Source: Janthinobacterium sp. CG3 (GTDB taxonomy: Bacteria > Pseudomonadota > Gammaproteobacteria > Burkholderiales > Burkholderiaceae_D). Taken from it: DNA of 64,000 nt. Below are positions 1-64,000 of this stretch, piece after piece. The position numbers were made by a program, and so were the translations under genes. Every line of letters starts with the position of its first letter. The first letter of the stretch is position 1. The stretch is from positions 2,234,702 through 2,298,701 of the forward strand of contig NZ_KB467824.1 in the NCBI RefSeq assembly GCF_000344615.1, in the 5' to 3' direction. The notes under the pieces are model-generated. The model saw only the letters and a list, made by a program, of their open reading frames with translations. It was not told where the DNA came from and ran no database searches.

Positions 1-787
1 CGAAGCCCGGCGTCTTGGTCCACTCGGCGTTGGCGGCGGCGGCCTTGAAGTTGTCGTCGTCGGGTTGCAGGAACTGGCCGTCCTTGTTCTTCAACTGGGT
101 GTGCGACATCTTGTTTTTCTTGGCGTAGGCCCATTCGACGTAACCGATCGAGCCCTTGATGCGCTGCACGTTCGCGGCGACGCCCTCGTTGCCCTTGCCG
201 CCGACGCCGACTGCCCACTTGACGGCGGTGCCGGCGCCGATCTTGGCCTTGAACTCGGGGTGCACCTTCGACAGCCAGTCGGTGAACAGGAAGGAGGTGC
301 CGGAGCCGTCGGCGCGGTGCACCACGGTGATGTCGGCGTCGGGCAGCTTGACGCCGCTGTTGAGGGCGCTGATTTCAGGCGCGTTCCACTTGGTGATCTT
401 GCCCAGGTAGATGTCGGCGACGACCTGGCCGGTCATCTTCAGCTGGCCCGGGGCGACGCCGTCCAGGTTGACCACGGTGACCACGCCACCCATGATGGCC
501 GGGAACTGCATCAAGCCCTCGGCGTCCAAATCTTCCGCCTTCAGCGGCATGTCGGAGGCGCCGAAGTCGACGGTCTTGGCCTTAATCTGCTTGATACCCG
601 CGCCGGAGCCGACCGACTGGTAATTCAGGCCGTTGCCGGTGGCGGCCTTGTACGACTCCGCCCATTTGGCGTAGATCGGGTAGGGAAACGTTGCGCCAGC
701 ACCTGTCATATCCGCCGCCATGGCGTTGAACGTCATCGCGACCGAGCCGGCAACTACGAAAGATTTCACCATTTGCTTCATTTGCAT
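1..787 (-). CDS. pstS: Phosphate ABC transporter substrate-binding protein PstS (C-terminus cut by window edge)
   Basis: Periplasmic phosphate-binding subunit of the high-affinity PstSCAB importer. The visible 262 codons start with a signal peptide (charged MQMKQMVK, hydrophobic stretch, Ala-X-Ala near residue 22), then the hallmark mature start TGAGATFPYPIYAKWA, and phosphate-binding loops GSGAGIKQI and HRADGSGTSF. The ATG at 787 has GAGGA about 7 nt upstream; ATG at 781 is a weaker alternative. Family length is about 340-350 residues, so roughly 80 C-terminal residues lie outside the window. It diverges from ppk1, and its promoter carries a Pho box (855-872), so PhoB control under phosphate limitation is expected. 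The pstCAB-phoU genes presumably lie to the left, unseen. Confidence 0.96.
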   Translation of the reverse strand, partial: MQMKQMVKSFVVAGSVAMTFNAMAADMTGAGATFPYPIYAKWAESYKAATGNGLNYQSVGSGAGIKQIKAKTVDFGASDMPLKAEDLDAEGLMQFPAIMGGVVTVVNLDGVAPGQLKMTGQVVADIYLGKITKWNAPEISALNSGVKLPDADITVVHRADGSGTSFLFTDWLSKVHPEFKAKIGAGTAVKWAVGVGGKGNEGVAANVQRIKGSIGYVEWAYAKKNKMSHTQLKNKDGQFLQPDDDNFKAAAANAEWTKTPGF

Positions 788-838
788 ATCAAGTCCTCTG
801 GGTTGTAACGGTGCTACGCGCCGCCGTCAATGTTGCGC

Positions 839-872
839 AGTCTACCGGCCAAATATGACAGCTTTATGACAT
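839..872 (-). promoter_or_regulatory. Pho box and -10 for pstS
   Basis: Read on the minus strand, 872-855 is ATGTCATAAAGCTGTCAT, two TGTCAT-type half sites 11 nt apart as in PhoB-activated promoters. Ten bases further is TAGACT (844-839), a plausible -10 at the spacing used when a Pho box replaces the -35. This predicts an mRNA start near 832 and a leader of about 45 nt before the pstS ATG. Confidence 0.8.
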
Positions 873-962
873 GAAACAATCCGCTCATCGACCGGCCCGC
901 CCCGGCCCATGCCCGGGCGGCTACCATCGCCTTGTCACAATACGACGCCGCGGCGCCGGTCG

Positions 963-996
963 ATGTCACAAAGTTGTCATATTTCACAATTACACT
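963..996 (+). promoter_or_regulatory. Pho box and -10 for ppk1
   Basis: ATGTCACAAAGTTGTCAT at 963-980 is a direct-repeat Pho box on the plus strand, followed after 10 nt by TACACT (991-996) as -10. The geometry mirrors the pstS site on the other strand. An extra TTGTCACA half site lies near 932. PhoB activation of ppk1 would couple phosphate starvation to polyphosphate synthesis. Confidence 0.75.
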
Positions 997-1047
997 CGCG
1001 GCAGGCCAAAAAGAACTAGAATTAACTATCTGCAAAGACAAGAGAAC

Positions 1048-3168
1048 ATGAAACCTGATCTGCACGCACATATGAACCTGGAACAGCACGCGGACATCAA
1101 CAAGTCGGGCACCCTGCTCGACCGCGAATTGTCGCAACTGGCGTTTAACCGGCGCGTCATGGCGCAGGCCGAGGACCGCGGCATTCCGCTGCTGGAGCGG
1201 CTGCGCTACCTGTGCATCATGAGCAGCAACATGGACGAGTTCTTCGAAGTGCGCGTGGCCAGCCTGCTGGCGGCCGGGCACGCCGGCGGCGAACTGTCGG
1301 GCCACCCGGCGCTGTTGGCAACGCTGGCGCGCATCTGCAACGAGTGCCACCTGCTAGTGCAGCACCAGTACGAGATCCTCAACACCGAGGTGTTGCCGCA
1401 GTTGCGCGCTAAGGGCGTGCACCTGCTGCGCCACCACGACCGCAACGAGGCCCAGCGGGCCTGGGTCAAGGATTATTTCGACCGCGAGGTGCGCCCGCTG
1501 CTGACGCCGATCGGCCTGGACCCGGCCCACCCGTTCCCGCAGGTGGTCAACAAGAGTCTGAACTTCATCGTCTCGCTGAGCGGCAAGGACGCCTTCGGCC
1601 GCGGCACCGCGATCGCCATCGTCAAGGCGCCGCGGGTGCTGCCGCGGGTGATCCGCCTGCCCGACGAACTGTCGAGCGGCGGCGTGTCGTTCTGCCTGCT
1701 CTCGTCGATCATCCACGCCCACATCTCCGACCTGTTCGCCGGGCGCGAGGTCATCGCCTATTCGCAGTTCCGGGTCACCCGCGACAGCGACCTGTGGGTC
1801 GACGAGGACGAGGTCAAGAACCTGCGCCAGGCCCTCAAGGGCGAGCTGGTCGGGCGCCAGTTCGGCACCTCGGTGCGCCTCGAGGTGGCCAAGAACTGCC
1901 CGCCCGAGCTGTCGCAGTTCCTGCTCGACCAGTTCAGCCTGGACCAGAGCCGCCTGTACCGCGTCAACGGCCCGGTCAACCTGGTGCGCCTGGCCGAGCT
2001 GATCGACCACGTGCAGCAGCCGGCGCTGCGCTTCGCGCCGTTCTTCCCGGGCGTGCCGCAAAAAGGCGCGCTGACCGATATCTTCGCCACGCTGAAAAAG
2101 CACGACATCCTGTTGCACCACCCGTTCCAGTCGTTCCAGACCGTCATCGACTTCGTGCGCAGCGCCGCCCACGACCCGGCCGTCGTCGCCATCAAGCAAA
2201 CCATCTACCGCACCGGCATGAACTCGGACCTGATGGAGTCGCTGATCGCGGCCGCGCGCATGGGCAAGGAAGTGACTGTGATCGTCGAGCTGATGGCGCG
2301 CTTCGACGAGGAAGCCAACATCAACTGGGCCGACAAGCTCGAACAGGCCGGCGCCCAGGTCGTCTACGGCGTGGTCGGCCTGAAGACCCACGCCAAGGTG
2401 GCGCTGGTGATACGCCGCGAGGAAGGCGCGCTGCGCTTTTATGCCCACCTCGGCACCGGCAACTACCATCCGACCACCACCAAGCTGTACACCGACTTCG
2501 GCCTGCTGACCTCGCGCCAGGAACTGGCGGTCGAAGTCAACGAGGTCTTCATCCACCTGACCAGCCTGACCAAGCCGCACAACCTGAGCCATCTGTGGCT
2601 GGCGCCGTTCGGCCTGCAAAGCGAAATCATCAAGGCGATCCGCAACGAGGCGAAGATCGCCCGCGCCGGCCGGCCCGGGCGCATCATCGTCAAGATAAAC
2701 GCGTTGGTCGACGAGTCGGTGATCCGCGCGCTGTACGCGGCCTCGAACGACGGCGTCAAGATCGACCTGATTGTGCGCGGCGCCTGCACCCTCAAGCCGG
2801 GCGTGCCGGGGCTGTCGGAAAACATCCGGGTGCGCTCGATCATCGGCCGCTTCCTCGAACACAGCCGGATCTATTACTTCCGCAACGACCTCGAGCACGA
2901 CGTCTACCTGTCCAGCGCCGACTGGATGAGCCGCAACCTGTTCCGCCGCGTCGAGGTGGCGTTCCCGGTACTGGACCGGGCGCTGAAGCGGCGCGTCATC
3001 GCCGAGGGCTTGAACCCTTACTTGAAGGACAACAGCAACGCCTGGGAACTCGATTCCAGCGGCCAGTACACGCGCCGCAAACCGCGCGCGCGCCAAGCCG
3101 AGTTCAGCGCGCAGCAGCACCTGATGCACACGCTGGGCACGCCCGACACCGTGGCCGGGGCAGAATGA
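1048..3168 (+). CDS. ppk1: Polyphosphate kinase PPK1
   Basis: Reversibly transfers the ATP gamma-phosphate to polyphosphate. The 706-residue product matches the usual 690-720. An in-frame extension reaches back to 871, but ATG 1048 has AAGAGA just upstream and lies downstream of the predicted promoter, so it is preferred. The four-domain PPK1 layout is visible: N domain with SNMDEFFEVRVA, head domain, and two PLD-like catalytic domains. His467 in YAHLGTGNYHPTTT is the expected autophosphorylated residue and His605 in RFLEHSRIYYF the second catalytic histidine. sixA follows after 18 nt, so the two are probably co-transcribed. Confidence 0.97.
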   Translation: MKPDLHAHMNLEQHADINKSGTLLDRELSQLAFNRRVMAQAEDRGIPLLERLRYLCIMSSNMDEFFEVRVASLLAAGHAGGELSGHPALLATLARICNECHLLVQHQYEILNTEVLPQLRAKGVHLLRHHDRNEAQRAWVKDYFDREVRPLLTPIGLDPAHPFPQVVNKSLNFIVSLSGKDAFGRGTAIAIVKAPRVLPRVIRLPDELSSGGVSFCLLSSIIHAHISDLFAGREVIAYSQFRVTRDSDLWVDEDEVKNLRQALKGELVGRQFGTSVRLEVAKNCPPELSQFLLDQFSLDQSRLYRVNGPVNLVRLAELIDHVQQPALRFAPFFPGVPQKGALTDIFATLKKHDILLHHPFQSFQTVIDFVRSAAHDPAVVAIKQTIYRTGMNSDLMESLIAAARMGKEVTVIVELMARFDEEANINWADKLEQAGAQVVYGVVGLKTHAKVALVIRREEGALRFYAHLGTGNYHPTTTKLYTDFGLLTSRQELAVEVNEVFIHLTSLTKPHNLSHLWLAPFGLQSEIIKAIRNEAKIARAGRPGRIIVKINALVDESVIRALYAASNDGVKIDLIVRGACTLKPGVPGLSENIRVRSIIGRFLEHSRIYYFRNDLEHDVYLSSADWMSRNLFRRVEVAFPVLDRALKRRVIAEGLNPYLKDNSNAWELDSSGQYTRRKPRARQAEFSAQQHLMHTLGTPDTVAGAE

Positions 3169-3186
3169 ATTGACAAGGAGGACAGC

Positions 3187-3645
3187 ATGGATTTGATCTT
3201 ATGGCGCCACGCCGAAGCCGAAGACGGCGTGCCGGACCTGGAGCGGGCGCTGACCGTGAAGGGCCAGAAGCAGGCGCGGCGCATGGCGGACTGGCTGTCC
3301 TCGCAACTGCCCGACAGCTGCCGCATCCTGGTCAGCCCGGCGCTGCGCACGCTGCAGACGGCCGAGGCGCTGGGCCGCAAGTTCAAGCTGCACCCGGAGT
3401 TGGCGCCCGGCGCCGAGGCCGAAGACGTGCTGAAGGCGGCCAACTGGCCGGCGTCGAAGGAGGCGGTGCTGATCGTCGGCCACCAGCCGACGCTGGGCCA
3501 GGTGGCGGCCCTGCTGCTGACCGGCGAGGAGCAAGACTGGGAAATGCGCAAGGCGGCGGCGTGGTGGTTTTCGCAGCGCGAACCGGGCGATCCGGCCAGC
3601 GTCTACCTGAAGGCGGTGATGGCGCACGACCTGGTCGTCAAGTAA
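3187..3645 (+). CDS. sixA: Phosphohistidine phosphatase SixA
   Basis: Small (152 aa) histidine-phosphatase-superfamily enzyme. The RHAEAED motif at residues 7-13 supplies the nucleophilic His8, Arg48 lies in the short SRILV/SPALRT region, and GHQPTLG carries the second His (99). SixA of E. coli removes phosphate from His of ArcB HPt or PtsO. The start has a perfect AAGGAGG. Its position 18 nt after ppk1 suggests a shared transcript; in this context it may dephosphorylate a histidine on a phosphotransfer protein, but the substrate is not shown by the sequence. Confidence 0.9.
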   Translation: MDLILWRHAEAEDGVPDLERALTVKGQKQARRMADWLSSQLPDSCRILVSPALRTLQTAEALGRKFKLHPELAPGAEAEDVLKAANWPASKEAVLIVGHQPTLGQVAALLLTGEEQDWEMRKAAAWWFSQREPGDPASVYLKAVMAHDLVVK

Positions 3646-3757
3646 GGCGCCGTGAACGCGAATCCCTGCGCCGCGCGCTTGTAAAGCGGGGCGCTTCTGC
3701 TACAGTTTAAAGGTATCAACCACACGGAGGCGCCGCCCGACAGCGGTCGAGATCACC

Positions 3758-3874
3758 ATGTTCAGCGTGTTTATCATGGGTATATTTGGAGCAATGATCT
3801 GCCTCATTGTCGTCGAAATGGTCGGCGAGATGAGCAACAGCCGGCGTAAGCTGATGGACCGCTACCACGAATAG
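3758..3874 (+). CDS. Possible 38-residue single-pass membrane protein
   Basis: Unrecognised. An ATG-initiated ORF of 38 codons encodes a hydrophobic segment (about residues 2-20, FSVFIMGIFGAMICLIVVE) followed by a charged tail with SNSRRKLMDRYHE. That is the look of a small inner-membrane protein with a cytoplasmic basic end. There is no strong ribosome site (only GAG about 8 nt before). It stands alone in the 337-nt gap between sixA and the potF-like gene; the rest of that gap, including a C7 run at 3891-3897, shows nothing else. Codon use is less GC-biased than its neighbours. Confidence 0.4.
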   Translation: MFSVFIMGIFGAMICLIVVEMVGEMSNSRRKLMDRYHE

Positions 3875-3982
3875 CGCCCCGCCAACGAAGCCCCCCCGGC
3901 GCCGGCGACGAGCCACCCCTTTCGTCGCGAGCGCCTGTCCCGCCGCCCCGCCCGCGGCGACACCCTTGCCACCCTCCCCGCC

Positions 3983-5113
3983 TTACCTGCCGGACTTGAA
4001 CTTGGTGTAAATCCGCGTCACCGAGCGCCGCACCTCGGCCGTGGTCGCCTCCGGCGCGGCCATGCGCTGCTTGTCCTGCTCCGACAGGAAGATCGCCTTG
4101 TTCTCGGCGATGTCCTTGCGCACGAACTTGACGCTGGCCGTGTTCGGATTGGCGTAAAACACCTTGTTGCTCAGGCTGGCGTGCACTTCCGGGCGCAGGA
4201 TGTAGTTAATGAACAGGTGCGCGTTGTTCGGGTGCGGCGCGTCGATCGGAATCGCCATCGTATCGAACATCAGCGCGGCCGCCTTCGGCACCAGCACCTG
4301 GATCACGTTGCCGTTCTTGGCGTCGAGCGCGCGCTGGCGGGCGATGTTGATGTCGCCCGACCAGCCCAGGGCCACGCAGACGGCGCCGTTGGCCATGTCG
4401 TTGATGTAGCCCGACGAGCTGAACAAGGTGACGTAGGGGCGGATCGCCTGCAACACCTTGGCGGCCTCCTGGTAATCGGCGGCGACCTTCGAATAGGCCG
4501 GCTTGCCCCTATACTGCAGCGCCGCCGGCAACACCTCGGACGGCGAATCGAGGATAGACACGCCGCAGGACTTCAGCTTGGACGCGTACTTCGGATCGAA
4601 GATCAAGTCCCAGGCGTTGTCCGGCAACGCCAAGCCGCCCAGCGCGGCCTTGACCTTGTTGACGTTGATGCCAACCGTGGTGTAACCCCACAACCAGTCG
4701 ACCAGGTGTTCGTTGTTCGGGTCGAGCCTGGCCAGCTTGGCTTGGATGGCGGGGTCGAGGTTGGCCAGGTTGCTCAGTTTGCTTTTGTCCAGCTTGCGCA
4801 GCAAACCGCCGTCGATCTGCAGGCGCGCCCACTGCGCGGTTGGCACCACGATGTCGTAGCCCGACTTGCCGGCCACCAGCTTGGCGTTGAGGATCTCGTT
4901 ATTATCGAAAACGTCATACCGGACCTTGATGCCGGTTTCCTTTTCAAAATTCTTGACCGTGTCGTCGCCGATGTAATCGGACCAGTTATAGATATTGAGG
5001 ACTTTTTCCTCCTGCGCCTGCGCCGGCAGCGCCAGCGTCACCGCGGCGGCCAGGGCGAGCGCGCCGCGTCCGATGCGCGCGCCAACGCGCGCCTGAAAAT
5101 TCACTGCCACCAT
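3983..5113 (-). CDS. potF: Polyamine ABC transporter substrate-binding protein (PotF-like)
   Basis: Periplasmic putrescine/spermidine-binding protein, 376 aa (E. coli PotF is 370). GGAG lies 6 nt before the ATG. Signal peptide: basic N-terminus, hydrophobic ALALAAAVTLALPAQA, cleavage probably after AQA near residue 33. The mature protein opens with KVLNIYNWSDYIGDD, the signature of the PotD/PotF family, and continues with TGIKVRYDVFDNNEILNAKL, DIVVPTAQW and the C-terminal NAHLFINYILRPEVHA segment. No permease or ATPase genes flank it here, so it is an isolated binding protein or one serving a transporter encoded elsewhere. Putrescine versus spermidine specificity cannot be read from the sequence. 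Confidence 0.9.
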   Translation of the reverse strand: MVAVNFQARVGARIGRGALALAAAVTLALPAQAQEEKVLNIYNWSDYIGDDTVKNFEKETGIKVRYDVFDNNEILNAKLVAGKSGYDIVVPTAQWARLQIDGGLLRKLDKSKLSNLANLDPAIQAKLARLDPNNEHLVDWLWGYTTVGINVNKVKAALGGLALPDNAWDLIFDPKYASKLKSCGVSILDSPSEVLPAALQYRGKPAYSKVAADYQEAAKVLQAIRPYVTLFSSSGYINDMANGAVCVALGWSGDINIARQRALDAKNGNVIQVLVPKAAALMFDTMAIPIDAPHPNNAHLFINYILRPEVHASLSNKVFYANPNTASVKFVRKDIAENKAIFLSEQDKQRMAAPEATTAEVRRSVTRIYTKFKSGR

Positions 5114-5181
5114 ACTCGTCTCCGTCCAAACAATTCACGATGCCCAAACTTGCAGGCCAACATGATAGCGCCCCGCGCGCG

Positions 5182-5241
5182 AAAAAAAAGGGACCGGCCT
5201 CGTTTTCCGAGAAATATTTCCCGAAAATCGAGGCCGGTCCC
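5182..5241 (-). terminator. Strong intrinsic terminator of fliD
   Basis: Arms GGGACCGGCCTCG (5190-5202) and CGAGGCCGGTCCC (5229-5241) form a perfect 13-bp stem. Inside, TTTTC and GAAAA extend it past one bulged T, and GAAATATTTC at the tip is itself palindromic. On the minus strand the stem is followed by eight T (plus-strand A8 at 5182-5189). It begins 28 nt after the fliD stop. Confidence 0.92.
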
Positions 5242-5269
5242 TGCTATCCCAACATGCCGCCGGCGCGCG

Positions 5270-6649
5270 CTACGCCATGAAATCGAACAGTGAACGGGAC
5301 GGCCCGGCGCCATAGCCGCCGCCGGACTGCGCCTGCTGCGAATACAGTTGCACCAGCGCGTTCGCCTGCGCCGTCAGCGCCTTGGTCATCGCGGCCTTCT
5401 TGCCGGTCAGCGTGGTGATCTCCCTGCCGACCGAGGCCACCTCTTTTTTCAGCATGCCGCTGTCGCCGGTCAGCGCGCCGATCTTCGCCGCGAACTGGTC
5501 GGCGACGCCCCGGCCGTTGTCGGTGAACAACTTGCTGACCGCGTCCGGGTCGGCGGCGATGGCGCTGTTGAGCTTTTTCTCGTCGAGTACCAGCTCGCCG
5601 TTCTTGCCGATCGACACGCCGATCTTCGCCAGCACCGAGGTCGGCACGCCATTGCCGCCGGACGTCAGCACCTGTCCCATCTGGCTGCTGGCCTGCGACA
5701 GCGCCAGGTCCGACTTCAACTCGCCGCCCTTGAGCGACTGCAATTTGGCGTTCATGCTGTTGTACGCGCTGACCAGGCCAGCGACGTTGCCGGCGATCTG
5801 GCCCGGGTCCTTCGCCACCACCACGCTGGTGGCGCCCTTGCCGGTCAGCTCCAGCCTGACGCCGGCGATGGCCGCGCCCAGGGTGTTGACGGCGCTCTTG
5901 ATCTCTGTGCCGTTGACGCTCAGCAGCGCGTCCTGCGCGGCCACGCTCTGGCTCATCCCCTTGGCCGCGCCGGGGCTGTGCGACAGCAAGTCCTTCACCG
6001 CCGCGTCGCCGCTGACACTGATGCGCATGCTGCCGGCGGCGCCGCTCTGGCCGTTCAGCGTCAAGGCGAAGCCGTCGCCGCTCTTCACGACTTTGGCGTC
6101 GATGCCGGCCTCCTTGAACGCCGCCGCGATGCCTTGCAGCGTGTTGTTGCCGTTTTTGATCGTGACGGTCTTGCTGGTCTTGTCGTCGCCGGGCGCGAAG
6201 CTGGCGCCGTCGGCTCTGCCGAACTCCACCGTGATGACGGCCGGCGCGCCGCTGCCGATGGCGGCGTCGGCGCTCTTCTGCTCGGCGCTGGCCAGCACCT
6301 GCGCCTGCGCCAATTGCTTGACGTCGACGGCGTAACTGCCGCTGGCGGCCTGGCCGGTGGTGCTCGCGCCCAGCACGCCCTTGGCAGACGAGATGGCCGA
6401 GGTCGCCAGTCCGCCGCCCGCCATGCCCTGGGCGATCGACTGGAACTTGGCCAAGGCCGTGTGCAACTGGCCCAGCGCCGACAACTTGGTCTGGTCGCGC
6501 GTCAGCGCGCTGTTCAGCTTGGCCACGCCCTTGCCCTGCGAGGCCATGACTTTTTCCACGCGCGCGTAGACGTCGGCCGACACGCCGCCCTGGGTGGCGC
6601 CGGCATTGGCGTTATATGGATTGGTATTGTTGATTGCAGAGCTAAACAT
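5270..6649 (-). CDS. fliD: Flagellar filament capping protein FliD (HAP2)
   Basis: FliD forms the pentameric cap under which flagellin subunits fold at the filament tip. The 459-aa product has the FliD_N core GSYAVDVKQLAQAQVL (residues 104-119), a central beta-rich domain, and the FliD_C region with NSMNAKLQSLKGGELKSD and the LFTDNGRGVADQF motif, ending in a helical coiled-coil tail. Unusually, no fliS, fliT, flaG or flagellin gene is adjacent, so this is an orphan copy. It ends in a strong terminator and so forms its own transcription unit. A second fliD in a flagellar operon elsewhere is possible. Confidence 0.9.
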   Translation of the reverse strand: MFSSAINNTNPYNANAGATQGGVSADVYARVEKVMASQGKGVAKLNSALTRDQTKLSALGQLHTALAKFQSIAQGMAGGGLATSAISSAKGVLGASTTGQAASGSYAVDVKQLAQAQVLASAEQKSADAAIGSGAPAVITVEFGRADGASFAPGDDKTSKTVTIKNGNNTLQGIAAAFKEAGIDAKVVKSGDGFALTLNGQSGAAGSMRISVSGDAAVKDLLSHSPGAAKGMSQSVAAQDALLSVNGTEIKSAVNTLGAAIAGVRLELTGKGATSVVVAKDPGQIAGNVAGLVSAYNSMNAKLQSLKGGELKSDLALSQASSQMGQVLTSGGNGVPTSVLAKIGVSIGKNGELVLDEKKLNSAIAADPDAVSKLFTDNGRGVADQFAAKIGALTGDSGMLKKEVASVGREITTLTGKKAAMTKALTAQANALVQLYSQQAQSGGGYGAGPSRSLFDFMA

Positions 6650-6774
6650 GATGGCGTCCCGTCCGGTTAGACAATGGCGCGGCGGATCTGCCGCCGGCCT
6701 CGCAAGAGACGGGGCGTCGACGCTGTTGGCGTGTTGGCCTGCATTCCCTTCAATTGCACATTATGTACTTTTAA

Positions 6775-6802
6775 CGGAAAAACAAAGCCCCGAGCTGAGG
6801 CT
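6775..6802 (-). terminator. Probable terminator of the PilZ gene pair
   Basis: On the minus strand AGCCTC (6802-6797), loop AGCTC, GGGGCT (6791-6786) makes a 6-bp stem (one G-T pair), followed by TTGTTTTTCCG. It lies 40 nt beyond the stop of the downstream PilZ gene and separates it from fliD. Confidence 0.65.
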
Positions 6803-6841
6803 ATATTCTCGCTCTGACCGGCCCTTGCGCCTTGCGCCGGG

Positions 6842-7180
6842 TCAGCGCAGGTACTTGTTGATCGCGTTCGCCACGGCGATGTCGAGGTTGGCGAACTGGA
6901 AGCCGACCTTGAAACCCTCGTGGCTGAGGATGCAGTGCGTAACCGAAACCTGGCTGTCGACCAGGTGCAATTTACCCTCGATCAGCATCTCGAACATGAT
7001 GCGTCCCTTGTGCCCGAGCGCCAACTTGCCGTCGACCACGGCGGCGACGCCGCCGCTGCCGATGTCCATCGTGTGCGCCGCCACGGCGGCGGCGCCGTCC
7101 ATCACCAGCATGGCCCTGGTACGTAATATCTTACGCGGCGTTTGCCGTTGCTCTACTGACAATTTATATCCGATGCTCAA
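6842..7180 (-). CDS. PilZ domain protein, copy 1
   Basis: A 112-residue protein that is essentially one PilZ domain, the c-di-GMP-binding beta barrel. The RxxxR loop is present (RKILR, residues 16-20). The second motif, normally (D/N)xSxxG, reads DIGSGG (39-44): the first Asp and last Gly are kept, but Gly replaces the Ser. No other domain or membrane segment is seen. It follows a longer paralogue by 6 nt and is probably co-transcribed with it. Function could be motility or exopolysaccharide control in response to c-di-GMP; the target is unknown. Confidence 0.85.
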   Translation of the reverse strand: MSIGYKLSVEQRQTPRKILRTRAMLVMDGAAAVAAHTMDIGSGGVAAVVDGKLALGHKGRIMFEMLIEGKLHLVDSQVSVTHCILSHEGFKVGFQFANLDIAVANAINKYLR

Positions 7181-7186
7181 TACGCG

Positions 7187-7702
7187 TTAGTCGGGTGGCG
7201 CCGGCCGGGCGACGACACCGCCATAGCGCGGCTGCCGGACCGTGGTTATTATATGTGCAAACGGCAGCGGCGTCCGGTCGCGCTCGCGGTTGCGCGCCGA
7301 CGGCGGCCAGTCGCGCCGCAGGTAGTTGGCGATGGCGGCGGCGGCCCGCTCGTCGAGCCGGCCGAACTGCAGGCCGGCCTTGAAACCGTCGCTGCCGCAG
7401 ACGCAGTGCATGACCTCGACCCGGGTCGTCACAATGTCGAGCTTGCCGCCAGAGAAAATTTGAAACGACACCAAGCCGCATTGCCCCACCTGCACCGAAT
7501 CGACCAGCCCCAGTGAAACACCGCCCAGGCCGACGTCCTGGGCGCGCGCGTGCACCGGGCCGGCGCCGTCGAGCATCAGCATGGCCCTGCCGCGCATCAC
7601 CTTGCGCAGCCCCTTTCTTTGATCAACTAGCAATTGTCCGTCCGATGCGTCAAATGTATCCGGCGAAGCCCGCGCACGCGGGTCCGGCCGCCGGAGATGC
7701 AC
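7187..7702 (-). CDS. PilZ domain protein, copy 2 (start uncertain)
   Basis: A second PilZ protein in tandem with the previous gene, up to 171 aa. The aligned core GLRKVMRGRAMLMLDGAG matches copy 1, RxxxR is kept, and the second motif again has Gly for Ser (DVGLGG). It carries an extra basic, proline-rich C-terminal tail of about 40 residues. The longest frame starts at GTG 7702, but a perfect TATAAT lies only 15 nt upstream on this strand, leaving almost no leader. The paralogue begins near residue 20-24, and an in-frame TTG at 7633 would give 148 aa. I cannot choose firmly. Confidence 0.75.
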   Translation of the reverse strand: MHLRRPDPRARASPDTFDASDGQLLVDQRKGLRKVMRGRAMLMLDGAGPVHARAQDVGLGGVSLGLVDSVQVGQCGLVSFQIFSGGKLDIVTTRVEVMHCVCGSDGFKAGLQFGRLDERAAAAIANYLRRDWPPSARNRERDRTPLPFAHIITTVRQPRYGGVVARPAPPD

Positions 7703-7717
7703 CGGCCAGCGGACGCT

Positions 7718-7723
7718 ATTATA
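7718..7723 (-). promoter_or_regulatory. Perfect TATAAT -10 box before the PilZ pair
   Basis: Minus strand TATAAT at 7723-7718, predicted start near 7711. No good -35 is found 16-18 nt upstream, so the promoter may need an activator. It bears on the choice of start codon of the downstream gene. Confidence 0.45.
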
Positions 7724-7782
7724 ATGCCATACGGAAATATTAGTTACATCAAAGAATTGTTATTGTCGTCGACACCACACCG

Positions 7783-9162
7783 TCACTCGTGCTCGCGCAG
7801 CTTGTTGAAGGCCTCGTCGATGCGCTCGACGGCGATGATGGTCATGCCCTCGATGGCTTGCTTGGGCAGGTTGGCCTTGGGGATCATGGCGATTGAAAAA
7901 CCCAGCTTGGCGGCTTCGCGCAGGCGCTCCTGGCCGCGCGGCGCCGGGCGGATTTCACCGGCCAGGCCGACCTCGCCGAACACCACCAGGCCGCGCGGCA
8001 AGGGCTTGTTGCGCATCGACGAGTTAATCGCCAGCAGCACCGCCAGGTCGGCCGCCGGCTCGGTGATCTTGACGCCGCCGACGGCGTTGATGAAGACGTC
8101 CTGGTCGAAGGCGGCGATGCCGGCGTGGCGGTGCAACACCGCCAGCAGCATCGCCAGCCGGTTTTGCTCCAGCCCGACCGAGAGCCGGCGCGCGTTCGGC
8201 AGGTGGCTGGTGTCGACCAGCGCCTGGATCTCGACGAGCAAGGGGCGGGTACCCTCCTGCGTCACCATCACGCAGGAGCCGGGCACCTGGTTGTCGTGCT
8301 GCGACAGGAACAGCGCCGACGGGTTCGAAACGCCCTTCAAGCCCTTTTCCGTCATGGCGAACACGCCCAGCTCGTTGACGGCGCCGAAGCGGTTCTTGAT
8401 CGCCCGCACCAGCCGGAAGCTGGAGTGGGCGTCGCCCTCGAAGTACAGCACGGTGTCGACGATGTGCTCGAGCACGCGCGGCCCCGCCAGCGCGCCCTCC
8501 TTGGTCACGTGGCCGACCAGGATGATGGTCACGCCGGTCTGCTTGGCCATGCGGGTCAGCTGGGCGGCGCACTCGCGCACCTGGGCCACCGAGCCGGGCG
8601 CCGAACTGAGCGCGTCCGAATACACGGTCTGGATCGAGTCGATCACGGCCACGTCGGGCTTCAGGTCGGCCAGCGTGCCGAGGATTTTCTCCAGCTGGAT
8701 CTCGGCCTGCAGTTTCAAGTCCTTGGCGTCGATGACCAGGCGCTTGGCGCGCAGCGCGATCTGGGCGCCGGACTCCTCGCCGCTGACGTACAGCACGCGC
8801 TTGCTGTGCGACATGTTCGCCAGCGCCTGCAACAGCAGCGTCGACTTGCCGATGCCCGGGTCGCCGCCGATCAGCACGACGCCGCCGGCCACCATGCCGC
8901 CGCCGAGTACGCGGTCGAACTCCTCGATGCCGGTGCCGAAGCGCGGCACGTCGATCGCGTCGATATCCGACAGCGACAGCACCGGCGCCGTCTGCGCCAG
9001 CGCCATGTGCTGCGGATTGGAATAGCGGTTGTTGCCGCCGGCGCTTTCGGGAACCGTTTCGACCATCGTGTTCCACTGCTGGCAGGCGCCGCACTGGCCG
9101 GTCCATTTGTTGCTGACGCCGCCGCATTCGCTGCAGGTGTAGTTGGTTTTTGCTTTTGCCAT
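7783..9162 (-). CDS. radA: DNA repair ATPase RadA/Sms
   Basis: Branch-migration helicase-like protein acting in recombination intermediates. The 459 residues show all RadA hallmarks in order: N-terminal C4 zinc finger (Cys10, 13, 24, 27 in YTCSECGG and GQCGACQQW), Walker A GGDPGIGKST (99-108), Walker B DVAVIDSIQT, the RadA-specific KNRFG motif in RAIKNRFGAVNELG, and a C-terminal Lon-protease-like domain (GGVKITEPAADLAVLLAI) that lacks protease activity in this family. It stands 94 nt downstream of alr on the same strand, separated by a 10-bp hairpin. Confidence 0.97.
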   Translation of the reverse strand: MAKAKTNYTCSECGGVSNKWTGQCGACQQWNTMVETVPESAGGNNRYSNPQHMALAQTAPVLSLSDIDAIDVPRFGTGIEEFDRVLGGGMVAGGVVLIGGDPGIGKSTLLLQALANMSHSKRVLYVSGEESGAQIALRAKRLVIDAKDLKLQAEIQLEKILGTLADLKPDVAVIDSIQTVYSDALSSAPGSVAQVRECAAQLTRMAKQTGVTIILVGHVTKEGALAGPRVLEHIVDTVLYFEGDAHSSFRLVRAIKNRFGAVNELGVFAMTEKGLKGVSNPSALFLSQHDNQVPGSCVMVTQEGTRPLLVEIQALVDTSHLPNARRLSVGLEQNRLAMLLAVLHRHAGIAAFDQDVFINAVGGVKITEPAADLAVLLAINSSMRNKPLPRGLVVFGEVGLAGEIRPAPRGQERLREAAKLGFSIAMIPKANLPKQAIEGMTIIAVERIDEAFNKLREHE

Positions 9163-9209
9163 GGGGAGTATCGCTACTATATAGGGTGATTGGAAATGCC
9201 GGCGGCGGC

Positions 9210-9235
9210 GCCAGCCGGGTTACGCCCCGGCTGGC
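9210..9235. repeat. Perfect 10-bp hairpin with TTACGC loop
   Basis: GCCAGCCGGG (9210-9219) and CCCGGCTGGC (9226-9235) flank TTACGC. There is no T run on either side, so it is not a typical terminator. The GGGTTACGCC core recurs at other gaps in this window (40865-40874 and, reversed, 61651-61660), as in REP-type palindromes. Confidence 0.6.
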
Positions 9236-9256
9236 TAAGCCGACCCTCGAATATCG

Positions 9257-10354
9257 TTAACTTAGCGGCATCTCTACCACCGGCACGCGCGGCGCCAGCG
9301 CACACATCAGCTCGTAGCCGATGGTGCCGGCGGCCTGCGCCACCTCGTCGATCGGCAAGCCCTGGCCCCACAGCGTGACGGCGCTGCCCACCCCGGCGCC
9401 CGGCACGTGGCTCAGGTCGACCGTCATCATGTCCATCGAGACGCGCCCGATCAGGCTGGTGCGCACGCCGTCGACCAGCACCGGCGTGCCGTGCGGCGCG
9501 TGGCGCGGGTAGCCGTCGGCGTAGCCGCAGGCGACGACGCCGACGCGGGTCGGGCCGGCGGCCTGGTAATGGCTGCCGTAGCCGACCACGTCGCCGGCGC
9601 CGATGTCCTGCACGCCGATGACGGCGCTGCGCAGCGTCATCGTCGGGCGCAAGTCGAAGGCGGCCGCCGGCCGGCCGCCGGGCGTGCCGCCGTACAGCAT
9701 GATGCCGGGCCGGACCCAGTCGCTGGCGACGTCGGCGTCGAGTTCGGCCTGGCGCAGCACGCCGGCCGAGTTGGCCAGGCTGCGCTGGCCTTCCAGGCCG
9801 TCCGCGCCGAGGCGGAAGCGGCGGATCTGCTCGCCGATCGGCAAGGCCGGGTGGGCCGCCTCGTCGGCGTTGGCGAAATGCGTCATCAGCGTGATGTCGC
9901 CGACGCCGGCAATCGCGCGCAAGCGCGCATACGCCTGGGCGAAGGCGGCCGGCGTGAAGCCGAGCCGGTTCATGCCGGTGTTCATCTTCAGGTGCAGGTC
10001 GACGCGCCGCGGCAGCGTGGCCGCCTCCAGCAGGGCGATCTGCTCGACGCAGTGGACCGTGCCGCTGATGCCGTGCGCGGCCATCGCGTCGAGGTCGGCC
10101 GCATCGAAGAAGCCCTCGAGCAGCAGGATCGGCCCGCCCCAGCCCAGCTGGCGCAGGCGCAGCGCGTAGTCCGGCTCGACCAGCGCCAGGCCGTCGGCGC
10201 CGGCGAAGCCGCGCAGCGCCCGCTCCAGGCCGTGGCCGTAGGCATTCGCCTTGACCACCGCCCAGACCTTGGCCCGCGGCGCGCAGGCGCGCACCCGCGC
10301 CAAATTATGTTGCATGGCATCGAGATGGATCGTTGCGACTATCGGCCTTGGCAT
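9257..10354 (-). CDS. alr: Alanine racemase
   Basis: PLP enzyme interconverting L- and D-alanine for peptidoglycan. 365 aa, standard length. Lys35 in WAVVKANAYGHG is the PLP-binding lysine. The N-terminal TIM barrel is followed by the beta domain with DIGAGDVVGYGSHY (catalytic Tyr region) and RVSMDMMTVDLS. The start gives the usual MPRPIVATIHLDAMQHN terminus, although no clear ribosome site precedes it. It diverges from lplT across a 131-nt interval. Confidence 0.97.
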   Translation of the reverse strand: MPRPIVATIHLDAMQHNLARVRACAPRAKVWAVVKANAYGHGLERALRGFAGADGLALVEPDYALRLRQLGWGGPILLLEGFFDAADLDAMAAHGISGTVHCVEQIALLEAATLPRRVDLHLKMNTGMNRLGFTPAAFAQAYARLRAIAGVGDITLMTHFANADEAAHPALPIGEQIRRFRLGADGLEGQRSLANSAGVLRQAELDADVASDWVRPGIMLYGGTPGGRPAAAFDLRPTMTLRSAVIGVQDIGAGDVVGYGSHYQAAGPTRVGVVACGYADGYPRHAPHGTPVLVDGVRTSLIGRVSMDMMTVDLSHVPGAGVGSAVTLWGQGLPIDEVAQAAGTIGYELMCALAPRVPVVEMPLS

Positions 10355-10485
10355 AACGTTCTACTGGGTAATGGTTAAGGGCGTATTCTACCGGACCCGG
10401 CCCCGCCACACCGCGTGCAAGTTTGGGGAATACCCGATATTCATGGTATAAAGCAAGCCATATATATGATTTCAGGCACTTAAGA

Positions 10486-11748
10486 ATGAATCGTGGTTTC
10501 TACACTATCATGGCGGCGCAGTTTTTTTCCTCGCTGGCTGATAACGCGCTGCTCTTCGTCGCCATTGACTTGCTGATTTCGACGCAGTCGCCCGCGTGGA
10601 TCACGCCGCTGCTCAAACTCTCCTTCGTGCTGTTCTACGTCTTGCTGGCCGCCTTCGTCGGCGCCTTCGCCGACGCGCTGCCCAAGGGCCGCGTGATGTT
10701 CATCGCCAACCTGGTGAAAATTTTCGGCTGCGCCCTGATCTTCGCCCAGATCCACCCGCTGCTGGCCTACGCCGTGGTCGGCTTCGGCGCGGCGATCTAT
10801 TCGCCGGCCAAGTACGGCATCCTGACCGAACTGCTGCCGCCGGAAAAGCTGGTCGCCGCCAACGGCTGGATCGAGGGCCTGACCGTCACCTCGATCATCC
10901 TTGGCACCGTCATGGGCGGCGCGCTGGTCAGCAGCCGCGTCGCGCCGACCCTGCTAGGCTTCGACTTCCCCGGCATGGACACCGGCATCGACACGCCGAC
11001 CGAGGCGGCTTTGTGCATCGTCGGCGGCACCTATGTGCTGGCGGCCATCTTCAATTTGAAAATCCCCGACACCGGCTGCGTGTACCCGCACCAGGAACGC
11101 AATCCGATCAAGCTGATCACCGACTTCGCCAATTGCTACTCGATCCTGTGGAAAGACAAGCTGGGCCAGATCACGCTGGCGGTGACGACGCTGTTCTGGG
11201 GCGCCGGCGCCACCTTGCAGCTGATCGTGCTGGAATGGGCGAAGAAATCGCTGCACATGCCCTTCGACAAGGCCACCAGCCTGGTCGGCGTGGTCGCCAT
11301 CGGCGTCGCGCTGGGCGCCGCGCTGTCGGCGCGCTTCATTCCCTTGCGCAAGTCGTTGACCGTGATACCGCTGGGTATCGCGATGGGCGTCATCGTCATG
11401 CTGATGACCCAGGTCCATTCGGTGTACCTGGCCTACCCGCTGCTGATCCTGATCGGCGCGCTGTCGGGCTTTTTCGTGGTGCCGATGAACGCGCTGCTGC
11501 AGCACCGCGGCCATGTGCTGATGAGCGCCGGCCATTCCATCGCGGTGCAAAATTTCAACGAGAACCTGTCGATCTTGACGATGCTGGCCGTGTATTCGGT
11601 GATGATCCGCCTGCATCTGGACCTCGACATTATCATCGTCGCGTTTGGCCTGTTCGTCGCCGGCACCATGTACATGATCATGCGCAAGCACGCCGCCAGC
11701 CAGCGCGAGCACGATTCGCTGGCCTTGATCGGCGAGCATAAGCATTAA
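10486..11748 (+). CDS. lplT: Lysophospholipid transporter LplT (MFS)
   Basis: Inner-membrane flippase that imports lysophospholipids for reacylation. 420 aa with 10-12 hydrophobic segments (first at about residues 5-25). The N-terminus MNRGFYTIMAAQFFSSLADNALLF and the loop SPAKYGILTELLPPEKLVAANGWIEGLTV are characteristic of LplT. The frame opens at 10423, but ATG 10486 gives the conserved terminus and lies behind TATAAA at 10447. In E. coli lplT is joined to aas; no acyltransferase gene follows here, which leaves the partner unknown. Other MFS exporters are possible but less likely. Confidence 0.88.
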   Translation: MNRGFYTIMAAQFFSSLADNALLFVAIDLLISTQSPAWITPLLKLSFVLFYVLLAAFVGAFADALPKGRVMFIANLVKIFGCALIFAQIHPLLAYAVVGFGAAIYSPAKYGILTELLPPEKLVAANGWIEGLTVTSIILGTVMGGALVSSRVAPTLLGFDFPGMDTGIDTPTEAALCIVGGTYVLAAIFNLKIPDTGCVYPHQERNPIKLITDFANCYSILWKDKLGQITLAVTTLFWGAGATLQLIVLEWAKKSLHMPFDKATSLVGVVAIGVALGAALSARFIPLRKSLTVIPLGIAMGVIVMLMTQVHSVYLAYPLLILIGALSGFFVVPMNALLQHRGHVLMSAGHSIAVQNFNENLSILTMLAVYSVMIRLHLDLDIIIVAFGLFVAGTMYMIMRKHAASQREHDSLALIGEHKH

Positions 11749-11767
11749 GTTGGCGGCCTCGTTTCAA

Positions 11768-11812
11768 CCAAGGGCCTGACCCCGGGCTGGTCGCCTTTGG
11801 TGTATCTTGTTT
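11768..11812 (+). terminator. Probable terminator after lplT
   Basis: CCAAGGGC (11768-11775) pairs with GCCTTTGG (11793-11800, one G-T); after a 2-nt bulge GACC (11778-11781) pairs with GGTC (11789-11792). A T-rich but broken tract (TGTATCTTGTTT) follows. It sits 20 nt after the lplT stop. Confidence 0.5.
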
Positions 11813-11829
11813 AAGCGGCGCGCTGGCTG

Positions 11830-12801
11830 TTACCGCGGCAGCTTGCCGGTGTCGCGCCGTTCGGCGGCTTGGCGGGACCAGTCGTCGGCCACGATGAAGC
11901 CACGCCGCCACTCCACCTCCCAGCCGTTTTCCTCTCGCACCGCCGCCACCATGACGGCGCCCGGCGTGGCGGCGAATTGCGCCGCCAGCAGTTGCCGCAG
12001 CGCGTCCCGGCCCAGCACGGCGACGCCGGCCGCCACTTTCAACGGCGCCAGCCATTGCAGCCGCGGCATCACGACAAAGCGCTCGCCGGCCAGCCCGTCG
12101 ATGCCCGACAGCGTGCTCCAGAAACCATGGTTGTGCGCCGCCGAGATGCCGGCCATCGGCCGCACCGTCCCGCCCGCATAGAACAACCAACCCTTGACCA
12201 GCGCCTGGGCGCTGTCGGGCGCGCCCGGCAGCAGGCTTTGGGCCGCCGGATGCTGCGCCAGCGAAAGCTGCTTGTCGATGATCTTGCGCATTTTGAGGCC
12301 CAGGCTGTCGGCCAGGTTGGGGCCGATCAGGCGGTGGAAGCGGCCGTCATCCGGTTCGCCGTCGAGCAGGTAGAACTTGGTGGCGAACTCCCAGTGCGCC
12401 AACGCGCCGTCCAGGCGCAGCAGGAAGTCGAACTCGCCCACCGTGTCGTTTTTGTTGGCGCGCACCTGCAGGCCGTGGGCCACCAGCACGCCGCGCTGCG
12501 CGAAGTAAAAGGCCAGCAGTTTTTCGGCGTACAGGCCGAGGCGGGAGTAGTAGCGGGCGCCGAGCGCGGCGTCGAGCGGCGCCGGGTCGCGCTGCAGCGC
12601 CGCCAGCCAGGCGGCGTCGGCGGCGCTGGTGGCGCCCAGGGTGGCGATGCGCCCGCCCCAGTGGGCGCTGGCCGGGTCGAGCAGGTCGGGCGCGTCCAGC
12701 AGCCAGGCCAGCGCGCGCACGTGCGGCCGCGTCAGATGGCCCCAGCGGCGCTCGAAGCGCGCCTGGAAGGCGTCGCCCGCCGCCTCAGTCGGCGGCGGCA
12801 T
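11830..12801 (-). CDS. DUF1853 family protein (nuclease-like fold suspected)
   Basis: 323-aa protein of the uncharacterised DUF1853 family, last gene of the tsaB-rimI-UDG operon; its ATG overlaps the end of the UDG gene by 17 nt. The segment VGEFDFLLRLDGALAHWEFATKFYL (about residues 110-140) has a D...ExK-type arrangement reminiscent of PD-(D/E)XK nucleases, but with ExATK instead of ExK, so activity is uncertain. No signal peptide or membrane segment. Linkage to a uracil-DNA glycosylase is compatible with a DNA-related role; that is inference only. Confidence 0.8.
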   Translation of the reverse strand: MPPPTEAAGDAFQARFERRWGHLTRPHVRALAWLLDAPDLLDPASAHWGGRIATLGATSAADAAWLAALQRDPAPLDAALGARYYSRLGLYAEKLLAFYFAQRGVLVAHGLQVRANKNDTVGEFDFLLRLDGALAHWEFATKFYLLDGEPDDGRFHRLIGPNLADSLGLKMRKIIDKQLSLAQHPAAQSLLPGAPDSAQALVKGWLFYAGGTVRPMAGISAAHNHGFWSTLSGIDGLAGERFVVMPRLQWLAPLKVAAGVAVLGRDALRQLLAAQFAATPGAVMVAAVREENGWEVEWRRGFIVADDWSRQAAERRDTGKLPR

Positions 12802-13651
12802 GCGTGCGCTTGGCCAGGCACAAGTCGCCCCATGCCTTGGCTTTGGTATCGCTCTGGCGCAGCATGTCCTCGGGGTGGTAGGTGGCGACGACCGGGATAC
12901 CGCCGAGCCGGCGCACGGTACCGCGCGCGGCGGCCGGGCTGCGTATCAGGCCGCCGGCCGCGGCCTGGCCGATGGTCAGGATGATGCGCCCGCCGGTCAA
13001 CGCCAGTTCGCGCTCGAGGAAGGGCCGGCAGGCGGCGTTTTCCTCGGCCGTCGGCGCGCGCTCGGCGCCGTCGGCGGCGCCCGGACGGCACTTGACCAGG
13101 TTGGTGACGTAGACGTTGCTGTCGGCCTGCAAGCCGATCGCCAGCAGCATGTTGTCGAGCAGTTTGCCGGCGGCGCCGCTGAGCGCTTGCGCGTCGCGCT
13201 CGTCGGCGCGGTTCGGGCCGCTGCCGACGACCAGCCAGTCGGCGTTGCGGTCGCCGCGGCCGAACACCACGCCCTTGCGGCTGCTGCCTAGCTGGCAGCG
13301 CGTGCATTTGGCGATGGCCGTCTTCAATTCGTTCCAGTCCATCGCGGCGATGGCCTGGTCCGACACCGGAACCGGCGGCGGCGGTGCCGGCGCGTCGTCG
13401 AACCATGCGGTCGAGCCGTCCGGCGGCGCGGCGGCGACGGGCCGGGCCGGCGTTGCCGCCGGCACCGCGGCTGCGGCCGCCGCCACGGCGGCGACGGCCG
13501 GTGCCGCCACGTCCACGGCGTCGGACTCGGACTCGGCTGGCGCCGCCAACTCGGCGTCGGGCAAGCCCGCCACCGGCTGGCGCAGGCGCCACAAGGCGCC
13601 CACGCCCATCTCTTCGAGGAAAACCGCGCTGCGGCCCGTGCTCTGGTTCAT
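12785..13651 (-). CDS. Uracil-DNA glycosylase, family 4/5 type, with an altered motif A
   Basis: 288 aa. The N-terminal 110 residues are a low-complexity Ala/Pro linker after MNQSTGRSAVFLEEMGVGALWRL; the C-terminal 180 are the Fe-S UDG domain. Four cluster cysteines are present (CTRC, VKCRP, AACRP), as are the uracil-binding Asn in YVTNLVKCRP and the ATYHPEDMLR motif. Motif A, usually GExPG...GxPFVGxAG, reads GSGPNRADERDAQALSGAAG: the Glu and the Pro-Phe are missing. It is translationally coupled to rimI (ATG overlaps the rimI TGA). Either a divergent active enzyme or one that has lost catalysis. Confidence 0.85.
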   Translation of the reverse strand: MNQSTGRSAVFLEEMGVGALWRLRQPVAGLPDAELAAPAESESDAVDVAAPAVAAVAAAAAAVPAATPARPVAAAPPDGSTAWFDDAPAPPPPVPVSDQAIAAMDWNELKTAIAKCTRCQLGSSRKGVVFGRGDRNADWLVVGSGPNRADERDAQALSGAAGKLLDNMLLAIGLQADSNVYVTNLVKCRPGAADGAERAPTAEENAACRPFLERELALTGGRIILTIGQAAAGGLIRSPAAARGTVRRLGGIPVVATYHPEDMLRQSDTKAKAWGDLCLAKRTHAAAD

Positions 13652-14118
13652 ATGTCGAGCCGCATCACAATGGCGTCCTCGCGTTGCTGGTTGGCGCCAG
13701 GGTAGTAAGCCTTGCGCCGTCCGATTTGGGAAAAGCCGTAGCGCCGGTAAATCTCCAGCGCGCGGGAGTTGGATGGCCGCACTTCCAGCAGCACCGATTC
13801 CATGCCCAGGCCGCGCGCGCAGGCGACCGCCTGGTTCAGCAGGAAACGGCCGAGTCCCTGGCCCTGAATCTCGGCGCTGACGGCGACGTTGAGCAGGTGC
13901 GCCTCGTCGACGATGGCCATCAGCAGGAAGTAGCCCAGCAGGTAGCCGTGCTGGTCGCGCAGCACCCAGGCCTGGTAGCCGCTGGCGAGCGAGTCGACGA
14001 AGTTGCCACGGCTCCAGGGGTGCGGGTAGACGCATTCCTCCAACCCCAGCACCTCGTCGATGTCGCGCTCGCTCATCGGCTCGTAGTTGAGCCGGGCCAG
14101 GTCCCACTGCGGCGTCAT
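13648..14118 (-). CDS. rimI: Ribosomal-protein-alanine N-acetyltransferase RimI
   Basis: GNAT enzyme acetylating the N-terminal Ala of ribosomal protein S18. 156 aa; acetyl-CoA loop VSAEIQGQGLGRFLL (Q/RxxGxG/A motif), and the C-terminal NSRALEIYRRYGFSQIGRRKAYY typical of RimI. It overlaps both neighbours: its ATG shares ATGA with the tsaB stop and its TGA shares ATGA with the UDG start, indicating translational coupling in the tsaB-rimI-UDG-DUF1853 operon. Confidence 0.95.
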   Translation of the reverse strand: MTPQWDLARLNYEPMSERDIDEVLGLEECVYPHPWSRGNFVDSLASGYQAWVLRDQHGYLLGYFLLMAIVDEAHLLNVAVSAEIQGQGLGRFLLNQAVACARGLGMESVLLEVRPSNSRALEIYRRYGFSQIGRRKAYYPGANQQREDAIVMRLDI

Positions 14119-14837
14119 AAGGCGGCCTCCGCGGCGGCCTTCGCGTTTTTGATGTCGAGCCGCTCGGCGCTGGTGAAGGCGATTTTATTGCGCAGGTACA
14201 GCGGCTGCGCCTCGGCGGGCGCGACGAAGGCGCCGGCGGCGAAGGCGACGCGCGCCAACTGGCCGATCTGCACCGCGTGCGGCATGATGTCGCGGTGCGC
14301 GGCGGCGGCGAAGGCGCGGCCCTGGAACGCCGGCGCGTACGCGGCCAAGCCGTTGCCACAGGCGCTGACGGCTTCGCCTTGCGGCTGCACCTCGGCCGGC
14401 GCCGACAGGGTCGGCGCGACCACCGCCCGCAAGCCGTCGGCGCCGGCGTAGGCGTACTCGGCCCAGTAGACCTCGCCCATGCGGGCGTCGAGCACGGTAA
14501 GGATGGCGTCGGCCTGGTGTTGCTGGTGGCAAGCCAGCGCCATGGCGTCGAGCGTGACCACCGGCACCACCGGCAAGCCGGCACCGAACGCCAGGCCCTG
14601 GGCGATGCCGCAGGCGGTGCGCACGCCGGTGAAGGAACCGGGGCCGGAGCCGTAGGCGATCGCGTCGCAGTCGCGCAGCGCGATGCCGGCTTCTTCGAGC
14701 AGGCTTTGCACCATGGGCAGGATCGATTGGGAATGGGTACGCACGCCGGAGGAATCGCGGCTGCTGACGACGTCGCCGCGCAGCAATGCGCAAGAGGCGA
14801 GTTCGGACGAGGTTTCAATGGCAAGAATGGTAGACAT
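14115..14837 (-). CDS. tsaB: tRNA t6A threonylcarbamoyladenosine protein TsaB
   Basis: Non-catalytic ASKHA-fold partner of TsaD and TsaE in making t6A37 of ANN-decoding tRNAs. 240 aa. ATG 14837 gives the conserved MSTILAIETSSELASCAL; an upstream in-frame ATG (14882) would add 15 atypical residues. The YGSGPGSFTGVRTACGIAQGLA segment is diagnostic. First gene of the overlapping four-gene operon. Confidence 0.95.
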   Translation of the reverse strand: MSTILAIETSSELASCALLRGDVVSSRDSSGVRTHSQSILPMVQSLLEEAGIALRDCDAIAYGSGPGSFTGVRTACGIAQGLAFGAGLPVVPVVTLDAMALACHQQHQADAILTVLDARMGEVYWAEYAYAGADGLRAVVAPTLSAPAEVQPQGEAVSACGNGLAAYAPAFQGRAFAAAAHRDIMPHAVQIGQLARVAFAAGAFVAPAEAQPLYLRNKIAFTSAERLDIKNAKAAAEAAL

Positions 14838-14952
14838 GCGGTATTTTAACCCGCCGCATCCCCTGCCGGGGCTTTCCGCCAACGGTGGCGGGACGCGATC
14901 CCGGCCGCCGCCACGACGGTCGCGGCGGCGGCCCCGGCTGGCCTGACCGCGC

Positions 14953-15294
14953 CTACTCCTCGTGCGTGTTGCGCGACGACGAGGCGTGCTCGCTTTTCGG
15001 ATCGTTGCGGCCGGGGCGGTCGTCGGCCAGCTTGCCGGCGCCGCTGCGCGTGGGCATGCCGGAGCCTTTGACGTTGGCGCCGACGACCTCGGTGCTGCGG
15101 GCGGTGTCGGCGCGCGTCTTGGCCGAGTCGGCGCGGGTGATGACGTCGTTGGCCGGGTGGCCGCTGTTGACGTTGCCGCTGCCGAGCTTGCCCCCGCCCT
15201 GGTTGGCGTAGGGATCGCCGCGCTCGCGTTCGGCGTCGGTTTTGTCCATCGCGCTGTTGCGGCCTTGCTGCGTGGTGGGTTGCGGTGCGGTCAT
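14953..15294 (-). CDS. Hydrophilic hypothetical protein, 113 aa
   Basis: Not recognised. ATG 15294 has GGAGG 7 nt upstream; an upstream in-frame start at 15327 lacks this. The protein is almost wholly polar (MTAPQPTTQQGRNSAMDKTDAE..., rich in Asp, Lys, Arg, Gly, Ser), with no hydrophobic core, signal peptide or cysteine, so it is probably disordered. It resembles small stress-associated proteins in composition only. Genes on both sides are separated by more than 100 nt, suggesting a monocistronic unit. Confidence 0.65.
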   Translation of the reverse strand: MTAPQPTTQQGRNSAMDKTDAERERGDPYANQGGGKLGSGNVNSGHPANDVITRADSAKTRADTARSTEVVGANVKGSGMPTRSGAGKLADDRPGRNDPKSEHASSSRNTHEE

Positions 15295-15389
15295 TGGATG
15301 CCTCCAGATTGAGTGTGCGGTTGACACCGCATGCTAGTCAAGCGGGAGCCGATTCGGCATAGGACGGCAAGCCGTCGCGCTGTAGGAGT

Positions 15390-15401
15390 CCCCCCCCCCC
15401 C
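15390..15401. repeat. Run of 12 C
   Basis: Twelve uninterrupted C in the gap between the alpha/beta hydrolase stop (15426) and the 113-aa gene. It is followed by CGGCTTTGCG, similar to the CCCGGCTCTTTG tail of the intergenic repeat at 30205, 37121 and 42077. Long mononucleotide runs slip during replication and sequencing. Confidence 0.8.
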
Positions 15402-15425
15402 GGCTTTGCGCCGTCGGTGTTGCGC

Positions 15426-16445
15426 TTAGTGCAGCGGCGCGCCGGCGCGGTCGTGCGCGCGGCCGGCCGCCGGCGGGCGCGGCGCGGGCTCGGCCGCGCC
15501 GGCCAGTTGCCCGACCTGCGCCGCGATGTCGTCCTGCACCAGATGCTGCATCATGTGGCCGACGGCCGGGAACAGTAGCAGTTCGCTGTGCGGCAGCTCC
15601 GCGTGCAGGCGCGCCGACTGGCCTTGCGCGCTGACGACGCGGTCGTTGGCCCCGGCCATGATCGTCACCGGCATGCGCAGCTCGCCATAGCGTTTGCGCA
15701 AGGCCGCGGCGGCCGGGATCATCAACGCCGCCTCCTCGGCGCTGGCGCGCATCGACAGCGGGCGCAAGGACATCCAGGGCGGCAGGCGGAAGCTGCCGGC
15801 GATTTTGCGCGGGCTGAACGCGAAGCGCATCGAAACCGGCCACAGCAGCCGGCCCAGCAACGGCGACAGCGTAAAGCGCATCAGGTCGCCCAGCAGCGGA
15901 ATCGCCGGGATGGCGGCGTACGGCACGTCGAGCCGCAAGCTGGGGTAGTAGTAGCCCGACAGCAGCACCAGGCCGCGTACGCTGGCGGGAAATTCCAGCG
16001 CCATCGCCAGCGCCACCATCGTACCCCAGGAGTGCCCTAGCACAATGGCCGGTTCCGCGCCCAGTTGCAACAGGGCGCCGCGCAGCAGCCGCGCCTGCGC
16101 CCGCGGGGTCCACAGCCGGCCGCGCGGGCGTTCGCTGTAGCCGTAGCCGGGCCGGTCGATCGCCACCACGCGGAAATTCCGCGCCAGTTGTCCGACCAGG
16201 CCGCACAAGCTGAAATCCTCGGCCATCGTCGCGTTGCCGTGTAACAGCAGCAAGGTCGGCCCCTGCCCCTGCTCGACGTAGTGCAGGCGGACGCCGTCGA
16301 CGAGCAGGAATTTCCCGCCGGCCGGATGGCGCCGTTCAACCTGGCGAGTCTTTCCGCGCACCACCATATAGGCCAGCCCCATCACCGCCAGCGCGATCCA
16401 GCCGGCGCCCGACGGCGCCCCGCCACTCAGTATGAATTTATCCAT
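15426..16445 (-). CDS. Alpha/beta hydrolase, membrane-anchored
   Basis: 339 aa. An N-terminal hydrophobic segment (about residues 13-30, GAGWIALAVMGLAYMVV) followed by Arg/Lys suggests a single anchor with the domain in the cytoplasm or periplasm. Catalytic features: oxyanion loop LLLHGNATMAEDF, nucleophile elbow GHSWG, acid in GANDRVVSA, and His in PAVGHMMQH. The C-terminus is a proline/alanine-rich tail. The substrate cannot be told; the fold covers esterases, epoxide hydrolases and haloperoxidases. It is preceded by a 182-nt gap to the divergent thioredoxin-like gene. Confidence 0.85.
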   Translation of the reverse strand: MDKFILSGGAPSGAGWIALAVMGLAYMVVRGKTRQVERRHPAGGKFLLVDGVRLHYVEQGQGPTLLLLHGNATMAEDFSLCGLVGQLARNFRVVAIDRPGYGYSERPRGRLWTPRAQARLLRGALLQLGAEPAIVLGHSWGTMVALAMALEFPASVRGLVLLSGYYYPSLRLDVPYAAIPAIPLLGDLMRFTLSPLLGRLLWPVSMRFAFSPRKIAGSFRLPPWMSLRPLSMRASAEEAALMIPAAAALRKRYGELRMPVTIMAGANDRVVSAQGQSARLHAELPHSELLLFPAVGHMMQHLVQDDIAAQVGQLAGAAEPAPRPPAAGRAHDRAGAPLH

Positions 16446-16627
16446 CTCGTCTCCTTTTCATCGCCACTTCCATCGGACAGCCAGACGGCCGCGCAAGTTC
16501 CGCCGGGCGCAACGGCGACTTGATCCGGCGCCGGCAATAGCGGCGCCGCCGCCGCCGCGGCCGCACGTACCGCGGCAAGGTAAAATACGCGCATCCGGCG
16601 CCAGTGGCGCCATTTGGCATAGATACC

Positions 16628-17056
16628 ATGCACAGTCTGACCCTGAATAATGAAAACCGCGACGACGTGCTGGCAACGCTGGCCGGCGAGCGCTGGATTG
16701 TCGCCTGCCTGTGCGCCGCCTGGTGCGGCACCTGCGCCGGCTACCGCAAGGTGTTCGAGGAGCTGGCGGCGCGCCACCCCGACAAGTTTTTCCTGTGGAT
16801 AGACATCGAAGACCAGGCCGAGGTGGTCGGCGAGCTCGACATCGAAAACTTCCCGACCTTGCTGATCCAATGCGAGGAGCAGGTGGCGTTTTTCGGCACC
16901 GTCCTGCCCGACCCGGGCCTGGCGCACCGCCTGGTACAGGCGCAGGCTGCGCACAGCGCCGACGAGCTGGCCGCGTTGTCCGGCGCCAGCGCCGAGCGCC
17001 GGCAGTGGCAGCGCGAATGCAATCTGCGCGCGCTGCTACGGGCCGCCCAAGCCTGA
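16628..17056 (+). CDS. Thioredoxin-fold protein with WCGTC active site
   Basis: 142 aa cytoplasmic protein (no signal peptide). The active site is Trp32-Cys33-Gly-Thr-Cys36 and the cis-Pro region is ENFPTLLI. ATG 16628 is preferred over 16604 because it starts at the fold; neither has a strong ribosome site. The C-terminal 40 residues extend beyond the fold and end in a basic helix. TAAAAT at 16580 could be its -10. Probably a disulfide reductase of unknown partner. Confidence 0.85.
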   Translation: MHSLTLNNENRDDVLATLAGERWIVACLCAAWCGTCAGYRKVFEELAARHPDKFFLWIDIEDQAEVVGELDIENFPTLLIQCEEQVAFFGTVLPDPGLAHRLVQAQAAHSADELAALSGASAERRQWQRECNLRALLRAAQA

Positions 17057-17125
17057 GGGCCGGATGTCGGCGCGGTTGCCGGCACGCGGCCTCGCCTGCC
17101 GGCATCCAATTCGCCGGGGCCGATT

Positions 17126-17139
17126 TTGATCCATATCAA
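17126..17139. promoter_or_regulatory. Perfect FNR/ANR-type box upstream of oleate hydratase
   Basis: TTGATCCATATCAA matches TTGAT-N4-ATCAA exactly. It lies 185 nt before the ohyA ATG and 70 nt after the thioredoxin-like gene, both reading rightward, so ohyA is the likely target, although the distance implies a long leader or upstream promoter. Confidence 0.65.
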
Positions 17140-17324
17140 AATTTACCGACATAACGCGGGAAATTAGCCGACTTTGCCCGTTCATTAGAATATCCCTTCA
17201 ATTTTCACCGATTCCCGCTTGCTAGAATGAAATACAACCTGAGCTTTAATTCATTCTGAATTGCAAGTATTCAGTAACGCATAAGCACGACATCGACATT
17301 GCGTTTTCAAGGAATTGGAAAAAT

Positions 17325-18899
17325 ATGAAGCATCCTATTCAAGCTTATCTGGTCGGCGGCGGCATCGGCTCGCTGTCCGCGGCGGCCTTCATGATCCGCG
17401 ACGGCGGCGTCGCCGGCGCCAACATCACCATTTTCGAGGCGGCGCCCTCCGCCGGCGGCAGCCTGGACGGCAACGGCAACGCCGACGACGGCTACACGCT
17501 GCGCGGCGGCCGCATGCTCACCACCGACAACTACGAGTGCACCTGGGACCTGTTCAAGTCGATCCCGTCGCTGAGCCATCCCGGCCGCACCGTGTTCGAC
17601 GAAACCATCGCCTTCAACGAGGAACACATCCCCCATTCGATGGCCCGGCTGGTCGACAGGAACCGCTTCAAGGTTGACGTCAGCAGCATGGGTTTCAGCA
17701 TGCAGGACCGGCTTGAGCTACTCAAGCTGAGCGACGCCGACGAGGCCACGCTGGGCGCCAGTTGCATTACAGACTGGCTTTCGCCGGCCTTTTTCACCAC
17801 CGAATTCTGGTACATGTGGGCCACCACGTTCGCCTTCCAGCCATGGCACAGCGCGGTTGAATTCAAGCGCTACCTGCATCGCTTCATGATGGAATTCTCG
17901 CGCATCGAAACCCTGGCCGGCGTCAAGCGCACCGTCTACAACCAATACGACTCGCTGGTGCGGCCACTGATCAGCTGGCTGCAGGCGCAGGGCGTCAAGG
18001 TCGTGATGGACTGCACCGTCACCGACTTCGACCTGAAAACCGAGGACGGCAAGGTCAGCGTCACCGGCATCCACTGCCGGCGCCACGGCGGCACCGACGT
18101 GGTCGGCGTGGCCGACGGCGACCTGGTGTTCTTCCAGAACGGTTCCATGACCGACGCCTCGACCTACGGCAGCATGCGCGACGCGCCGGCGCGCCACACC
18201 AAGCACGACAGCGGCGGCTGGACCCTGTGGGAGAAACTGGCGGCGGGCCGCCCCGAATTCGGCAACCCGGCCGCGTTCAACTCCAGCATCCCGGAATCGT
18301 ACTGGGCCTCGTTTACCGTCACGCTGAAGGACACGTCCTTCTTCGACCAGATGGAGAAATTCACCGGCAACCGCGCCGGCACCGGCGGCCTGGTGACGTT
18401 CAAGGACTCGAACTGGTTCATGTCGGTGGTGTTGGCGCACCAGCCGCACTTCGCCGGCCAGCCGGACGGCGTGCAAGTGTTCTGGGGTTACGCGCTGCAC
18501 CCCGACCGCGTCGGCGACTTCGTTGCCAAGCCCATGTCCGAGTGCAACGGCGAGGAGATCCTGCGCGAGCTGTGCGGCCATCTGAACTTCGACTTCGACA
18601 CCACCATGACGAAGGCCAACTGCATCCCTTGCCGCATGCCCTACATTACCAGCATGTTCATGCCGCGCGCCAAAAGCGACCGCCCCTTGCCGGTGCCGGC
18701 CAATTCGACCAACCTGGCCTTCGTCAGCCAGTTCGTCGAAATCGCCGACGACGTCGTCTTCACGGTCGAGTACTCGGTGCGCGCCGCGCAAATGGCGGTG
18801 TACGAATTGCTGAAGATCGATCGCGAAGTACCGCCGATCCACCCGCACGACCACTCGCTGAAGGTGAAATTCGACGCCGTCATCAAGGCGTTCAAGTAA
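17325..18899 (+). CDS. ohyA: Oleate hydratase (MCRA family)
   Basis: FAD-dependent hydratase adding water across the cis-9 double bond of unsaturated fatty acids, giving 10-hydroxystearate from oleate. 524 aa; the family runs 520-650. Dinucleotide fold AYLVGGGIGSLSAAAFMIRD (residues 7-26), the diagnostic block GGRMLTTDNYECTWDLFKSIPS (65-86), WYMWATTFAFQPWHSA, and the C-terminal PYITSMFMPRAKSDRP with FVEIADDVVFTVEYSVRAAQ. No signal peptide. It converges with the LysR gene with only 15 nt between. In other bacteria this enzyme detoxifies free unsaturated fatty acids; here the FNR box may link it to oxygen supply. Confidence 0.95.
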   Translation: MKHPIQAYLVGGGIGSLSAAAFMIRDGGVAGANITIFEAAPSAGGSLDGNGNADDGYTLRGGRMLTTDNYECTWDLFKSIPSLSHPGRTVFDETIAFNEEHIPHSMARLVDRNRFKVDVSSMGFSMQDRLELLKLSDADEATLGASCITDWLSPAFFTTEFWYMWATTFAFQPWHSAVEFKRYLHRFMMEFSRIETLAGVKRTVYNQYDSLVRPLISWLQAQGVKVVMDCTVTDFDLKTEDGKVSVTGIHCRRHGGTDVVGVADGDLVFFQNGSMTDASTYGSMRDAPARHTKHDSGGWTLWEKLAAGRPEFGNPAAFNSSIPESYWASFTVTLKDTSFFDQMEKFTGNRAGTGGLVTFKDSNWFMSVVLAHQPHFAGQPDGVQVFWGYALHPDRVGDFVAKPMSECNGEEILRELCGHLNFDFDTTMTKANCIPCRMPYITSMFMPRAKSDRPLPVPANSTNLAFVSQFVEIADDVVFTVEYSVRAAQMAVYELLKIDREVPPIHPHDHSLKVKFDAVIKAFK

Positions 18900-18914
18900 A
18901 CCGCGGCGCGCCCG

Positions 18915-19823
18915 CTACGGCGACCGCGTCAAGCAGTCGCCGGGCGCCGGCGTTTCCCGCGCCTGCGCCCCGAGCCAGGCGCAAAACCGGTCCAGCCGGC
19001 GGTTCGGCTGCGCCCGGCGTTTCGCCACGTAACGGTAGCCGCTGGCTTGAAAGCCGAGCGGCGCCACCAGGCGGCCGGCGCGGATATCGTCGATCACCAG
19101 GTGCCACGGCGCCACGCAGATCCCCAGGCCGCCGATGGCCGCCTCCAACGTGAAGTAATAGTGTTCGAATTCCGGGCCGGCCTGGACGGGCACCGCGCAG
19201 CCCAGCGATTCACCCCACATTTGCCAGGCGTTCAGGCGCGTGCGGGTGTGCAGCAGCGGCTGGCCGAGGATGTCGGCCGGCGCCAGCAAGGCGATCCGGG
19301 CCGCCAGCGACGGCGCCAGCACCGGCCCGAGGCGTTCGTCGAACAGCGCCAGCACGCCGTCGCCGTCGCCGTTGGCGGCGTCGGCGGCGGTGATGACGAG
19401 GTCGTAGCGCTCGCGGTCGACGTCGCCGGCCCGCTCGGCCGCGCTCAGGCGGATCTCGATGTCGGGGTGCAGCGCGTTGAAACGGTACAGGCGCGGTATC
19501 AACCATTTCACGGTGAAGGTGCTGAAACACGACACGTCCAGCGTGCCGGCCGCGTCGTCGCTGACGGCGCGCACCGCCGCCTCGATCCGGTCCAGCGCCG
19601 CCGTCAGTTCGGGCAGGAGGGTCTTGGCGGCGGCCGTCAGCAGCGGCTGGTTCTTCGAGCCTTCGAACAGGCTCACGCCCAGCACCTGCTCAAGCTGGCG
19701 CACCTGGCGGCTGATGGCGCCGGGCGTGACGGCGAGTTCCTCGGCGGCGGCCGTCATGCGCCCCAGCCGGGCCGCGGCCTCGAAGGCGCGCAGGGAGTTC
19801 AACGGTGGCAGGCGGCGTTTCAT
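18915..19823 (-). CDS. LysR-family regulator, GcvA-like
   Basis: 302 aa. ATG 19823 gives MKRRLPPLNSLRAFEAAARLGRMTAAAEELAVTPGAISRQVRQLE, the standard winged-helix N-terminus (HTH about 22-41); an upstream frame to 19931 is not needed. The C-terminal substrate-binding domain is of the GcvA/AmpR type. It diverges from the tautomerase gene across 129 nt, the classic arrangement of a LysR regulator and its target. The effector is unknown. Confidence 0.9.
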   Translation of the reverse strand: MKRRLPPLNSLRAFEAAARLGRMTAAAEELAVTPGAISRQVRQLEQVLGVSLFEGSKNQPLLTAAAKTLLPELTAALDRIEAAVRAVSDDAAGTLDVSCFSTFTVKWLIPRLYRFNALHPDIEIRLSAAERAGDVDRERYDLVITAADAANGDGDGVLALFDERLGPVLAPSLAARIALLAPADILGQPLLHTRTRLNAWQMWGESLGCAVPVQAGPEFEHYYFTLEAAIGGLGICVAPWHLVIDDIRAGRLVAPLGFQASGYRYVAKRRAQPNRRLDRFCAWLGAQARETPAPGDCLTRSP

Positions 19824-19952
19824 TGTGAGTTTTCGGCACTTATGTGGTGAGTAAATATCGCTTTTCGGCGGGCTTTCCGGTTTGCCACAATACATCTCCG
19901 GCGTGGCCGCGGCCATGTTACCGGATTTCATTTAATTGTGAGGAAAACGCCC

Positions 19953-20357
19953 ATGCCGTTCATTCGTACCAACGTACACCAAGACACCAGCCAGGAACAG
20001 CGCCAAGCCATCGTCGACGGCATCCACCGGGCCCTGGTCGAGAGCATCGGCATGCCGGAGGACGAGCTGTTCAATATGCTGTCCGAGTACCAGTCGCACC
20101 AGTTCTGGTGCAGCCGCACCTTCAACGGCATCGCCCGCTCGGAGCGCGTGGTGGTGGTCGAGATCACGCTGCGCCGCGGCCGCAGCGACGCCATGAAGCG
20201 CGAGCTGTACGCCGCCATCGCCCGCAACCTGAAGAGCGGCGCCAAGGTCTCGCCCAAGGACGTGCTGATTTTCATGCACGAGAACGATTACTCGGACTGG
20301 TCGGTCGGCGAAGGCCGTTTTGCGATGGGCCTGGTGCAGCAGATGGGGACGGACTGA
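19953..20357 (+). CDS. Tautomerase-family protein (Tautomerase_2 type)
   Basis: 134 aa; ATG 19953 has AGGA upstream and is followed by Pro, so removal of Met exposes the catalytic N-terminal proline (MPFIRTNVHQDTSQEQRQ). Two beta-alpha-beta units are implied, with the second around VVVVEITLRRGRSDAMKRELYAAIARNL. 4-oxalocrotonate tautomerase relatives act on enol/keto acids or haloacrylates; the actual substrate is not evident. Likely regulated by the divergent LysR protein. Confidence 0.88.
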   Translation: MPFIRTNVHQDTSQEQRQAIVDGIHRALVESIGMPEDELFNMLSEYQSHQFWCSRTFNGIARSERVVVVEITLRRGRSDAMKRELYAAIARNLKSGAKVSPKDVLIFMHENDYSDWSVGEGRFAMGLVQQMGTD

Positions 20358-20420
20358 AGCGGAACCCGGCGCCGCTCCTGTTGGCGTGTAGCGCAAGCGT
20401 GCGGCGGACTATTCCCGCCG

Positions 20421-20873
20421 CTATTTGCCCTTGTAGATGCCCGCTTCCAGGATCACGTCGCCGCTTTTGAGGAAGTACGTGGATTTCTTTTCCACTTCGC
20501 CGGAGGTCGGATTGTTGTAGCGGTAATCCACCCAGCCGCTGCCCTTGGCCTGGGCCTGGTCGATGATTTCTTTGCGGAACAGCTTGCCGTCGGCGTCGGG
20601 CAGCACCACCAGGTTTTTGCCCACCAGCTTGGGATTGACCGGGTGGGCCAGTTGCGTGCCGTCCAGCGCGCGCACCGTCAGGTACACGCGTTCGCTGACG
20701 AACTCCGGGCTTTTCGCGTTCACCGCCGTGATCAGCGCCTCCTTGCCGTTTTTTTTCATATAGCCGGCGCCCTTCTCGACCATGGCGATGGCGGCGGCGG
20801 TGTCGTCGCCGGCAAAAGCGGGGGAAGAGGCCAGCGCGCTAGCGGCCAGCAGCCCTGCGATCAATTTGTTCAT
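20421..20873 (-). CDS. Periplasmic single Cache-domain protein
   Basis: 150 aa with a clear signal peptide (MNKLIAGLLAASALASSPAFA, cleavage near residue 21) and one Cache_2-type domain: YLTVRALDGTQLAHPVNPKLVGKNLVVLPDADGKLF followed by GSGWVDYRYNNP and KKSTYFLKSGDVILEAGIYKGK. Such domains bind small ligands and normally sit in the extracytoplasmic part of chemoreceptors; here the domain is free in the periplasm. It lies 67 nt downstream of an MCP gene on the same strand, so the two may share a transcript and function. Confidence 0.88.
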   Translation of the reverse strand: MNKLIAGLLAASALASSPAFAGDDTAAAIAMVEKGAGYMKKNGKEALITAVNAKSPEFVSERVYLTVRALDGTQLAHPVNPKLVGKNLVVLPDADGKLFRKEIIDQAQAKGSGWVDYRYNNPTSGEVEKKSTYFLKSGDVILEAGIYKGK

Positions 20874-20940
20874 TGCATCGTCTCCTTGGAGGGTACAAGC
20901 GGCGCTGAGAGGTCAACAGCACACGGCAAAACCGGCGGGA

Positions 20941-22986
20941 TCAGGCGGACTGCGGGCGTTTCTTCGCGGCCGCGTGGCCGAGCGCCGCGCGCGCAGGCGC
21001 CGGCGGCGCCGGCGGCCGCGGCGGCGTGCGCGCCGGCCGGGCGGACGCCGGCGCGGGTTCGCCCAGCCGGAAGATGCTCATCGCCTGCACCAGCAGCTGC
21101 GCCTGCTCGTTGAGGCTCTCGGACGCCGCCGCCTGCTCGACCAGGGCCGAATTCTGCTGCGTCATATGGTCCATCTGGATCACCGCCTCGTTGACCTGCT
21201 CGATGCCCAGCGACTGCTCCTGCGACGCGCTGAGGATGTCGGCCATGATGGTGGTCACGCCGCTGATGCTGGCGACGATCTCGCCCATCGATTTGCCGGC
21301 CTGGTCGGCCAGCTTGTTGCCGAGGTCGACCTTTTCGACGCTGTCGTTGATCAATTGCTTGATTTCCTTGGCGGCGACGGCCGAGCGCTGCGCCAGGTTG
21401 CGCACCTCGGAGGCGACCACGGCAAAGCCGCGGCCCTGCTCGCCGGCCCGCGCCGCCTCGACAGCGGCGTTCAGGGCCAGGATATTGGTCTGGAAGGCGA
21501 TGGCGTCGATGACGCCGATGATGTCGACGATTTTGCGCGAGCTGCCGTTGATGTCGGCCATCGTCTGCACCACCTGCGCCACCACTTCGCCGCCCTTGAC
21601 GGCCACGCCCGAAGCGGTCATGACCTGCAAGTTGACCTGCTTGGCGCTGTCGGCGTTCTGCTTGACGGTCGAGGTCAGCTGCTCCATCGACGAGGCGGTT
21701 TCCTCCAGGCTGGAGGCCTGCGACTCGGTGCGCGCCGACAAGTCGGCGTTGCCGGAGGCGATGTCCTGGGAGGCGCCGCTGATGTTGTCGATATTCTTGC
21801 GCACGTCGCCGACCAGCTTCTGCAAGCTCTCGTTCATGTCCTGCAAGGCCCGCAGCAACTGGCCGGTCTCGTTGCTGCCGACCACATCGAAGCGCGACGT
21901 CAGGTCGCCTTTCGCCACCAGTTGCGCGACCGCGATCGCCTTCGACAGCGGCGCGCTGACCGACACCGAGACCAGATACTGGATCAGCCCGGCCAGGCCG
22001 ATCAGCCCCAGCATGGCCGCCGCCATCATCCAACGGCTGCTGCGCAGATCGGCGATCTTCGCCTCCAGCAAGTCTTTCAACTCCTTGCTCGCCATCTCGT
22101 TGGCGCTGAACTGCGCGTTGATGGCGTCGGTCGTCGCCTTCACATAGTCCGAACCGGAAAAATCGAGCGTGTCCGGCGTGACGATTTTTTCTTTCGCCAA
22201 CTGCATCGCGCCGTGGGCCTGGTTGACCAGGTCCTGCATGGCGGGGGCGAGCCGGTGGCCCAGCGCCGGATTGGCCGCCGCCGCCTTATTGAACGACACG
22301 AGGGTCTGGCTCAGGCGGTCCTGTACGCGGGCGATAATGCCAGAAAGAACGAACTTGTCGGCCGGCGTCGCGGACTTCTTTGCCAGCAGGCCGGCGCCCT
22401 TCGCGCGCATCTTGCCGAGTTCCTCGGTCAGATACGGCAACTGGTAATACATCGACTGGATCAATTGGTAGCTGTCCAGGTCGGGGTCCAGGCTCAAGGC
22501 ATAGTAATCGGCGATCAGGTCGTTTACCATCAATAACTTCGGCACCAGCGCGGTGTGCGCGGCGTAGCTGGCCGGCACCGTGATGCTGCGCTTGCTGACG
22601 TTGTCGCGCAGGGTTTCCCAATCCCTGGCGGCGGGCTCCCAGGCGGCGTTGATGGCCTTGTCGTTCAAGTTCTTGACGATGTGCGCCACCTCGCCGTAGG
22701 ACAGGTCGGCCGCCTGCTGTTTGGCGTCGCGCTGTTCCTTGGCGCTGTCGACGCCGCCGAGCACCAGCGCCGACAGGCCGCGGTGCTGTTGCGTCTGCTG
22801 TATCACTTTCAGGACGGCGGCAACCGGCGCCAGGCCGTCCCTCTCCATCAAGGCGGCGTCCAGCGTTTTGGCCGCCTCGCGCGTGTACATATAGGTGGGG
22901 ATGGCGGTCAGCACCAAGGCGATCAAGCTGACGATGACGAACTTTTGCCATAGCAGCAGGCGATCGAGCACGGAAGAGTTTGACAT
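20941..22986 (-). CDS. Methyl-accepting chemotaxis protein
   Basis: 681-aa transmembrane chemoreceptor. AAGGAG precedes ATG 22986; a 22-residue upstream extension is rejected. TM1 about 16-35, a large helical periplasmic region of about 280 residues (not a Cache fold; [10 protein letters not shown]-type motif [16 protein letters not shown] resembles nitrate/nitrite-sensor NIT-like domains), TM2 about 319-341, HAMP 342-395, then the signalling domain with the conserved tip [20 protein letters not shown] near 520. The tail is proline-rich and lacks the NWETF pentapeptide that tethers CheR. The ligand is unknown. Confidence 0.93.
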
Positions 22987-23179
22987 TTCTGGATACTCCT
23001 TCTGAAAGCCTGCCGCGGGCGGCGGCACACGACGTTTCTTGCTCGCGGGCATTGAGCTACGTCAGGCTTTCACTATATTACTATGCTGAAAAACTTGAAA
23101 GCGCTAATTCACCGCGTTGAGATTTATGCGACAGATCAGGCCCGGCGGCCGGCCGGAATGCGGAAGGGAAATGCGGGCG

Positions 23180-23216
23180 GCGGGTAGCGCCGCCGTCCGG
23201 TTACGCCGCTACCCGC
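23180..23216. repeat. 10-bp inverted repeat downstream of the metallopeptidase
   Basis: GCGGGTAGCG (23180-23189) and CGCTACCCGC (23207-23216) flank a 17-nt loop containing CGGTTACGCC. It starts 4 nt after the stop at 23220 (minus strand) and has no T tract. It could protect or terminate the mRNA. Confidence 0.5.
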
Positions 23217-23219
23217 GTG

Positions 23220-24656
23220 CTACCAGCCTATATCCTGCAGCAAGGGCAGCGTCAGGTCGCGCGGCGGCTCGACCTGGTGCGTCAGGTCGTCGTTGATAAA
23301 CGGCTCCATCAACTGGTTCGGCTTGGCCGCCGTGGTGTAGTGCGACACCGACGACCCCGGCTGGAACAGCGGCGGGGTGTACATCAGGATGCGGTTGCGC
23401 AGATCGGTGCCGGCCAACCTGGACGGGTCGACGTCGAGGCTGGCGAGCACGCCCGACGCGCTGCGCGAGCGGCGATGCAGCGCGGCGCGGATGGCGTTGC
23501 CGTCGGCCTGGCTCACCATCACGGCGGGAATCGTCACGCCGTCGTCGTCACCACCCAGCCCGGCCGCATCGCCCGGCGCGTTGTTGACCACGATCATGGC
23601 GACGGCGCCGGCCTCCTGCAGGTTTCTCGCCTTGTCGACGAAGGCGCAACCGCCGCGGTCGACCAGCGCCACGCTCTGCCTGAGCGCCGCCCCGTTGGCC
23701 GGACTAAGCGGCGCGCAGGCCAGGCCGCGGCCGTCGCGCTGGTCGAGCACCGGCATCACCTGGCCGGTGACGGGGGTGGCGCCCAGCGGCGCACCGAACG
23801 AGGCGTCGCCGACCTCGTACTGCCCGGCCGCCGCGCCGGCCGCCACGCCGCCAATGGTCAGGCGCGATTTCGGCCCGAGCACCGAGGGCGCCGCCGATGT
23901 GACACGCGGGCCGCTCCACGACAGGCCGCGCCCGCTGACGGAGGACGCGGCGCGCTGCGGCGCCGTCATGTTCACCCACACCTGGTTGAGCCGGTTGTCC
24001 AGCAGGTAGTGGTCCCACACCGACGGCAGGCCGGCGAGGAACTGCCCGCTCCGCTCGTCGGTGAAGGTCTGGAAGCCGAGGCCGTGCCCCATTTCGTGCA
24101 GCAACACGGTGACGAAATCGATCGCGTCGGCGTGCTGGTTGTCCAGTCCCAGGTAGAACGGCAGGCCCGGCAGGCAATCCGGCGCCAGCCCCAGGCGCGA
24201 ATTGAAATACGCCACGATGTGCGGATCGGCCGCGGCCGACAGGTCGACGCCGGCCAGCTTGTTCGCCAGCGCCGCCGGATACCAGGTGTTGCTCTTCGGC
24301 GCGGCCGGGAAGTCGGCGTAGACGTCCCACGCGCCGGCGCTGCCGATCACGCCGCTCGAGGCGTTGCACGGCAGCGGCTGGAACGAGCCCATGACGCGGA
24401 TCGGCACGGCGCTGTCGAGCTTGGCGCCCCAGATGTCGAGGGCGTGGCGGAAGGCGATCAGGCGCTGCGCGCCCAGGGTGGTGCCGGCGTTGCCGCCGAC
24501 CGGATCGGCCGGGGTCGGGTCGTTGAAGCCCTCCCCCGCCAGGTTGGCGTTGACGATGGTAATGACGACGTCGGCCCGGGCGCCGCCCAGTGCCAGGCAA
24601 CACAGCGACAGCGCCGCGATGGCGTGTTGCAATACGGCGCGTTTAGTCGGCTTCAT
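23220..24656 (-). CDS. Secreted zinc metallopeptidase-like protein with PA domain
   Basis: 478 aa. Signal peptide MKPTKRAVLQHAIAALSLCCLALGGARA. After a region typical of secreted bacterial hydrolases, the zinc motif HEMGHGLGF (His187, Glu188, His191) appears, followed by a protease-associated (PA) domain (about 295-410; CAPLSPANGAALRQ...VDRGGCAFVDKARNLQEAGAVAMIVVNN). It ends LPLLQDIGW with no PEP-CTERM signal. Its ATG overlaps the end of the PEP-CTERM gene by 14 nt, so the two are coupled. HExxHxxGF suggests an active protease, perhaps acting on extracellular matrix; the frame opens further upstream but only antisense-like residues are found there. Confidence 0.85.
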   Translation of the reverse strand: MKPTKRAVLQHAIAALSLCCLALGGARADVVITIVNANLAGEGFNDPTPADPVGGNAGTTLGAQRLIAFRHALDIWGAKLDSAVPIRVMGSFQPLPCNASSGVIGSAGAWDVYADFPAAPKSNTWYPAALANKLAGVDLSAAADPHIVAYFNSRLGLAPDCLPGLPFYLGLDNQHADAIDFVTVLLHEMGHGLGFQTFTDERSGQFLAGLPSVWDHYLLDNRLNQVWVNMTAPQRAASSVSGRGLSWSGPRVTSAAPSVLGPKSRLTIGGVAAGAAAGQYEVGDASFGAPLGATPVTGQVMPVLDQRDGRGLACAPLSPANGAALRQSVALVDRGGCAFVDKARNLQEAGAVAMIVVNNAPGDAAGLGGDDDGVTIPAVMVSQADGNAIRAALHRRSRSASGVLASLDVDPSRLAGTDLRNRILMYTPPLFQPGSSVSHYTTAAKPNQLMEPFINDDLTHQVEPPRDLTLPLLQDIGW

Positions 24657-25674
24657 GGCGGTGCTCCTCGGCGTGGGTGGTGGTGTGGTCCGGCGCGGCG
24701 CCGGCCTCGGGCGCGGCCGCGCATTGCTGGTGGCTGGCGTCGGCGGCGTCGCGGCCGCTGGTGGTATAGACGGTGGCGCGGTCGCCCAGGTGGACGCGGC
24801 GGGTGCCGTCGGCGCGTAACTCGATCTGCGCCGGCGCGTCCGTCCGGCTGCGCGTCGCCGCACCCGACGGCGTGCTCTCCTGCAAGACCTTGAACTCGGC
24901 GGCGGTGGGTGCGCGCAAGCGGCCGCTGGCGGCGTCGCGCACCACCACCATGCTCTGTGGCTCGCCGGCGCCGGCCGCCGGCGCTATACCCAAGGCGGCC
25001 AGCGCGGCCAGCGCCAGGGCGGCCGCGGCGGCGCGGCGGCCTTGGCGGCGCCACAGCAACAGCGCCAGACCGGCGCCGAACAAGGCGTAGGCGCCCGGTT
25101 CCGGCACGCTGGTGATGACCACGCTGTCGATGCCGATGTAGTCGGCGGCGGCGGCCGGGCCGGTGTAGCGGAAGGCGAACCGGCCGCCGCCGACGACGTT
25201 GACGCCGACGACGACGCGCTGCCAGCTGTCCGGATAGCCGCCCGCCCCCACGCTGACGAGGGTTTGCGCGAAGGTGGCCGGGTCCGCCATGTCGCCCTGG
25301 CCGAAGCGCACCTCGAGCATGTCGTGAAAGCCGGGCGTTGCCGCGCCGCGCGTGTAGAACAAGAGTTGCGTCGGCCCCGCCAGCGCCAGCAGCGGCGTGA
25401 TCAGCCAGTTGTCGACGCCGCCGCTGTCGCCTTGCGCGCTCTCGAAATTGGCGCCGATATAGGAATCGGCAGGGCCGGACTGGGCGGCGAACACGCCCGG
25501 ATTGCCCTGGAACCAGGACCTGCCGGGGGGCTCGCTGCGGTTCACCAGCAGCCAGCCGTCGAGCGCGTCGACGTCGTCGAAACCTTGCGCCAGCACGACC
25601 GCCGCCGAGGCGGCGTGGGCGCAAGTCGCGCAGACCAGCGCAACAAGTGGATAGAGAATACGGGACGTTTTCAT
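24643..25674 (-). CDS. PEP-CTERM protein with internal sorting signal and a C-terminal extension
   Basis: 343 aa. Signal peptide 1-24 (MKTSRILYPLVALVCATCAH...), then a jelly-roll domain of the choice-of-anchor J type (FDDVDALDGWLLVNRS, DNWLITPLLAL, DYIGIDSVVITSV). A PEP-CTERM sorting signal follows at 190-214: VPEPG, hydrophobic YALFGAGLALLLW, then RRQGRR. Normally that ends the protein; here 129 more residues follow, starting with a second Ala/Leu hydrophobic run (215-236, ending PAAGAG) and a polar domain with a His-rich end (HTTTHAEEHRHEAD). Databases name a post-PEP-CTERM-1 domain, which may be this. AAGGCGG precedes ATG 25674. Confidence 0.85.
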   Translation of the reverse strand: MKTSRILYPLVALVCATCAHAASAAVVLAQGFDDVDALDGWLLVNRSEPPGRSWFQGNPGVFAAQSGPADSYIGANFESAQGDSGGVDNWLITPLLALAGPTQLLFYTRGAATPGFHDMLEVRFGQGDMADPATFAQTLVSVGAGGYPDSWQRVVVGVNVVGGGRFAFRYTGPAAAADYIGIDSVVITSVPEPGAYALFGAGLALLLWRRQGRRAAAAALALAALAALGIAPAAGAGEPQSMVVVRDAASGRLRAPTAAEFKVLQESTPSGAATRSRTDAPAQIELRADGTRRVHLGDRATVYTTSGRDAADASHQQCAAAPEAGAAPDHTTTHAEEHRHEAD

Positions 25675-25987
25675 GGGTCCGCCTTGAAATGGTTGTGGGG
25701 AATCAGCGGGCATAGCGCACACTGCCATTCCAGAATATGGCGTCGGCGGGTTTCAATATTGATATATGGTTAATAATTATCTTTAAGCTAATTTAGGATT
25801 CCGCAAAGAATTCATTTTTTGGCCGCGGCGGCGGCGCTTTGCTTGCTGCCACCCCGGGCGCCGCGCGGTGGTAGTATGGTTTCACTATGCAGCCCCTGAC
25901 TTTAAACCTCGCCCCGGGACCGGGCATGCGCGCACTGGCCGCCACATCCGGCGTGCTGGCCGCGCCAGCGCCCGAAGGAGGCGCCCC
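25675..25987. other. Intergenic region between PEP-CTERM operon and sirtuin
   Basis: 313 nt between divergent genes. It holds an AT-rich island (about 25740-25825) that stands out from the GC-rich surroundings, with GATAAT on the minus strand as a possible -10 for the PEP-CTERM operon, and TAGTAT near 25872 on the plus strand for the sirtuin. I looked for the sigma-54 promoter (GG-N10-GC) often found before PEP-CTERM genes and did not find a convincing one. Confidence 0.4.
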
Positions 25988-26845
25988 ATGAGTGCCGCCA
26001 TGACGCCGCAGATGGCGGCAGCTTGCGCCGGCGAATTGGTCGACTTGTTCGCCCGCTATCCAAAGGTGCTGGTGCTCACCGGCGCCGGTCTCAGCACGGC
26101 TTCCGGCATTCCCGATTACCGCGACCGCAGCGGCGCGCGGCGCGGCAACGCGCCGGTGCAGGGGCCGGAATTCCGCCGCGACGAGGCGGTGCGGCGGCGC
26201 TATTGGGCGCGTAGCATGGCGGGCTGGCCGACGCTGGCGGCGGCCGCGCCGAACGCCGGCCATCGCGCCATCGCCGCGCTGCAGGCGGACGGCCGCCTGG
26301 CAGGCCTGGTGACGCAAAACGTCGACGGTTTGCACCAGCGCGCCGGCAGCGCCGACCTCGTCGAACTGCACGGCAGTATCCACGCCGTGCTCTGCCTCGA
26401 TTGCGGCGCGCGCTTCACGCGCCGCCTGGTGCAGGCGCAGCTGGAGAACGACAATCCGTCCATGGCCGGCGCGGTGGCGCTGCCGGCGCCCGACGGCGAC
26501 GCCCATCTGGAGCCGGCCTGCCTGGCCGATTTCCGGGCGCCGCGGTGCGCCCGTTGCGGCGGCACGCTGAAGCCGGACGTGGTGTTTTTCGGCGACGGCG
26601 TGGCGCCGGCGTGCAGCGCCGCCGCCGAGCAGGCGCTGGCGCGCGCCGACGCGCTGCTGGTGGTCGGTTCGTCGGTGATGGTGTTTTCGAGCTTTCGCCT
26701 GTGCAGGATGGCGGCCGCCGCCGGGAGGCCCGTCGCCGCCATCAATCTGGGCATGACGCGCGCCGACCATTTGCTGTCTTTCAAGACCGAGGCGCCGGCC
26801 GAGCAGGTGCTGCCCGCGCTGGTCCAGCGCCTCGCCCCGGCCTAG
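25988..26845 (+). CDS. NAD-dependent protein deacetylase, Sir2 family
   Basis: 285 aa; ATG 25988 has a perfect AAGGAGG, which overrules an upstream frame opening at 25868. NAD-binding TGAGLSTASGIPDYRD (residues 31-46), QNVDGLHQRAG (110-120), catalytic His128 in VELHGS, zinc pair CLDCG near 136-139 and CARCGG further on, then VVFFGDGV and VVGSSVMVFS. An insertion of about 25 residues between the two Cys pairs matches SIRT4-like class II sirtuins, so lipoamidase or acyl-transfer activities other than deacetylation are possible. Followed 133 nt later by fghA. Confidence 0.93.
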   Translation: MSAAMTPQMAAACAGELVDLFARYPKVLVLTGAGLSTASGIPDYRDRSGARRGNAPVQGPEFRRDEAVRRRYWARSMAGWPTLAAAAPNAGHRAIAALQADGRLAGLVTQNVDGLHQRAGSADLVELHGSIHAVLCLDCGARFTRRLVQAQLENDNPSMAGAVALPAPDGDAHLEPACLADFRAPRCARCGGTLKPDVVFFGDGVAPACSAAAEQALARADALLVVGSSVMVFSSFRLCRMAAAAGRPVAAINLGMTRADHLLSFKTEAPAEQVLPALVQRLAPA

Positions 26846-26978
26846 GCCGGCCTATCTGGCCGGCGGCAAGGCGCCGCGCTCAGCGTCGCGTCGAGCCGGG
26901 CGCGGGTCTTAAGCGCAATTCAGCGCCGGCCACCGCAGCGCCACTCTGGCTATACTGTCGGATTCGATAGGAGAAAGC

Positions 26979-27827
26979 ATGCTCGAATTGCTCAGTGAAC
27001 ACGCCTGTTTTGGCGGCGTGCAGCGTTTTTACCGCCACGATTCCAGCGCGGTCGGCTTGCCGATGCGCTTTTCGGTCTACCTGCCGGGCGCGCCCGCCGG
27101 CGCCAGCTTGCCGGCGCTGTTCTACCTGGCCGGTCTGACCTGTACGGAAGAAACCTTTATGGCCAAGGGCGGCGCGCAACGGGCCGCCGCCAGCGAGGGC
27201 ATGATCTTGATCACGCCCGACACCAGCCCGCGCGGCGCGGCCGTGCCCGGCGAGGCCGACAGCTGGGACTTCGGCGTCGGCGCCGGCTTCTACGTCGACG
27301 CCACCGAGGCGCCGTGGGACCGGCACTACAAGATGTACAGCTACATCCTCGAATTGCGCGAACTGGTGCTGCGCGAACTGCCGGTCGATCCCGGCAAGGT
27401 CGGCATTTTCGGCCACTCGATGGGCGGTCACGGCGCGCTAACGCTGGCGCTGCGCAATCCGACGCTGTTCCGCTCGGTGTCGGCGTTCGCCCCGATTGCC
27501 GCGCCGACCTTGTGCCCGTGGGGCAAGAAGGCCTTTAACGGCTACCTCGGCGCCGACGAGGCCAACTGGGCGCAATACGACGCCAGCGCGCTGATGGCGG
27601 GCTTGCGCGCGCCCTTCCCCGGCGGCATCTTGATCGACCAGGGGCTGGGCGACAAATTCCTGGCCGAGCAGTTGTACCCGGACGTCTTCGAAGCGGCCTG
27701 CCGCGCCGCCGGCCAGCCGCTGCAACTGCGCCGCCACGCCGGCTACGACCACGGCTACTACTTCATCTCGACCTTTGTCGACGAGCACCTGCGCTTCCAC
27801 GCCAAGTCCTTGAACGGCGCCAACTAA
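26979..27827 (+). CDS. fghA: S-formylglutathione hydrolase
   Basis: Esterase-D-type enzyme, last step of glutathione-dependent formaldehyde oxidation: splits S-formylglutathione into formate and glutathione. 282 aa, usual length. LAGLTCTEETFMAKGGAQRAA, SPRG, DFGVGAGFYVDAT and the nucleophile Ser147 in GHSMGGHGALT; the catalytic His lies in GYDHGYYFISTF. ATG 26979 is preceded by GGAGAAAGC. No adhC is adjacent. A 7-bp hairpin (27835-27851) follows the stop. Confidence 0.95.
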   Translation: MLELLSEHACFGGVQRFYRHDSSAVGLPMRFSVYLPGAPAGASLPALFYLAGLTCTEETFMAKGGAQRAAASEGMILITPDTSPRGAAVPGEADSWDFGVGAGFYVDATEAPWDRHYKMYSYILELRELVLRELPVDPGKVGIFGHSMGGHGALTLALRNPTLFRSVSAFAPIAAPTLCPWGKKAFNGYLGADEANWAQYDASALMAGLRAPFPGGILIDQGLGDKFLAEQLYPDVFEAACRAAGQPLQLRRHAGYDHGYYFISTFVDEHLRFHAKSLNGAN

Positions 27828-27834
27828 ACGCCGA

Positions 27835-27851
27835 GTTGGCGTGCCGCCAAC
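27835..27851. repeat. Hairpin after fghA
   Basis: GTTGGCG (27835-27841), loop TGC, CGCCAAC (27845-27851), eight bases after the fghA stop. No T tract follows, so intrinsic termination is doubtful. Confidence 0.35.
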
Positions 27852-27994
27852 GCCGACATCAAGCCCGCGCGTGCGCCGCTGGTTTTGCTTGACGTTCGCG
27901 GCACCGTCGCTTTGCGCCAGCATGCCCTGCACTCTTGCTGTTACCGCCACGGCACGGCCGCGCCTTGCCCTGGAGATACGCCCAATGTTAAAAT

Positions 27995-28013
27995 GAGAAT
28001 GATTATCATTTGA
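27995..28013. promoter_or_regulatory. Fur box before the TonB-dependent receptor
   Basis: The 19-bp GAGAATGATTATCATTTGA agrees with GATAATGATAATCATTATC at 14 or more positions, with the core AATGATTATCATT (27998-28010) palindromic. It is 41-59 nt before the receptor ATG, so iron-replete Fur should repress the gene. The same core precedes fur at 52266-52278. Confidence 0.85.
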
Positions 28014-28053
28014 TTCGTATTGAGCGCATCGACAGCAACCGAAAGAGCCACCC

Positions 28054-30129
28054 ATGAAACAGCTTCCCCGCAACACCTTGACCGCCACCGCCTGCGCCAT
28101 GCTGGCCGCGATGAACGCGTCCGCCCAGGGCGCCGCGCCGACGCCCGACGCGGCGATGGAAACGGTCCAGATCAACGGCAACTGGCTGGGTTCCGGCCTG
28201 CAAAACAAGGTCAAGAATTTCGCCGGCGCGCGCACCCTGGTCGAGCGCGAAGCGATTTCCGACTCCGGCGCCAGCAATATCGGCGACGTCATGCGGCGCG
28301 TGCCGGGCGTGCAGGTAACCGATAACTCGTCCAGTGGCGGCAGCTCGATTTCCCTGAATATCGGCGTGCGCGGCCTGGAGGGGCGCTATTCGCCGCGCTC
28401 GACCGTACTGCTCGACGGCTTGCCGATGGCCGTGGCGCCGTACGGCCAGCCGCACCTGTCGTTCGCGCCGGTCAGCCTGAACAACGTCGAGTCGGTCGAC
28501 GTCGTGCGCGGCGGCGCGGCGGTGCGCTACGGCCCGCAAAACGTCGGCGGCGTCATCGATTTCAAGACCCGCGCCATCCCCGACCAGGCCCTGGCGGCCG
28601 ACGCCAGCGTACGCTACAATAGCTACGCCGAAGGCGGCGGCAGCCGCCAGTACAGCGCCTTCGTCGGCGGACGCAACGAGGCCGGCCTCGGCCTGGCCCT
28701 GCTGTATTCGGCCACCCGGGGCAGCGCCTGGCGCCCGCACAGCGACGAGCAGGTCGACGACCTGGCGCTGAAATGGCGCTACGAACTGAGCCCCAGCGCC
28801 GAGGTCTACGGCAAGTTGAGCCACTACGAGGCGGCATCGGCCATCCCCGGCGGCCTGACGACGGCGCAATACGCCGCCGATCCGTTCCAGTCGGTGCGCA
28901 GCCACGACGCCTGGAGCGGGCGCCGCAACGGCGTCGACGTCGGCTACGTCAACGCCCTGTCGGCCACGCAGGAGTTCGAGGTGCGCGCCTTCTACCACCA
29001 GAGCTTGCGCGCCAGCGTGCTGGCCGACAAGGCCGACGCCGACGCCAAGAGCGTCGCCACCCAGCCGCGCAACTACGACGTTAACGGCATCGAGCCGCGC
29101 TATACGCACAGCCTGCAACTGGGCGGCATGCGCCACGACGTCACGCTGGGCTACCGCTACCTGCGCGAGCGCGCCGACGAAAGCAGTAGCACGCGCGTGC
29201 TGAAAACCAATATCGAGACCGTGACGCGGCGCTCCGACAACAGCACCGACGCGCACGCCGCCTATGTCGACGACCAGATTCACCTGGGCAAATGGCGCGT
29301 CACGCCGGGCCTGCGCGTCGAGGACATCAAGATGGGCCGGGTCGATCTGCTGACCGGCGCCAGCGAGGAAGTCGGCGCCAGCAAGGCCCTGCCGGTGTTG
29401 AACGTGGCCTATCTGCTCAGCAAGCAGGTGACGCTGTTCGGCAATTACAACACCTCGTTCGGCAGCATCCAGCATGCGCACTTGAACCTGAGCCCGTCGG
29501 GGAAATCGCTGCGCCCGGAGCTGGCCAAGACCGTCGAACTGGGCGCGCGCCTGAACCGCAAGGACTGGAAGGCCGAGGCAACCGTGTTCGACATGCGCTT
29601 TGACAACCAGTTTCAGTACCAGGCCACCGAGAAGTATTACCTGAACCTGGGCAAGACCCACCACCGCGGCCTGGAGACCAGCGTCGACTACACCTTCGGC
29701 CGGGCCGGCGCGCTGGCCGGCTTGAACGCCTACGCCACCTACGCCTACACCAAGGCCACCATCGAGGCCGGCGCCAACGCCGGCAACGACCTGCCCTACT
29801 ATTCGCGCACCACCGACACGCTGGGCCTGCGCTACGCGCTGGGCGGCTGGACCGTCAAGCTGTCGACGACGCACCAGTCGCGGCAGTTCGGCGACGAGCT
29901 GAACACCGTGGCCGCCAGCGCCGACGGCTCGACCGGTGTCATTCCCGGCTACCGGCTGTGGCAGACCCAGATCAGCCGCAAGTTCGCCGGCACGCCGGCG
30001 CTGGAATGGCAACTGGGCGTGAACAATGTGAACGACAAGCGTTACTTCACCCGCACCACCGATACCAACAAGGGCCAGATGGTGGGCGCGCCGCGCATGG
30101 TGTACGTGCAGTTGCTGAGCAAGTTTTAA
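28054..30129 (+). CDS. TonB-dependent outer-membrane receptor, FecA-like
   Basis: 691 aa. Signal peptide ends near ASAQG (residue 25-26); TonB box ETVQI at about 34-38. The plug domain (GASNIGDVMRRVPGVQV...) includes SPRSTVLLDGLPMAVAPYGQPHLSF and VVRGGAAVRYGPQNVGGVIDF, blocks shared with ferric-citrate receptor FecA. It ends in Phe (LLSKF) like outer-membrane barrels. The N-terminal signalling domain of FecA is absent, and no fecIR genes are nearby, so control is by the upstream Fur box alone. Ferric citrate or another ferric chelate is the likely ligand; certainty on substrate is low. Confidence 0.9.
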   Translation: MKQLPRNTLTATACAMLAAMNASAQGAAPTPDAAMETVQINGNWLGSGLQNKVKNFAGARTLVEREAISDSGASNIGDVMRRVPGVQVTDNSSSGGSSISLNIGVRGLEGRYSPRSTVLLDGLPMAVAPYGQPHLSFAPVSLNNVESVDVVRGGAAVRYGPQNVGGVIDFKTRAIPDQALAADASVRYNSYAEGGGSRQYSAFVGGRNEAGLGLALLYSATRGSAWRPHSDEQVDDLALKWRYELSPSAEVYGKLSHYEAASAIPGGLTTAQYAADPFQSVRSHDAWSGRRNGVDVGYVNALSATQEFEVRAFYHQSLRASVLADKADADAKSVATQPRNYDVNGIEPRYTHSLQLGGMRHDVTLGYRYLRERADESSSTRVLKTNIETVTRRSDNSTDAHAAYVDDQIHLGKWRVTPGLRVEDIKMGRVDLLTGASEEVGASKALPVLNVAYLLSKQVTLFGNYNTSFGSIQHAHLNLSPSGKSLRPELAKTVELGARLNRKDWKAEATVFDMRFDNQFQYQATEKYYLNLGKTHHRGLETSVDYTFGRAGALAGLNAYATYAYTKATIEAGANAGNDLPYYSRTTDTLGLRYALGGWTVKLSTTHQSRQFGDELNTVAASADGSTGVIPGYRLWQTQISRKFAGTPALEWQLGVNNVNDKRYFTRTTDTNKGQMVGAPRMVYVQLLSKF

Positions 30130-30216
30130 GGGGGGGGGCGGCTGCCAAGCGCCGGCGGGCCGCCCGGCGCAATCAAACCACCGCCGCCCCCCCCGGGGGT
30201 CGGACCCGGCTCTTTG
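30130..30216. repeat. G/C-tract inverted repeat after the receptor gene (repeat family copy)
   Basis: G9 then CGGC (30130-30142) is complementary over 12 bp to GCCGCCCCCCCC (30183-30194); G5 and GTCGGACC follow, ending in CCCGGCTCTTTG (30205-30216). That 12-mer recurs exactly at 42077-42088 and, inverted, at 37121-37132, each time beside a C/G tract at a gene end. It may serve as a terminator for convergent genes here. Confidence 0.6.
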
Positions 30217-30246
30217 TCGCTGGTTTTGCACGCGTCGCCGGCGCGC

Positions 30247-30891
30247 CTAGGCCTTGCCGGCGAATTGCCGCGTGAACCAGCTTGTGGCCAGCGCGGCGAC
30301 CTCGCGCAGCGCGCCCGGCTCCTCGAACAGGTGGGTGGCGCCGTTGATCACTTCGAGTTGTTTGTCGCAGTGCAGCGCGCCGAAGGCCATGCGGTTCAGG
30401 CTGATGACGTCGTTGTCGAGGCCGCCGACGATGAGCAGCGTCGGCGCCTTCACCGCCTCCAGCGCCGGCCGCCCGGCCAAATCGGGACGGCCGCCGCGCG
30501 ACACCACGGCGGCGATGTCGGCGCCGCGCCAGGCCGCCAGTTGCAGCGCCGCCGCCGCGCCGGTGCTGGCGCCGAACAGGCCCAGCTGCAAACCGCGCGC
30601 GTCGTCGTGCCCGCCCAGCCAGTCGGCCGCCTTGCCCAGCCGTTGCGTCAGCAGCGTGACGTCGAAGCGGGTGTAGAAGTCCTTTTCCTCTTGCGGATTG
30701 AGCAGGTCGAGCAGCAGCGTCGCCATGCCCGCCCGCTGCAGCGCGCAGGCGACCTCGTTGTTGCGCGGACTCAGGCGGCCGCTGCCGGTGCCGTGCGCGA
30801 ACAACACCACGCCCATCGCCTTGACCGGCAGTCCCAGCACGCCCGCCAAGCGCACCCCGTCCACCTCGATACTGACCAATTGCTCTTCCAT
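30247..30891 (-). CDS. Dienelactone-hydrolase-like alpha/beta hydrolase
   Basis: 214 aa; ATG 30891 (MEEQLVSIEVDGVRLAGVLG). Oxyanion region LFAHGTGSGRLSPRN, nucleophile in LGLFGASTGAAAAL, acid in VGGLDNDVI, His in INGATHLFEEPG. No signal peptide. It starts 11 nt after the phosphoribosyltransferase stop; the same two activities are found adjacent or fused in other proteobacteria, suggesting they work on related substrates. The substrate is unknown. Confidence 0.85.
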   Translation of the reverse strand: MEEQLVSIEVDGVRLAGVLGLPVKAMGVVLFAHGTGSGRLSPRNNEVACALQRAGMATLLLDLLNPQEEKDFYTRFDVTLLTQRLGKAADWLGGHDDARGLQLGLFGASTGAAAALQLAAWRGADIAAVVSRGGRPDLAGRPALEAVKAPTLLIVGGLDNDVISLNRMAFGALHCDKQLEVINGATHLFEEPGALREVAALATSWFTRQFAGKA

Positions 30892-30902
30892 CGCCGCCCC
30901 CG

Positions 30903-31613
30903 TCAGTTCCCAGGGCCGCGCTTGCGCCGCCCCGGCGCCGCGGAGTCGGCCGGCGCGTCGCGCCAGCAATCCCGCAGCATGGTTTCCACCTCCGCGTCGC
31001 TGATTTGCTCGAAGTTGCCATACCATGCACCGACGGCCCCGAATGGCTGCGGCACGCTCAGGCAGATGCATTCATCAACCAGCGCCCCCAATTGCTCCCG
31101 CGCCTCCCGCGCGCACACCGGCACCGCAACGACCAGCCGTGCCGGATGCGCCTGGCGTACCAATTGTACCGCAGCGCGCATGGTCGCGCCCGTCGCCACG
31201 CCGTCGTCGACGACGATGACGATACGCCCGGCCAAGGCCGGCGCCGGCCGGCCGCGCCGGTAGCGCAGCTCGCGCCGGACGATCTCGCGCAGCGCGTGCC
31301 GCGTGGCCGCCTCGATCAGCGCGTCCGGCACGGGGAAGGCGCGCAGCACGTCGTCCTGCAGCACGCGCAGGCCGCCGCTGGCGACCGCCCCCATCGCCAG
31401 TTCCTCGCGCAAGGGCAAGCCGAGCTTGCGCACCACCAGGATGTCGACTTCGACGCCCAGCGCGGCGGCCACCGCCGCGCCCACCGGCACGCCGCCGCGC
31501 GGCAGCGCCAGCACGATGGCGTCGGCCCGCCCCGCGTAGCGCGCCAGCCGCTTCGCCAGCAAGGCGCCGGCCTGCTCGCGGTCCTTGAAGCGCTTCAGTC
31601 TTGCCCTGGCCAT
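30903..31613 (-). CDS. Phosphoribosyltransferase-domain protein
   Basis: 236 aa. ATG 31613 has GGGGGGAGG about 8 nt upstream; longer frames to 31802 are unsupported. PRPP loop IVIVVDDGVATGATM, and N-terminal LALPRGGVPVGAAVAAALGVEVDILVVRKLG typical of the PRTase family paired with dienelactone hydrolase-like proteins. A nucleobase substrate cannot be assigned, and some family members may not be true transferases. First gene of a two-gene operon, divergent from the antiporter. Confidence 0.85.
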   Translation of the reverse strand: MARARLKRFKDREQAGALLAKRLARYAGRADAIVLALPRGGVPVGAAVAAALGVEVDILVVRKLGLPLREELAMGAVASGGLRVLQDDVLRAFPVPDALIEAATRHALREIVRRELRYRRGRPAPALAGRIVIVVDDGVATGATMRAAVQLVRQAHPARLVVAVPVCAREAREQLGALVDECICLSVPQPFGAVGAWYGNFEQISDAEVETMLRDCWRDAPADSAAPGRRKRGPGN

Positions 31614-31754
31614 GCCGCCGCCTCCCCCCTCGTCGCTTGCCGTCGCCATCACGGGTTTGACCGCCCGGCGGCGCGCGGGTTGCGCCGGCGGGCGCGCCGC
31701 CACTGCGCCAGCGCAAACGCCGCGCCGCACTGGCGCGGCGGGCACGCCGCACCG

Positions 31755-31760
31755 TATAAT
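31755..31760 (+). promoter_or_regulatory. TATAAT -10 candidate for the antiporter
   Basis: A perfect TATAAT 45 nt before the antiporter ATG, start predicted near 31767. No recognisable -35 lies at 17 nt. Confidence 0.4.
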
Positions 31761-31804
31761 TTGTTTCCCTAAAGTTAAGAGGCAGCCGCTTCGATCCGCC
31801 ACCC

Positions 31805-33445
31805 ATGCATACCGTCACAATCATCCTGATCCTGGTGCTGACCGTCGTGCTGTGCGGCTTCACGGCGCGCCTGCGCTGGGTCAGCGTGCCGCTGCCGCTG
31901 ATCCAGATCGCCGCCGGCACCGGCCTGGCCGCGCTGTTCGGCATGCAGTTACCGCTCGACCCGCAGATCTTTTTCCTGCTCTTCATTCCACCGCTGCTGT
32001 TCCTGGACGGCTGGCGCATCCCCAAGGGCGCCTTCTTCAGCGACGCCGGGCCGATCCTGTTGCTGGCCATCGGCCTGGTGCTATTTACCGTGCTCGGCAT
32101 GGGCGTGCTGATCGACTGGCTGATACCGGCGGTGCCGTTGGCGGTCGGCTTCGCGCTCGGCGCGATCCTGTCGCCGACCGACCCGGTGGCGGTCTCGGCC
32201 ATCGCCCGCGGCAACCCGGTGCCGCCGCGCCTGATGCACATCCTCGAGGGCGAATCGCTGCTCAACGACGCCTCCGGCCTGGTCTGCTTCAGCTTCGCCG
32301 TCGGCGCCGCGCTGACCGGCACCTTCTCGGTGCAGACGGCGGCGCTCAGCTTCGTCCAGGCCGCCGGCGGCGGCGTCCTGGTCGGCCTGGCGATCGCCTG
32401 GGGCGTCGGCTTTGTCAACCGCTGGCTGGTCAGCAAGGTCGGCGAGGAGCCGGGCCTGCAAATCCTCATCAGCCTGCTGATCCCCTTCGCCGCCTACCTG
32501 GGCGCCGAGGCCATCCACGGCTCCGGCATCCTGGCCGCCGCCGCGGCCGGCGTGTCGATGCATTACGCCGACTTGATCGGCCGGCCGCTGGCGGCCACGC
32601 GCATGCAGCGCGGCGCCGTCTGGGACACCGTGCAACTGGTGCTCAACGGCGTGATCTTCGTCATGCTCGGCGCGCAATTGCCGGCCACCATCGCCAGCCT
32701 GCCGGCGGCGGCCGCCGACGTCGGCGTCGGCAGCGCCTGGAAGCTGCCGCTGTACGTCGTCGTGCTGACCGTCGCGCTGACCTTCCTGCGCTTCTTCTGG
32801 GTCGGCGTGTCGATGAAACTCACGCTATTCCGCACCCACGGCGGCGCCGCCGGCGCGCGCCGCCGGCCCAGCCTGCGCCTGCTGATGGTGGCCTCGCTGG
32901 CCGGCGTGCGCGGCGCGCTGACGCTGGCCGGCATCCTGACGCTGCCGCTGCTGATGCCCGACGGCAGCCGCTTCCCGGCGCGCGACCTGGTGATCTTCCT
33001 GGCGATGGGGGTGATCCTGCTGTCGCTGCTGCTGGCCAGCGTCGCCCTGCCGCTGCTGACGCGCGCCCTGGTGTTCGCGCCGCCGCCGCGCCGCGCCAGC
33101 GAGGAGCGCATCGCCCGCGTCGCCGCCGGCGAGGCGGCCATCCGCGCGCTCGAGCGAGCCTGCGCCGGCCAGGCCGCCGCCGACCCGGACAAGGCCGTGC
33201 ACGCCGAGGCGGCCACGCTGTTGATCGAAGCCTACCGCCGCCGCGTGGCCTGCGGCGAGGGCAACGGCGACGCCGCCGCGCAAATGCGCCGGCTGGCCAA
33301 GGCCGAGCGCAGCCTGCACCGGCAGGCGCTGGGCGCCGAGCGCGACGAGCTGTACCGCCGGCGCCTGTCGGGCGAACTCGACGACGACATCCACCTGCGC
33401 CTGCTGCGCGAAATCGACCTGCTCGAGGCGACGCTGGAACATTAA
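31805..33445 (+). CDS. Na+/H+ antiporter, CPA1 family
   Basis: 546-aa inner-membrane cation/proton antiporter with about 12 hydrophobic segments in the first 420 residues and a 120-residue charged cytoplasmic tail. Conserved blocks: LLFIPPLLFLDGWRIPKGAF, ALGAILSPTDPVAVSAI and LEGESLLNDASGLV (the ND pair at the ion site), and LAGVRGALTLAGIL. Length and motifs are close to E. coli YjcE. Ion selectivity (Na+ or K+) is not readable. It has its own promoter region, divergent from the phosphoribosyltransferase operon. Confidence 0.93.
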   Translation: MHTVTIILILVLTVVLCGFTARLRWVSVPLPLIQIAAGTGLAALFGMQLPLDPQIFFLLFIPPLLFLDGWRIPKGAFFSDAGPILLLAIGLVLFTVLGMGVLIDWLIPAVPLAVGFALGAILSPTDPVAVSAIARGNPVPPRLMHILEGESLLNDASGLVCFSFAVGAALTGTFSVQTAALSFVQAAGGGVLVGLAIAWGVGFVNRWLVSKVGEEPGLQILISLLIPFAAYLGAEAIHGSGILAAAAAGVSMHYADLIGRPLAATRMQRGAVWDTVQLVLNGVIFVMLGAQLPATIASLPAAAADVGVGSAWKLPLYVVVLTVALTFLRFFWVGVSMKLTLFRTHGGAAGARRRPSLRLLMVASLAGVRGALTLAGILTLPLLMPDGSRFPARDLVIFLAMGVILLSLLLASVALPLLTRALVFAPPPRRASEERIARVAAGEAAIRALERACAGQAAADPDKAVHAEAATLLIEAYRRRVACGEGNGDAAAQMRRLAKAERSLHRQALGAERDELYRRRLSGELDDDIHLRLLREIDLLEATLEH

Positions 33446-33481
33446 GCGGGCGCCGCCGCGCACGGCGCCCCGGCCTCCAGT

Positions 33482-33497
33482 ATGATACCGTTACCAA
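33482..33497. promoter_or_regulatory. Possible GntR operator before its own gene
   Basis: ATGATACCGTTACCAA resembles the E. coli gluconate operator ATGTTACCGGTAACAT and shares 11 of 16 positions with the palindrome before gntK (37347-37362). It ends 16 nt before the regulator ATG, fitting autorepression. Confidence 0.5.
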
Positions 33498-33513
33498 CGA
33501 CACCCAACAGACC

Positions 33514-34542
33514 ATGACAAAGACTTCGAACGGCAAGAGCCGCGCCAGCGGCCGCGTAACCCTGGCCGAGGTGGCGGCGCACGCCGGCGTGGCGACGATG
33601 ACGGCCTCGCGCGCCATCAGCCAGCCCGACATGGTCTCGGCGGCGCTGCGCGCGCGCGTCGAACAGGCGGTGGCCGAACTCGCTTACGTGCCGAACCGGG
33701 CCGCGCGCGCGCTCGCCTCGGCGCACTCGAACGTCATCGTGGTGCTGGTGCCGTCGCTGTCGAACGCCGTCTTCACGGCGGTGCTGGCCGGCATCCAGGA
33801 CGCGCTCGACGCCGACAACTACCAGATCCTGATCGGCAACACGCGCTACTCCGACGCCGAGGAGGAAAAGCTGCTCGGCATCTACCTGCAATCGAACCCG
33901 GACGGCATCCTGCTGTCGGGCCTGAGCCACAGCGCGCGGGTGCGGCAGATGCTGGCCACGTCGCAGGTACCGGTGGTCTCGATGATGGACCTGGCCAGCG
34001 AGCCGGCGCAACTGTCGGTCGGCTTCTCGCAGCAGCAGGCCGGCCACACGATGACGCAGTATCTGATCGACAAGGGCCACCGCCGCATCGCCTTCCTCGG
34101 CGCCCAGCGCGACGAACGCACGCTCAAGCGCGCCGAGGGCTACCGCGCGGCGATGGCGGCGGCCGGCCTGGCCGACCCGCGCCTGGAGCTGATGGTCGAC
34201 GACCCGTCGACCATCGCGCTGGGCGCCGACCTGCTGGGGCGCATGCTCGCCAGCGTGCCCGATTGCGACGCGATCTTTTGCTGCAACGACGACCTGGCGC
34301 ACGGCGCGATCTACCAATGCCAGCGGCGCGGCATCGCGGTGCCGCGGCAACTGGCGATCTGCGGCTTCAACGACCTGCCGGCGTCGGCCTGGATGAACCC
34401 GTCGGTGACGACCATCGGCACGCCGCGCTACCGCATCGGCTTCGAGGCGGCGACGCTGCTGCGCGCCGTCATCAAAGGCGACACGCCGGCGGCCACCCGC
34501 ATCGACCTCGGCTTCACGCTGATGGCGCGCGAGAGCGCCTGA
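33514..34542 (+). CDS. gntR: LacI-family regulator, gluconate (GntR) type
   Basis: 342 aa. N-terminal HTH VTLAEVAAHAGVATMTASRAISQPDMVSAALR (about 15-46) with hinge YVPNRAARALAS, then a periplasmic-binding-like effector domain. GNTRYSDAEEEKLLGIYLQSNPDGILLSG is like GntR proteins that sense gluconate. Two candidate operators, one just upstream and one before gntK 2.9 kb away, support this. The yfi operon lies between it and gntK. Other sugar acids cannot be excluded. Confidence 0.85.
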   Translation: MTKTSNGKSRASGRVTLAEVAAHAGVATMTASRAISQPDMVSAALRARVEQAVAELAYVPNRAARALASAHSNVIVVLVPSLSNAVFTAVLAGIQDALDADNYQILIGNTRYSDAEEEKLLGIYLQSNPDGILLSGLSHSARVRQMLATSQVPVVSMMDLASEPAQLSVGFSQQQAGHTMTQYLIDKGHRRIAFLGAQRDERTLKRAEGYRAAMAAAGLADPRLELMVDDPSTIALGADLLGRMLASVPDCDAIFCCNDDLAHGAIYQCQRRGIAVPRQLAICGFNDLPASAWMNPSVTTIGTPRYRIGFEAATLLRAVIKGDTPAATRIDLGFTLMARESA

Positions 34543-34599
34543 ACGATCCCCTTGCGCGCGAAATACCAGGCCCTTGGCGTAATGAAAAAGTAATGCAAA

Positions 34600-34628
34600 T
34601 TAACAAGTCAATTTACTTTTGCTACACA
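34600..34628 (+). promoter_or_regulatory. Candidate promoter of the yfi operon
   Basis: TTAACA (34600-34605), 17-nt spacer, TACACA (34623-34628). The -35 is 5/6, the -10 only 3/6. It lies in an AT-rich stretch (34580-34630) that also contains AAAAGTAA/TTACTTTT arms. Confidence 0.4.
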
Positions 34629-34713
34629 TTTCCGTACAGTCGAGCCTGCCCGCGACGCGCGCCGGCGACGGCATCCGACGACGTCACCCGATCTACCGAT
34701 TTTTGAGGCCGCC

Positions 34714-35307
34714 GTGCATTCTTCGCCGCGTTTTGACATGCCCACACCGGCCCCCGCCGAGCGCAGGCGCCGCCTGGCCCGCTACCTGCTGCCGGCCCTG
34801 TGCGCGCTGGGCCTGGCCGGCGCCGCCGCCCGTGCCGAGAACGCCGCGGCCGAGCCGAAACGCGCCGCCGAGGTGGCGCAGGTGGTATGGGGCATCATCA
34901 GCTACGTGCGCTGGCCGGCGCCGCACGCCGAGTTGCACATCTGCCTGGCCGGCGACACCAAATACGCCGACGCCCTGCTCGACGCCCCGGCCGCCGGCGC
35001 GCAGCCGCGCAGCCGCAACCTGCGCCTGGCCGCCGGCGCCGCCGCCCCCACGCCGGAGCAATGCCAGGTGCTCTACATCGGCAGCGTCGCCGACGCCGAG
35101 CGCGACAAACTCTACGCCCAGATCATCGGCCGCCCCATCCTCGCCATCAGCGAGCCCATCGTTCCGTGCTCCGTAGCCACTATGTTTTGCCTGAAATTGC
35201 GCGACGCCCAAGTCACCTTCGACGTCAACCTCGACGCCATCGCCCGCAGCGGCTTGCGGGTGCACCCGAACGCCCTGCGCATCGCCAGACGTTCGCCGCA
35301 ACCATGA
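34714..35307 (+). CDS. yfiR: YfiR-family periplasmic repressor of YfiN
   Basis: 197 aa (DUF4154). Starts at GTG 34714 with TGAGG 6 nt upstream; ATG 34738 is an alternative. A hydrophobic signal (ARYLLPALCALGLAGAAARA) directs it to the periplasm. Four cysteines at 77, 117, 152 and 159 reproduce the spacing known for P. aeruginosa YfiR, whose disulfides tune repression of the diguanylate cyclase YfiN. First gene of yfiR-yfiN-yfiB; its TGA overlaps the yfiN ATG. Confidence 0.93.
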   Translation: MHSSPRFDMPTPAPAERRRRLARYLLPALCALGLAGAAARAENAAAEPKRAAEVAQVVWGIISYVRWPAPHAELHICLAGDTKYADALLDAPAAGAQPRSRNLRLAAGAAAPTPEQCQVLYIGSVADAERDKLYAQIIGRPILAISEPIVPCSVATMFCLKLRDAQVTFDVNLDAIARSGLRVHPNALRIARRSPQP

Positions 35308-36569
35308 CGCGCCCGCGCCAAGGGCCGCACCGCGCCACGCTCGACAGCGTGTTGCGCCGGGCCCACCTGAGCGTGTCGCTGATCGCCGTCGTCACGGCCG
35401 GGCTGACGCTGACCGCCGCCAGCCTGGTGGCCATGCGCGTGTATTCCGGCCAGAACCTGCGCCTGGTGGCGCGCTCGATGAGCTACACGGTCGAGGCGGC
35501 GGTGGTCTTCAACGACCCGCTCGCCGCGCAGGAGGCGCTGGCGCTGATCGGCGTCAACGAGGACATCGACCAGGCCCAGGTCAGCGACGCCGGCGGCAAG
35601 CTGCTGGCGCAATGGCAGCGCCCGCGCGGCGGCGCCCGCTACCGGCTGGAACACGCCGTCACCGGCTGGATCATGCCGGCCGCGCTGACCTTCCCGATCC
35701 AGCACGCCGACGCCACCATCGGCAGCATCCGGCTGGTGCCGCACAGCCGCGGCCTGCTGCAATTTCTCGCCAGCGGGCTGGCCTGCGTGCTCGGCTGCCT
35801 GGCGCTGAGCATTGTTGTGGCGGTGCGCCTGTCGCGGCGCATGGAGGCCAACCTGACCGGGCCGCTGCGCACACTGGCCGACACCGCCCACCGGGTGCGG
35901 CGCGAGCGCGCGTTCGGCTTGCGCGTGCCGCCGGCCGAGATCGCCGAAATCAACCAGATCAACGACGACTTCAACGCCCTGCTCGACGAACTGGAAGCCT
36001 GGCAAAGCCACCAGCAACGGGAACACGCGACGCTGTCGCACCGCGCCAACCACGACAGCCTGACCGGCCTGTCGAACCGCGCGCAGCTGGAGGCCGAGCT
36101 GCAGCGCGGCGTCGCCGAGGCGCGCCTGACGGGCGGCCGGGTCGCCGTGCTGTTCCTCGACAGCGACCGCTTCAAGCACATCAACGACAACCACGGCCAC
36201 GCCGCCGGCGACGCCGTGCTGGTGGCGACGGCGGCGCGCATCAAGCGCCAGTTGCGCGACGGCGACCTGGTGGCGCGGCTGGGCGGCGACGAGTTCGCCA
36301 TCCTGCTGCGCCCGCTGCGCAGCGGCGCCGACGCCGAGCACATCGCCGACATGATCATCGACGCGATGCGCGCGCCGATCGCCTTGCCGGACGGCGCCGG
36401 CATCGTCAGCTCGCTGTCGATCGGCGTGGCAGTCTACCCCGACCACGCCGACGACGCCGCCGCCCTGCTCGGCGCGGCCGACGAGGCCATGTACCGCGCC
36501 AAACAGGCGCAACGCGGCTCGCGCCAGCTGGCGCGCCCGCTCACCCACCTCCACGAAGAAAGCACTTGA
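35304..36569 (+). CDS. yfiN: Membrane diguanylate cyclase YfiN (TpbB-like)
   Basis: 421 aa. TM1 about 24-46, periplasmic CHASE8-type domain to about 154 (contact site for YfiR), TM2 155-174, HAMP about 176-228, GGDEF domain from 248. The active-site GGDEF is intact (327-331) and an RxxD inhibitory site (RDGD, 318-321) stands five residues before it, so product feedback inhibition is expected. ATG 35304 overlaps the yfiR stop. It makes c-di-GMP when released from YfiR, promoting biofilm in Pseudomonas. Confidence 0.95.
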   Translation: MTRPRQGPHRATLDSVLRRAHLSVSLIAVVTAGLTLTAASLVAMRVYSGQNLRLVARSMSYTVEAAVVFNDPLAAQEALALIGVNEDIDQAQVSDAGGKLLAQWQRPRGGARYRLEHAVTGWIMPAALTFPIQHADATIGSIRLVPHSRGLLQFLASGLACVLGCLALSIVVAVRLSRRMEANLTGPLRTLADTAHRVRRERAFGLRVPPAEIAEINQINDDFNALLDELEAWQSHQQREHATLSHRANHDSLTGLSNRAQLEAELQRGVAEARLTGGRVAVLFLDSDRFKHINDNHGHAAGDAVLVATAARIKRQLRDGDLVARLGGDEFAILLRPLRSGADAEHIADMIIDAMRAPIALPDGAGIVSSLSIGVAVYPDHADDAAALLGAADEAMYRAKQAQRGSRQLARPLTHLHEEST

Positions 36570-37084
36570 TGTCCGACCGCCCGTCCCACCTCGCCGGCGC
36601 GCTGCGCCCGATCCTGCTCGCCGCGGCGCTGCTGCTGCCGCTGAGCGCCTGCCGCACGGCGGCGCCGGCGAGGCCAACCCTGAACCCGCAACAAATCGCC
36701 GCGCTGCAAGAACAAGGCTTCAAGCAAACCGACGACGGCTGGGAACTGAGCTTCACCGACAAACTGTTGTTCGACCTCGACGCCGCCGTGCTGACCCAGG
36801 CCAGCCGCGCCGGCGTGGCCAAGATCAGCGGCGCGCTGCGCCAGGTCGGCATCGAGCACATGCAGGTGGAGGGCCACACCGACATCAGCGGTAGCGCCGC
36901 CCACAACGACAAGCTGTCGCTGGCGCGCGCCAAGGCGGTGGCCGAGGCGATGGCGCTGAGCGGCCTGGCGCGCGATAACATCCTGGTGCGCGGCATGGGC
37001 AAGAACAAGCCGGTGGCCAACAACGCCAGCGCCGACGGCCGCGCCGAAAACCGCCGCGTCACCGTCATCGTCACCGCGCCGTAA
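36569..37084 (+). CDS. yfiB: OmpA-like lipoprotein YfiB
   Basis: 171 aa. Lipobox LSAC with the acylated Cys at 28; then a linker and an OmpA C-terminal domain (LFDLDAAVLTQAS, VEGHTDISGSAAHNDKLSLARAKAV, NKPVANNASADGRAENRRV) that binds peptidoglycan. In the YfiBNR system YfiB sequesters YfiR at the outer membrane and so turns YfiN on. Its ATG shares the A of the yfiN TGA. Confidence 0.93.
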   Translation: MSDRPSHLAGALRPILLAAALLLPLSACRTAAPARPTLNPQQIAALQEQGFKQTDDGWELSFTDKLLFDLDAAVLTQASRAGVAKISGALRQVGIEHMQVEGHTDISGSAAHNDKLSLARAKAVAEAMALSGLARDNILVRGMGKNKPVANNASADGRAENRRVTVIVTAP

Positions 37085-37120
37085 AGTCAGCGGGCCGACA
37101 ACGCTGAAACCAGGCAAAAA

Positions 37121-37180
37121 CAAAGAGCCGGGGGCAGGCCTCAAGGTCTGCCCCCCCCAAGGTTGCACCCTTGGTTTGTA
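37121..37180 (+). terminator. Double hairpin after yfiB (repeat family copy)
   Basis: Opens with CAAAGAGCCGGG, the inverse of the 12-mer at 30205 and 42077. GGGGGCAGGCC (37130-37140), loop TCAA, GGTCTGCCCCC (37145-37155) is an 11-bp stem with one G-T; eight C are present at 37151-37158. A second stem CCAAGG (37157-37162)/CCTTGG (37169-37174) follows, then TTTGTATTATTT. Probably terminates yfiRNB. Confidence 0.6.
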
Positions 37181-37346
37181 TTATTTCAGCGCCGAAGCCG
37201 CCTAACACAAAGGCGTCACCGACTGCCGCCGCCACCCCTCCCCGTCTTTTCCGCCCCTGTACTCCCGCAACAACACCTCGCATTTTTCCGCGCTGCAGCA
37301 TCAATTGTTCTTTACAAATCAATCCAGGCGGGTAGACTAGCCTCCA

Positions 37347-37362
37347 ATGTTAGCGCTATCAT
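37347..37362. promoter_or_regulatory. LacI/GntR-type operator before gntK
   Basis: ATGTTAGCGCTATCAT is a near-perfect palindrome (one mismatched pair) and agrees at 13 of 16 positions with the E. coli GntR operator. It lies 52-68 nt before the gntK ATG. Repression by the GntR-type regulator at 33514 and release by gluconate is the simplest reading. Confidence 0.65.
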
Positions 37363-37414
37363 GGACCGCGAAACAGGACAACAAGCCCCCTCCACGGACA
37401 ATTTGAAGAAGCGC

Positions 37415-37948
37415 ATGAACAATCATTCCAACAAGACAATCGCGTCAAACCGCCGCTGGGTGGTGATGGGCGTCAGCGGTTGCGGCAAAAGCGAAATCGG
37501 CGCCCGGCTGGCGGCCCGCCTCGGCGTCCCCTACGCCGAGGGCGACGCTGACCACACCGCCGACAACATCGCCAAAATGGCCGCCGGCACGCCCCTCACC
37601 GACGCCGACCGGCGCGCCTGGTTGCTGTTGCTGCAGGCGCGGCTGGCCAACGCGACGGCCGCCGGCGCCGGCCTGGTGCTGTCCTGCTCGGCCCTCAAGC
37701 GCAGCTACCGCGACCTGCTGCGCCAGGCCGATCCGGCGCTGCTGTTCGTCCACCTCGACGGCCCGCGCGGGCTGATCGCCGAACGCATGCACGCCCGCCC
37801 AAACCACTACATGCCGATGTCGCTGCTCGACAGCCAGTTCGCCGCGCTGGAAGCGCTGGCCAGCGACGAGCGCGGCCTGCGCCTGGATATCCGCCTGTCG
37901 CCGGAACAACTGATCGGCGCCATCGCCGCGCACTTCGCCCTGTCCTGA
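37415..37948 (+). CDS. gntK: Gluconokinase
   Basis: Phosphorylates D-gluconate to 6-phosphogluconate. 177 aa (E. coli GntK 175). Walker A GVSGCGKS (19-26), YAEGDADHTADNIAKMAAGTPLTDADRRAWL, VLSCSALKRSYRDLLR and HYMPMSLLDSQFAALE are all diagnostic. ATG 37415 with GAAGAA upstream is preferred; ATG 37361 lies inside the operator. Followed after 60 nt by the TRAP transporter genes, giving an uptake-and-phosphorylation operon. Confidence 0.95.
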   Translation: MNNHSNKTIASNRRWVVMGVSGCGKSEIGARLAARLGVPYAEGDADHTADNIAKMAAGTPLTDADRRAWLLLLQARLANATAAGAGLVLSCSALKRSYRDLLRQADPALLFVHLDGPRGLIAERMHARPNHYMPMSLLDSQFAALEALASDERGLRLDIRLSPEQLIGAIAAHFALS

Positions 37949-38008
37949 GTTCCACCCGTCACCCATTACCCATTAACCATTAACCACAATAACAAAACGG
38001 AGATAACA

Positions 38009-38542
38009 ATGAAGTACCTGGTCCTGCGCCTCGAGCGCACCGTTGAATACTTGATGGCGCTCGCGCTCGCCATCATGGTTGCCCTGGTCTTTGGCAACGT
38101 CCTGATGCGCTACCTCTTCAATTCCGGCTTCGCCGCCGCCGAGGAAGTGGCGCGCCTGATGTTCGTCTGGCTGATCTTCCTCGGCGCTATCCTGGCGCTG
38201 CGCCACCACGGCCACCTCGGCGTGGCGATGCTGCAAGCCAAGCTGCCGCGTCCGCTGCGCCGCGCCTGCGCCGTCGTCAGCCACCTGCTGATGCTGTACG
38301 GCCTGTACCTTTTCGCCTCTGGCAGCAGGGCCCAGACCGTCATCGGCATGGACAGCTACTCGACCGTGCTGCGCTACCCGACCGCCTTTATGGCCGCCTC
38401 CGGCCTGGTCTGCTCGGTGTCGATGATCGTCATCGTCGCCGTCAACCTGTGGCGCATCGTCAGCGACCATCCGCGCGCGGCGGTGCCGGGCGACCCGGTC
38501 GCCGAATTCGCCCATCCCGAGCTGCACGGGAGCGCCAAATGA
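38009..38542 (+). CDS. dctQ: TRAP transporter small permease (DctQ)
   Basis: 177 aa, four transmembrane helices; AEEVARLMFVWLIFLGAILALRHHGHLGV is the conserved DctQ core between helices 2 and 3. A GGAG site precedes the ATG. Its TGA overlaps the dctM ATG. Subunit of a sodium-driven tripartite sugar-acid importer. Confidence 0.93.
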   Translation: MKYLVLRLERTVEYLMALALAIMVALVFGNVLMRYLFNSGFAAAEEVARLMFVWLIFLGAILALRHHGHLGVAMLQAKLPRPLRRACAVVSHLLMLYGLYLFASGSRAQTVIGMDSYSTVLRYPTAFMAASGLVCSVSMIVIVAVNLWRIVSDHPRAAVPGDPVAEFAHPELHGSAK

Positions 38543-39816
38543 CGCTCGCCATCTTCCTCGGTTCCCTGGTGTTCCTGATGCTGCTCGGCATGCCGATCGC
38601 CTTCGCCCTGATCATGACCGGCGTGGCCCTGATGGTCCACCTCGACTTCTTCGACGCCCAACTGGTGGCGCAAAACCTGCTGTCGGGCGCCGACAACTTC
38701 CCGCTGATGGCGGTGCCCTTCTTCATCCTGGCCGGCGAGCTGATGAACGCCGGCGGCATCTCCAAGCGCATCATCGCGCTGGCGGTCAGCTTCGTCGGCC
38801 ACATCAACGGCGGCCTCGGCTACGTGGCGATCGCCGCCTCGGTGCTGCTGGCCAGCCTGTCGGGCTCGGCCATCGCCGACACCGCCGCGCTGGCCACGCT
38901 GTTGATCCCGATGATGCGCGACCACGGCTACTCGGTGCCGCGCGCGGCCGGCCTGATCGCCTCCGGCGGCATCATCGCCCCGATCATCCCGCCGTCGATG
39001 CCTTTCATTATCTTTGGCGTCACCACCAACACCTCGATCAGCAACCTGTTCCTGGCCGGCATCGTGCCGGGTATACTGATGGGCGTCTCGCTGGTGGTGG
39101 TATGGACCATCCTGGCGCGCAAGATGGTCGTCACGCCGCAGCCGAAGGCCACCTGGACCCAGCGCCGCGGCGCCTTCGTCGACAGCCTGTGGGCCTTGAT
39201 GCTGCCGGTGATCATCCTCGGCGGCTTGCGCGGCGGCATCTTCACGCCAACCGAGGCGGCCGTGGTGGCGGCGGTGTACTCGCTGTTCGTCAGCCTGTTC
39301 ATCTACCGCGAAATCAAGCTGGCCGACCTGGTCAAGCTGCTGGTCGACGCCTCGCGCACCACCAGCACCGTGATGTTCCTGTGCGCCGGCGCCCTGGTGT
39401 CGTCGTACATGGTGACGCTGGCCGACCTGCCGAGCCAGGTGACCGAATTCCTCGGCCCGCTGATGGCGCACCCGCGCGTGCTGATGGGCGCCGTGATGTT
39501 GCTGTTGCTGGCGGTCGGCACCGTGATGGACCTGACCCCGACGATCCTGGTGATGGGGCCGGTACTGATGCCGCTGGCGGTCAAGGCCGGCATCGACCCG
39601 ACCTATTTCGGCGTCATGTTCGTGCTGGTCGGCACGCTCGGGCTGATCCATCCGCCGGTGTGCACCGTGCTCAACGTGGTCTGCGGCGTGGCCAAGATTT
39701 CGCTTGAAAGCGCGACCAAGGGCATCTGGCCGTTCCTGCTGACGTATTTGCTGTTGACCGTTGTATTCATCATCTTCCCCGGGATCATCACCGTACCGAT
39801 GACCTGGTTCCGCTAA
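38539..39816 (+). CDS. dctM: TRAP transporter large permease (DctM)
   Basis: 425 aa with about 12 hydrophobic segments. Signature blocks LLGMPIAFALIMTGVALM, MAVPFFILAGELMNAGGIS, GSAIADTAALATLLIPMM and IIPPSMPFIIFGVTT. ATG 38539 is fused to the dctQ stop (ATGA). Carries the transport pathway; dctP follows after 22 nt. Confidence 0.95.
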   Translation: MTLAIFLGSLVFLMLLGMPIAFALIMTGVALMVHLDFFDAQLVAQNLLSGADNFPLMAVPFFILAGELMNAGGISKRIIALAVSFVGHINGGLGYVAIAASVLLASLSGSAIADTAALATLLIPMMRDHGYSVPRAAGLIASGGIIAPIIPPSMPFIIFGVTTNTSISNLFLAGIVPGILMGVSLVVVWTILARKMVVTPQPKATWTQRRGAFVDSLWALMLPVIILGGLRGGIFTPTEAAVVAAVYSLFVSLFIYREIKLADLVKLLVDASRTTSTVMFLCAGALVSSYMVTLADLPSQVTEFLGPLMAHPRVLMGAVMLLLLAVGTVMDLTPTILVMGPVLMPLAVKAGIDPTYFGVMFVLVGTLGLIHPPVCTVLNVVCGVAKISLESATKGIWPFLLTYLLLTVVFIIFPGIITVPMTWFR

Positions 39817-39838
39817 AAAACAACACACTGGAGACCTC

Positions 39839-40852
39839 ATGAAAAACCTTATCACATCGCTGTTCGTGCTTTCCGCCTTCGCCGGCCTGGCCGCCAGCGG
39901 CGTCGCCGCCGCCGCCGACTACCAGCCGCGCATCATCCGCTTCGGCTACGGCCTGGCCGAGGAAAGCAACCAGGGCCGCGCCGCCAAATTCCTCGCCGAG
40001 GACCTGGCCAAGCGCACCGGCAACAAGTTCAAGATGAAAAGCTTCGGTAGCGCCAGCCTGGGCAGCGACCCGCAAATGCAGAACGCGCTGATCGGCGGCG
40101 CCCAGGAAATGACGGTGGTCTCGACGGCCACCCTGGTCGGCATCGTCAGCGACTTCGGCGTCTACGACCTGCCCTTCGTCTTCGGCAACGAGCGCGAGGC
40201 CGACGCCATCCTCGACGGCCCGTTCGGCCAGGCGCTCAACGCCAAGCTGCAAGACAAGGGCCTGGTCGGCCTGGTCTACTGGGAAAACGGTTTCCGCAAT
40301 CTGACCAATTCGAAACGCCCGGTGACGAAGCTGGAGGACATGCAGGGCATCAAGCTGCGCGTGATGCAAAACCCGGTCTACATCGACATGTTCAAGAGCT
40401 TCGGCGCGAACGCCGTGCCGCTGGCCTTCTCGGAACTGTTCACCGCGCTGGAAACGGGCACCGTCGACGGCCAGGAAAACCCGGTCAACACCATCCAGTC
40501 GAGCAAGTTCTATGAAGTGCAGAAGTTTTTGTCGCTGACAAAACACGTGTACAGTCCTTGGATCGTGCTGGTGAGTAAAAAATGGTGGGACAAGCTGTCC
40601 GCCGACGAGAAGAAGGCGCTGCAAGCCTCGGCCGAGGCGGCGCGCGATTTCGAGCGCAAGGACAGCCGCGACAGCGCGGGCAAGGCGCTGGAGTTCCTGA
40701 AACAAAAAGGCATGCAAGTGAACGTCGTCAGCGACAAGGAACTGGTACGCATGCGCGACACCAGTCGCGGCGCGATGCAAAAGTTCGCCAGCGACGGCCA
40801 CGTTGCCTTGATCAAGGACCTGCAGACCAATCTGGAAAAAATGCGCAATTAA
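39839..40852 (+). CDS. dctP: TRAP transporter solute-binding protein (DctP)
   Basis: 337 aa; signal peptide MKNLITSLFVLSAFAGLAASGVAAAADY. Conserved DctP features: SLGSDPQMQNALIGGAQEM, GLVGLVYWENGFRNLTN, KLRVMQNPVYIDMFKSFGANAVPL with the carboxylate-binding Arg, and TGTVDGQENPVNTI. GGAGA precedes the ATG. Linkage to gntK suggests gluconate or a related sugar acid as ligand. Confidence 0.93.
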   Translation: MKNLITSLFVLSAFAGLAASGVAAAADYQPRIIRFGYGLAEESNQGRAAKFLAEDLAKRTGNKFKMKSFGSASLGSDPQMQNALIGGAQEMTVVSTATLVGIVSDFGVYDLPFVFGNEREADAILDGPFGQALNAKLQDKGLVGLVYWENGFRNLTNSKRPVTKLEDMQGIKLRVMQNPVYIDMFKSFGANAVPLAFSELFTALETGTVDGQENPVNTIQSSKFYEVQKFLSLTKHVYSPWIVLVSKKWWDKLSADEKKALQASAEAARDFERKDSRDSAGKALEFLKQKGMQVNVVSDKELVRMRDTSRGAMQKFASDGHVALIKDLQTNLEKMRN

Positions 40853-40862
40853 GCATCGTTGG

Positions 40863-40890
40863 TCGGGTTACGCCGTGCCGGCTAACCCGA
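40863..40890. repeat. REP-like palindrome between dctP and the porin gene
   Basis: TCGGGTTA (40863-40870) pairs with TAACCCGA (40883-40890); inside, GCCG/CGGC closes a TGC loop after one bulged C. Six A rather than T follow, so on the plus strand it is not an intrinsic terminator. The TCGGGTTACGCC core is that of the 9210 hairpin. Confidence 0.65.
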
Positions 40891-40964
40891 AAAAATCCGG
40901 CAAACACCCCAAGCGGCGCACACAGCCGCATCCACATTATATAAGTACTTTTCTGGAGAGATTG

Positions 40965-42023
40965 ATGAAACAAACCCTTCCCGCACTGGCAGTCCTGGCC
41001 CTGTGCAGCGGCGCCGCGCTGGCCCAAAGCGGCGTCACCGTCTACGGCGTCGTCGACATCGGCGTCTCGCACGACCGCGGCGGCGTCGCCGGCGACGCGA
41101 CCCGCGTGACCAGCGGCATGGCGACCCAAAGCCGCTGGGGCTTGCGCGGCATCGAAGACCTGGGCGGCGGCCTAAGCGCGCTGTTCGTCGTCGAAGGCGG
41201 CTTCAGCGCCGACAAGGGCACCTCGACCCAGGGCAACACCCTGTTCGGCCGGGCCACCATCGTCGGCCTGCGCGGCGGCTTCGGCACCGTCACCATGGGC
41301 TTGCAGGACACGCCGCACTTCACCACGCTCAACGCCGTGGTCGACCCGCTGCGCAACGGCATTGCCCGCTCGAACAACCTGATGGCGCCAACCGGGGTGC
41401 GGGCCCGCAACTCGGTGCTGTACCGCAGCAAGCCGCTGAACGGCTTTTCCGGCGACATTATGTACGCGGCCGGCGAAGTGGCGGGCGACAACGCGGCCGG
41501 CCGCGCGCTGGGCGGCTCGTTCGGCTACAGCGAAGGGCCGCTCAACGTGCGCCTGGCCTACCACAACCGCAACAACGACACCGAGGTGCTGAAAAATACC
41601 GGCAACGCCAAGAACATCTTGCTGGGCGCTAACTATGACTTCGGCCCGGCCAAGGCGTATTTCGGCTACGCCAGCGACAAGGGCCTGAACAGCTCGCCGC
41701 TGAACAACGCCGCCGCCTCGTTCGGCGGCGCCGCGCCGAAGGCTTCGACCGACAGCAACGCCCTGCTGCTGGCCATGACGGCGCCGTTCGGCGCCAGCAC
41801 GCTGGTACTCAGCTATGTCGCCAAGAACGACAAGACCGCCTTCAACCAGGACGCCCGCCAAATGGCGCTGGCCTACATGTACGCGCTGTCGAAGCGCACC
41901 GACCTGTACAGCTCGTTCGCGCGCATCAGCAACAGGAACGGCGCCGCCTATACGGCCGGCAACAGCGAAGAGGCCGGCACTGGCAACCGGCAGTTCACGG
42001 CCGGACTGCGCCACCGTTTCTAA
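40965..42023 (+). CDS. Gram-negative general porin
   Basis: 352-aa trimeric outer-membrane beta barrel. Signal peptide MKQTLPALAVLALCSGAALA; first strand SGVTVYGVVDIGVSHDRGG; terminal strand ends QFTAGLRHRF with C-terminal Phe, the BAM recognition signal. GGAGAG precedes ATG 40965. It follows the TRAP operon by 112 nt in the same direction and may supply outer-membrane passage for the same substrate, although a REP-like hairpin intervenes. Confidence 0.93.
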   Translation: MKQTLPALAVLALCSGAALAQSGVTVYGVVDIGVSHDRGGVAGDATRVTSGMATQSRWGLRGIEDLGGGLSALFVVEGGFSADKGTSTQGNTLFGRATIVGLRGGFGTVTMGLQDTPHFTTLNAVVDPLRNGIARSNNLMAPTGVRARNSVLYRSKPLNGFSGDIMYAAGEVAGDNAAGRALGGSFGYSEGPLNVRLAYHNRNNDTEVLKNTGNAKNILLGANYDFGPAKAYFGYASDKGLNSSPLNNAAASFGGAAPKASTDSNALLLAMTAPFGASTLVLSYVAKNDKTAFNQDARQMALAYMYALSKRTDLYSSFARISNRNGAAYTAGNSEEAGTGNRQFTAGLRHRF

Positions 42024-42051
42024 TAGCCGACATAACACCAGGGGCGTGAAA

Positions 42052-42100
42052 CCGGGGGCGGGCTTGAAGGTCCGCCCCCGGCTCTTTGCCGCTTTTTTTT
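42052..42100 (+). terminator. Intrinsic terminator after the porin gene (repeat family copy)
   Basis: CCGGGGGCGG (42052-42061) and CCGCCCCCGG (42072-42081) form a perfect 10-bp stem with a 10-nt loop; CTCTTTGCCGC then T8 (42093-42100) follow. It includes the shared 12-mer CCCGGCTCTTTG (42077-42088). Confidence 0.8.
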
Positions 42101-42218
42101 GGCGTGGCCGGCATTTCGGCATGGAAAACATGACATTCTTACTAGCTGCAAGCGCCGCCTTGTGGCACCATCCCCTGTCCGCCGTCGCCGACGGCGCAAC
42201 CCTGGATGACGAGAACAC

Positions 42219-43649
42219 ATGAAGCAAAACTACATCAACGGCGCCTGGGTCGACGGCGCCTCGGCCGCGGCCAACATCAATCCCTCCGACACCAGCGACG
42301 TCATCGGCCATTACGCCCAGGCCGACGCGCAGCAGGCCGCCCTGGCCATCGCCGCCGCCGCCGCCGCCGCGCCGGGCTGGGCGCTGTCGAACATCCAGAT
42401 GCGCGCCGACGCGCTCGACAGGATCGGCAGCGAAATCCTGGCCCGCAAGGAGGAACTCGGCACCCTGCTGTCGCGCGAGGAGGGCAAGACCCGCCCCGAA
42501 GGCATCGGCGAGGCGGCCCGCGCCGGCGCCATCTTCAAGTTTTTCGCCCAGGAATGCCTGCGCCTGCGCGGCGACAAGCTGGCCTCGGTGCGGCCCAACC
42601 TGGACGTGGAAGTCACCCGCGAGCCGGTCGGCGTGGTCGCCATCATCGCGCCGTGGAACTTCCCGATCGCCATCCCGGCCTGGAAAATCGCCCCGGCCCT
42701 GGCCTACGGCAACTGCGTGCTGATCAAGCCGGCCGAGCTGGTGCCCGGCAGCGCCTGGGCGCTGGCCGACATCATCAGCCGCGCCGGCCTGCCGGACGGC
42801 GTCTTCAACCTCGTCATGGGGCGCGGCAGCGTCGTCGGACTAGCCTTCCTGAACGACCGCCGCGTCAACGCCATCAGCTTCACCGGCTCGGCCGCCACCG
42901 GCGCCAAGGTGGCCCAGGCCGCCATCGGCCGCATGGCCAAGGTGCAAATTGAAATGGGCGGCAAGAACCCGCTGGTGGTGCTCAACGACGCCGACCTGGC
43001 CAGCGCCGTCCACTGCGCGGTGCAAGGCTCGTTCTACTCGACCGGCCAGCGCTGCACCGCGTCGAGCCGGCTGATCGTCGAAAAAGGCATCTACCCGGCC
43101 TTCGTTGCCGCCGTGACGGAAAAACTGGCGGCGCTGTCGGTCGGCCACGCGCTGGACGCCGGCACCGACATCGGCCCGGTGGTCGACGCCAGCCAGCTGG
43201 AACAGGATTTGTCGTACATCCAGATCGGCCGCGACGAGGGCGCCCACCTGGCCTTCGGCGGCGAACGCCTGGAGCGCGCCGCCAACGGCTTCTACCTGCG
43301 CCCCGCCCTGTTTACCGAGTGCAGCAACGACATGCGCATCAGCCGCGAGGAAATCTTCGGCCCGGTCGCCAGCGTCATCCCCGCCGACAACTACGAGCAC
43401 GCGCTGGCGATGGCCAACGACAGCGAATTCGGCCTGTCGAGCGGGATCTGCACCGGCTCGCTGAAATACGCGACCCACTTCAAGCGCGCCGCCCAGGCCG
43501 GCATGGTGATGGTCAACGTGCCGACCGCCGGCGTCGACTACCACGTGCCGTTCGGCGGCAGCAAAGGCTCCAGCTACGGCGCGCGCGAACAGGGCAACTA
43601 CGCCGCCGAGTTTTTCACCACCGTCAAGACCGCGTATTGCGGGGTGTAG
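42219..43649 (+). CDS. Aldehyde dehydrogenase, alpha-ketoglutarate-semialdehyde type
   Basis: 476-aa NAD(P)-dependent dehydrogenase. IIAPWNFPIAIPAWKIAPAL (substrate/cofactor loop), KPAELVPGSAW, SFTGSAATG, general base Glu245 in IEMGGKNPL and catalytic Cys279 in GQRCTASSRLIV. The sequence is close to enzymes oxidising 2,5-dioxopentanoate in sugar-acid and hydroxyproline breakdown, consistent with the neighbouring gluconate/TRAP genes. It lies between two terminators, so it is a separate transcription unit. Confidence 0.9.
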   Translation: MKQNYINGAWVDGASAAANINPSDTSDVIGHYAQADAQQAALAIAAAAAAAPGWALSNIQMRADALDRIGSEILARKEELGTLLSREEGKTRPEGIGEAARAGAIFKFFAQECLRLRGDKLASVRPNLDVEVTREPVGVVAIIAPWNFPIAIPAWKIAPALAYGNCVLIKPAELVPGSAWALADIISRAGLPDGVFNLVMGRGSVVGLAFLNDRRVNAISFTGSAATGAKVAQAAIGRMAKVQIEMGGKNPLVVLNDADLASAVHCAVQGSFYSTGQRCTASSRLIVEKGIYPAFVAAVTEKLAALSVGHALDAGTDIGPVVDASQLEQDLSYIQIGRDEGAHLAFGGERLERAANGFYLRPALFTECSNDMRISREEIFGPVASVIPADNYEHALAMANDSEFGLSSGICTGSLKYATHFKRAAQAGMVMVNVPTAGVDYHVPFGGSKGSSYGAREQGNYAAEFFTTVKTAYCGV

Positions 43650-43662
43650 GCGGATCGGCGGG

Positions 43663-43686
43663 CCGGCGCTGCGCCGGTGGTTTTTT
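43663..43686 (+). terminator. Terminator after the aldehyde dehydrogenase gene
   Basis: CCGGCG (43663-43668), loop CTG, CGCCGG (43672-43677), then TGG and six T. It ends only 17 nt before one possible lon start, leaving no room for a lon promoter downstream of it. Confidence 0.75.
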
Positions 43687-43702
43687 GCAGGAACGCGGCG
43701 CG

Positions 43703-46147
<2,445 letters not shown>

Positions 46148-46160
46148 CCCGACGGGCGCT

Positions 46161-46715
46161 TTATTCAGCGGCGGCGACGGCCGGCGCGCCGGCCTGGTAG
46201 TTGTTCTTCACGCGCACATAATGTTCGGCCGAATATTTGAGGTAAGCCACCTCCTCCGCGCTGAGCGCGCGCACTTGCACAGCCGGGCGGCCGACGTACA
46301 GGAAGCCGCTCTCCAACACCTTGCCAGGCGACACCAAACTGCCGGCGCCGACCATCACCTGCTTCTGCACCACGACGTCGTCCATGACGATACTCCCCAT
46401 GCCGATCAGACATTCGTCGCCTATCGTGCAGCCGTGCAGGATCACCGAATGGCCGATGGTGACGTAGTCGCCGATCAGCAACGGCGAGCCGTTCGACTTG
46501 GACGCGCTCTTGTGCGAGACGTGGCCCATCGCGAAGTCCTGGATATTGCTGCACACGCCGATGCGGATGCGGTTGACGTCGCCGCGCAGCACGGTGTTGC
46601 ACCAGACCGAGCTGTCGTGGCCGATCCGCACGTCGCCGATCACCTGGGCCGTGTCGTGCAGATAAACGCGCTGCGCCAATTGCGGGCGAGTGTCGAGGTA
46701 AGAGCTGATAGGCAT
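46161..46715 (-). CDS. Gamma carbonic anhydrase family protein
   Basis: 184 aa left-handed beta-helix of hexapeptide repeats, like YrdA/PaaY. Zinc ligands His65 (AMGHVSHK), His89 (TIGHSV) and His94 (VILHGC) are all present. RGDVNRIRIG and GMGSIVMDDVVV are family blocks. It lacks the acidic loop of Cam, so carbonic anhydrase activity is not assured. 51 nt separate it from the upstream small monooxygenase-like gene on the same strand. Confidence 0.93.
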   Translation of the reverse strand: MPISSYLDTRPQLAQRVYLHDTAQVIGDVRIGHDSSVWCNTVLRGDVNRIRIGVCSNIQDFAMGHVSHKSASKSNGSPLLIGDYVTIGHSVILHGCTIGDECLIGMGSIVMDDVVVQKQVMVGAGSLVSPGKVLESGFLYVGRPAVQVRALSAEEVAYLKYSAEHYVRVKNNYQAGAPAVAAAE

Positions 46716-46766
46716 GTAACGTTCCTGATACGGTAGAAGGAAAAATAGCGCGGCGCGCGGACCGGC

Positions 46767-47084
46767 TTACGTCGCCGCCGGGTGGTTCATGGTCTTGTCG
46801 CCATAGGTGCGCAGCACTTGCGAAATGATAAGCTGATAGCCGCTGAGCCATTCGCTGTAGCGCTTTTTCGCCTGCTGGTGGCTGGGATGCTCGATCAATT
46901 GCTTCAGACCCAGTTCGGACTGCCAATAGTAAACGTTGGAAACGCGGCCGGTCTTCGGGTCTTCCCACGACTCTTCGCCGAGATAGCCGTCGGTAGCCTT
47001 GGCGGCGTCGGCGATCAGCGCGTCGAGCCGGTGGAATTCGGCGTCGAATTGTTTGGTGTCGAAAATAAATGTGGCGGAATACAT
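46767..47084 (-). CDS. Antibiotic-biosynthesis-monooxygenase-like (ABM fold) protein
   Basis: 105 aa. ATG 47084 has AAGGGA upstream; the frame opens further up but without a start signal. The dimeric alpha-beta barrel pattern is suggested by ATFIFDTKQFDAEFHRLDALIADAAKATDGYLGEESWEDPKTGRVSNVYYWQS-like alternation, with SHQQAKKRYSEWLSGYQLIIS as the final helix. Members include haem-degrading and quinone monooxygenases; no catalytic residue can be assigned here. Followed by the carbonic anhydrase gene. Confidence 0.75.
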   Translation of the reverse strand: MYSATFIFDTKQFDAEFHRLDALIADAAKATDGYLGEESWEDPKTGRVSNVYYWQSELGLKQLIEHPSHQQAKKRYSEWLSGYQLIISQVLRTYGDKTMNHPAAT

Positions 47085-47204
47085 GGCGTCCCTTATCGAA
47101 GTGCCGGCGGCGGAGAAAAACCAGAGGCGTACATCCTTGGTTTGCGTGACCACGGTGGCATTCACGCAAAATGCAGATTGTAATCGGGAGAAGATGCAAT
47201 GGAC

Positions 47205-47231
47205 AAAAAAATTCCGGCCACAGCGGCCGGA
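47205..47231 (-). terminator. Intrinsic terminator of ompW
   Basis: Minus strand TCCGGCC (47231-47225), loop GCTGT, GGCCGGA (47219-47213), then seven T (47211-47205). It starts 23 nt past the ompW stop. Confidence 0.88.
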
Positions 47232-47253
47232 TGCTTGCTTCAAATAATATTCT

Positions 47254-47871
47254 TTAGAAACGGTAACCCACGCCCACGCCGATCAACAGCGGATCGATCT
47301 TGACGGCGCTGACCCTCTGGCCGCCAATCATGACGTCGCTGCGGATCTGTACTTTTTTGATATCCAGATTCAGCGACCAGTTTTTGTCGAGCTTGAAATC
47401 AACGCCGGCTTGCACGGCCAGGCCCCAGCTGTTGTGTTCCAGCTCGGCGGCGCCGTTCAGCAACTTAACCTTGGAAATATTGGTGTAGTTAATGCCCGCG
47501 CCCAGGTAGGGGTTGAGTTGCGCGTCGGGCAGGAAATGGTATTGCATCGACAGCGTAGGCGGCAGGTGTTTGAAGGTGCCAATCTTGCTGCCGTCGAGCA
47601 TGACGTCGTGTTTTTGCGGATAGGTCAACACCAGTTCGGCCGCGATATTCGGTGTGAAGAAGTAGGAAATATCGACTTCGGGAATGGTCTTGCTGCTCAC
47701 GCTCAACAGGTCGGAGCGGCCGACGCCGGCGATCGGGTCGGACTTGTCGGCCGGGTTCAGATGCACCGCGCGTGCGCGCACCAGCCACGGGCTTTGCTGC
47801 GCCATTGCCTGGCCGGCGAACAAACCCAATGCCGCGAAAATCATCGCCGATGCAGTTGCTGACTTCTTCAT
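47254..47871 (-). CDS. ompW: Outer-membrane protein OmpW
   Basis: 205-aa eight-stranded barrel. Signal peptide MKKSATASAMIFAALGLFAGQAMA; mature start QQSPWLVRARAVHLNPADKSD; PEVDISYFFTPNIAAELVLTYPQKHDV, PPTLSMQYHFLPDAQLNPYLGAGINYT and C-terminal GVGYRF are typical. OmpW moves small hydrophobic compounds and is FNR-controlled in enterobacteria; a perfect FNR box sits 67-80 nt before this ATG. Monocistronic, ending in a good terminator. Confidence 0.95.
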   Translation of the reverse strand: MKKSATASAMIFAALGLFAGQAMAQQSPWLVRARAVHLNPADKSDPIAGVGRSDLLSVSSKTIPEVDISYFFTPNIAAELVLTYPQKHDVMLDGSKIGTFKHLPPTLSMQYHFLPDAQLNPYLGAGINYTNISKVKLLNGAAELEHNSWGLAVQAGVDFKLDKNWSLNLDIKKVQIRSDVMIGGQRVSAVKIDPLLIGVGVGYRF

Positions 47872-47937
47872 TCTATTTCCCTCTTTCTTGTCGTTAAGTA
47901 ACGCTGCGAAGTGTATTTGTGCAGCGCGAAAAAATCA

Positions 47938-47951
47938 TTGATCTATATCAA
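47938..47951. promoter_or_regulatory. Perfect FNR box before ompW
   Basis: TTGATCTATATCAA. If it is a class II site centred at -41.5, transcription starts near 47903 and leaves a 32-nt leader, a sensible layout for ompW on the minus strand. Confidence 0.75.
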
Positions 47952-48078
47952 AATTCCAATGATGGCCATCAGGATATAGTTCTTTTCGACAGAGATAATC
48001 AGGATAGATGATAGTTATTCACGCCAACGGCTGTAGCTGCATTCCAGCATCAAAGAAGCAGTGCTTCATCGTTTTGTA

Positions 48079-48591
48079 TTACATTTTTTTGAATCTATCC
48101 TGAGGCTGCCGATCCGCCCGCTCGGAGGCGGCCAGGCGTTCGCGCGCCTCGGCGATGCGCGCGCCGAAGGGCTTGGCTTCGAGCGCGGCGATGGCGTTGC
48201 CGAGCGCCTCGGACAGCGGCGACGCCAGTTCGGCGTCCAGCGCCGCGGCCGCCGCGCCGTTCGCCTGCCAGCAAGCCTGCAACTTCGGCAGCAGTACCCG
48301 ACCCTGCTCGGTAAGCCGGATCAGGCGCTGGCGGCCGTCAACCGGCCCCGGCTGCACCGACACCAGCCCTTCCTTGCTCATCAGGGCGATGGTCTGCGTG
48401 GCGGCCGGCTGCGTGATGCCGGCCAGCTCGGCGATCTGGCCGATGCTGGACGGCTCCAGCCGTATCAGCGCGCGCATCACCGGCGTGTAGCGCGGCCGAT
48501 ACGACAGGCCCGCTTCCACGTAGGCCCGCGCAACCGCGCCGTCCAGCAGCTCGATCAAATGGCGCAATTGCGTTCCAAGTCCAGGTTTCAT
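48079..48591 (-). CDS. MarR-family regulator
   Basis: 170 aa winged-helix protein: YTPVMRALIRLEPSSIGQIAELAGITQPAATQTIALMSKEGLVSVQPGPVDGRQRLIRLTEQGR (about 36-100) is a standard MarR HTH and wing with the Asp-Arg dimer/DNA contact. It begins 6 nt after the CPBP protease stop and is the second gene of that operon. Ends in a Lys-rich FKKM. A weak hairpin (48055-48067) follows. The ligand is unknown. Confidence 0.92.
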   Translation of the reverse strand: MKPGLGTQLRHLIELLDGAVARAYVEAGLSYRPRYTPVMRALIRLEPSSIGQIAELAGITQPAATQTIALMSKEGLVSVQPGPVDGRQRLIRLTEQGRVLLPKLQACWQANGAAAAALDAELASPLSEALGNAIAALEAKPFGARIAEARERLAASERADRQPQDRFKKM

Positions 48592-48597
48592 AGAGCA

Positions 48598-49464
48598 CTA
48601 CACCGCGTACGGATAGGTGAAGCCAATAAAGTGGATGGCGTTGAAGACGAAATGCGCCACGATCGGCGCTTCGATGCGCTTCGTGGCCGCGTATGCGTAG
48701 GCGTAGCCGAAGCCGGCCACGCTGGCCAGCGCCACCAGGATCGGCCCGCCGCCGGCGTGGGCGGCGCCAAACAGCAGGCCCGACGCCAGCACCGCCAGCA
48801 CGGTGCCGCCGCGCACCCCGGCCAGCGCACCGGCCAGCCGCTCCTGCAGCAGGCCGCGGAAGAACGCCTCCTCGGCGACGCAGGTCAGGAACAGATTGAC
48901 CGCCAGGAAGGTGGCCGTATAGGCCGGCAGTTTCAGGTCCCCGCGCAGGTAGCCCAGCGCCGTCGCGGCGCCAAGCATGAGCAGCGCCATGGTCATCGCC
49001 AGCGGCAAGGCCAGCCGCAGCGCGGCGCCCAACTCGCGCCAGCTCTGGCAGCGCCGGCAAAACAGCGTCAGCAGCACCAGGCCGACGGCGCCCTTGTCGA
49101 AGTTGGCGTACTGGGTGAACGGCGCGCTGTCCGGCGAGAAATGCGCGCCCGACACCAGCAGCGGATTGCGAAAGCCCGGTACCAGGTGCATCGCCAGCGC
49201 CAGCGCCAACACGCCGCTCAGCGTGGTAAAGACGATGCGCTGGGCGCGCCCGGCGGCCGGGCGCGTCGCCAGCCAGGCAAGCAGGGCCAACAGGCCCAGC
49301 GCGGCCAGCGCCGGCAGGGCCAGAATGCCGGCCAGCGCGCCGGCACCGGCCGCCAGCGCGAACGGCAACGGCCACAAGGGCATCGAAAAACGCTTGCCGA
49401 ACTGGACCGGCGGCAGCCAGACGCAGCAAATGGCAAGGCCAAGCAAAAAATACGTTATCGCCAT
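48598..49464 (-). CDS. CPBP-family intramembrane metalloprotease
   Basis: 288 aa, about eight transmembrane helices. Catalytic motifs EEAFFRG (near residue 197), and the later HFVFNAIHF helix provide the glutamates and histidines of this family (Rce1/ABI type). Bacterial members range from CAAX-like proteases to bacteriocin self-immunity. First gene of a two-gene operon with marR. Confidence 0.88.
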   Translation of the reverse strand: MAITYFLLGLAICCVWLPPVQFGKRFSMPLWPLPFALAAGAGALAGILALPALAALGLLALLAWLATRPAAGRAQRIVFTTLSGVLALALAMHLVPGFRNPLLVSGAHFSPDSAPFTQYANFDKGAVGLVLLTLFCRRCQSWRELGAALRLALPLAMTMALLMLGAATALGYLRGDLKLPAYTATFLAVNLFLTCVAEEAFFRGLLQERLAGALAGVRGGTVLAVLASGLLFGAAHAGGGPILVALASVAGFGYAYAYAATKRIEAPIVAHFVFNAIHFIGFTYPYAV

Positions 49465-49907
49465 GTGTCACCCTAAAAGTAGGGCTGCCGCCGACACGGC
49501 GGCAACGGCAATGGAGCACGCCGACGCGGGTCCCTTGGTGTTTGGCGCGTCGGCGACAGCGTGAATGGTTATTGGCGCGCCAGGCCGTCGACCCGGCCAC
49601 GCCATTTTCTGCGCCGAGAATAGCCCAGATTGCCACGCATGACAAGTTTGTCTTTTCACTATGCTTTTTACCAGGGACTGGCGCCGCGTCGCACGCCGCC
49701 CTTTCCCGAGCTGCCACGACACGTCCGGCGCCGACCTATGCCCTATCGTGGCCGCACGCCGCGCCACGCGCCGGCACCGCCAGCCGCGGCGAGCACGCGG
49801 CCCGCCGGCGGCCTGGAATTAAATGTCGGCGTCAACGCCGGCGAAACCACCATCAGGAAAATGTTGAGGGGACGCTACCCGGTTGCGATCGAACACGAGG
49901 CGCGCGC
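49465..49907. other. Intergenic region between the CPBP protease and dnaK
   Basis: 443 nt. The right half reads open as a 93-codon frame at 49630-49911 (basic and proline-rich, no ribosome site, ends inside dnaK), which I do not accept as a gene. The only supported element is the minus-strand promoter at 49617-49645. Confidence 0.5.
49617..49652 (-). promoter_or_regulatory. Promoter and possible MarR operator of the CPBP-marR operon
   Basis: Minus-strand TTGTCA (49645-49640), 17 nt, TATTCT (49622-49617): 5/6 and 4/6 matches. GACAA/TTGTC arms at 49641-49652 overlap the -35, a suitable place for repression by the MarR protein of the operon. The leader would be about 146 nt. Confidence 0.5.
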
Positions 49908-51818
<1,911 letters not shown>

Positions 51819-51827
51819 ACATCCTCC

Positions 51828-52007
51828 TTAACGATAAGTTTGCGGCGGCTCCGGTGGCATCAACGGTTCGGAGACGGGCGCCCACGGCTCCGACGGCGGC
51901 GTCAAGGGCTCCGGGGGCGGCGTCAAAGGCTCGCGCGCGGGCGGCGGCGGCGTCCCCGGCCGCTGGCCCGTCGCGCCGCGATGGCGCCCTGTTCCAACAT
52001 TGTTCAT
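51828..52007 (-). CDS. Small proline-rich protein, translationally coupled to dnaK
   Basis: 59 aa, not recognised. It has an excellent AGGAGG 8 nt before ATG 52007, and its TAA forms the start of the dnaK Shine-Dalgarno (TAAGGAGG), so ribosomes can pass straight to dnaK. The first 24 residues are Gly/Arg-rich; the rest are repeats of the kind EPLTPP (twice, from a 21-nt tandem DNA repeat), SEPWAPV, SEPLMPP, EPPQ. No hydrophobic segment, Cys or Lys. Proline-rich peptides are known DnaK ligands, which makes the pairing notable but does not prove a link. It might alternatively be only a leader that tunes dnaK translation. Confidence 0.6.
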   Translation of the reverse strand: MNNVGTGRHRGATGQRPGTPPPPAREPLTPPPEPLTPPSEPWAPVSEPLMPPEPPQTYR

Positions 52008-52066
52008 GGTAAAACCTCCTCATCGCACCGCGTCCCCGGCCCACCAACATACATGCTTCGGCAAAT

Positions 52067-52095
52067 AAAGTAAGGCGTGTCCGACTCAATTCAAG
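52067..52095 (-). promoter_or_regulatory. Candidate promoter of the small ORF-dnaK operon
   Basis: Minus strand CTTGAAT (52095-52089) then, 16 nt on, TACTTTAT (from 52072). CTTGAA is the -35 of sigma-32 promoters, but the -10 lacks the CCCCAT core, so heat-shock control is only suggested. Confidence 0.35.
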
Positions 52096-52261
52096 GCCAA
52101 ATCGCCCGCGACAGACGTAGATCAATCGCCGCGCCCCCTCCCGGCGAGCGGCGCGTCGTCGCGGCTTGCCCAAAACCGCCATGTCGAGGCCTGCCCCCGG
52201 GATGCAGGTATGCCCGGGGACGTTCATTGCAGGGATTTCCATCTTTTGTTTGCTAATGCGA

Positions 52262-52281
52262 ATAATAATGATTATCATTAC
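52262..52281. promoter_or_regulatory. Fur box before fur
   Basis: ATAATAATGATTATCATTAC, with the same AATGATTATCATT core as the receptor site at 27998. It lies 50-69 nt before the fur ATG, consistent with autoregulation. Confidence 0.85.
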
Positions 52282-52330
52282 CGGATAATGAAAGCTTGCC
52301 GCTTTGGCACGCCCGACATAAAGGTAAGCA

Positions 52331-52768
52331 ATGGATATTCTGAAGGAACTGCGCGAGTCAGGCTTGAAAGTGACGATCCCCCGCTTGCGGATTTTGCAGC
52401 TATTCCAGGAGGGCAAGGGCAAGCATTTGAGCGCCGACGACGTCTACCGTTTTTTGCTGACCGAGAAGATCGACGTTGGCCTGGCGACGATTTACCGCGT
52501 GCTGATGCAATTCGCCGAGGCCGGCATTTTGTTTCGCCGCCATTTCGAGTCCGGCCACGCGGTCTTCGAGTTGAACGAGGGCACCCACCACGACCACCTC
52601 GTCTGCACCGTCTGCGGCAGGGTCGACGAGTTCTTCGACGAGGGCATCGAGCAGCGCCAGGACGAGATCGCCGCCGAGCGCGGCTTCGTGCTGCATGAAC
52701 ACGCGCTGTCGCTGTACGGCACCTGCGCGACCTGCGCGCAGCAAAAGCGCGCGCTGACGGTGCTGTAA
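52331..52768 (+). CDS. fur: Ferric uptake regulator Fur
   Basis: 145 aa. Winged helix ELRESGLKVTIPRLRILQLFQ with recognition helix around GLATIYRVLMQF; metal sites HHDHLVC (His86-Asp88-His89), Cys92-x2-Cys95, His122/His124, and a second Cys132-x2-Cys135 pair, giving a structural zinc site. Iron-loaded Fur represses genes with the box seen at 27995 and at its own promoter. Divergent from the small ORF-dnaK unit. Confidence 0.97.
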   Translation: MDILKELRESGLKVTIPRLRILQLFQEGKGKHLSADDVYRFLLTEKIDVGLATIYRVLMQFAEAGILFRRHFESGHAVFELNEGTHHDHLVCTVCGRVDEFFDEGIEQRQDEIAAERGFVLHEHALSLYGTCATCAQQKRALTVL

Positions 52769-52841
52769 GCGGCGCCGGCGTGGTGGTAAGGTCTGCGCTG
52801 CGCCGGCGCGCCGGGCGCCGCGTGCCGTTCGAAGGAAAACC

Positions 52842-53009
52842 ATGTATATCGGAGGCATCTCCAAACTGACGGGCGCGTCGCCGAAGGCGATCCGCCATTA
52901 CGAGTCGCTCGGCCTCATCCTCGGCCCCCCGTCCGGCGACACCTACTGCGAAGCGGCCCGCGCGCCGGCCACTGTGCGCCAAGTGCGGGACGCCGCGAGC
53001 AAGCCCTAG
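52842..53009 (+). pseudogene. MerR-family fragment (N-terminal HTH only)
   Basis: An ATG with GAAGGA upstream opens a 55-codon frame: MYIGGISKLTGASPKAIRHYESLGLIL is a near-perfect MerR helix-turn-helix start. The wing helix then breaks off (GPPSGDTYCEAA), and only a VRQVRDA-like scrap of the second DNA-contact region follows before the stop. Normal MerR proteins are 110-150 residues with an effector domain. Most likely the decayed remnant of a regulator after an internal deletion; no continuation is found in other frames. Confidence 0.6.
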
Positions 53010-53046
53010 CGCTTTTCGTAGACCGGCGTCGACGCCGGGCTAGCCA

Positions 53047-54303
53047 TCACTTCCCCGCAACCTCAATAAGTGGACCCGACAGCGTCGCCAAAAACGCCGC
53101 CACGTCGCGCACCTCCGCCTCGGACAGCCTCATCGGCTTGAGTTCGCTGTGGCCGAAGGCCGCCGGCGGCGCCACCGCGTAATGGCGCACCACGTCCGCC
53201 AGCGACGCCACTTGTCCGGCGTGCATATACGGCGCCCGCAGCGCCACGTTGCGCAATCCGGGCGTTTTGAAAGCCCCGCGCATATGCGGATCGTCGCTCG
53301 CCATGAAGTTGAGCTCGCCACATTGCTCCGGCCGCGCGTCGCTATACCGCCCCAGGCAATTAAACTCGTCCCGCGCCACCTTGTCGAAGGCCGCCGAACG
53401 CCCCTGGTCCGGCCTGCCGGCGTCGCGCGGGGCAATGCCGGTGTTGTGGAAGTGCTGGTCGGTGAACAAGGGTCCGTTGTGGCAGGTGATGCAGGCGTGC
53501 TTGCCGATGAAGACGCGCAAACCGCGTTTTTCCTGCGGCAACAACTGGCTCAGCGCGGCCGCGTCGCCGTTTTGCACGCCGGCGATGTAACGGTCCAGGC
53601 GCGACTCGCCATGGCCCAGCGTAGCCTGGTAAGCCGCCAGCGCCTTGCCCATATTGGCGAAAATGCGCGAAACGGCGTCGCGCTCGGCTTCGTCCATCCC
53701 GCGCCAGGCCGACTGCTCCGACGGCGAACCGAGCGGGCCGGCGTTGGCCGGCAGCCGCGCCAGGTCGGGCATGGGGCCGAAGAGCGCGCTGTATTGCTGC
53801 CGGTAATGCGCGCGCACCAGTTGCGCGTATTGCAGCCGGTTGCCGCCGTGTTCGAGCGGATCTTCTAGCGGACCCAGCGCCTGCGACCACAGGCTGTCCT
53901 TGCGGCCATCCCAAAACTGCCACGCACTGAACGCGGCGGCGGCCAGCGGCATGGTGCGGCGCGAACCGGCGCCAACGCCCCGCCCGACCGGCAAGCCGTC
54001 CTGGAATTGCTTGCCGGGATCATGGCAACTGGCGCAAGAGACCGCCTGGTTGGCGCTGAAGCGCGCGTCGGCGAACAGGCGTTTGCCCAACTCGGCCGCC
54101 ACCGGCTGGTGCGCGACGGCGTTGGACGGGTCGGCCGGCGCCGGCGCCAGCCGGGCGATGTGCAGCGACGCCAGCAGCGCGCGCTCCTGGACGCTCCAGC
54201 GGTCCGGCTCGGCGGCGTCCGCCAGGGGCGCCCCGTCCGCCAGCGCGGCCATGCCGCCGGCAAACAAGGCCGCGCCCAGCAACGCGCCGAGCGCCGGCCT
54301 CAC
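53047..54303 (-). CDS. Di-haem cytochrome c peroxidase / MauG-family protein
   Basis: 418 aa periplasmic protein. GTG 54303 overlaps the stop of the lipoprotein gene (GTGA); the frame opens much further upstream, but there it is antisense to neighbouring genes. Signal peptide VRPALGALLGAALFAGGMAALA. Two c-type haem sites: C90-A-S-C-H94 and C271-I-T-C-H275. FDKVARDEFNCLGRYSD and MRGAFKTPGLRNVALRAPYMHAG are MauG/CcpA blocks. It reduces H2O2 or oxidises a partner; it is third in an operon with a DJ-1-like protein and a YtkA-like lipoprotein. Confidence 0.92.
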   Translation of the reverse strand: MRPALGALLGAALFAGGMAALADGAPLADAAEPDRWSVQERALLASLHIARLAPAPADPSNAVAHQPVAAELGKRLFADARFSANQAVSCASCHDPGKQFQDGLPVGRGVGAGSRRTMPLAAAAFSAWQFWDGRKDSLWSQALGPLEDPLEHGGNRLQYAQLVRAHYRQQYSALFGPMPDLARLPANAGPLGSPSEQSAWRGMDEAERDAVSRIFANMGKALAAYQATLGHGESRLDRYIAGVQNGDAAALSQLLPQEKRGLRVFIGKHACITCHNGPLFTDQHFHNTGIAPRDAGRPDQGRSAAFDKVARDEFNCLGRYSDARPEQCGELNFMASDDPHMRGAFKTPGLRNVALRAPYMHAGQVASLADVVRHYAVAPPAAFGHSELKPMRLSEAEVRDVAAFLATLSGPLIEVAGK

Positions 54304-54734
54304 CGCTTGCCCGCTTCCGGCAGCGCGACCACGGTATTGAAGGTGATATTGTCGCTGCCGGGCGCCGCGTCGATGGCCAGTTTCAATTCCCACCAACCGG
54401 TCATGCTGAACTTCATGCCCTCCAATAAATAGCGGCCCTCGCCCAGCTCGCGCGTTACCCGCGGGCGGGTCGGAAGGCCGTGGCCGTGCTGCGGCATGCC
54501 GCCGTCGACGCCGAAGCGCGCCTGCGTGACCGGCGCGCCGTCCGGCGTGGCAAGCTTGATTTGCCACGAATGCAATTGGTTGATGGCGACGGAATCGAGC
54601 AGCGGGTTCACCGTGACAACATACTTGTGTTGCGCCGACGGCCGCGTCAGCGCCAGGTCGAGCCCGGCGGGCGGCGTCGAACAAGCGGACAGCGCCGCCA
54701 TCATGCCCAGCGGCAGGAAGAATTTTTTCAACAT
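54300..54734 (-). CDS. YtkA/FixH-like lipoprotein
   Basis: 144 aa. Lipobox ALSAC with Cys18 as the lipid site (MLKKFFLPLGMMAALSAC). The remainder is an immunoglobulin-like YtkA fold: HKYVVTVNPLLDSVAINQLHSWQIKLATPDGAPVTQARFGVDGGMPQHGHGLPTRPRVTRELGEGRYLLEGMKFSMTGWWELKLAI-type pattern, with a MPQHGHG segment that may bind metal (such His/Met clusters bind copper in relatives). Overlaps the DJ-1-like gene by 7 nt and the peroxidase gene by 4 nt. Confidence 0.82.
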   Translation of the reverse strand: MLKKFFLPLGMMAALSACSTPPAGLDLALTRPSAQHKYVVTVNPLLDSVAINQLHSWQIKLATPDGAPVTQARFGVDGGMPQHGHGLPTRPRVTRELGEGRYLLEGMKFSMTGWWELKLAIDAAPGSDNITFNTVVALPEAGKR

Positions 54735-55366
54735 GTGGATTGCTCCAGCCGAGCCGGCACGACGACATGCTTGCCGTCGACGGCGTGGTGCTGCCAGTCG
54801 TACTCCATATAACGCGCGGTTTCAAGCGCCTGCGCCTGCCCGTGGTGTTTGGCGACGGTGTACAGCGAGGCCTCGATGCCCATCGAAATCCCCGCCGACA
54901 CCACGATCTTGCCGTTGTCGACCACCCGCGCCTCTGGCCAGATGGTGCAATCGGGCGCGTCCAGCGCCAACTCCTCCAGCGCGCCGCGGTGGGTGGTCGC
55001 GTGCAAGCCGTCCAGCAAGCCGGCCTTCGCCAACATCAGCGCGCCGGAGCAAATCGACACCACGCTGCGCGCGGCGGCCACCCTTTCTTCGAGGAAGCGC
55101 AACACGGACGGGTTGCGCTTTTCGCGGCGCGTGCCGAAGCCGCCCGGCACGACGAAAACGTCGGCGTCCGGCATGGTCTCGAAACTATAGTCGGGGTTGA
55201 TGCTGAGCTGGTTGCGCGCCATGACCGGGCGCAGCGATTGCGCCACGGTGAACACGTCGTACAGCGGCCGCTTGCCGCGCCCTCCAGTCACCCCGAACAC
55301 CTCGAACGGGCCGGCGAAATCGAGCACTTCCACATCATTGAAAATAAGTATCGCAACGGTTTGCAC
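54728..55366 (-). CDS. DJ-1/PfpI (GATase1-like) family protein
   Basis: 212 aa from GTG 55366 with GGGGAG 6 nt upstream; the frame extends to 55531, but no start there is better placed. QTVAILIFNDVEVLDFAGPFEVFG is the family opening, FVVPGGFGTR the glutamate loop, and SICSGALMLAKAGLL holds the nucleophile Cys106. It resembles the N-terminal part of GlxA-type regulators without their AraC DNA-binding domain, so it may be an isolated enzyme (isonitrile hydratase or glyoxalase III types) rather than a regulator. First gene of the operon with the lipoprotein and peroxidase. Confidence 0.85.
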   Translation of the reverse strand: MQTVAILIFNDVEVLDFAGPFEVFGVTGGRGKRPLYDVFTVAQSLRPVMARNQLSINPDYSFETMPDADVFVVPGGFGTRREKRNPSVLRFLEERVAAARSVVSICSGALMLAKAGLLDGLHATTHRGALEELALDAPDCTIWPEARVVDNGKIVVSAGISMGIEASLYTVAKHHGQAQALETARYMEYDWQHHAVDGKHVVVPARLEQSTC

Positions 55367-55553
55367 GCTGACTCCCCTGTAACGGCGCCAATCGAAGGCG
55401 GAAGCGTCGAGTATGGCGGAACAGGGGTTGGCACAAATGACAAAAATATCGCTATTTCCGCCAAAACCAAGGTCGGTATGCCTGCCGCGCCTGATGATTT
55501 TCGCAGCTCGGCTTAGCAGGCTGATCGGCATTAGCGCGGAGGGGGTGATGGAT

Positions 55554-56354
55554 CTACACGAAATCCGTCAACTCCGTTTCGGTGAAGCCCGCCAGGCGGC
55601 GCGCCGCGATGTTGAACGGCCCCTTCAGCACCGGCGCCTGGTAACGCGCCGCCAGCTCGACGTAGGTGGCGCGCGGTTCCAGACCGCGCTGCCCGCACAG
55701 GTAGCGATACCAGCGGTTGCCGATCTCGACATGGCCGACTTCCTCTTCCAGGATCAGGTCGAGGATCTTGGCCGCCGCCAGGTCGCCCGCCTGCGCCAGC
55801 TTGGCGCGCAACGGCGGGATCGCGTCCAGACCGCGCGCCTCCAGCGTGCGCGGCACCAGCGCCATCCGGGCCATGACGTCGTCGCGGGTTTTATCGACCA
55901 TTTCCCACAAGCTGTCGTGGGCCGGGAAATCGCCGTATTGGTAACCGAGCACCTGGAGATGCGCAGTGAGCAGGGAGAAATGCACCGCCTCCTCCTTCGC
56001 CACGCGCAGCCAGTCGGTGTAGTAGCCGACCGGCAGGCCCGGGAAGCGCCACAGCGCGTCCAGGGCCAGGTTGGCGGCGTTAAATTCGATGTGGGCCAGC
56101 GCGTGGATCAGCATCGCCCGCCCTTCCACCGTGACCATCGAACGCCGCCCCACCAGGCGCGGCGCCACCAGCGCCGGCCGCTCCGGGCGGCCGGGGATAG
56201 CCGCCGACACCTGCGGCGCGGCGCCGATGTCGACGCCCCAGCCGCCGCCGAGGTAGGCCTCGGCCATGGCCGCCACCGCCGCGGCCTTGGCGACGGGGTC
56301 TGTTTCAAGCAAGCATTGCAGCGCGCTTGCGCGCAGTTCAAACGCTGGCGCCAT
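55554..56354 (-). CDS. DUF455 family ferritin-like protein
   Basis: 266 aa, starting at ATG 56354 (AGGG upstream). Ferritin-like helices carry the metal-binding pairs HIEFNAANLALDAL, KEEAVHFSLL and EEEVGHVEIGNRW, consistent with a di-iron site. The function of DUF455 proteins is unknown; in some species they lie with tRNA-modifying enzymes such as MiaE-type hydroxylases, whose fold is similar. It stands alone here, 187 nt from the DJ-1-like gene. Confidence 0.85.
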   Translation of the reverse strand: MAPAFELRASALQCLLETDPVAKAAAVAAMAEAYLGGGWGVDIGAAPQVSAAIPGRPERPALVAPRLVGRRSMVTVEGRAMLIHALAHIEFNAANLALDALWRFPGLPVGYYTDWLRVAKEEAVHFSLLTAHLQVLGYQYGDFPAHDSLWEMVDKTRDDVMARMALVPRTLEARGLDAIPPLRAKLAQAGDLAAAKILDLILEEEVGHVEIGNRWYRYLCGQRGLEPRATYVELAARYQAPVLKGPFNIAARRLAGFTETELTDFV

Positions 56355-56564
56355 CGTATTACCCTGTGCAAATAAAAGGACGCAGTGTAGCAAATCAATC
56401 GTGCCGGCATCGCCGCCGCGCTCACTCGGCCTTCAGCAACACCGTGTCGTACCACCGGCGCATTCGCGCCACGCCCTCGTAGTCGCGCCCAGCAACAATG
56501 CGTACAAGCAGTGTCAGCACGGCGCCGCGCGATGGCAAGCACAACGGCGTTCCCGTCGCGCCAA

Positions 56565-57569
56565 TTAGCCGGGGAAAGGCGCCGTCGACTTGCGCACCAC
56601 CAGGCTCGGCTTGAGCAGTTCGCGCCGCCACGGCAGCGTCGGGTCGCGCATGCGTTCGAGGAGGATGCGCGCCGTCAACGCGCCCATCTCCTGCTTGGGC
56701 TGGCCGATCGAGGTCAACGGCGGGTTGCTGTAGGCCGCCAGCGCGATGTCGTCGTAGCCCACCACCGACAGCTGGCCGGGGATCTGCACGCCGGCCTCGC
56801 TGGCGGCGCAGATGCCGCCGATGGCCATCAAGTCGTTGCCGGCGAATACCGCCGACGGCCGCCGCGGCAGCGCCAGCAGCTGCCCGAAGGCGGCGTGGCC
56901 GCCGGCGCTGGTGAAGTCGCTGTACAGCAACCACTCGGCCCGCGGGGCGACGCCGGCCTCTTGCAGCGCGCGCTGGTAGCCGGCCACGCGCTCGCGGCTG
57001 GTCAGCAGCTCCCGCGGCCCGGACACGCAGGCGATCGAGCGGTGCCCCAGGTCGAGCAGATAGCGGGTGCCGAGGTAGCCGCCCAGCGCGTGGTCGGACT
57101 CGATGAAGTCGGCCGCCACGCCGCTGATTTCGCGGTCCACCAGCACCACCGGAATCTGGTCGTCGGCCAGGAAGCGCGCCAGCTCGGCGTCGGTGCCGGA
57201 CGACACCAGGATCAGGCCGTCGATGCGCTTTTCCATCAGCACGCGGATATACGCGACCTGCTTGCCCGGATCGTCATACGAGTTGCACAGGATGATGTTA
57301 TAGCCCAGCTTGAAGGCGGCGTCTTCGATGCCGCGGATGACCTCGGCGAAATACGGGTTCGAGTTGTTCGGCACCATCATGCCGATGGTGTGGGTGCGGT
57401 CGTTCTTCAGGCTGCGCGCCACCGCGCTGGGCACGTAGCGCAGCTGCCCGATCACCGCCAGCACGCGCGCGCGCACGTCCTCGCTGACCACGCGGGTGTT
57501 GTTGATGACGTGCGAGACCGTGGTCGTCGAGACGCCCGCCTGCTCCGCTACTTGTTTCATTGTTGCCAT
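56565..57569 (-). CDS. rbsR: Ribose operon repressor RbsR (LacI family)
   Basis: 334 aa. HTH MKQVAEQAGVSTTTVSHVINNTRVVSEDVRARV with hinge YVPSAVARSLK, then the ribose-binding-like domain (MMVPNNSNPYFAEVIRGIEDAAF). The last gene of rbsBACKD-rbsR, 61 nt after rbsD. Its target is probably the double palindrome at 62731-62756 before rbsB, so the operon would be under negative feedback with rbsR itself co-transcribed. Confidence 0.93.
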   Translation of the reverse strand: MATMKQVAEQAGVSTTTVSHVINNTRVVSEDVRARVLAVIGQLRYVPSAVARSLKNDRTHTIGMMVPNNSNPYFAEVIRGIEDAAFKLGYNIILCNSYDDPGKQVAYIRVLMEKRIDGLILVSSGTDAELARFLADDQIPVVLVDREISGVAADFIESDHALGGYLGTRYLLDLGHRSIACVSGPRELLTSRERVAGYQRALQEAGVAPRAEWLLYSDFTSAGGHAAFGQLLALPRRPSAVFAGNDLMAIGGICAASEAGVQIPGQLSVVGYDDIALAAYSNPPLTSIGQPKQEMGALTARILLERMRDPTLPWRRELLKPSLVVRKSTAPFPG

Positions 57570-57630
57570 GGTGACCGCCTTTCTCCCGCGGGATTATGCC
57601 GCAGGAAGCGGCGCAAACAAACCTGCAATT

Positions 57631-58026
57631 TCAAAACGCCACGCCGGCAACCAGAATGATGTTGGCGTAGGGCGTGAATTGGCCGGTGCGCACCACCGCG
57701 CGGGCGCGCGCGCTGGCCGCTTTCAGCGCCTCGTGCGTGACCCGTTCCACCGGCGTCGCCGCCAGCAACGCGCCGATGGCGGCGTCGATGGCGGGGCTGG
57801 CCAGCGCGGTTTCCTGCGCCACGATGGCGCGCTCCACCTGCATCTCGGCCAGCACCACGCGCAGCGTGTCGACGAAACCGGGGATGTCGCGCGTCAGCGC
57901 CAGGTCGATGCATTGCACGCCGGCCGGCACCGGCAGGCCGGCGTCGCCGATCACCAGCATGTCGCCGTGGCCCATGGCGGCGATGACCTGCGACAGCGCG
58001 CTGTTGAGCAACGTCGTCTTCTTCAT
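57631..58026 (-). CDS. rbsD: D-ribose pyranase RbsD
   Basis: 131 aa decameric enzyme converting beta-pyranose to beta-furanose ribose for RbsK. MKKTTLLNSALSQVIAAMGHGDMLVIGDAGLPVPAG contains the catalytic His and the glycine loop; the end YANIILVAGVAF is typical. ATG 58026 overlaps the rbsK stop (ATGA). Confidence 0.95.
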   Translation of the reverse strand: MKKTTLLNSALSQVIAAMGHGDMLVIGDAGLPVPAGVQCIDLALTRDIPGFVDTLRVVLAEMQVERAIVAQETALASPAIDAAIGALLAATPVERVTHEALKAASARARAVVRTGQFTPYANIILVAGVAF

Positions 58027-59018
58027 GTCGGCTCCGTTTCGACCGGCGCGGCGCCCCCGCATCGGGTGATGAACCGCTCCACCTCGTGGCGGAAGGGAAT
58101 CGCGCTTTGCGCGCCCAGCTTGGTGACGGTCAGCGCGGCCGCGTATTGCGCCGCGGTGGCCGCCGCGACCAAGTCCAGGCCCTGGCCGACGCCGACGGCG
58201 AAGGCGCCGACGAAGGTGTCGCCGGCGGCCGTGGTGTCGACCGCGTCGACCCGCACCGCGTCGAGCATGCGGCTGCGCCCGCCCTGGCCGACGATCAGCA
58301 CGCCCTGCTCGCCCATCGTCAACAGCACCGCGCCGGCGCCCATCGCCAGCAGCCGGGTGGCGGCCTGGCGCGCGCTACCGCGGTCGACGACCTCGGTGCC
58401 GCTCAGTTGCGAGGCCTCGGTCTCGTTGACGATCAGGTAGTCGACCAGCGCCACCAGGTCCGGGCGCAGCGGTTGCATCGGCGCCGGGTTGAACACCACC
58501 GTCACGCCGCCGCGGCGGGCGATGTGGATCGCCCGGATCACCGCCGTCAACGGCGTTTCAAGCTGGCACACCAGCAGGTCGGCCGCCAGGATCGCCGGCG
58601 CCAGCGCCTCGACCATGTCGGCCGTCAGCGTCATGTTGGCGCCGGGCGCGATGACGATGCTGTTGCGCCCGGCGTCGTCGACCATGATGCCGGCCACGCC
58701 GCTGGCCGCGCCGGCCTGCGTGTGCAGGTGCGTGACGTCGATGCCGTCGCCGACCAGGCCGGCGCGCAACTGCGCGCCGAAGGCGTCGTCGCCGACCCGG
58801 CCGATCATCGTCACGGCGCCGCCCAGGCGCGCCGCGGCGACCGCCTGGTTGGCGCCCTTGCCGCCGGGAATTTGGCAAAATTGCTGGCCGGCTATGGTTT
58901 CGCCGGCCGCCGGCATGCGCGGCGTGCGGAACACCAGGTCCATGTTGAGGCTGCCGACGACGGTGATGCGCGGCTGTTTGCGCGGCTTGGCGCCGCTCGT
59001 GCCGCTCGTGCCGCTCAT
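58023..59018 (-). CDS. rbsK: Ribokinase
   Basis: 331 aa PfkB-family kinase making ribose 5-phosphate. VVGSLNMDLVFRTPRMPAAGET near the start and the signature DTTAAGDTFVGAFA with the catalytic Asp; GGKGANQAVAAARLGG (adenosine/ribose contact). A short Gly/Ser/Lys N-terminal extension precedes the fold. It overlaps rbsC and rbsD by ATGA. Confidence 0.96.
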   Translation of the reverse strand: MSGTSGTSGAKPRKQPRITVVGSLNMDLVFRTPRMPAAGETIAGQQFCQIPGGKGANQAVAAARLGGAVTMIGRVGDDAFGAQLRAGLVGDGIDVTHLHTQAGAASGVAGIMVDDAGRNSIVIAPGANMTLTADMVEALAPAILAADLLVCQLETPLTAVIRAIHIARRGGVTVVFNPAPMQPLRPDLVALVDYLIVNETEASQLSGTEVVDRGSARQAATRLLAMGAGAVLLTMGEQGVLIVGQGGRSRMLDAVRVDAVDTTAAGDTFVGAFAVGVGQGLDLVAAATAAQYAAALTVTKLGAQSAIPFRHEVERFITRCGGAAPVETEPT

Positions 59019-60037
59019 GCCGCGCTCCGGGCGATCATGCGGTTGCGGTACATGTCAACGATCACCGCGATGACGATGACGGTGCCGGTGATAATGCGTT
59101 TGGCCGGGTCGCTGGCGCCGATCTGCGCCAGGCCGGCCTCCAGCACCGCGATAATCAGCACGCCGATGAAGGTGTTGACGACCGAACCGCGCCCGCCCAT
59201 CAGGCTGGTGCCGCCGATGACGACGGCGGCGATCACCTGCAATTCCATGCCTGCGGCGGCGTTCGGGTCGGCCGCCTCCAGGCGCGAGACCTGGAACGCC
59301 GCCGCGATCGCCGCCAGGAAACCCAGCAGCGCGAACACGGCGGTCTTGGTCGGACGGGTGCGGATGCCGGCCAGGCGCATCGCCTCCTCGTTGGTGCCGA
59401 TGCCGATCATGTGGCGGCCGAACACCGTGTACGACAGCACCAGTTGGCCGGCGACGACGATGGCGATGGCCAGCAAAAAGGCCGGCGAGATGCCGCCGAT
59501 GACCGGGTCGTTGATGAACGAGACCGCGCCGCCGATGTATTTGGTGCGCGAGTCGGTGGCCAGGTAGGCCGAGCCGCGCGCCACTTCCAGCATGCCCAGC
59601 GTGACGATGAAGGACGGCACCGACCACGTCACCGTAATCAAGCCGTTGACCATGCCGCACAGGAAGCCGACGGCCAGCGCCAGCGCCGCCGCCGGCACGA
59701 AGCCGAGCTGCCAGTCGACCATCGCCAGGCTCAGCACGCCGCCGCACAGCGCCAGCACCGAGCCGACCGACAGGTCGATGCCGCCGATGATCATCACGTA
59801 GGTCATGCCGACCGCCATCACGGTCAGCGCCGGGATCTGGTTGGCGATGGTGCTGAAGGTTTTCATGCTCAGGAAGTACTTGCTGGCGTAGCTGAAAAAC
59901 ACCACCATGCCGGCCAGCACCAGTACCAGGCCGAGGTATTCCTTGGCGCGCCGCAGCCACGGCGAGGCCGCCTTGGCGCCGCCGGCCGCGCCCAGCGGGG
60001 AACGCGGCGCTTGTGCATCGATTGTTTGGGTAGTCAT
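59015..60037 (-). CDS. rbsC: Ribose ABC transporter permease RbsC
   Basis: 340 aa, about ten transmembrane helices. MIIGGIDLSVGSVLALCGGVLS is the EAA-like consensus of this permease class; GTNEEAMRLAGIRTRPTKT is the cytoplasmic coupling loop. AAGGA precedes ATG 60037. 13 nt after rbsA. Confidence 0.95.
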   Translation of the reverse strand: MTTQTIDAQAPRSPLGAAGGAKAASPWLRRAKEYLGLVLVLAGMVVFFSYASKYFLSMKTFSTIANQIPALTVMAVGMTYVMIIGGIDLSVGSVLALCGGVLSLAMVDWQLGFVPAAALALAVGFLCGMVNGLITVTWSVPSFIVTLGMLEVARGSAYLATDSRTKYIGGAVSFINDPVIGGISPAFLLAIAIVVAGQLVLSYTVFGRHMIGIGTNEEAMRLAGIRTRPTKTAVFALLGFLAAIAAAFQVSRLEAADPNAAAGMELQVIAAVVIGGTSLMGGRGSVVNTFIGVLIIAVLEAGLAQIGASDPAKRIITGTVIVIAVIVDMYRNRMIARSAA

Positions 60038-60050
60038 AGGATCGTCCTTC

Positions 60051-61592
60051 TTATATTGGTTGAAGCGCCGCCGGCGCCGCGTCGACGTAGCCGCTGAAGG
60101 CCGCCTCCATGATCGCGTCGGCGCTGGCCTCGTCGCGCCCGAAGGTGCGCACCATCTTGCCGGCGCTCATCACGGCGATGCGGTCGCACAGCAACATTAG
60201 CTCGACCAGGTCGCTCGACACCACCACCAGCGTCTTGCCCTGCGCCGCCAGTTGCGCCATCAGCTTATAGATTTCGAATTTGGCGCCGACGTCGATGCCG
60301 CGGGTGGGCTCGTCGAACAGCATGACGTCGCACTCGCGGTGCAGCCAGCGGCCGATGGCGATTTTCTGCTGGTTGCCGCCGGACAGCTGGCCGACCGGCT
60401 GCTCGACCGAGCTGGCGCGCAGCGACATCAGCTTGCCGATACGCTCGGCGATGGCGCCCTCTTTGTTGCGGCTCAGCCAGCCCGCCCTGGCCACCGCGGC
60501 GATGCCGCTCAGGGTGGTGTTGACGCGGATCGACTGCGGCAGCAGCAAGCCCTGCTCCTTGCGGTCCTCCGACACCATGGCGATGCCGTGGCGCACCGCG
60601 TCGTACGGCGAGCCGATGGCCCGCTCGCTGCCGCTGACGCTGATGCGGCCGCTGTCGCGCCGGTCGGCGCCGTAAATAAGCCGCAGCGTTTCGGTGCGGC
60701 CCGAACCGACCAGGCCGGCGATGCCGAAGATTTCCCCGCCGCGCGCCTCGAAACTGACGTCGCGCACCGCCTTGCCGCGGCTCAGGTTCTGCACCTTCAG
60801 CGAAATCGCGCTCGGCTGCGGCTTGGGCCGGTCGAGCCGGTCGCCGACCTCGCGCCCGACCATCAGTTTGACCACTTCTGGAATGCTGATGGCGTCGGCC
60901 GCGTGGGTGCCGACCACCAGGCCGTCGCGCAGCACCGAAATCGAATCGGCGATGCGCTTGGTCTCTTCCAGCCGGTGCGAAATATAGATGATGCCGACGC
61001 CCTTGGCCTTGAGCCGCTCGATCTGCACGAACAGCAGGTCGACCTCGCGGCCGGTCAGCATCGCCGTCGGCTCGTCGAGGATCAGCACCTTGCAGTCGGC
61101 GCTGATGTTGGCGGCGATCTCGATCATCTGGCGCTGGCCGATGCCCAGGCGCGACACCGGCGTGGCCGGGTCGAGCGCGCCCAGGCCGACCTGCGCCATG
61201 CACTGGGCGGCGGCGGCGTTCAGCCTGGCGTAGTCGACGAAACCGAAGCGGCTCGGCAGCTTGCGCAGGAACAGGTTCTCGGCGATGCTCAGCGTGTTCA
61301 CCAGGCTCAGCTCCTGCAGCACCATGCGCACGCCGCGCTCCTCGGCCTGCGCGCGCGACGTCGGCGCGAACGCCACGCCGTTCAGCCGCATGCTGCCGGC
61401 CAGCGGCGTCACCAGCCCGCAGATAATCTTCGACAGCGTGCTCTTGCCGGCGCCGTTCTCGCCGGCCAGCACGCGCACCTCGCCCGGGCGCAGGCTCAAA
61501 TGAACGTCCTGCAACACCGGCCCGGCATAGGACATCGACACGCCGTTGATTTGCAACAAGGGCTGCGACTGCGGCTCAATAAAGGAACTCAT
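60051..61592 (-). CDS. rbsA: Ribose ABC transporter ATP-binding protein RbsA
   Basis: 513 aa, two fused ABC domains. Domain 1: Walker A GENGAGKST, signature LGIGQRQMIEIA, Walker B LILDEPTAML. Domain 2 has the degenerate P-loop GLVGSGRTE of RbsA/MglA-type proteins and LSGGNQQKIAIGRWL. ATG 61592 gives MSSFIEPQSQPLLQINGVSMSYAG; the longer frame is unsupported. Confidence 0.95.
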   Translation of the reverse strand: MSSFIEPQSQPLLQINGVSMSYAGPVLQDVHLSLRPGEVRVLAGENGAGKSTLSKIICGLVTPLAGSMRLNGVAFAPTSRAQAEERGVRMVLQELSLVNTLSIAENLFLRKLPSRFGFVDYARLNAAAAQCMAQVGLGALDPATPVSRLGIGQRQMIEIAANISADCKVLILDEPTAMLTGREVDLLFVQIERLKAKGVGIIYISHRLEETKRIADSISVLRDGLVVGTHAADAISIPEVVKLMVGREVGDRLDRPKPQPSAISLKVQNLSRGKAVRDVSFEARGGEIFGIAGLVGSGRTETLRLIYGADRRDSGRISVSGSERAIGSPYDAVRHGIAMVSEDRKEQGLLLPQSIRVNTTLSGIAAVARAGWLSRNKEGAIAERIGKLMSLRASSVEQPVGQLSGGNQQKIAIGRWLHRECDVMLFDEPTRGIDVGAKFEIYKLMAQLAAQGKTLVVVSSDLVELMLLCDRIAVMSAGKMVRTFGRDEASADAIMEAAFSGYVDAAPAALQPI

Positions 61593-61643
61593 GGGGATAT
61601 TCTCGGGGAATAGATAATGTGCGGGGGCCGCCGGCGCGGACAA

Positions 61644-61678
61644 AACCACCGGCGTAACCCCGGCCCTCGCCGTTGGTT
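61644..61678 (-). promoter_or_regulatory. Intercistronic hairpin between rbsB and rbsA
   Basis: On the minus strand AACCAACGGCG (61678-61668) and CGCCGGTGGTT (61654-61644) form a stem with one A-G mismatch around a 13-nt loop, then TTTGTCC. Such hairpins let the binding-protein mRNA persist or attenuate the downstream genes. The loop holds GGGTTACG, part of the core at 9218 and 40865. Confidence 0.45.
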
Positions 61679-61708
61679 TAAGAGTGCGCCAACAGCGGCT
61701 GCGCAAGC

Positions 61709-62665
61709 TTACTTCTTGCTACCGGCAACCAAATCAACCGGGGTCTCGACCACGCCGCCCAGGGTTTTAATCGGCGCCTTGGCTTTCAAGAACTTCAGCG
61801 CGTTTTCAATGCCGTAAATGGCCAGCTTGTCGGCGTGCTGCTCGGCGGTGGCGGTCATACGGCCATCCTTGAGCATCGGTGCAACGGCCGAAATATTGTC
61901 AAAGCCAACCACCCGCACCTTGCCGGTCAAGCCGGCCGATTTCACGGCGGCCACGGCGCCGATGGCCATGCTGTCGTTACCGCACAGCAGCGCCTTCATA
62001 TCCGGGTTCTCGCTCAGCATCGCGGCGGCCACCTTGTTGGCCTTGTCGATTTCCCACTCGCCGGTCTGGACGCCGACCACTTTCGCGCCGGCCTTCTTCA
62101 TCGCGTCCTGGAAACCGGCGGTGCGCAGCTTGGCGTTGTTCGCCGTTGGCAAGCCTTCAATGATCGCCACCTTGTCGCCCGGCTTCAAGAACTTGGCCAG
62201 GTAGTCGCCCACCTGCTCGGCGCCCTTGCGGTCGAGCGGCCCGACGAACGGCACGGTGATGCCCTTCTCTTTCAGCGCGCTGGCGTCGAACTGGTTATCG
62301 ATGTTAATGACGACGATGCCGGCGTCGATGGCGCGCTTGGACACCGCCACCAGCGCCTTCGAATCGGCCGGCGCGATAACGATCGCGTCGACGTTGGAAA
62401 TAATCATTTGCTCGACCAGTTTGATCTGGCCGGCGGTGTCGCTCTCGTCCTTGACGCCGTTGGTGATCAGCTCGTACTTGTCGCTGTTTTTCTTTTGATG
62501 CGCCTTGGCGCCGTTTTCCATCGTCAGGAAAAATTCATTGGCGAGCGACTTCATCACCAGGGCGACGCGCGGCTTCTCGGCGCTGGCCTGGGCCATCGGT
62601 ACGGCCAGCATCAAGCTGGCGGCGGCCACGGCGATTGATTTGGCAAAAAGGGAAATGGTGCTCAT
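61709..62665 (-). CDS. rbsB: Ribose-binding protein RbsB
   Basis: 318 aa periplasmic protein; signal peptide MSTISLFAKSIAVAAASLMLAVPMAQASA. ALVMKSLANEFFLTMENGAKAH, VDAIVIAPADSKALV, GIVVINIDNQF, GNDSMAIGAV and VGFDNI are family motifs; the ribose-stacking aromatic Phe residues and the binding Asp are in place. First gene of the operon. Confidence 0.96.
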   Translation of the reverse strand: MSTISLFAKSIAVAAASLMLAVPMAQASAEKPRVALVMKSLANEFFLTMENGAKAHQKKNSDKYELITNGVKDESDTAGQIKLVEQMIISNVDAIVIAPADSKALVAVSKRAIDAGIVVINIDNQFDASALKEKGITVPFVGPLDRKGAEQVGDYLAKFLKPGDKVAIIEGLPTANNAKLRTAGFQDAMKKAGAKVVGVQTGEWEIDKANKVAAAMLSENPDMKALLCGNDSMAIGAVAAVKSAGLTGKVRVVGFDNISAVAPMLKDGRMTATAEQHADKLAIYGIENALKFLKAKAPIKTLGGVVETPVDLVAGSKK

Positions 62666-62691
62666 TGGGTGTCTCCGAAAGGGAAGTTGTA

Positions 62692-62721
62692 GTTTTAAGT
62701 GAACTCGCGCTGATCAGTCAA
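62692..62721 (-). promoter_or_regulatory. Candidate rbs promoter
   Basis: Minus-strand TTGACT (62721-62716), 18-nt spacer, TAAAAC (62697-62692); TTAAAA at 17 nt is an alternative -10. Leader about 20-25 nt to rbsB. The operator pair sits upstream of the -35. Confidence 0.5.
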
Positions 62722-62730
62722 AAAACGGTA

Positions 62731-62756
62731 CGCAATCGATTGCGCAATCGATTGCG
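62731..62756. promoter_or_regulatory. Two fused LacI-type operators of the ribose operon
   Basis: CGCAATCGATTGCG occurs at 62731-62744 and again at 62743-62756, sharing two bases, so perfect 14-bp palindromes repeat with a 12-bp period. A central CG dyad is typical of RbsR and other LacI-family operators. The single RbsR candidate (56565-57569) is the likely binder. Confidence 0.8.
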
Positions 62757-62824
62757 TATTAGATCGCGGAGTACCAACCGGTGTCAAGGAGTTATTTTTT
62801 CACGGGAAACTATCGAAGCACTTG

Positions 62825-62838
62825 TTGATAAAAATCAA
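62825..62838. promoter_or_regulatory. Perfect FNR box upstream of the rbs operon
   Basis: TTGATAAAAATCAA. It lies 160-173 nt before rbsB and 90-103 nt past the aquaglyceroporin stop, both on the minus strand. Its distance from the rbs promoter makes its role uncertain. Confidence 0.5.
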
Positions 62839-62927
62839 TCCGCATTCCGCTTGCGGCGCGGCTTGGGGCCGGAAATGGCCTCCACGCGGGCGCCGGTGCG
62901 GATCTGGACGCGCTCGCTGAACCAGTC

Positions 62928-63608
62928 TTATTGCACCGACTTGGTAGAGGATGGCGCCGCCTTATACAGCCAACCGAACACTACCGCCGCCGTCGCGGCA
63001 CCGACCAGCTGGGCGACAACGAACCCCGGAACGTCCGCTGGCCTTATCCCGGCGAAGGTGTCGGTAGCGGCACGCGCCAATGTCACGGCGGGGTTGGCGA
63101 ACGAGGTGGACGACGTGAACCAGTAGGCCGCCGTAATATAGGCAGCGACGGCGAACGGCGTCACGGTTGGCCGGCTGCGCGAACATCCGACGATCACGGC
63201 CAACAGGCCAAACGTGGCGACGAACTCGCTCCACAATTGCGGAAGACCGTCCCGAACATGCTGCGAAGCGGAAAACAGAGGCTCGCCGAACATCGCGTGC
63301 GCCGCGGCCACGCCGGCGAACGCCCCGGCGACTTGCGCCACGACGTATGCCGGCACATCGCGCCAGCCGGTGTTGCCGTGCCAGGCATCGACCAAGGTCA
63401 CGGCTGGATTGAAGTGCGCCCCGGACACCGGGCCGAAAGTCAGGATGAGTGCCGCCAAGCCAGCGCCGGTCGCTATCGCGTTGGCCAGCAGCGCAAGGCC
63501 AACGATTCCAGCGGCCAGCCGTTCGGCCATGATGCCGGAACCGACTACGATTGCCAGCAGCATGGCCGTGCCGAGGCTTTCGGCGACGACGCGGCGCGCA
63601 AGCGTCAT
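62928..63608 (-). CDS. MIP-family channel, aquaglyceroporin AqpS-like
   Basis: 226 aa, six helices. Two NPA boxes: [12 protein letters not shown] and [12 protein letters not shown], the second with Arg after AVTLA, forming the selectivity filter. It lies in the ars operon (overlaps the VOC-ArsC remnant by 4 nt); aquaglyceroporins of this kind export arsenite produced by ArsC in rhizobia and Burkholderiales. A glycerol role is possible. Confidence 0.88.
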
Positions 63609-63889
63609 ACCGGCGTAAACGGGTTGACCGTGCCGCCCGGGTGGCTGCCAGCGCTACACCCTTTGAACCGGCTTTTCCCCATCGTCGTTACCAAGGCTTC
63701 GGCCATGACGCCGCGGGCGGAATTGCCGGTGCAAGGAAACAGGACGTTGTAGATTTTTTCGCTCAGGTCCAGCATCCACTTGGCGTAATCGCTTTTTACG
63801 ACCGTCGGTTCGCTTGAAAAAAGCGCCGAGTAGAAGCCGATGCTGTTGTTCAAATCACCGACGGAAATATGCACATGTAAGCGATTCAT
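63605..63889 (-). pseudogene. Chimeric ORF: VOC (ArsI-like) start fused to truncated ArsC start
   Basis: 94 aa. Residues 1-42 ([20 protein letters not shown]...DYAKWMLDL) are the start of a VOC protein of the ArsI/CadI type. From 45 on ([22 protein letters not shown]) it switches to the N-terminus of low-molecular-weight phosphatase-type arsenate reductase, keeping the CxxxxxR loop, but stops after [13 protein letters not shown] at residue 94, where ArsC normally runs about 140-165. Both parent proteins are incomplete, so an arsI-arsC pair was probably fused and shortened by deletion. GAGGTG precedes ATG 63889. It may still be translated to couple the channel gene. Confidence 0.7.
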
Positions 63890-63891
63890 CT

Positions 63892-64000
63892 TTACACCTC
63901 TTCGGTTGTGGGACAGGCGGGGGAACAGACCGGCGCACATGGATTGCCGCCGCAACAGTTCTCAGTCAGGAAGACCAAAAGGCCGTGCATGGTCGGCGTG
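63892..64000 (-). CDS. arsR: ArsR-family arsenic repressor, C-terminal tail (cut by window edge)
   Basis: 35 codons of the C-terminus, read from the right edge: [12 protein letters not shown] then [19 protein letters not shown]. The ENCCGG-type ending with further Cys is that of ArsR proteins of Betaproteobacteria; the DNA-binding and arsenite-sensing parts are outside the window. The stop is two bases before the VOC-ArsC start, as expected in an ars operon. Confidence 0.8.

Follow-up and report, generated by a model that had tools for sequence, protein, structure and literature searches.

A gene in the window, the stretch of 64 000 nucleotides of Janthinobacterium sp. CG3 DNA analysed here, was shown by sequence comparison to join in frame two genes that lie next to each other in most relatives. 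One parent encodes a choice-of-anchor J protein with a PEP-CTERM sorting signal, and the other a post-PEP-CTERM-1 domain behind a signal-peptide-like start; the long tail after the PEP-CTERM signal, in the window as in 19 other loci of this kind, is predicted to be a second exported protein. Taken as a whole, the explanation that we hold to be probable is that the sorting signals of both parents have been retained back to back, that the fused protein matures by two cuts, and that the small product serves the protease encoded by the overlapping gene. A fused gene pair had been offered as an option in the initial annotation, which was made from the letters of the window, and it is upheld because the two halves are separate neighbours in 60 of 98 relatives and fused in 20 of 98, the choice-of-anchor J domain being found by profile scan in 60/60 upstream proteins of the pairs and in 20/20 fused proteins.

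Structure of the fused gene and its neighbour

The fused gene occupies positions 24643–25674 of the minus strand, on which all features described below lie, and runs from ATG to TAG without an internal stop (343 aa). An N-terminal signal peptide was read by eye at residues 1–24 (25603–25674; boundary approximate), followed by a choice-of-anchor J domain at residues 28–187 (25114–25593), which scored 151.5 bits with NF038128 (curated cut-off 30). A complete sorting signal with 129 residues beyond it had been described at residues 190–214 (25033–25107), and this was borne out by scores above the cut-offs of PF07589 (25.1 bits, cut-off 20.7) and TIGR02595 (19.3 bits, cut-off 16). The PEP motif (VPEP), hydrophobic helix and basic cluster (WRRQGRR) required of a PEP-CTERM protein are all present, but the signal does not lie at or near the C-terminus. 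In the 2006 paper that defined PEP-CTERM, the signal is followed by fewer than ten residues in 87% of the proteins, and the few long-tailed cases are said to be possibly non-functional (PMC1569441).

The residues after the signal open with an Ala/Leu stretch (residues 215–239; 24958–25032). This is the second signal-like segment of the initial annotation, and it has a hydrophobic maximum of 2.60, like that of a free signal peptide, and AxA sequences at APA (231–233) and AGA (234–236), both candidate sites for signal peptidase I. Residues 240–323 (24706–24957) form the post-PEP-CTERM-1 domain; membership of that family had been suspected, and a profile search with NF047450 gave 58.3 bits (curated cut-off 28, E 1e-15). 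The remaining residues, 324–343 (24646–24705), end in HTTTHAEEHRHEAD and overlap the start of the next gene. Because the tail matches NF047450 at this E value and the arrangement recurs in 19 other loci, a PEP-CTERM signal in mid-protein followed by a tail is judged to be more than chance.

The domain library gives only a name for NF047450. The protease neighbour, the separate-gene form, the forms with a lipobox and the start-codon footprint described below were found here, and NCBI's comment on the family may state some of them. No paper using the term 'post-PEP-CTERM' was found, and literature searches on PEP-CTERM with protease or fusion and on choice-of-anchor yielded nothing on the fused arrangement in titles or abstract openings. 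An AlphaFold model of the domain was poor (pLDDT 65, pTM 0.29) and offered no fold that would support an inhibitor role, and comparison of the domain with PDB sequences gave no match at E up to 10.

The downstream gene (23220–24656) encodes 478 aa with an HExxH motif (HEMGHGLGF, residues 187–195) and a PA domain (residues 297–389; PF02225 69.9 bits, gathering cut-off 23.9). A scan for promoters and terminators around the two genes found nothing on the minus strand, and PADLOC returned no match.

Separate, fused and solitary copies in relatives

A search of 343 family genomes with the NF047450 profile gave at least 98 copies of the domain in at least 78 of them, the counts per genome being lower bounds with part of the first-look candidates scored. 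All 98 loci were taken together with flanks of about 5 kb, or shorter ones at contig ends, and were sorted by script into classes that rest on regular expressions and start-codon picks. By this sorting, 60 copies were genes of their own with a signal-peptide-like start, placed just after a choice-of-anchor J/PEP-CTERM gene with a gap of −7 to 183 nt (by start picks); 20, the window's locus among them, were fused in one reading frame with such a part; and 18 had no such gene within 500 nt upstream. The distance from PEP to the end of the protein was 24–39 residues in the 60 pairs versus 142–181 in the 20 fused proteins, with nothing between.

The fused loci belong to three genera: g40 (17 loci), that of the window (2) and g18 (1). 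Within the 40 genomes of the window's genus, a whole-protein search gave good-score matches into the tail only in the window's genome and in that of a congener (G201), whose protein has the same fusion at 50% identity over residues 1–338. A whole-protein scan of a contig collection, from which records near the window's genome may be absent, found no relative.

On a tree of the proteases, made by a quick method with SH-aLRT support only and comprising 97 of the 98 rows (L073, with a broken protease, was left out), the fused state required at least 5 changes, 3 of them forced by starred branches. When the 20 fused loci were held as one clade together with L114 and L118, the AU test gave p 0.084; a single fused clade is therefore not rejected, and the fusion may have arisen once or several times. 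On the tree L114 and L118 are placed within a fused clade, but in both the domain is a solitary gene that has a start and a signal peptide of its own, which would suit loss of the front half.

The junction of the two signals

In the fused proteins a hydrophobic stretch comes after the Arg cluster; this stretch was scored as the 10-residue Kyte–Doolittle maximum, with read-through of the pairs' intergenic DNA as the control. The mean maximum was 1.92 in the fused proteins, 2.49 in the 60 pairs, 2.58 in the other loci (17 of the 18 scored; L073, in which no start was found, was left out) and 0.71 in the control. Values of at least 1.8 were reached by 13/20, 60/60, 17/17 and 8/60, respectively, so the second signals are weaker in the fused proteins than the free ones, 7 of the 20 lying under 1.8. 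AxA after the hydrophobic stretch was present in 20/20 fused proteins, 60/60 pairs and 17/17 scored others; because it was also present in 32/60 controls, AxA taken alone is weak evidence. Pooled over six g40 loci, dN/dS of this segment with its linker was 0.38, and over eleven other loci it was 0.64 (smaller sets being parts of larger ones); at these values the second-signal segment with its linker is constrained, more loosely in the set of 11.

The PEP-CTERM signal itself is less regular in the fused proteins. The exact PEP motif was found in 16/20 of them versus 58/60 pairs (Fisher p 0.032), TIGR02595 matched 14/20 versus 55/60 at E ≤ 0.01, and PF07589 matched 17/20 fused proteins. Among the 11 loci of the second set, the PEP-CTERM stretch evolved faster (dN/dS 0.55) than the rest, the anchor J part having 0.26. 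Because the PEP motif and TIGR02595 matches are rarer in the fused set and the PEP-CTERM stretch changes faster, exosortase cleavage may no longer occur in some of the fused forms. In the window the signal is intact, and the genome encodes XrtA (TIGR03109, 326 bits, cut-off 208) and XrtB (TIGR03113, 384 bits, cut-off 275), with no further exosortase match, and has 35 PEP-CTERM matches over the cut-off. The fused protein offers a way to test XrtA and XrtB for action on a PEP-CTERM signal away from the C-terminus.

A cut by an exosortase in mid-protein appears to have been proposed already for another exosortase, as the name of the family NF033207, midcut-by-XrtH, suggests; no paper describing that family was found. 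Two of the 20 fused proteins matched NF033207 at E ≤ 0.01, that of L120 over residues 180–261, which comprise the PEP-CTERM and second-signal stretch, with 18.1 bits (below the cut-off of 45). The window's protein is not a member, giving no match at E ≤ 1, and the exosortases of its genome are XrtA and XrtB. A similar single-frame source of two exported products is Bradyrhizobium FbcH, a cytochrome b/c1 polyprotein that signal peptidase cleaves at a signal peptide lying within it, although the upstream part of FbcH is a polytopic membrane protein and not an exosortase substrate.

Proposed maturation and alternative readings

In the proposed maturation, the N-terminal domain would be exported by the Sec machinery. 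By the positive-inside rule, the PEP-CTERM helix would span the membrane from outside to inside, leaving the Arg cluster in the cytoplasm, and the second hydrophobic stretch would cross back from inside to outside as an internal signal peptide. A cut by exosortase near PEP and one by signal peptidase I at AxA would then yield, outside the cytoplasm, the two products that the split genes give, with a membrane hairpin left over. One gene giving two proteins had been the other option of the initial annotation; this outcome is compatible with the evidence and is favoured by the retention of a hydrophobic segment ending in AxA.

If the mid-protein PEP-CTERM signal were left unprocessed, it could instead form with the second stretch a two-helix hairpin that tethers both outer domains of a single product to the inner membrane. 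The scarcer PEP motifs and TIGR02595 matches of the fused set, its weaker second signals and the suspicion voiced in the 2006 paper that long-tailed PEP-CTERM proteins are non-functional (PMC1569441) would all suit a single product. We nevertheless regard it as unlikely, given that the hydrophobic stretch and AxA are kept under constraint in the fused set, that the PEP motif, helix and Arg cluster of the window exceed the Pfam and TIGR cut-offs, and that XrtA and XrtB are both encoded in the genome. Two products might also be made without proteolysis, by an internal translation start near the PEP-CTERM helix that gives the tail its own signal peptide. In four fused loci (L074, L081, L084 and L086) an in-frame ATG would give MARR[ST]RR and a signal-peptide-like stretch, and L108 and L112 have an ATG within the PEP-CTERM helix with an upstream site matching at 5 of 6 positions; the four MARR loci, however, score 4 of 6, and between PEP and the domain the window offers only TTG codons with upstream sites of at most 4 of 6, and we hold an internal start to be very improbable.

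Relatives that end at the Arg cluster had been named in the initial annotation as the sign of a local stop-codon loss or an assembly error. The 60 pairs literally do end there, but neither event follows from them, because in those loci the tail is encoded on its own, by a conserved gene whose product begins like a signal peptide. A relative that would fit stop loss or misassembly is that of the congener G295 (L179), an anchor J/PEP-CTERM protein matched over residues 8–221 with a stop codon inside the match; no protease match was found in the stretch fetched for that locus. Stop-codon loss and assembly error were rejected, and we attach next to no probability to them, with the tail a recognised family and the fusion recurring in G201, in 17 loci of another genus and in one of a third.

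The protease neighbour and a possible role of the small product

In 98/98 loci of the family, the gene that immediately follows the domain, on the same strand, encodes a homologue of the window's protease. Elsewhere in the order the same was found for 7/7 copies over the cut-off, an eighth match below it (G371, L180; 23.8 bits) showing no protease on its contig of 3,043 bases, and elsewhere in the class for 10/10 copies (9 over the cut-off). The protease is thus a neighbour in 17/18 loci outside the family and in 115/116 overall, and this nearly invariant neighbour provides a functional lead for a family named only by position. In 9/10 class loci there was no PEP-CTERM gene among ORFs of at least 110 aa within 900 nt upstream, contig permitting; L239 starts too near a contig end to be judged. 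A lipobox was found in the small protein of four of the class loci by pattern (L231, L234, L235 and L238) and of L233 by eye. GlyGly-CTERM-like C-terminal tails were seen by eye on the proteases of L231, L235 and L239.

Among the 343 genomes of the family, 78 had both domain and protease, 10 the protease only, none the domain only and 255 neither. Seven of the 10 protease-only genomes, of genus g28, have at the same place a short ORF bearing a signal peptide and weakly resembling the second half of the domain (BLAST E about 1e-3 to 1e-2); the proteases of G213 and G316 are broken, and no short ORF was seen at the domain's place in G008.

The downstream gene scored 41.1 bits with the metalloprotease model NF038122, below its cut-off of 80, and the best match was local, around HExxH. 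The AlphaFold model of the protease was good (pLDDT 89, pTM 0.83), and a fold search with it matched residues of about 260–410 to solved PA domains (Z up to 18.8); the matches among those listed cover the PA domain and leave the catalytic part unplaced. In distance correlations, the partial r of the domain was 0.335 with the protease and 0.275 with anchor J; the bootstrap interval of the difference spans zero, and the protease is therefore not singled out as the domain's partner. The strongest partial correlation was that of anchor J with the protease (0.649).

Our best guess is that the tail is a partner, perhaps an inhibitor, of the adjoining protease. The small product would most likely serve this protease as inhibitor or chaperone, which is the weakest step of the proposal. 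A specific form of it, put forward tentatively and a little short of probable, is a polyprotein that would be cut by two different membrane proteases: at PEP by exosortase, which would free the surface protein, and at a second signal, with which PEP-CTERM shares its Arg cluster, by signal peptidase I, which would free a small partner dedicated to the metalloprotease of the overlapping gene. The name 'post-PEP-CTERM-1' would then be ill-chosen, since the domain would accompany PA-domain HExxH proteases almost obligatorily, as an inhibitor or a propeptide in trans, and its link to PEP-CTERM would be secondary.

A similar known arrangement is that of AprI, the periplasmic inhibitor of serralysin (AprA): AprI is small and exported, its gene adjoins that of a single secreted metalloprotease, and its mature N-terminus, bared by removal of the signal peptide, coordinates the active-site zinc (PMC4070987). 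The window's protease differs from AprA in having a PA domain, and inhibition by the window's tail is hypothetical. The tail matched 0 Pfam families and so shows no sequence relation to AprI-type inhibitors; 87 members of the domain family matched 30 Pfam families, and among the 25 listed none was hit by more than 2 members, the best E was 0.0018 and no protease inhibitor occurred. The chances are evenly balanced that the small protein is instead a substrate or activator of the protease or an aid to its anchoring or secretion, roles that would fit any reading of the fusion. Adjacency and gene overlap are the evidence that ties the two, and the lipobox of several distant versions would be as fitting for an anchor as for an inhibitor; the likeness to the arrangement of AprI speaks for inhibition without being decisive.

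Gene overlap and the His-rich end

The protease gene starts at 24656 and ends at 23220, overlapping the fused gene by 14 nt. The two genes overlap in 71/98 loci, by exactly 14 nt in 44, according to start picks that may be wrong for the proteases of L085, L128 and L039 and of 5/98 loci with distances over 13 nt. In the window, the Shine-Dalgarno-like GAGGAG of the protease gene (24664–24669) is read as Glu-Glu in the frame of the tail, and the tail letters EEHRHE are GAGGAG CACCGCC ATG read in another frame. Where the overlap is exactly 14 nt (44 loci), the fourth-last residue was H in 36, Y in 5, N in 2 and D in 1, all with NAT codons, and the third-last was E in 29, D in 11, A in 3 and G in 1, all GNN, a pattern that is demanded by an ATG lying in the other frame. 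By a loose test without shuffled control, 43/44 of these loci have a Shine-Dalgarno-like site that matches at 5 or more of 6 positions. With overlaps of 11 nt (10 loci) and 8 nt (4 loci) the same residues were shifted towards the protein end, and 19 of the 27 non-overlapping tails ended in TE beside GGAG at the stop.

The His-rich domain seen at the end of the protein in the initial annotation does have a His-rich ending, but as a functional domain it does not stand: the ending is mostly the footprint of the protease gene's Shine-Dalgarno site and ATG, a constraint at the DNA level. A metal-binding domain was considered and was not supported, the tails with a 14-nt overlap following the ATG of the next gene and the non-overlapping ones TE/GGAG. 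An apparent His-rich motif can thus be a reading-frame shadow of the start signals of the next gene, a trap for motif annotation. The His encoded by the triplet after GGAG is not forced by the overlap, and some preference for His may remain there.

Co-variation and junction signals

Partial distance correlations were calculated over the 80 loci with both genes (60 gene pairs and 20 fusions of the anchor J/PEP-CTERM protein with the post-PEP-CTERM-1 domain). The strongest, 0.649, was obtained for the anchor J protein and the HExxH metalloprotease encoded directly downstream of the domain, and the values for the small post-PEP-CTERM-1 protein with the anchor J protein and with the protease were both below this. 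On these sequence comparisons, the protease perhaps interacts with the anchor J protein.

Four fused genes (L074, L081, L084 and L086) contain an in-frame ATG within the PEP-CTERM helix, from which a good-looking signal peptide, MARR[ST]RR..., would be read, so internal initiation is possible at these loci. In the L120 protein, residues 180-261 (profile-search reference numbering), spanning both seam signals, matched the midcut-by-XrtH model below the cut-off (18.1 bits, cut-off 45).

Tandem copies, apparent loss and replacement

The unit of post-PEP-CTERM-1 domain and protease is present twice, in tandem, at L174 and L175, with a PEP-CTERM-like gene upstream of the first copy only. Two loci of genus g40 (L114 and L118) were placed within a clade of fused loci, yet are without the anchor J/PEP-CTERM half, and their domain is once more equipped with a start and a signal peptide of its own. 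The entire locus appears decayed in genome G316 (L220), where pieces of the PEP-CTERM protein, small protein and protease remain. In all seven loci of genus g28 (L211-L217), the domain is replaced by a small exported protein reduced to about 90 aa, encoded immediately 5' of the protease homologue and only weakly similar to the second half of the post-PEP-CTERM-1 domain.

The small protein resembles a lipoprotein at five loci from other families within the class, L231, L233, L234, L235 and L238 (lipobox called by eye in L233 and by pattern match in the other four), and no PEP-CTERM gene was seen next to it at these loci. GlyGly-CTERM-like C-terminal tails were observed on the proteases of L231, L235 and L239.
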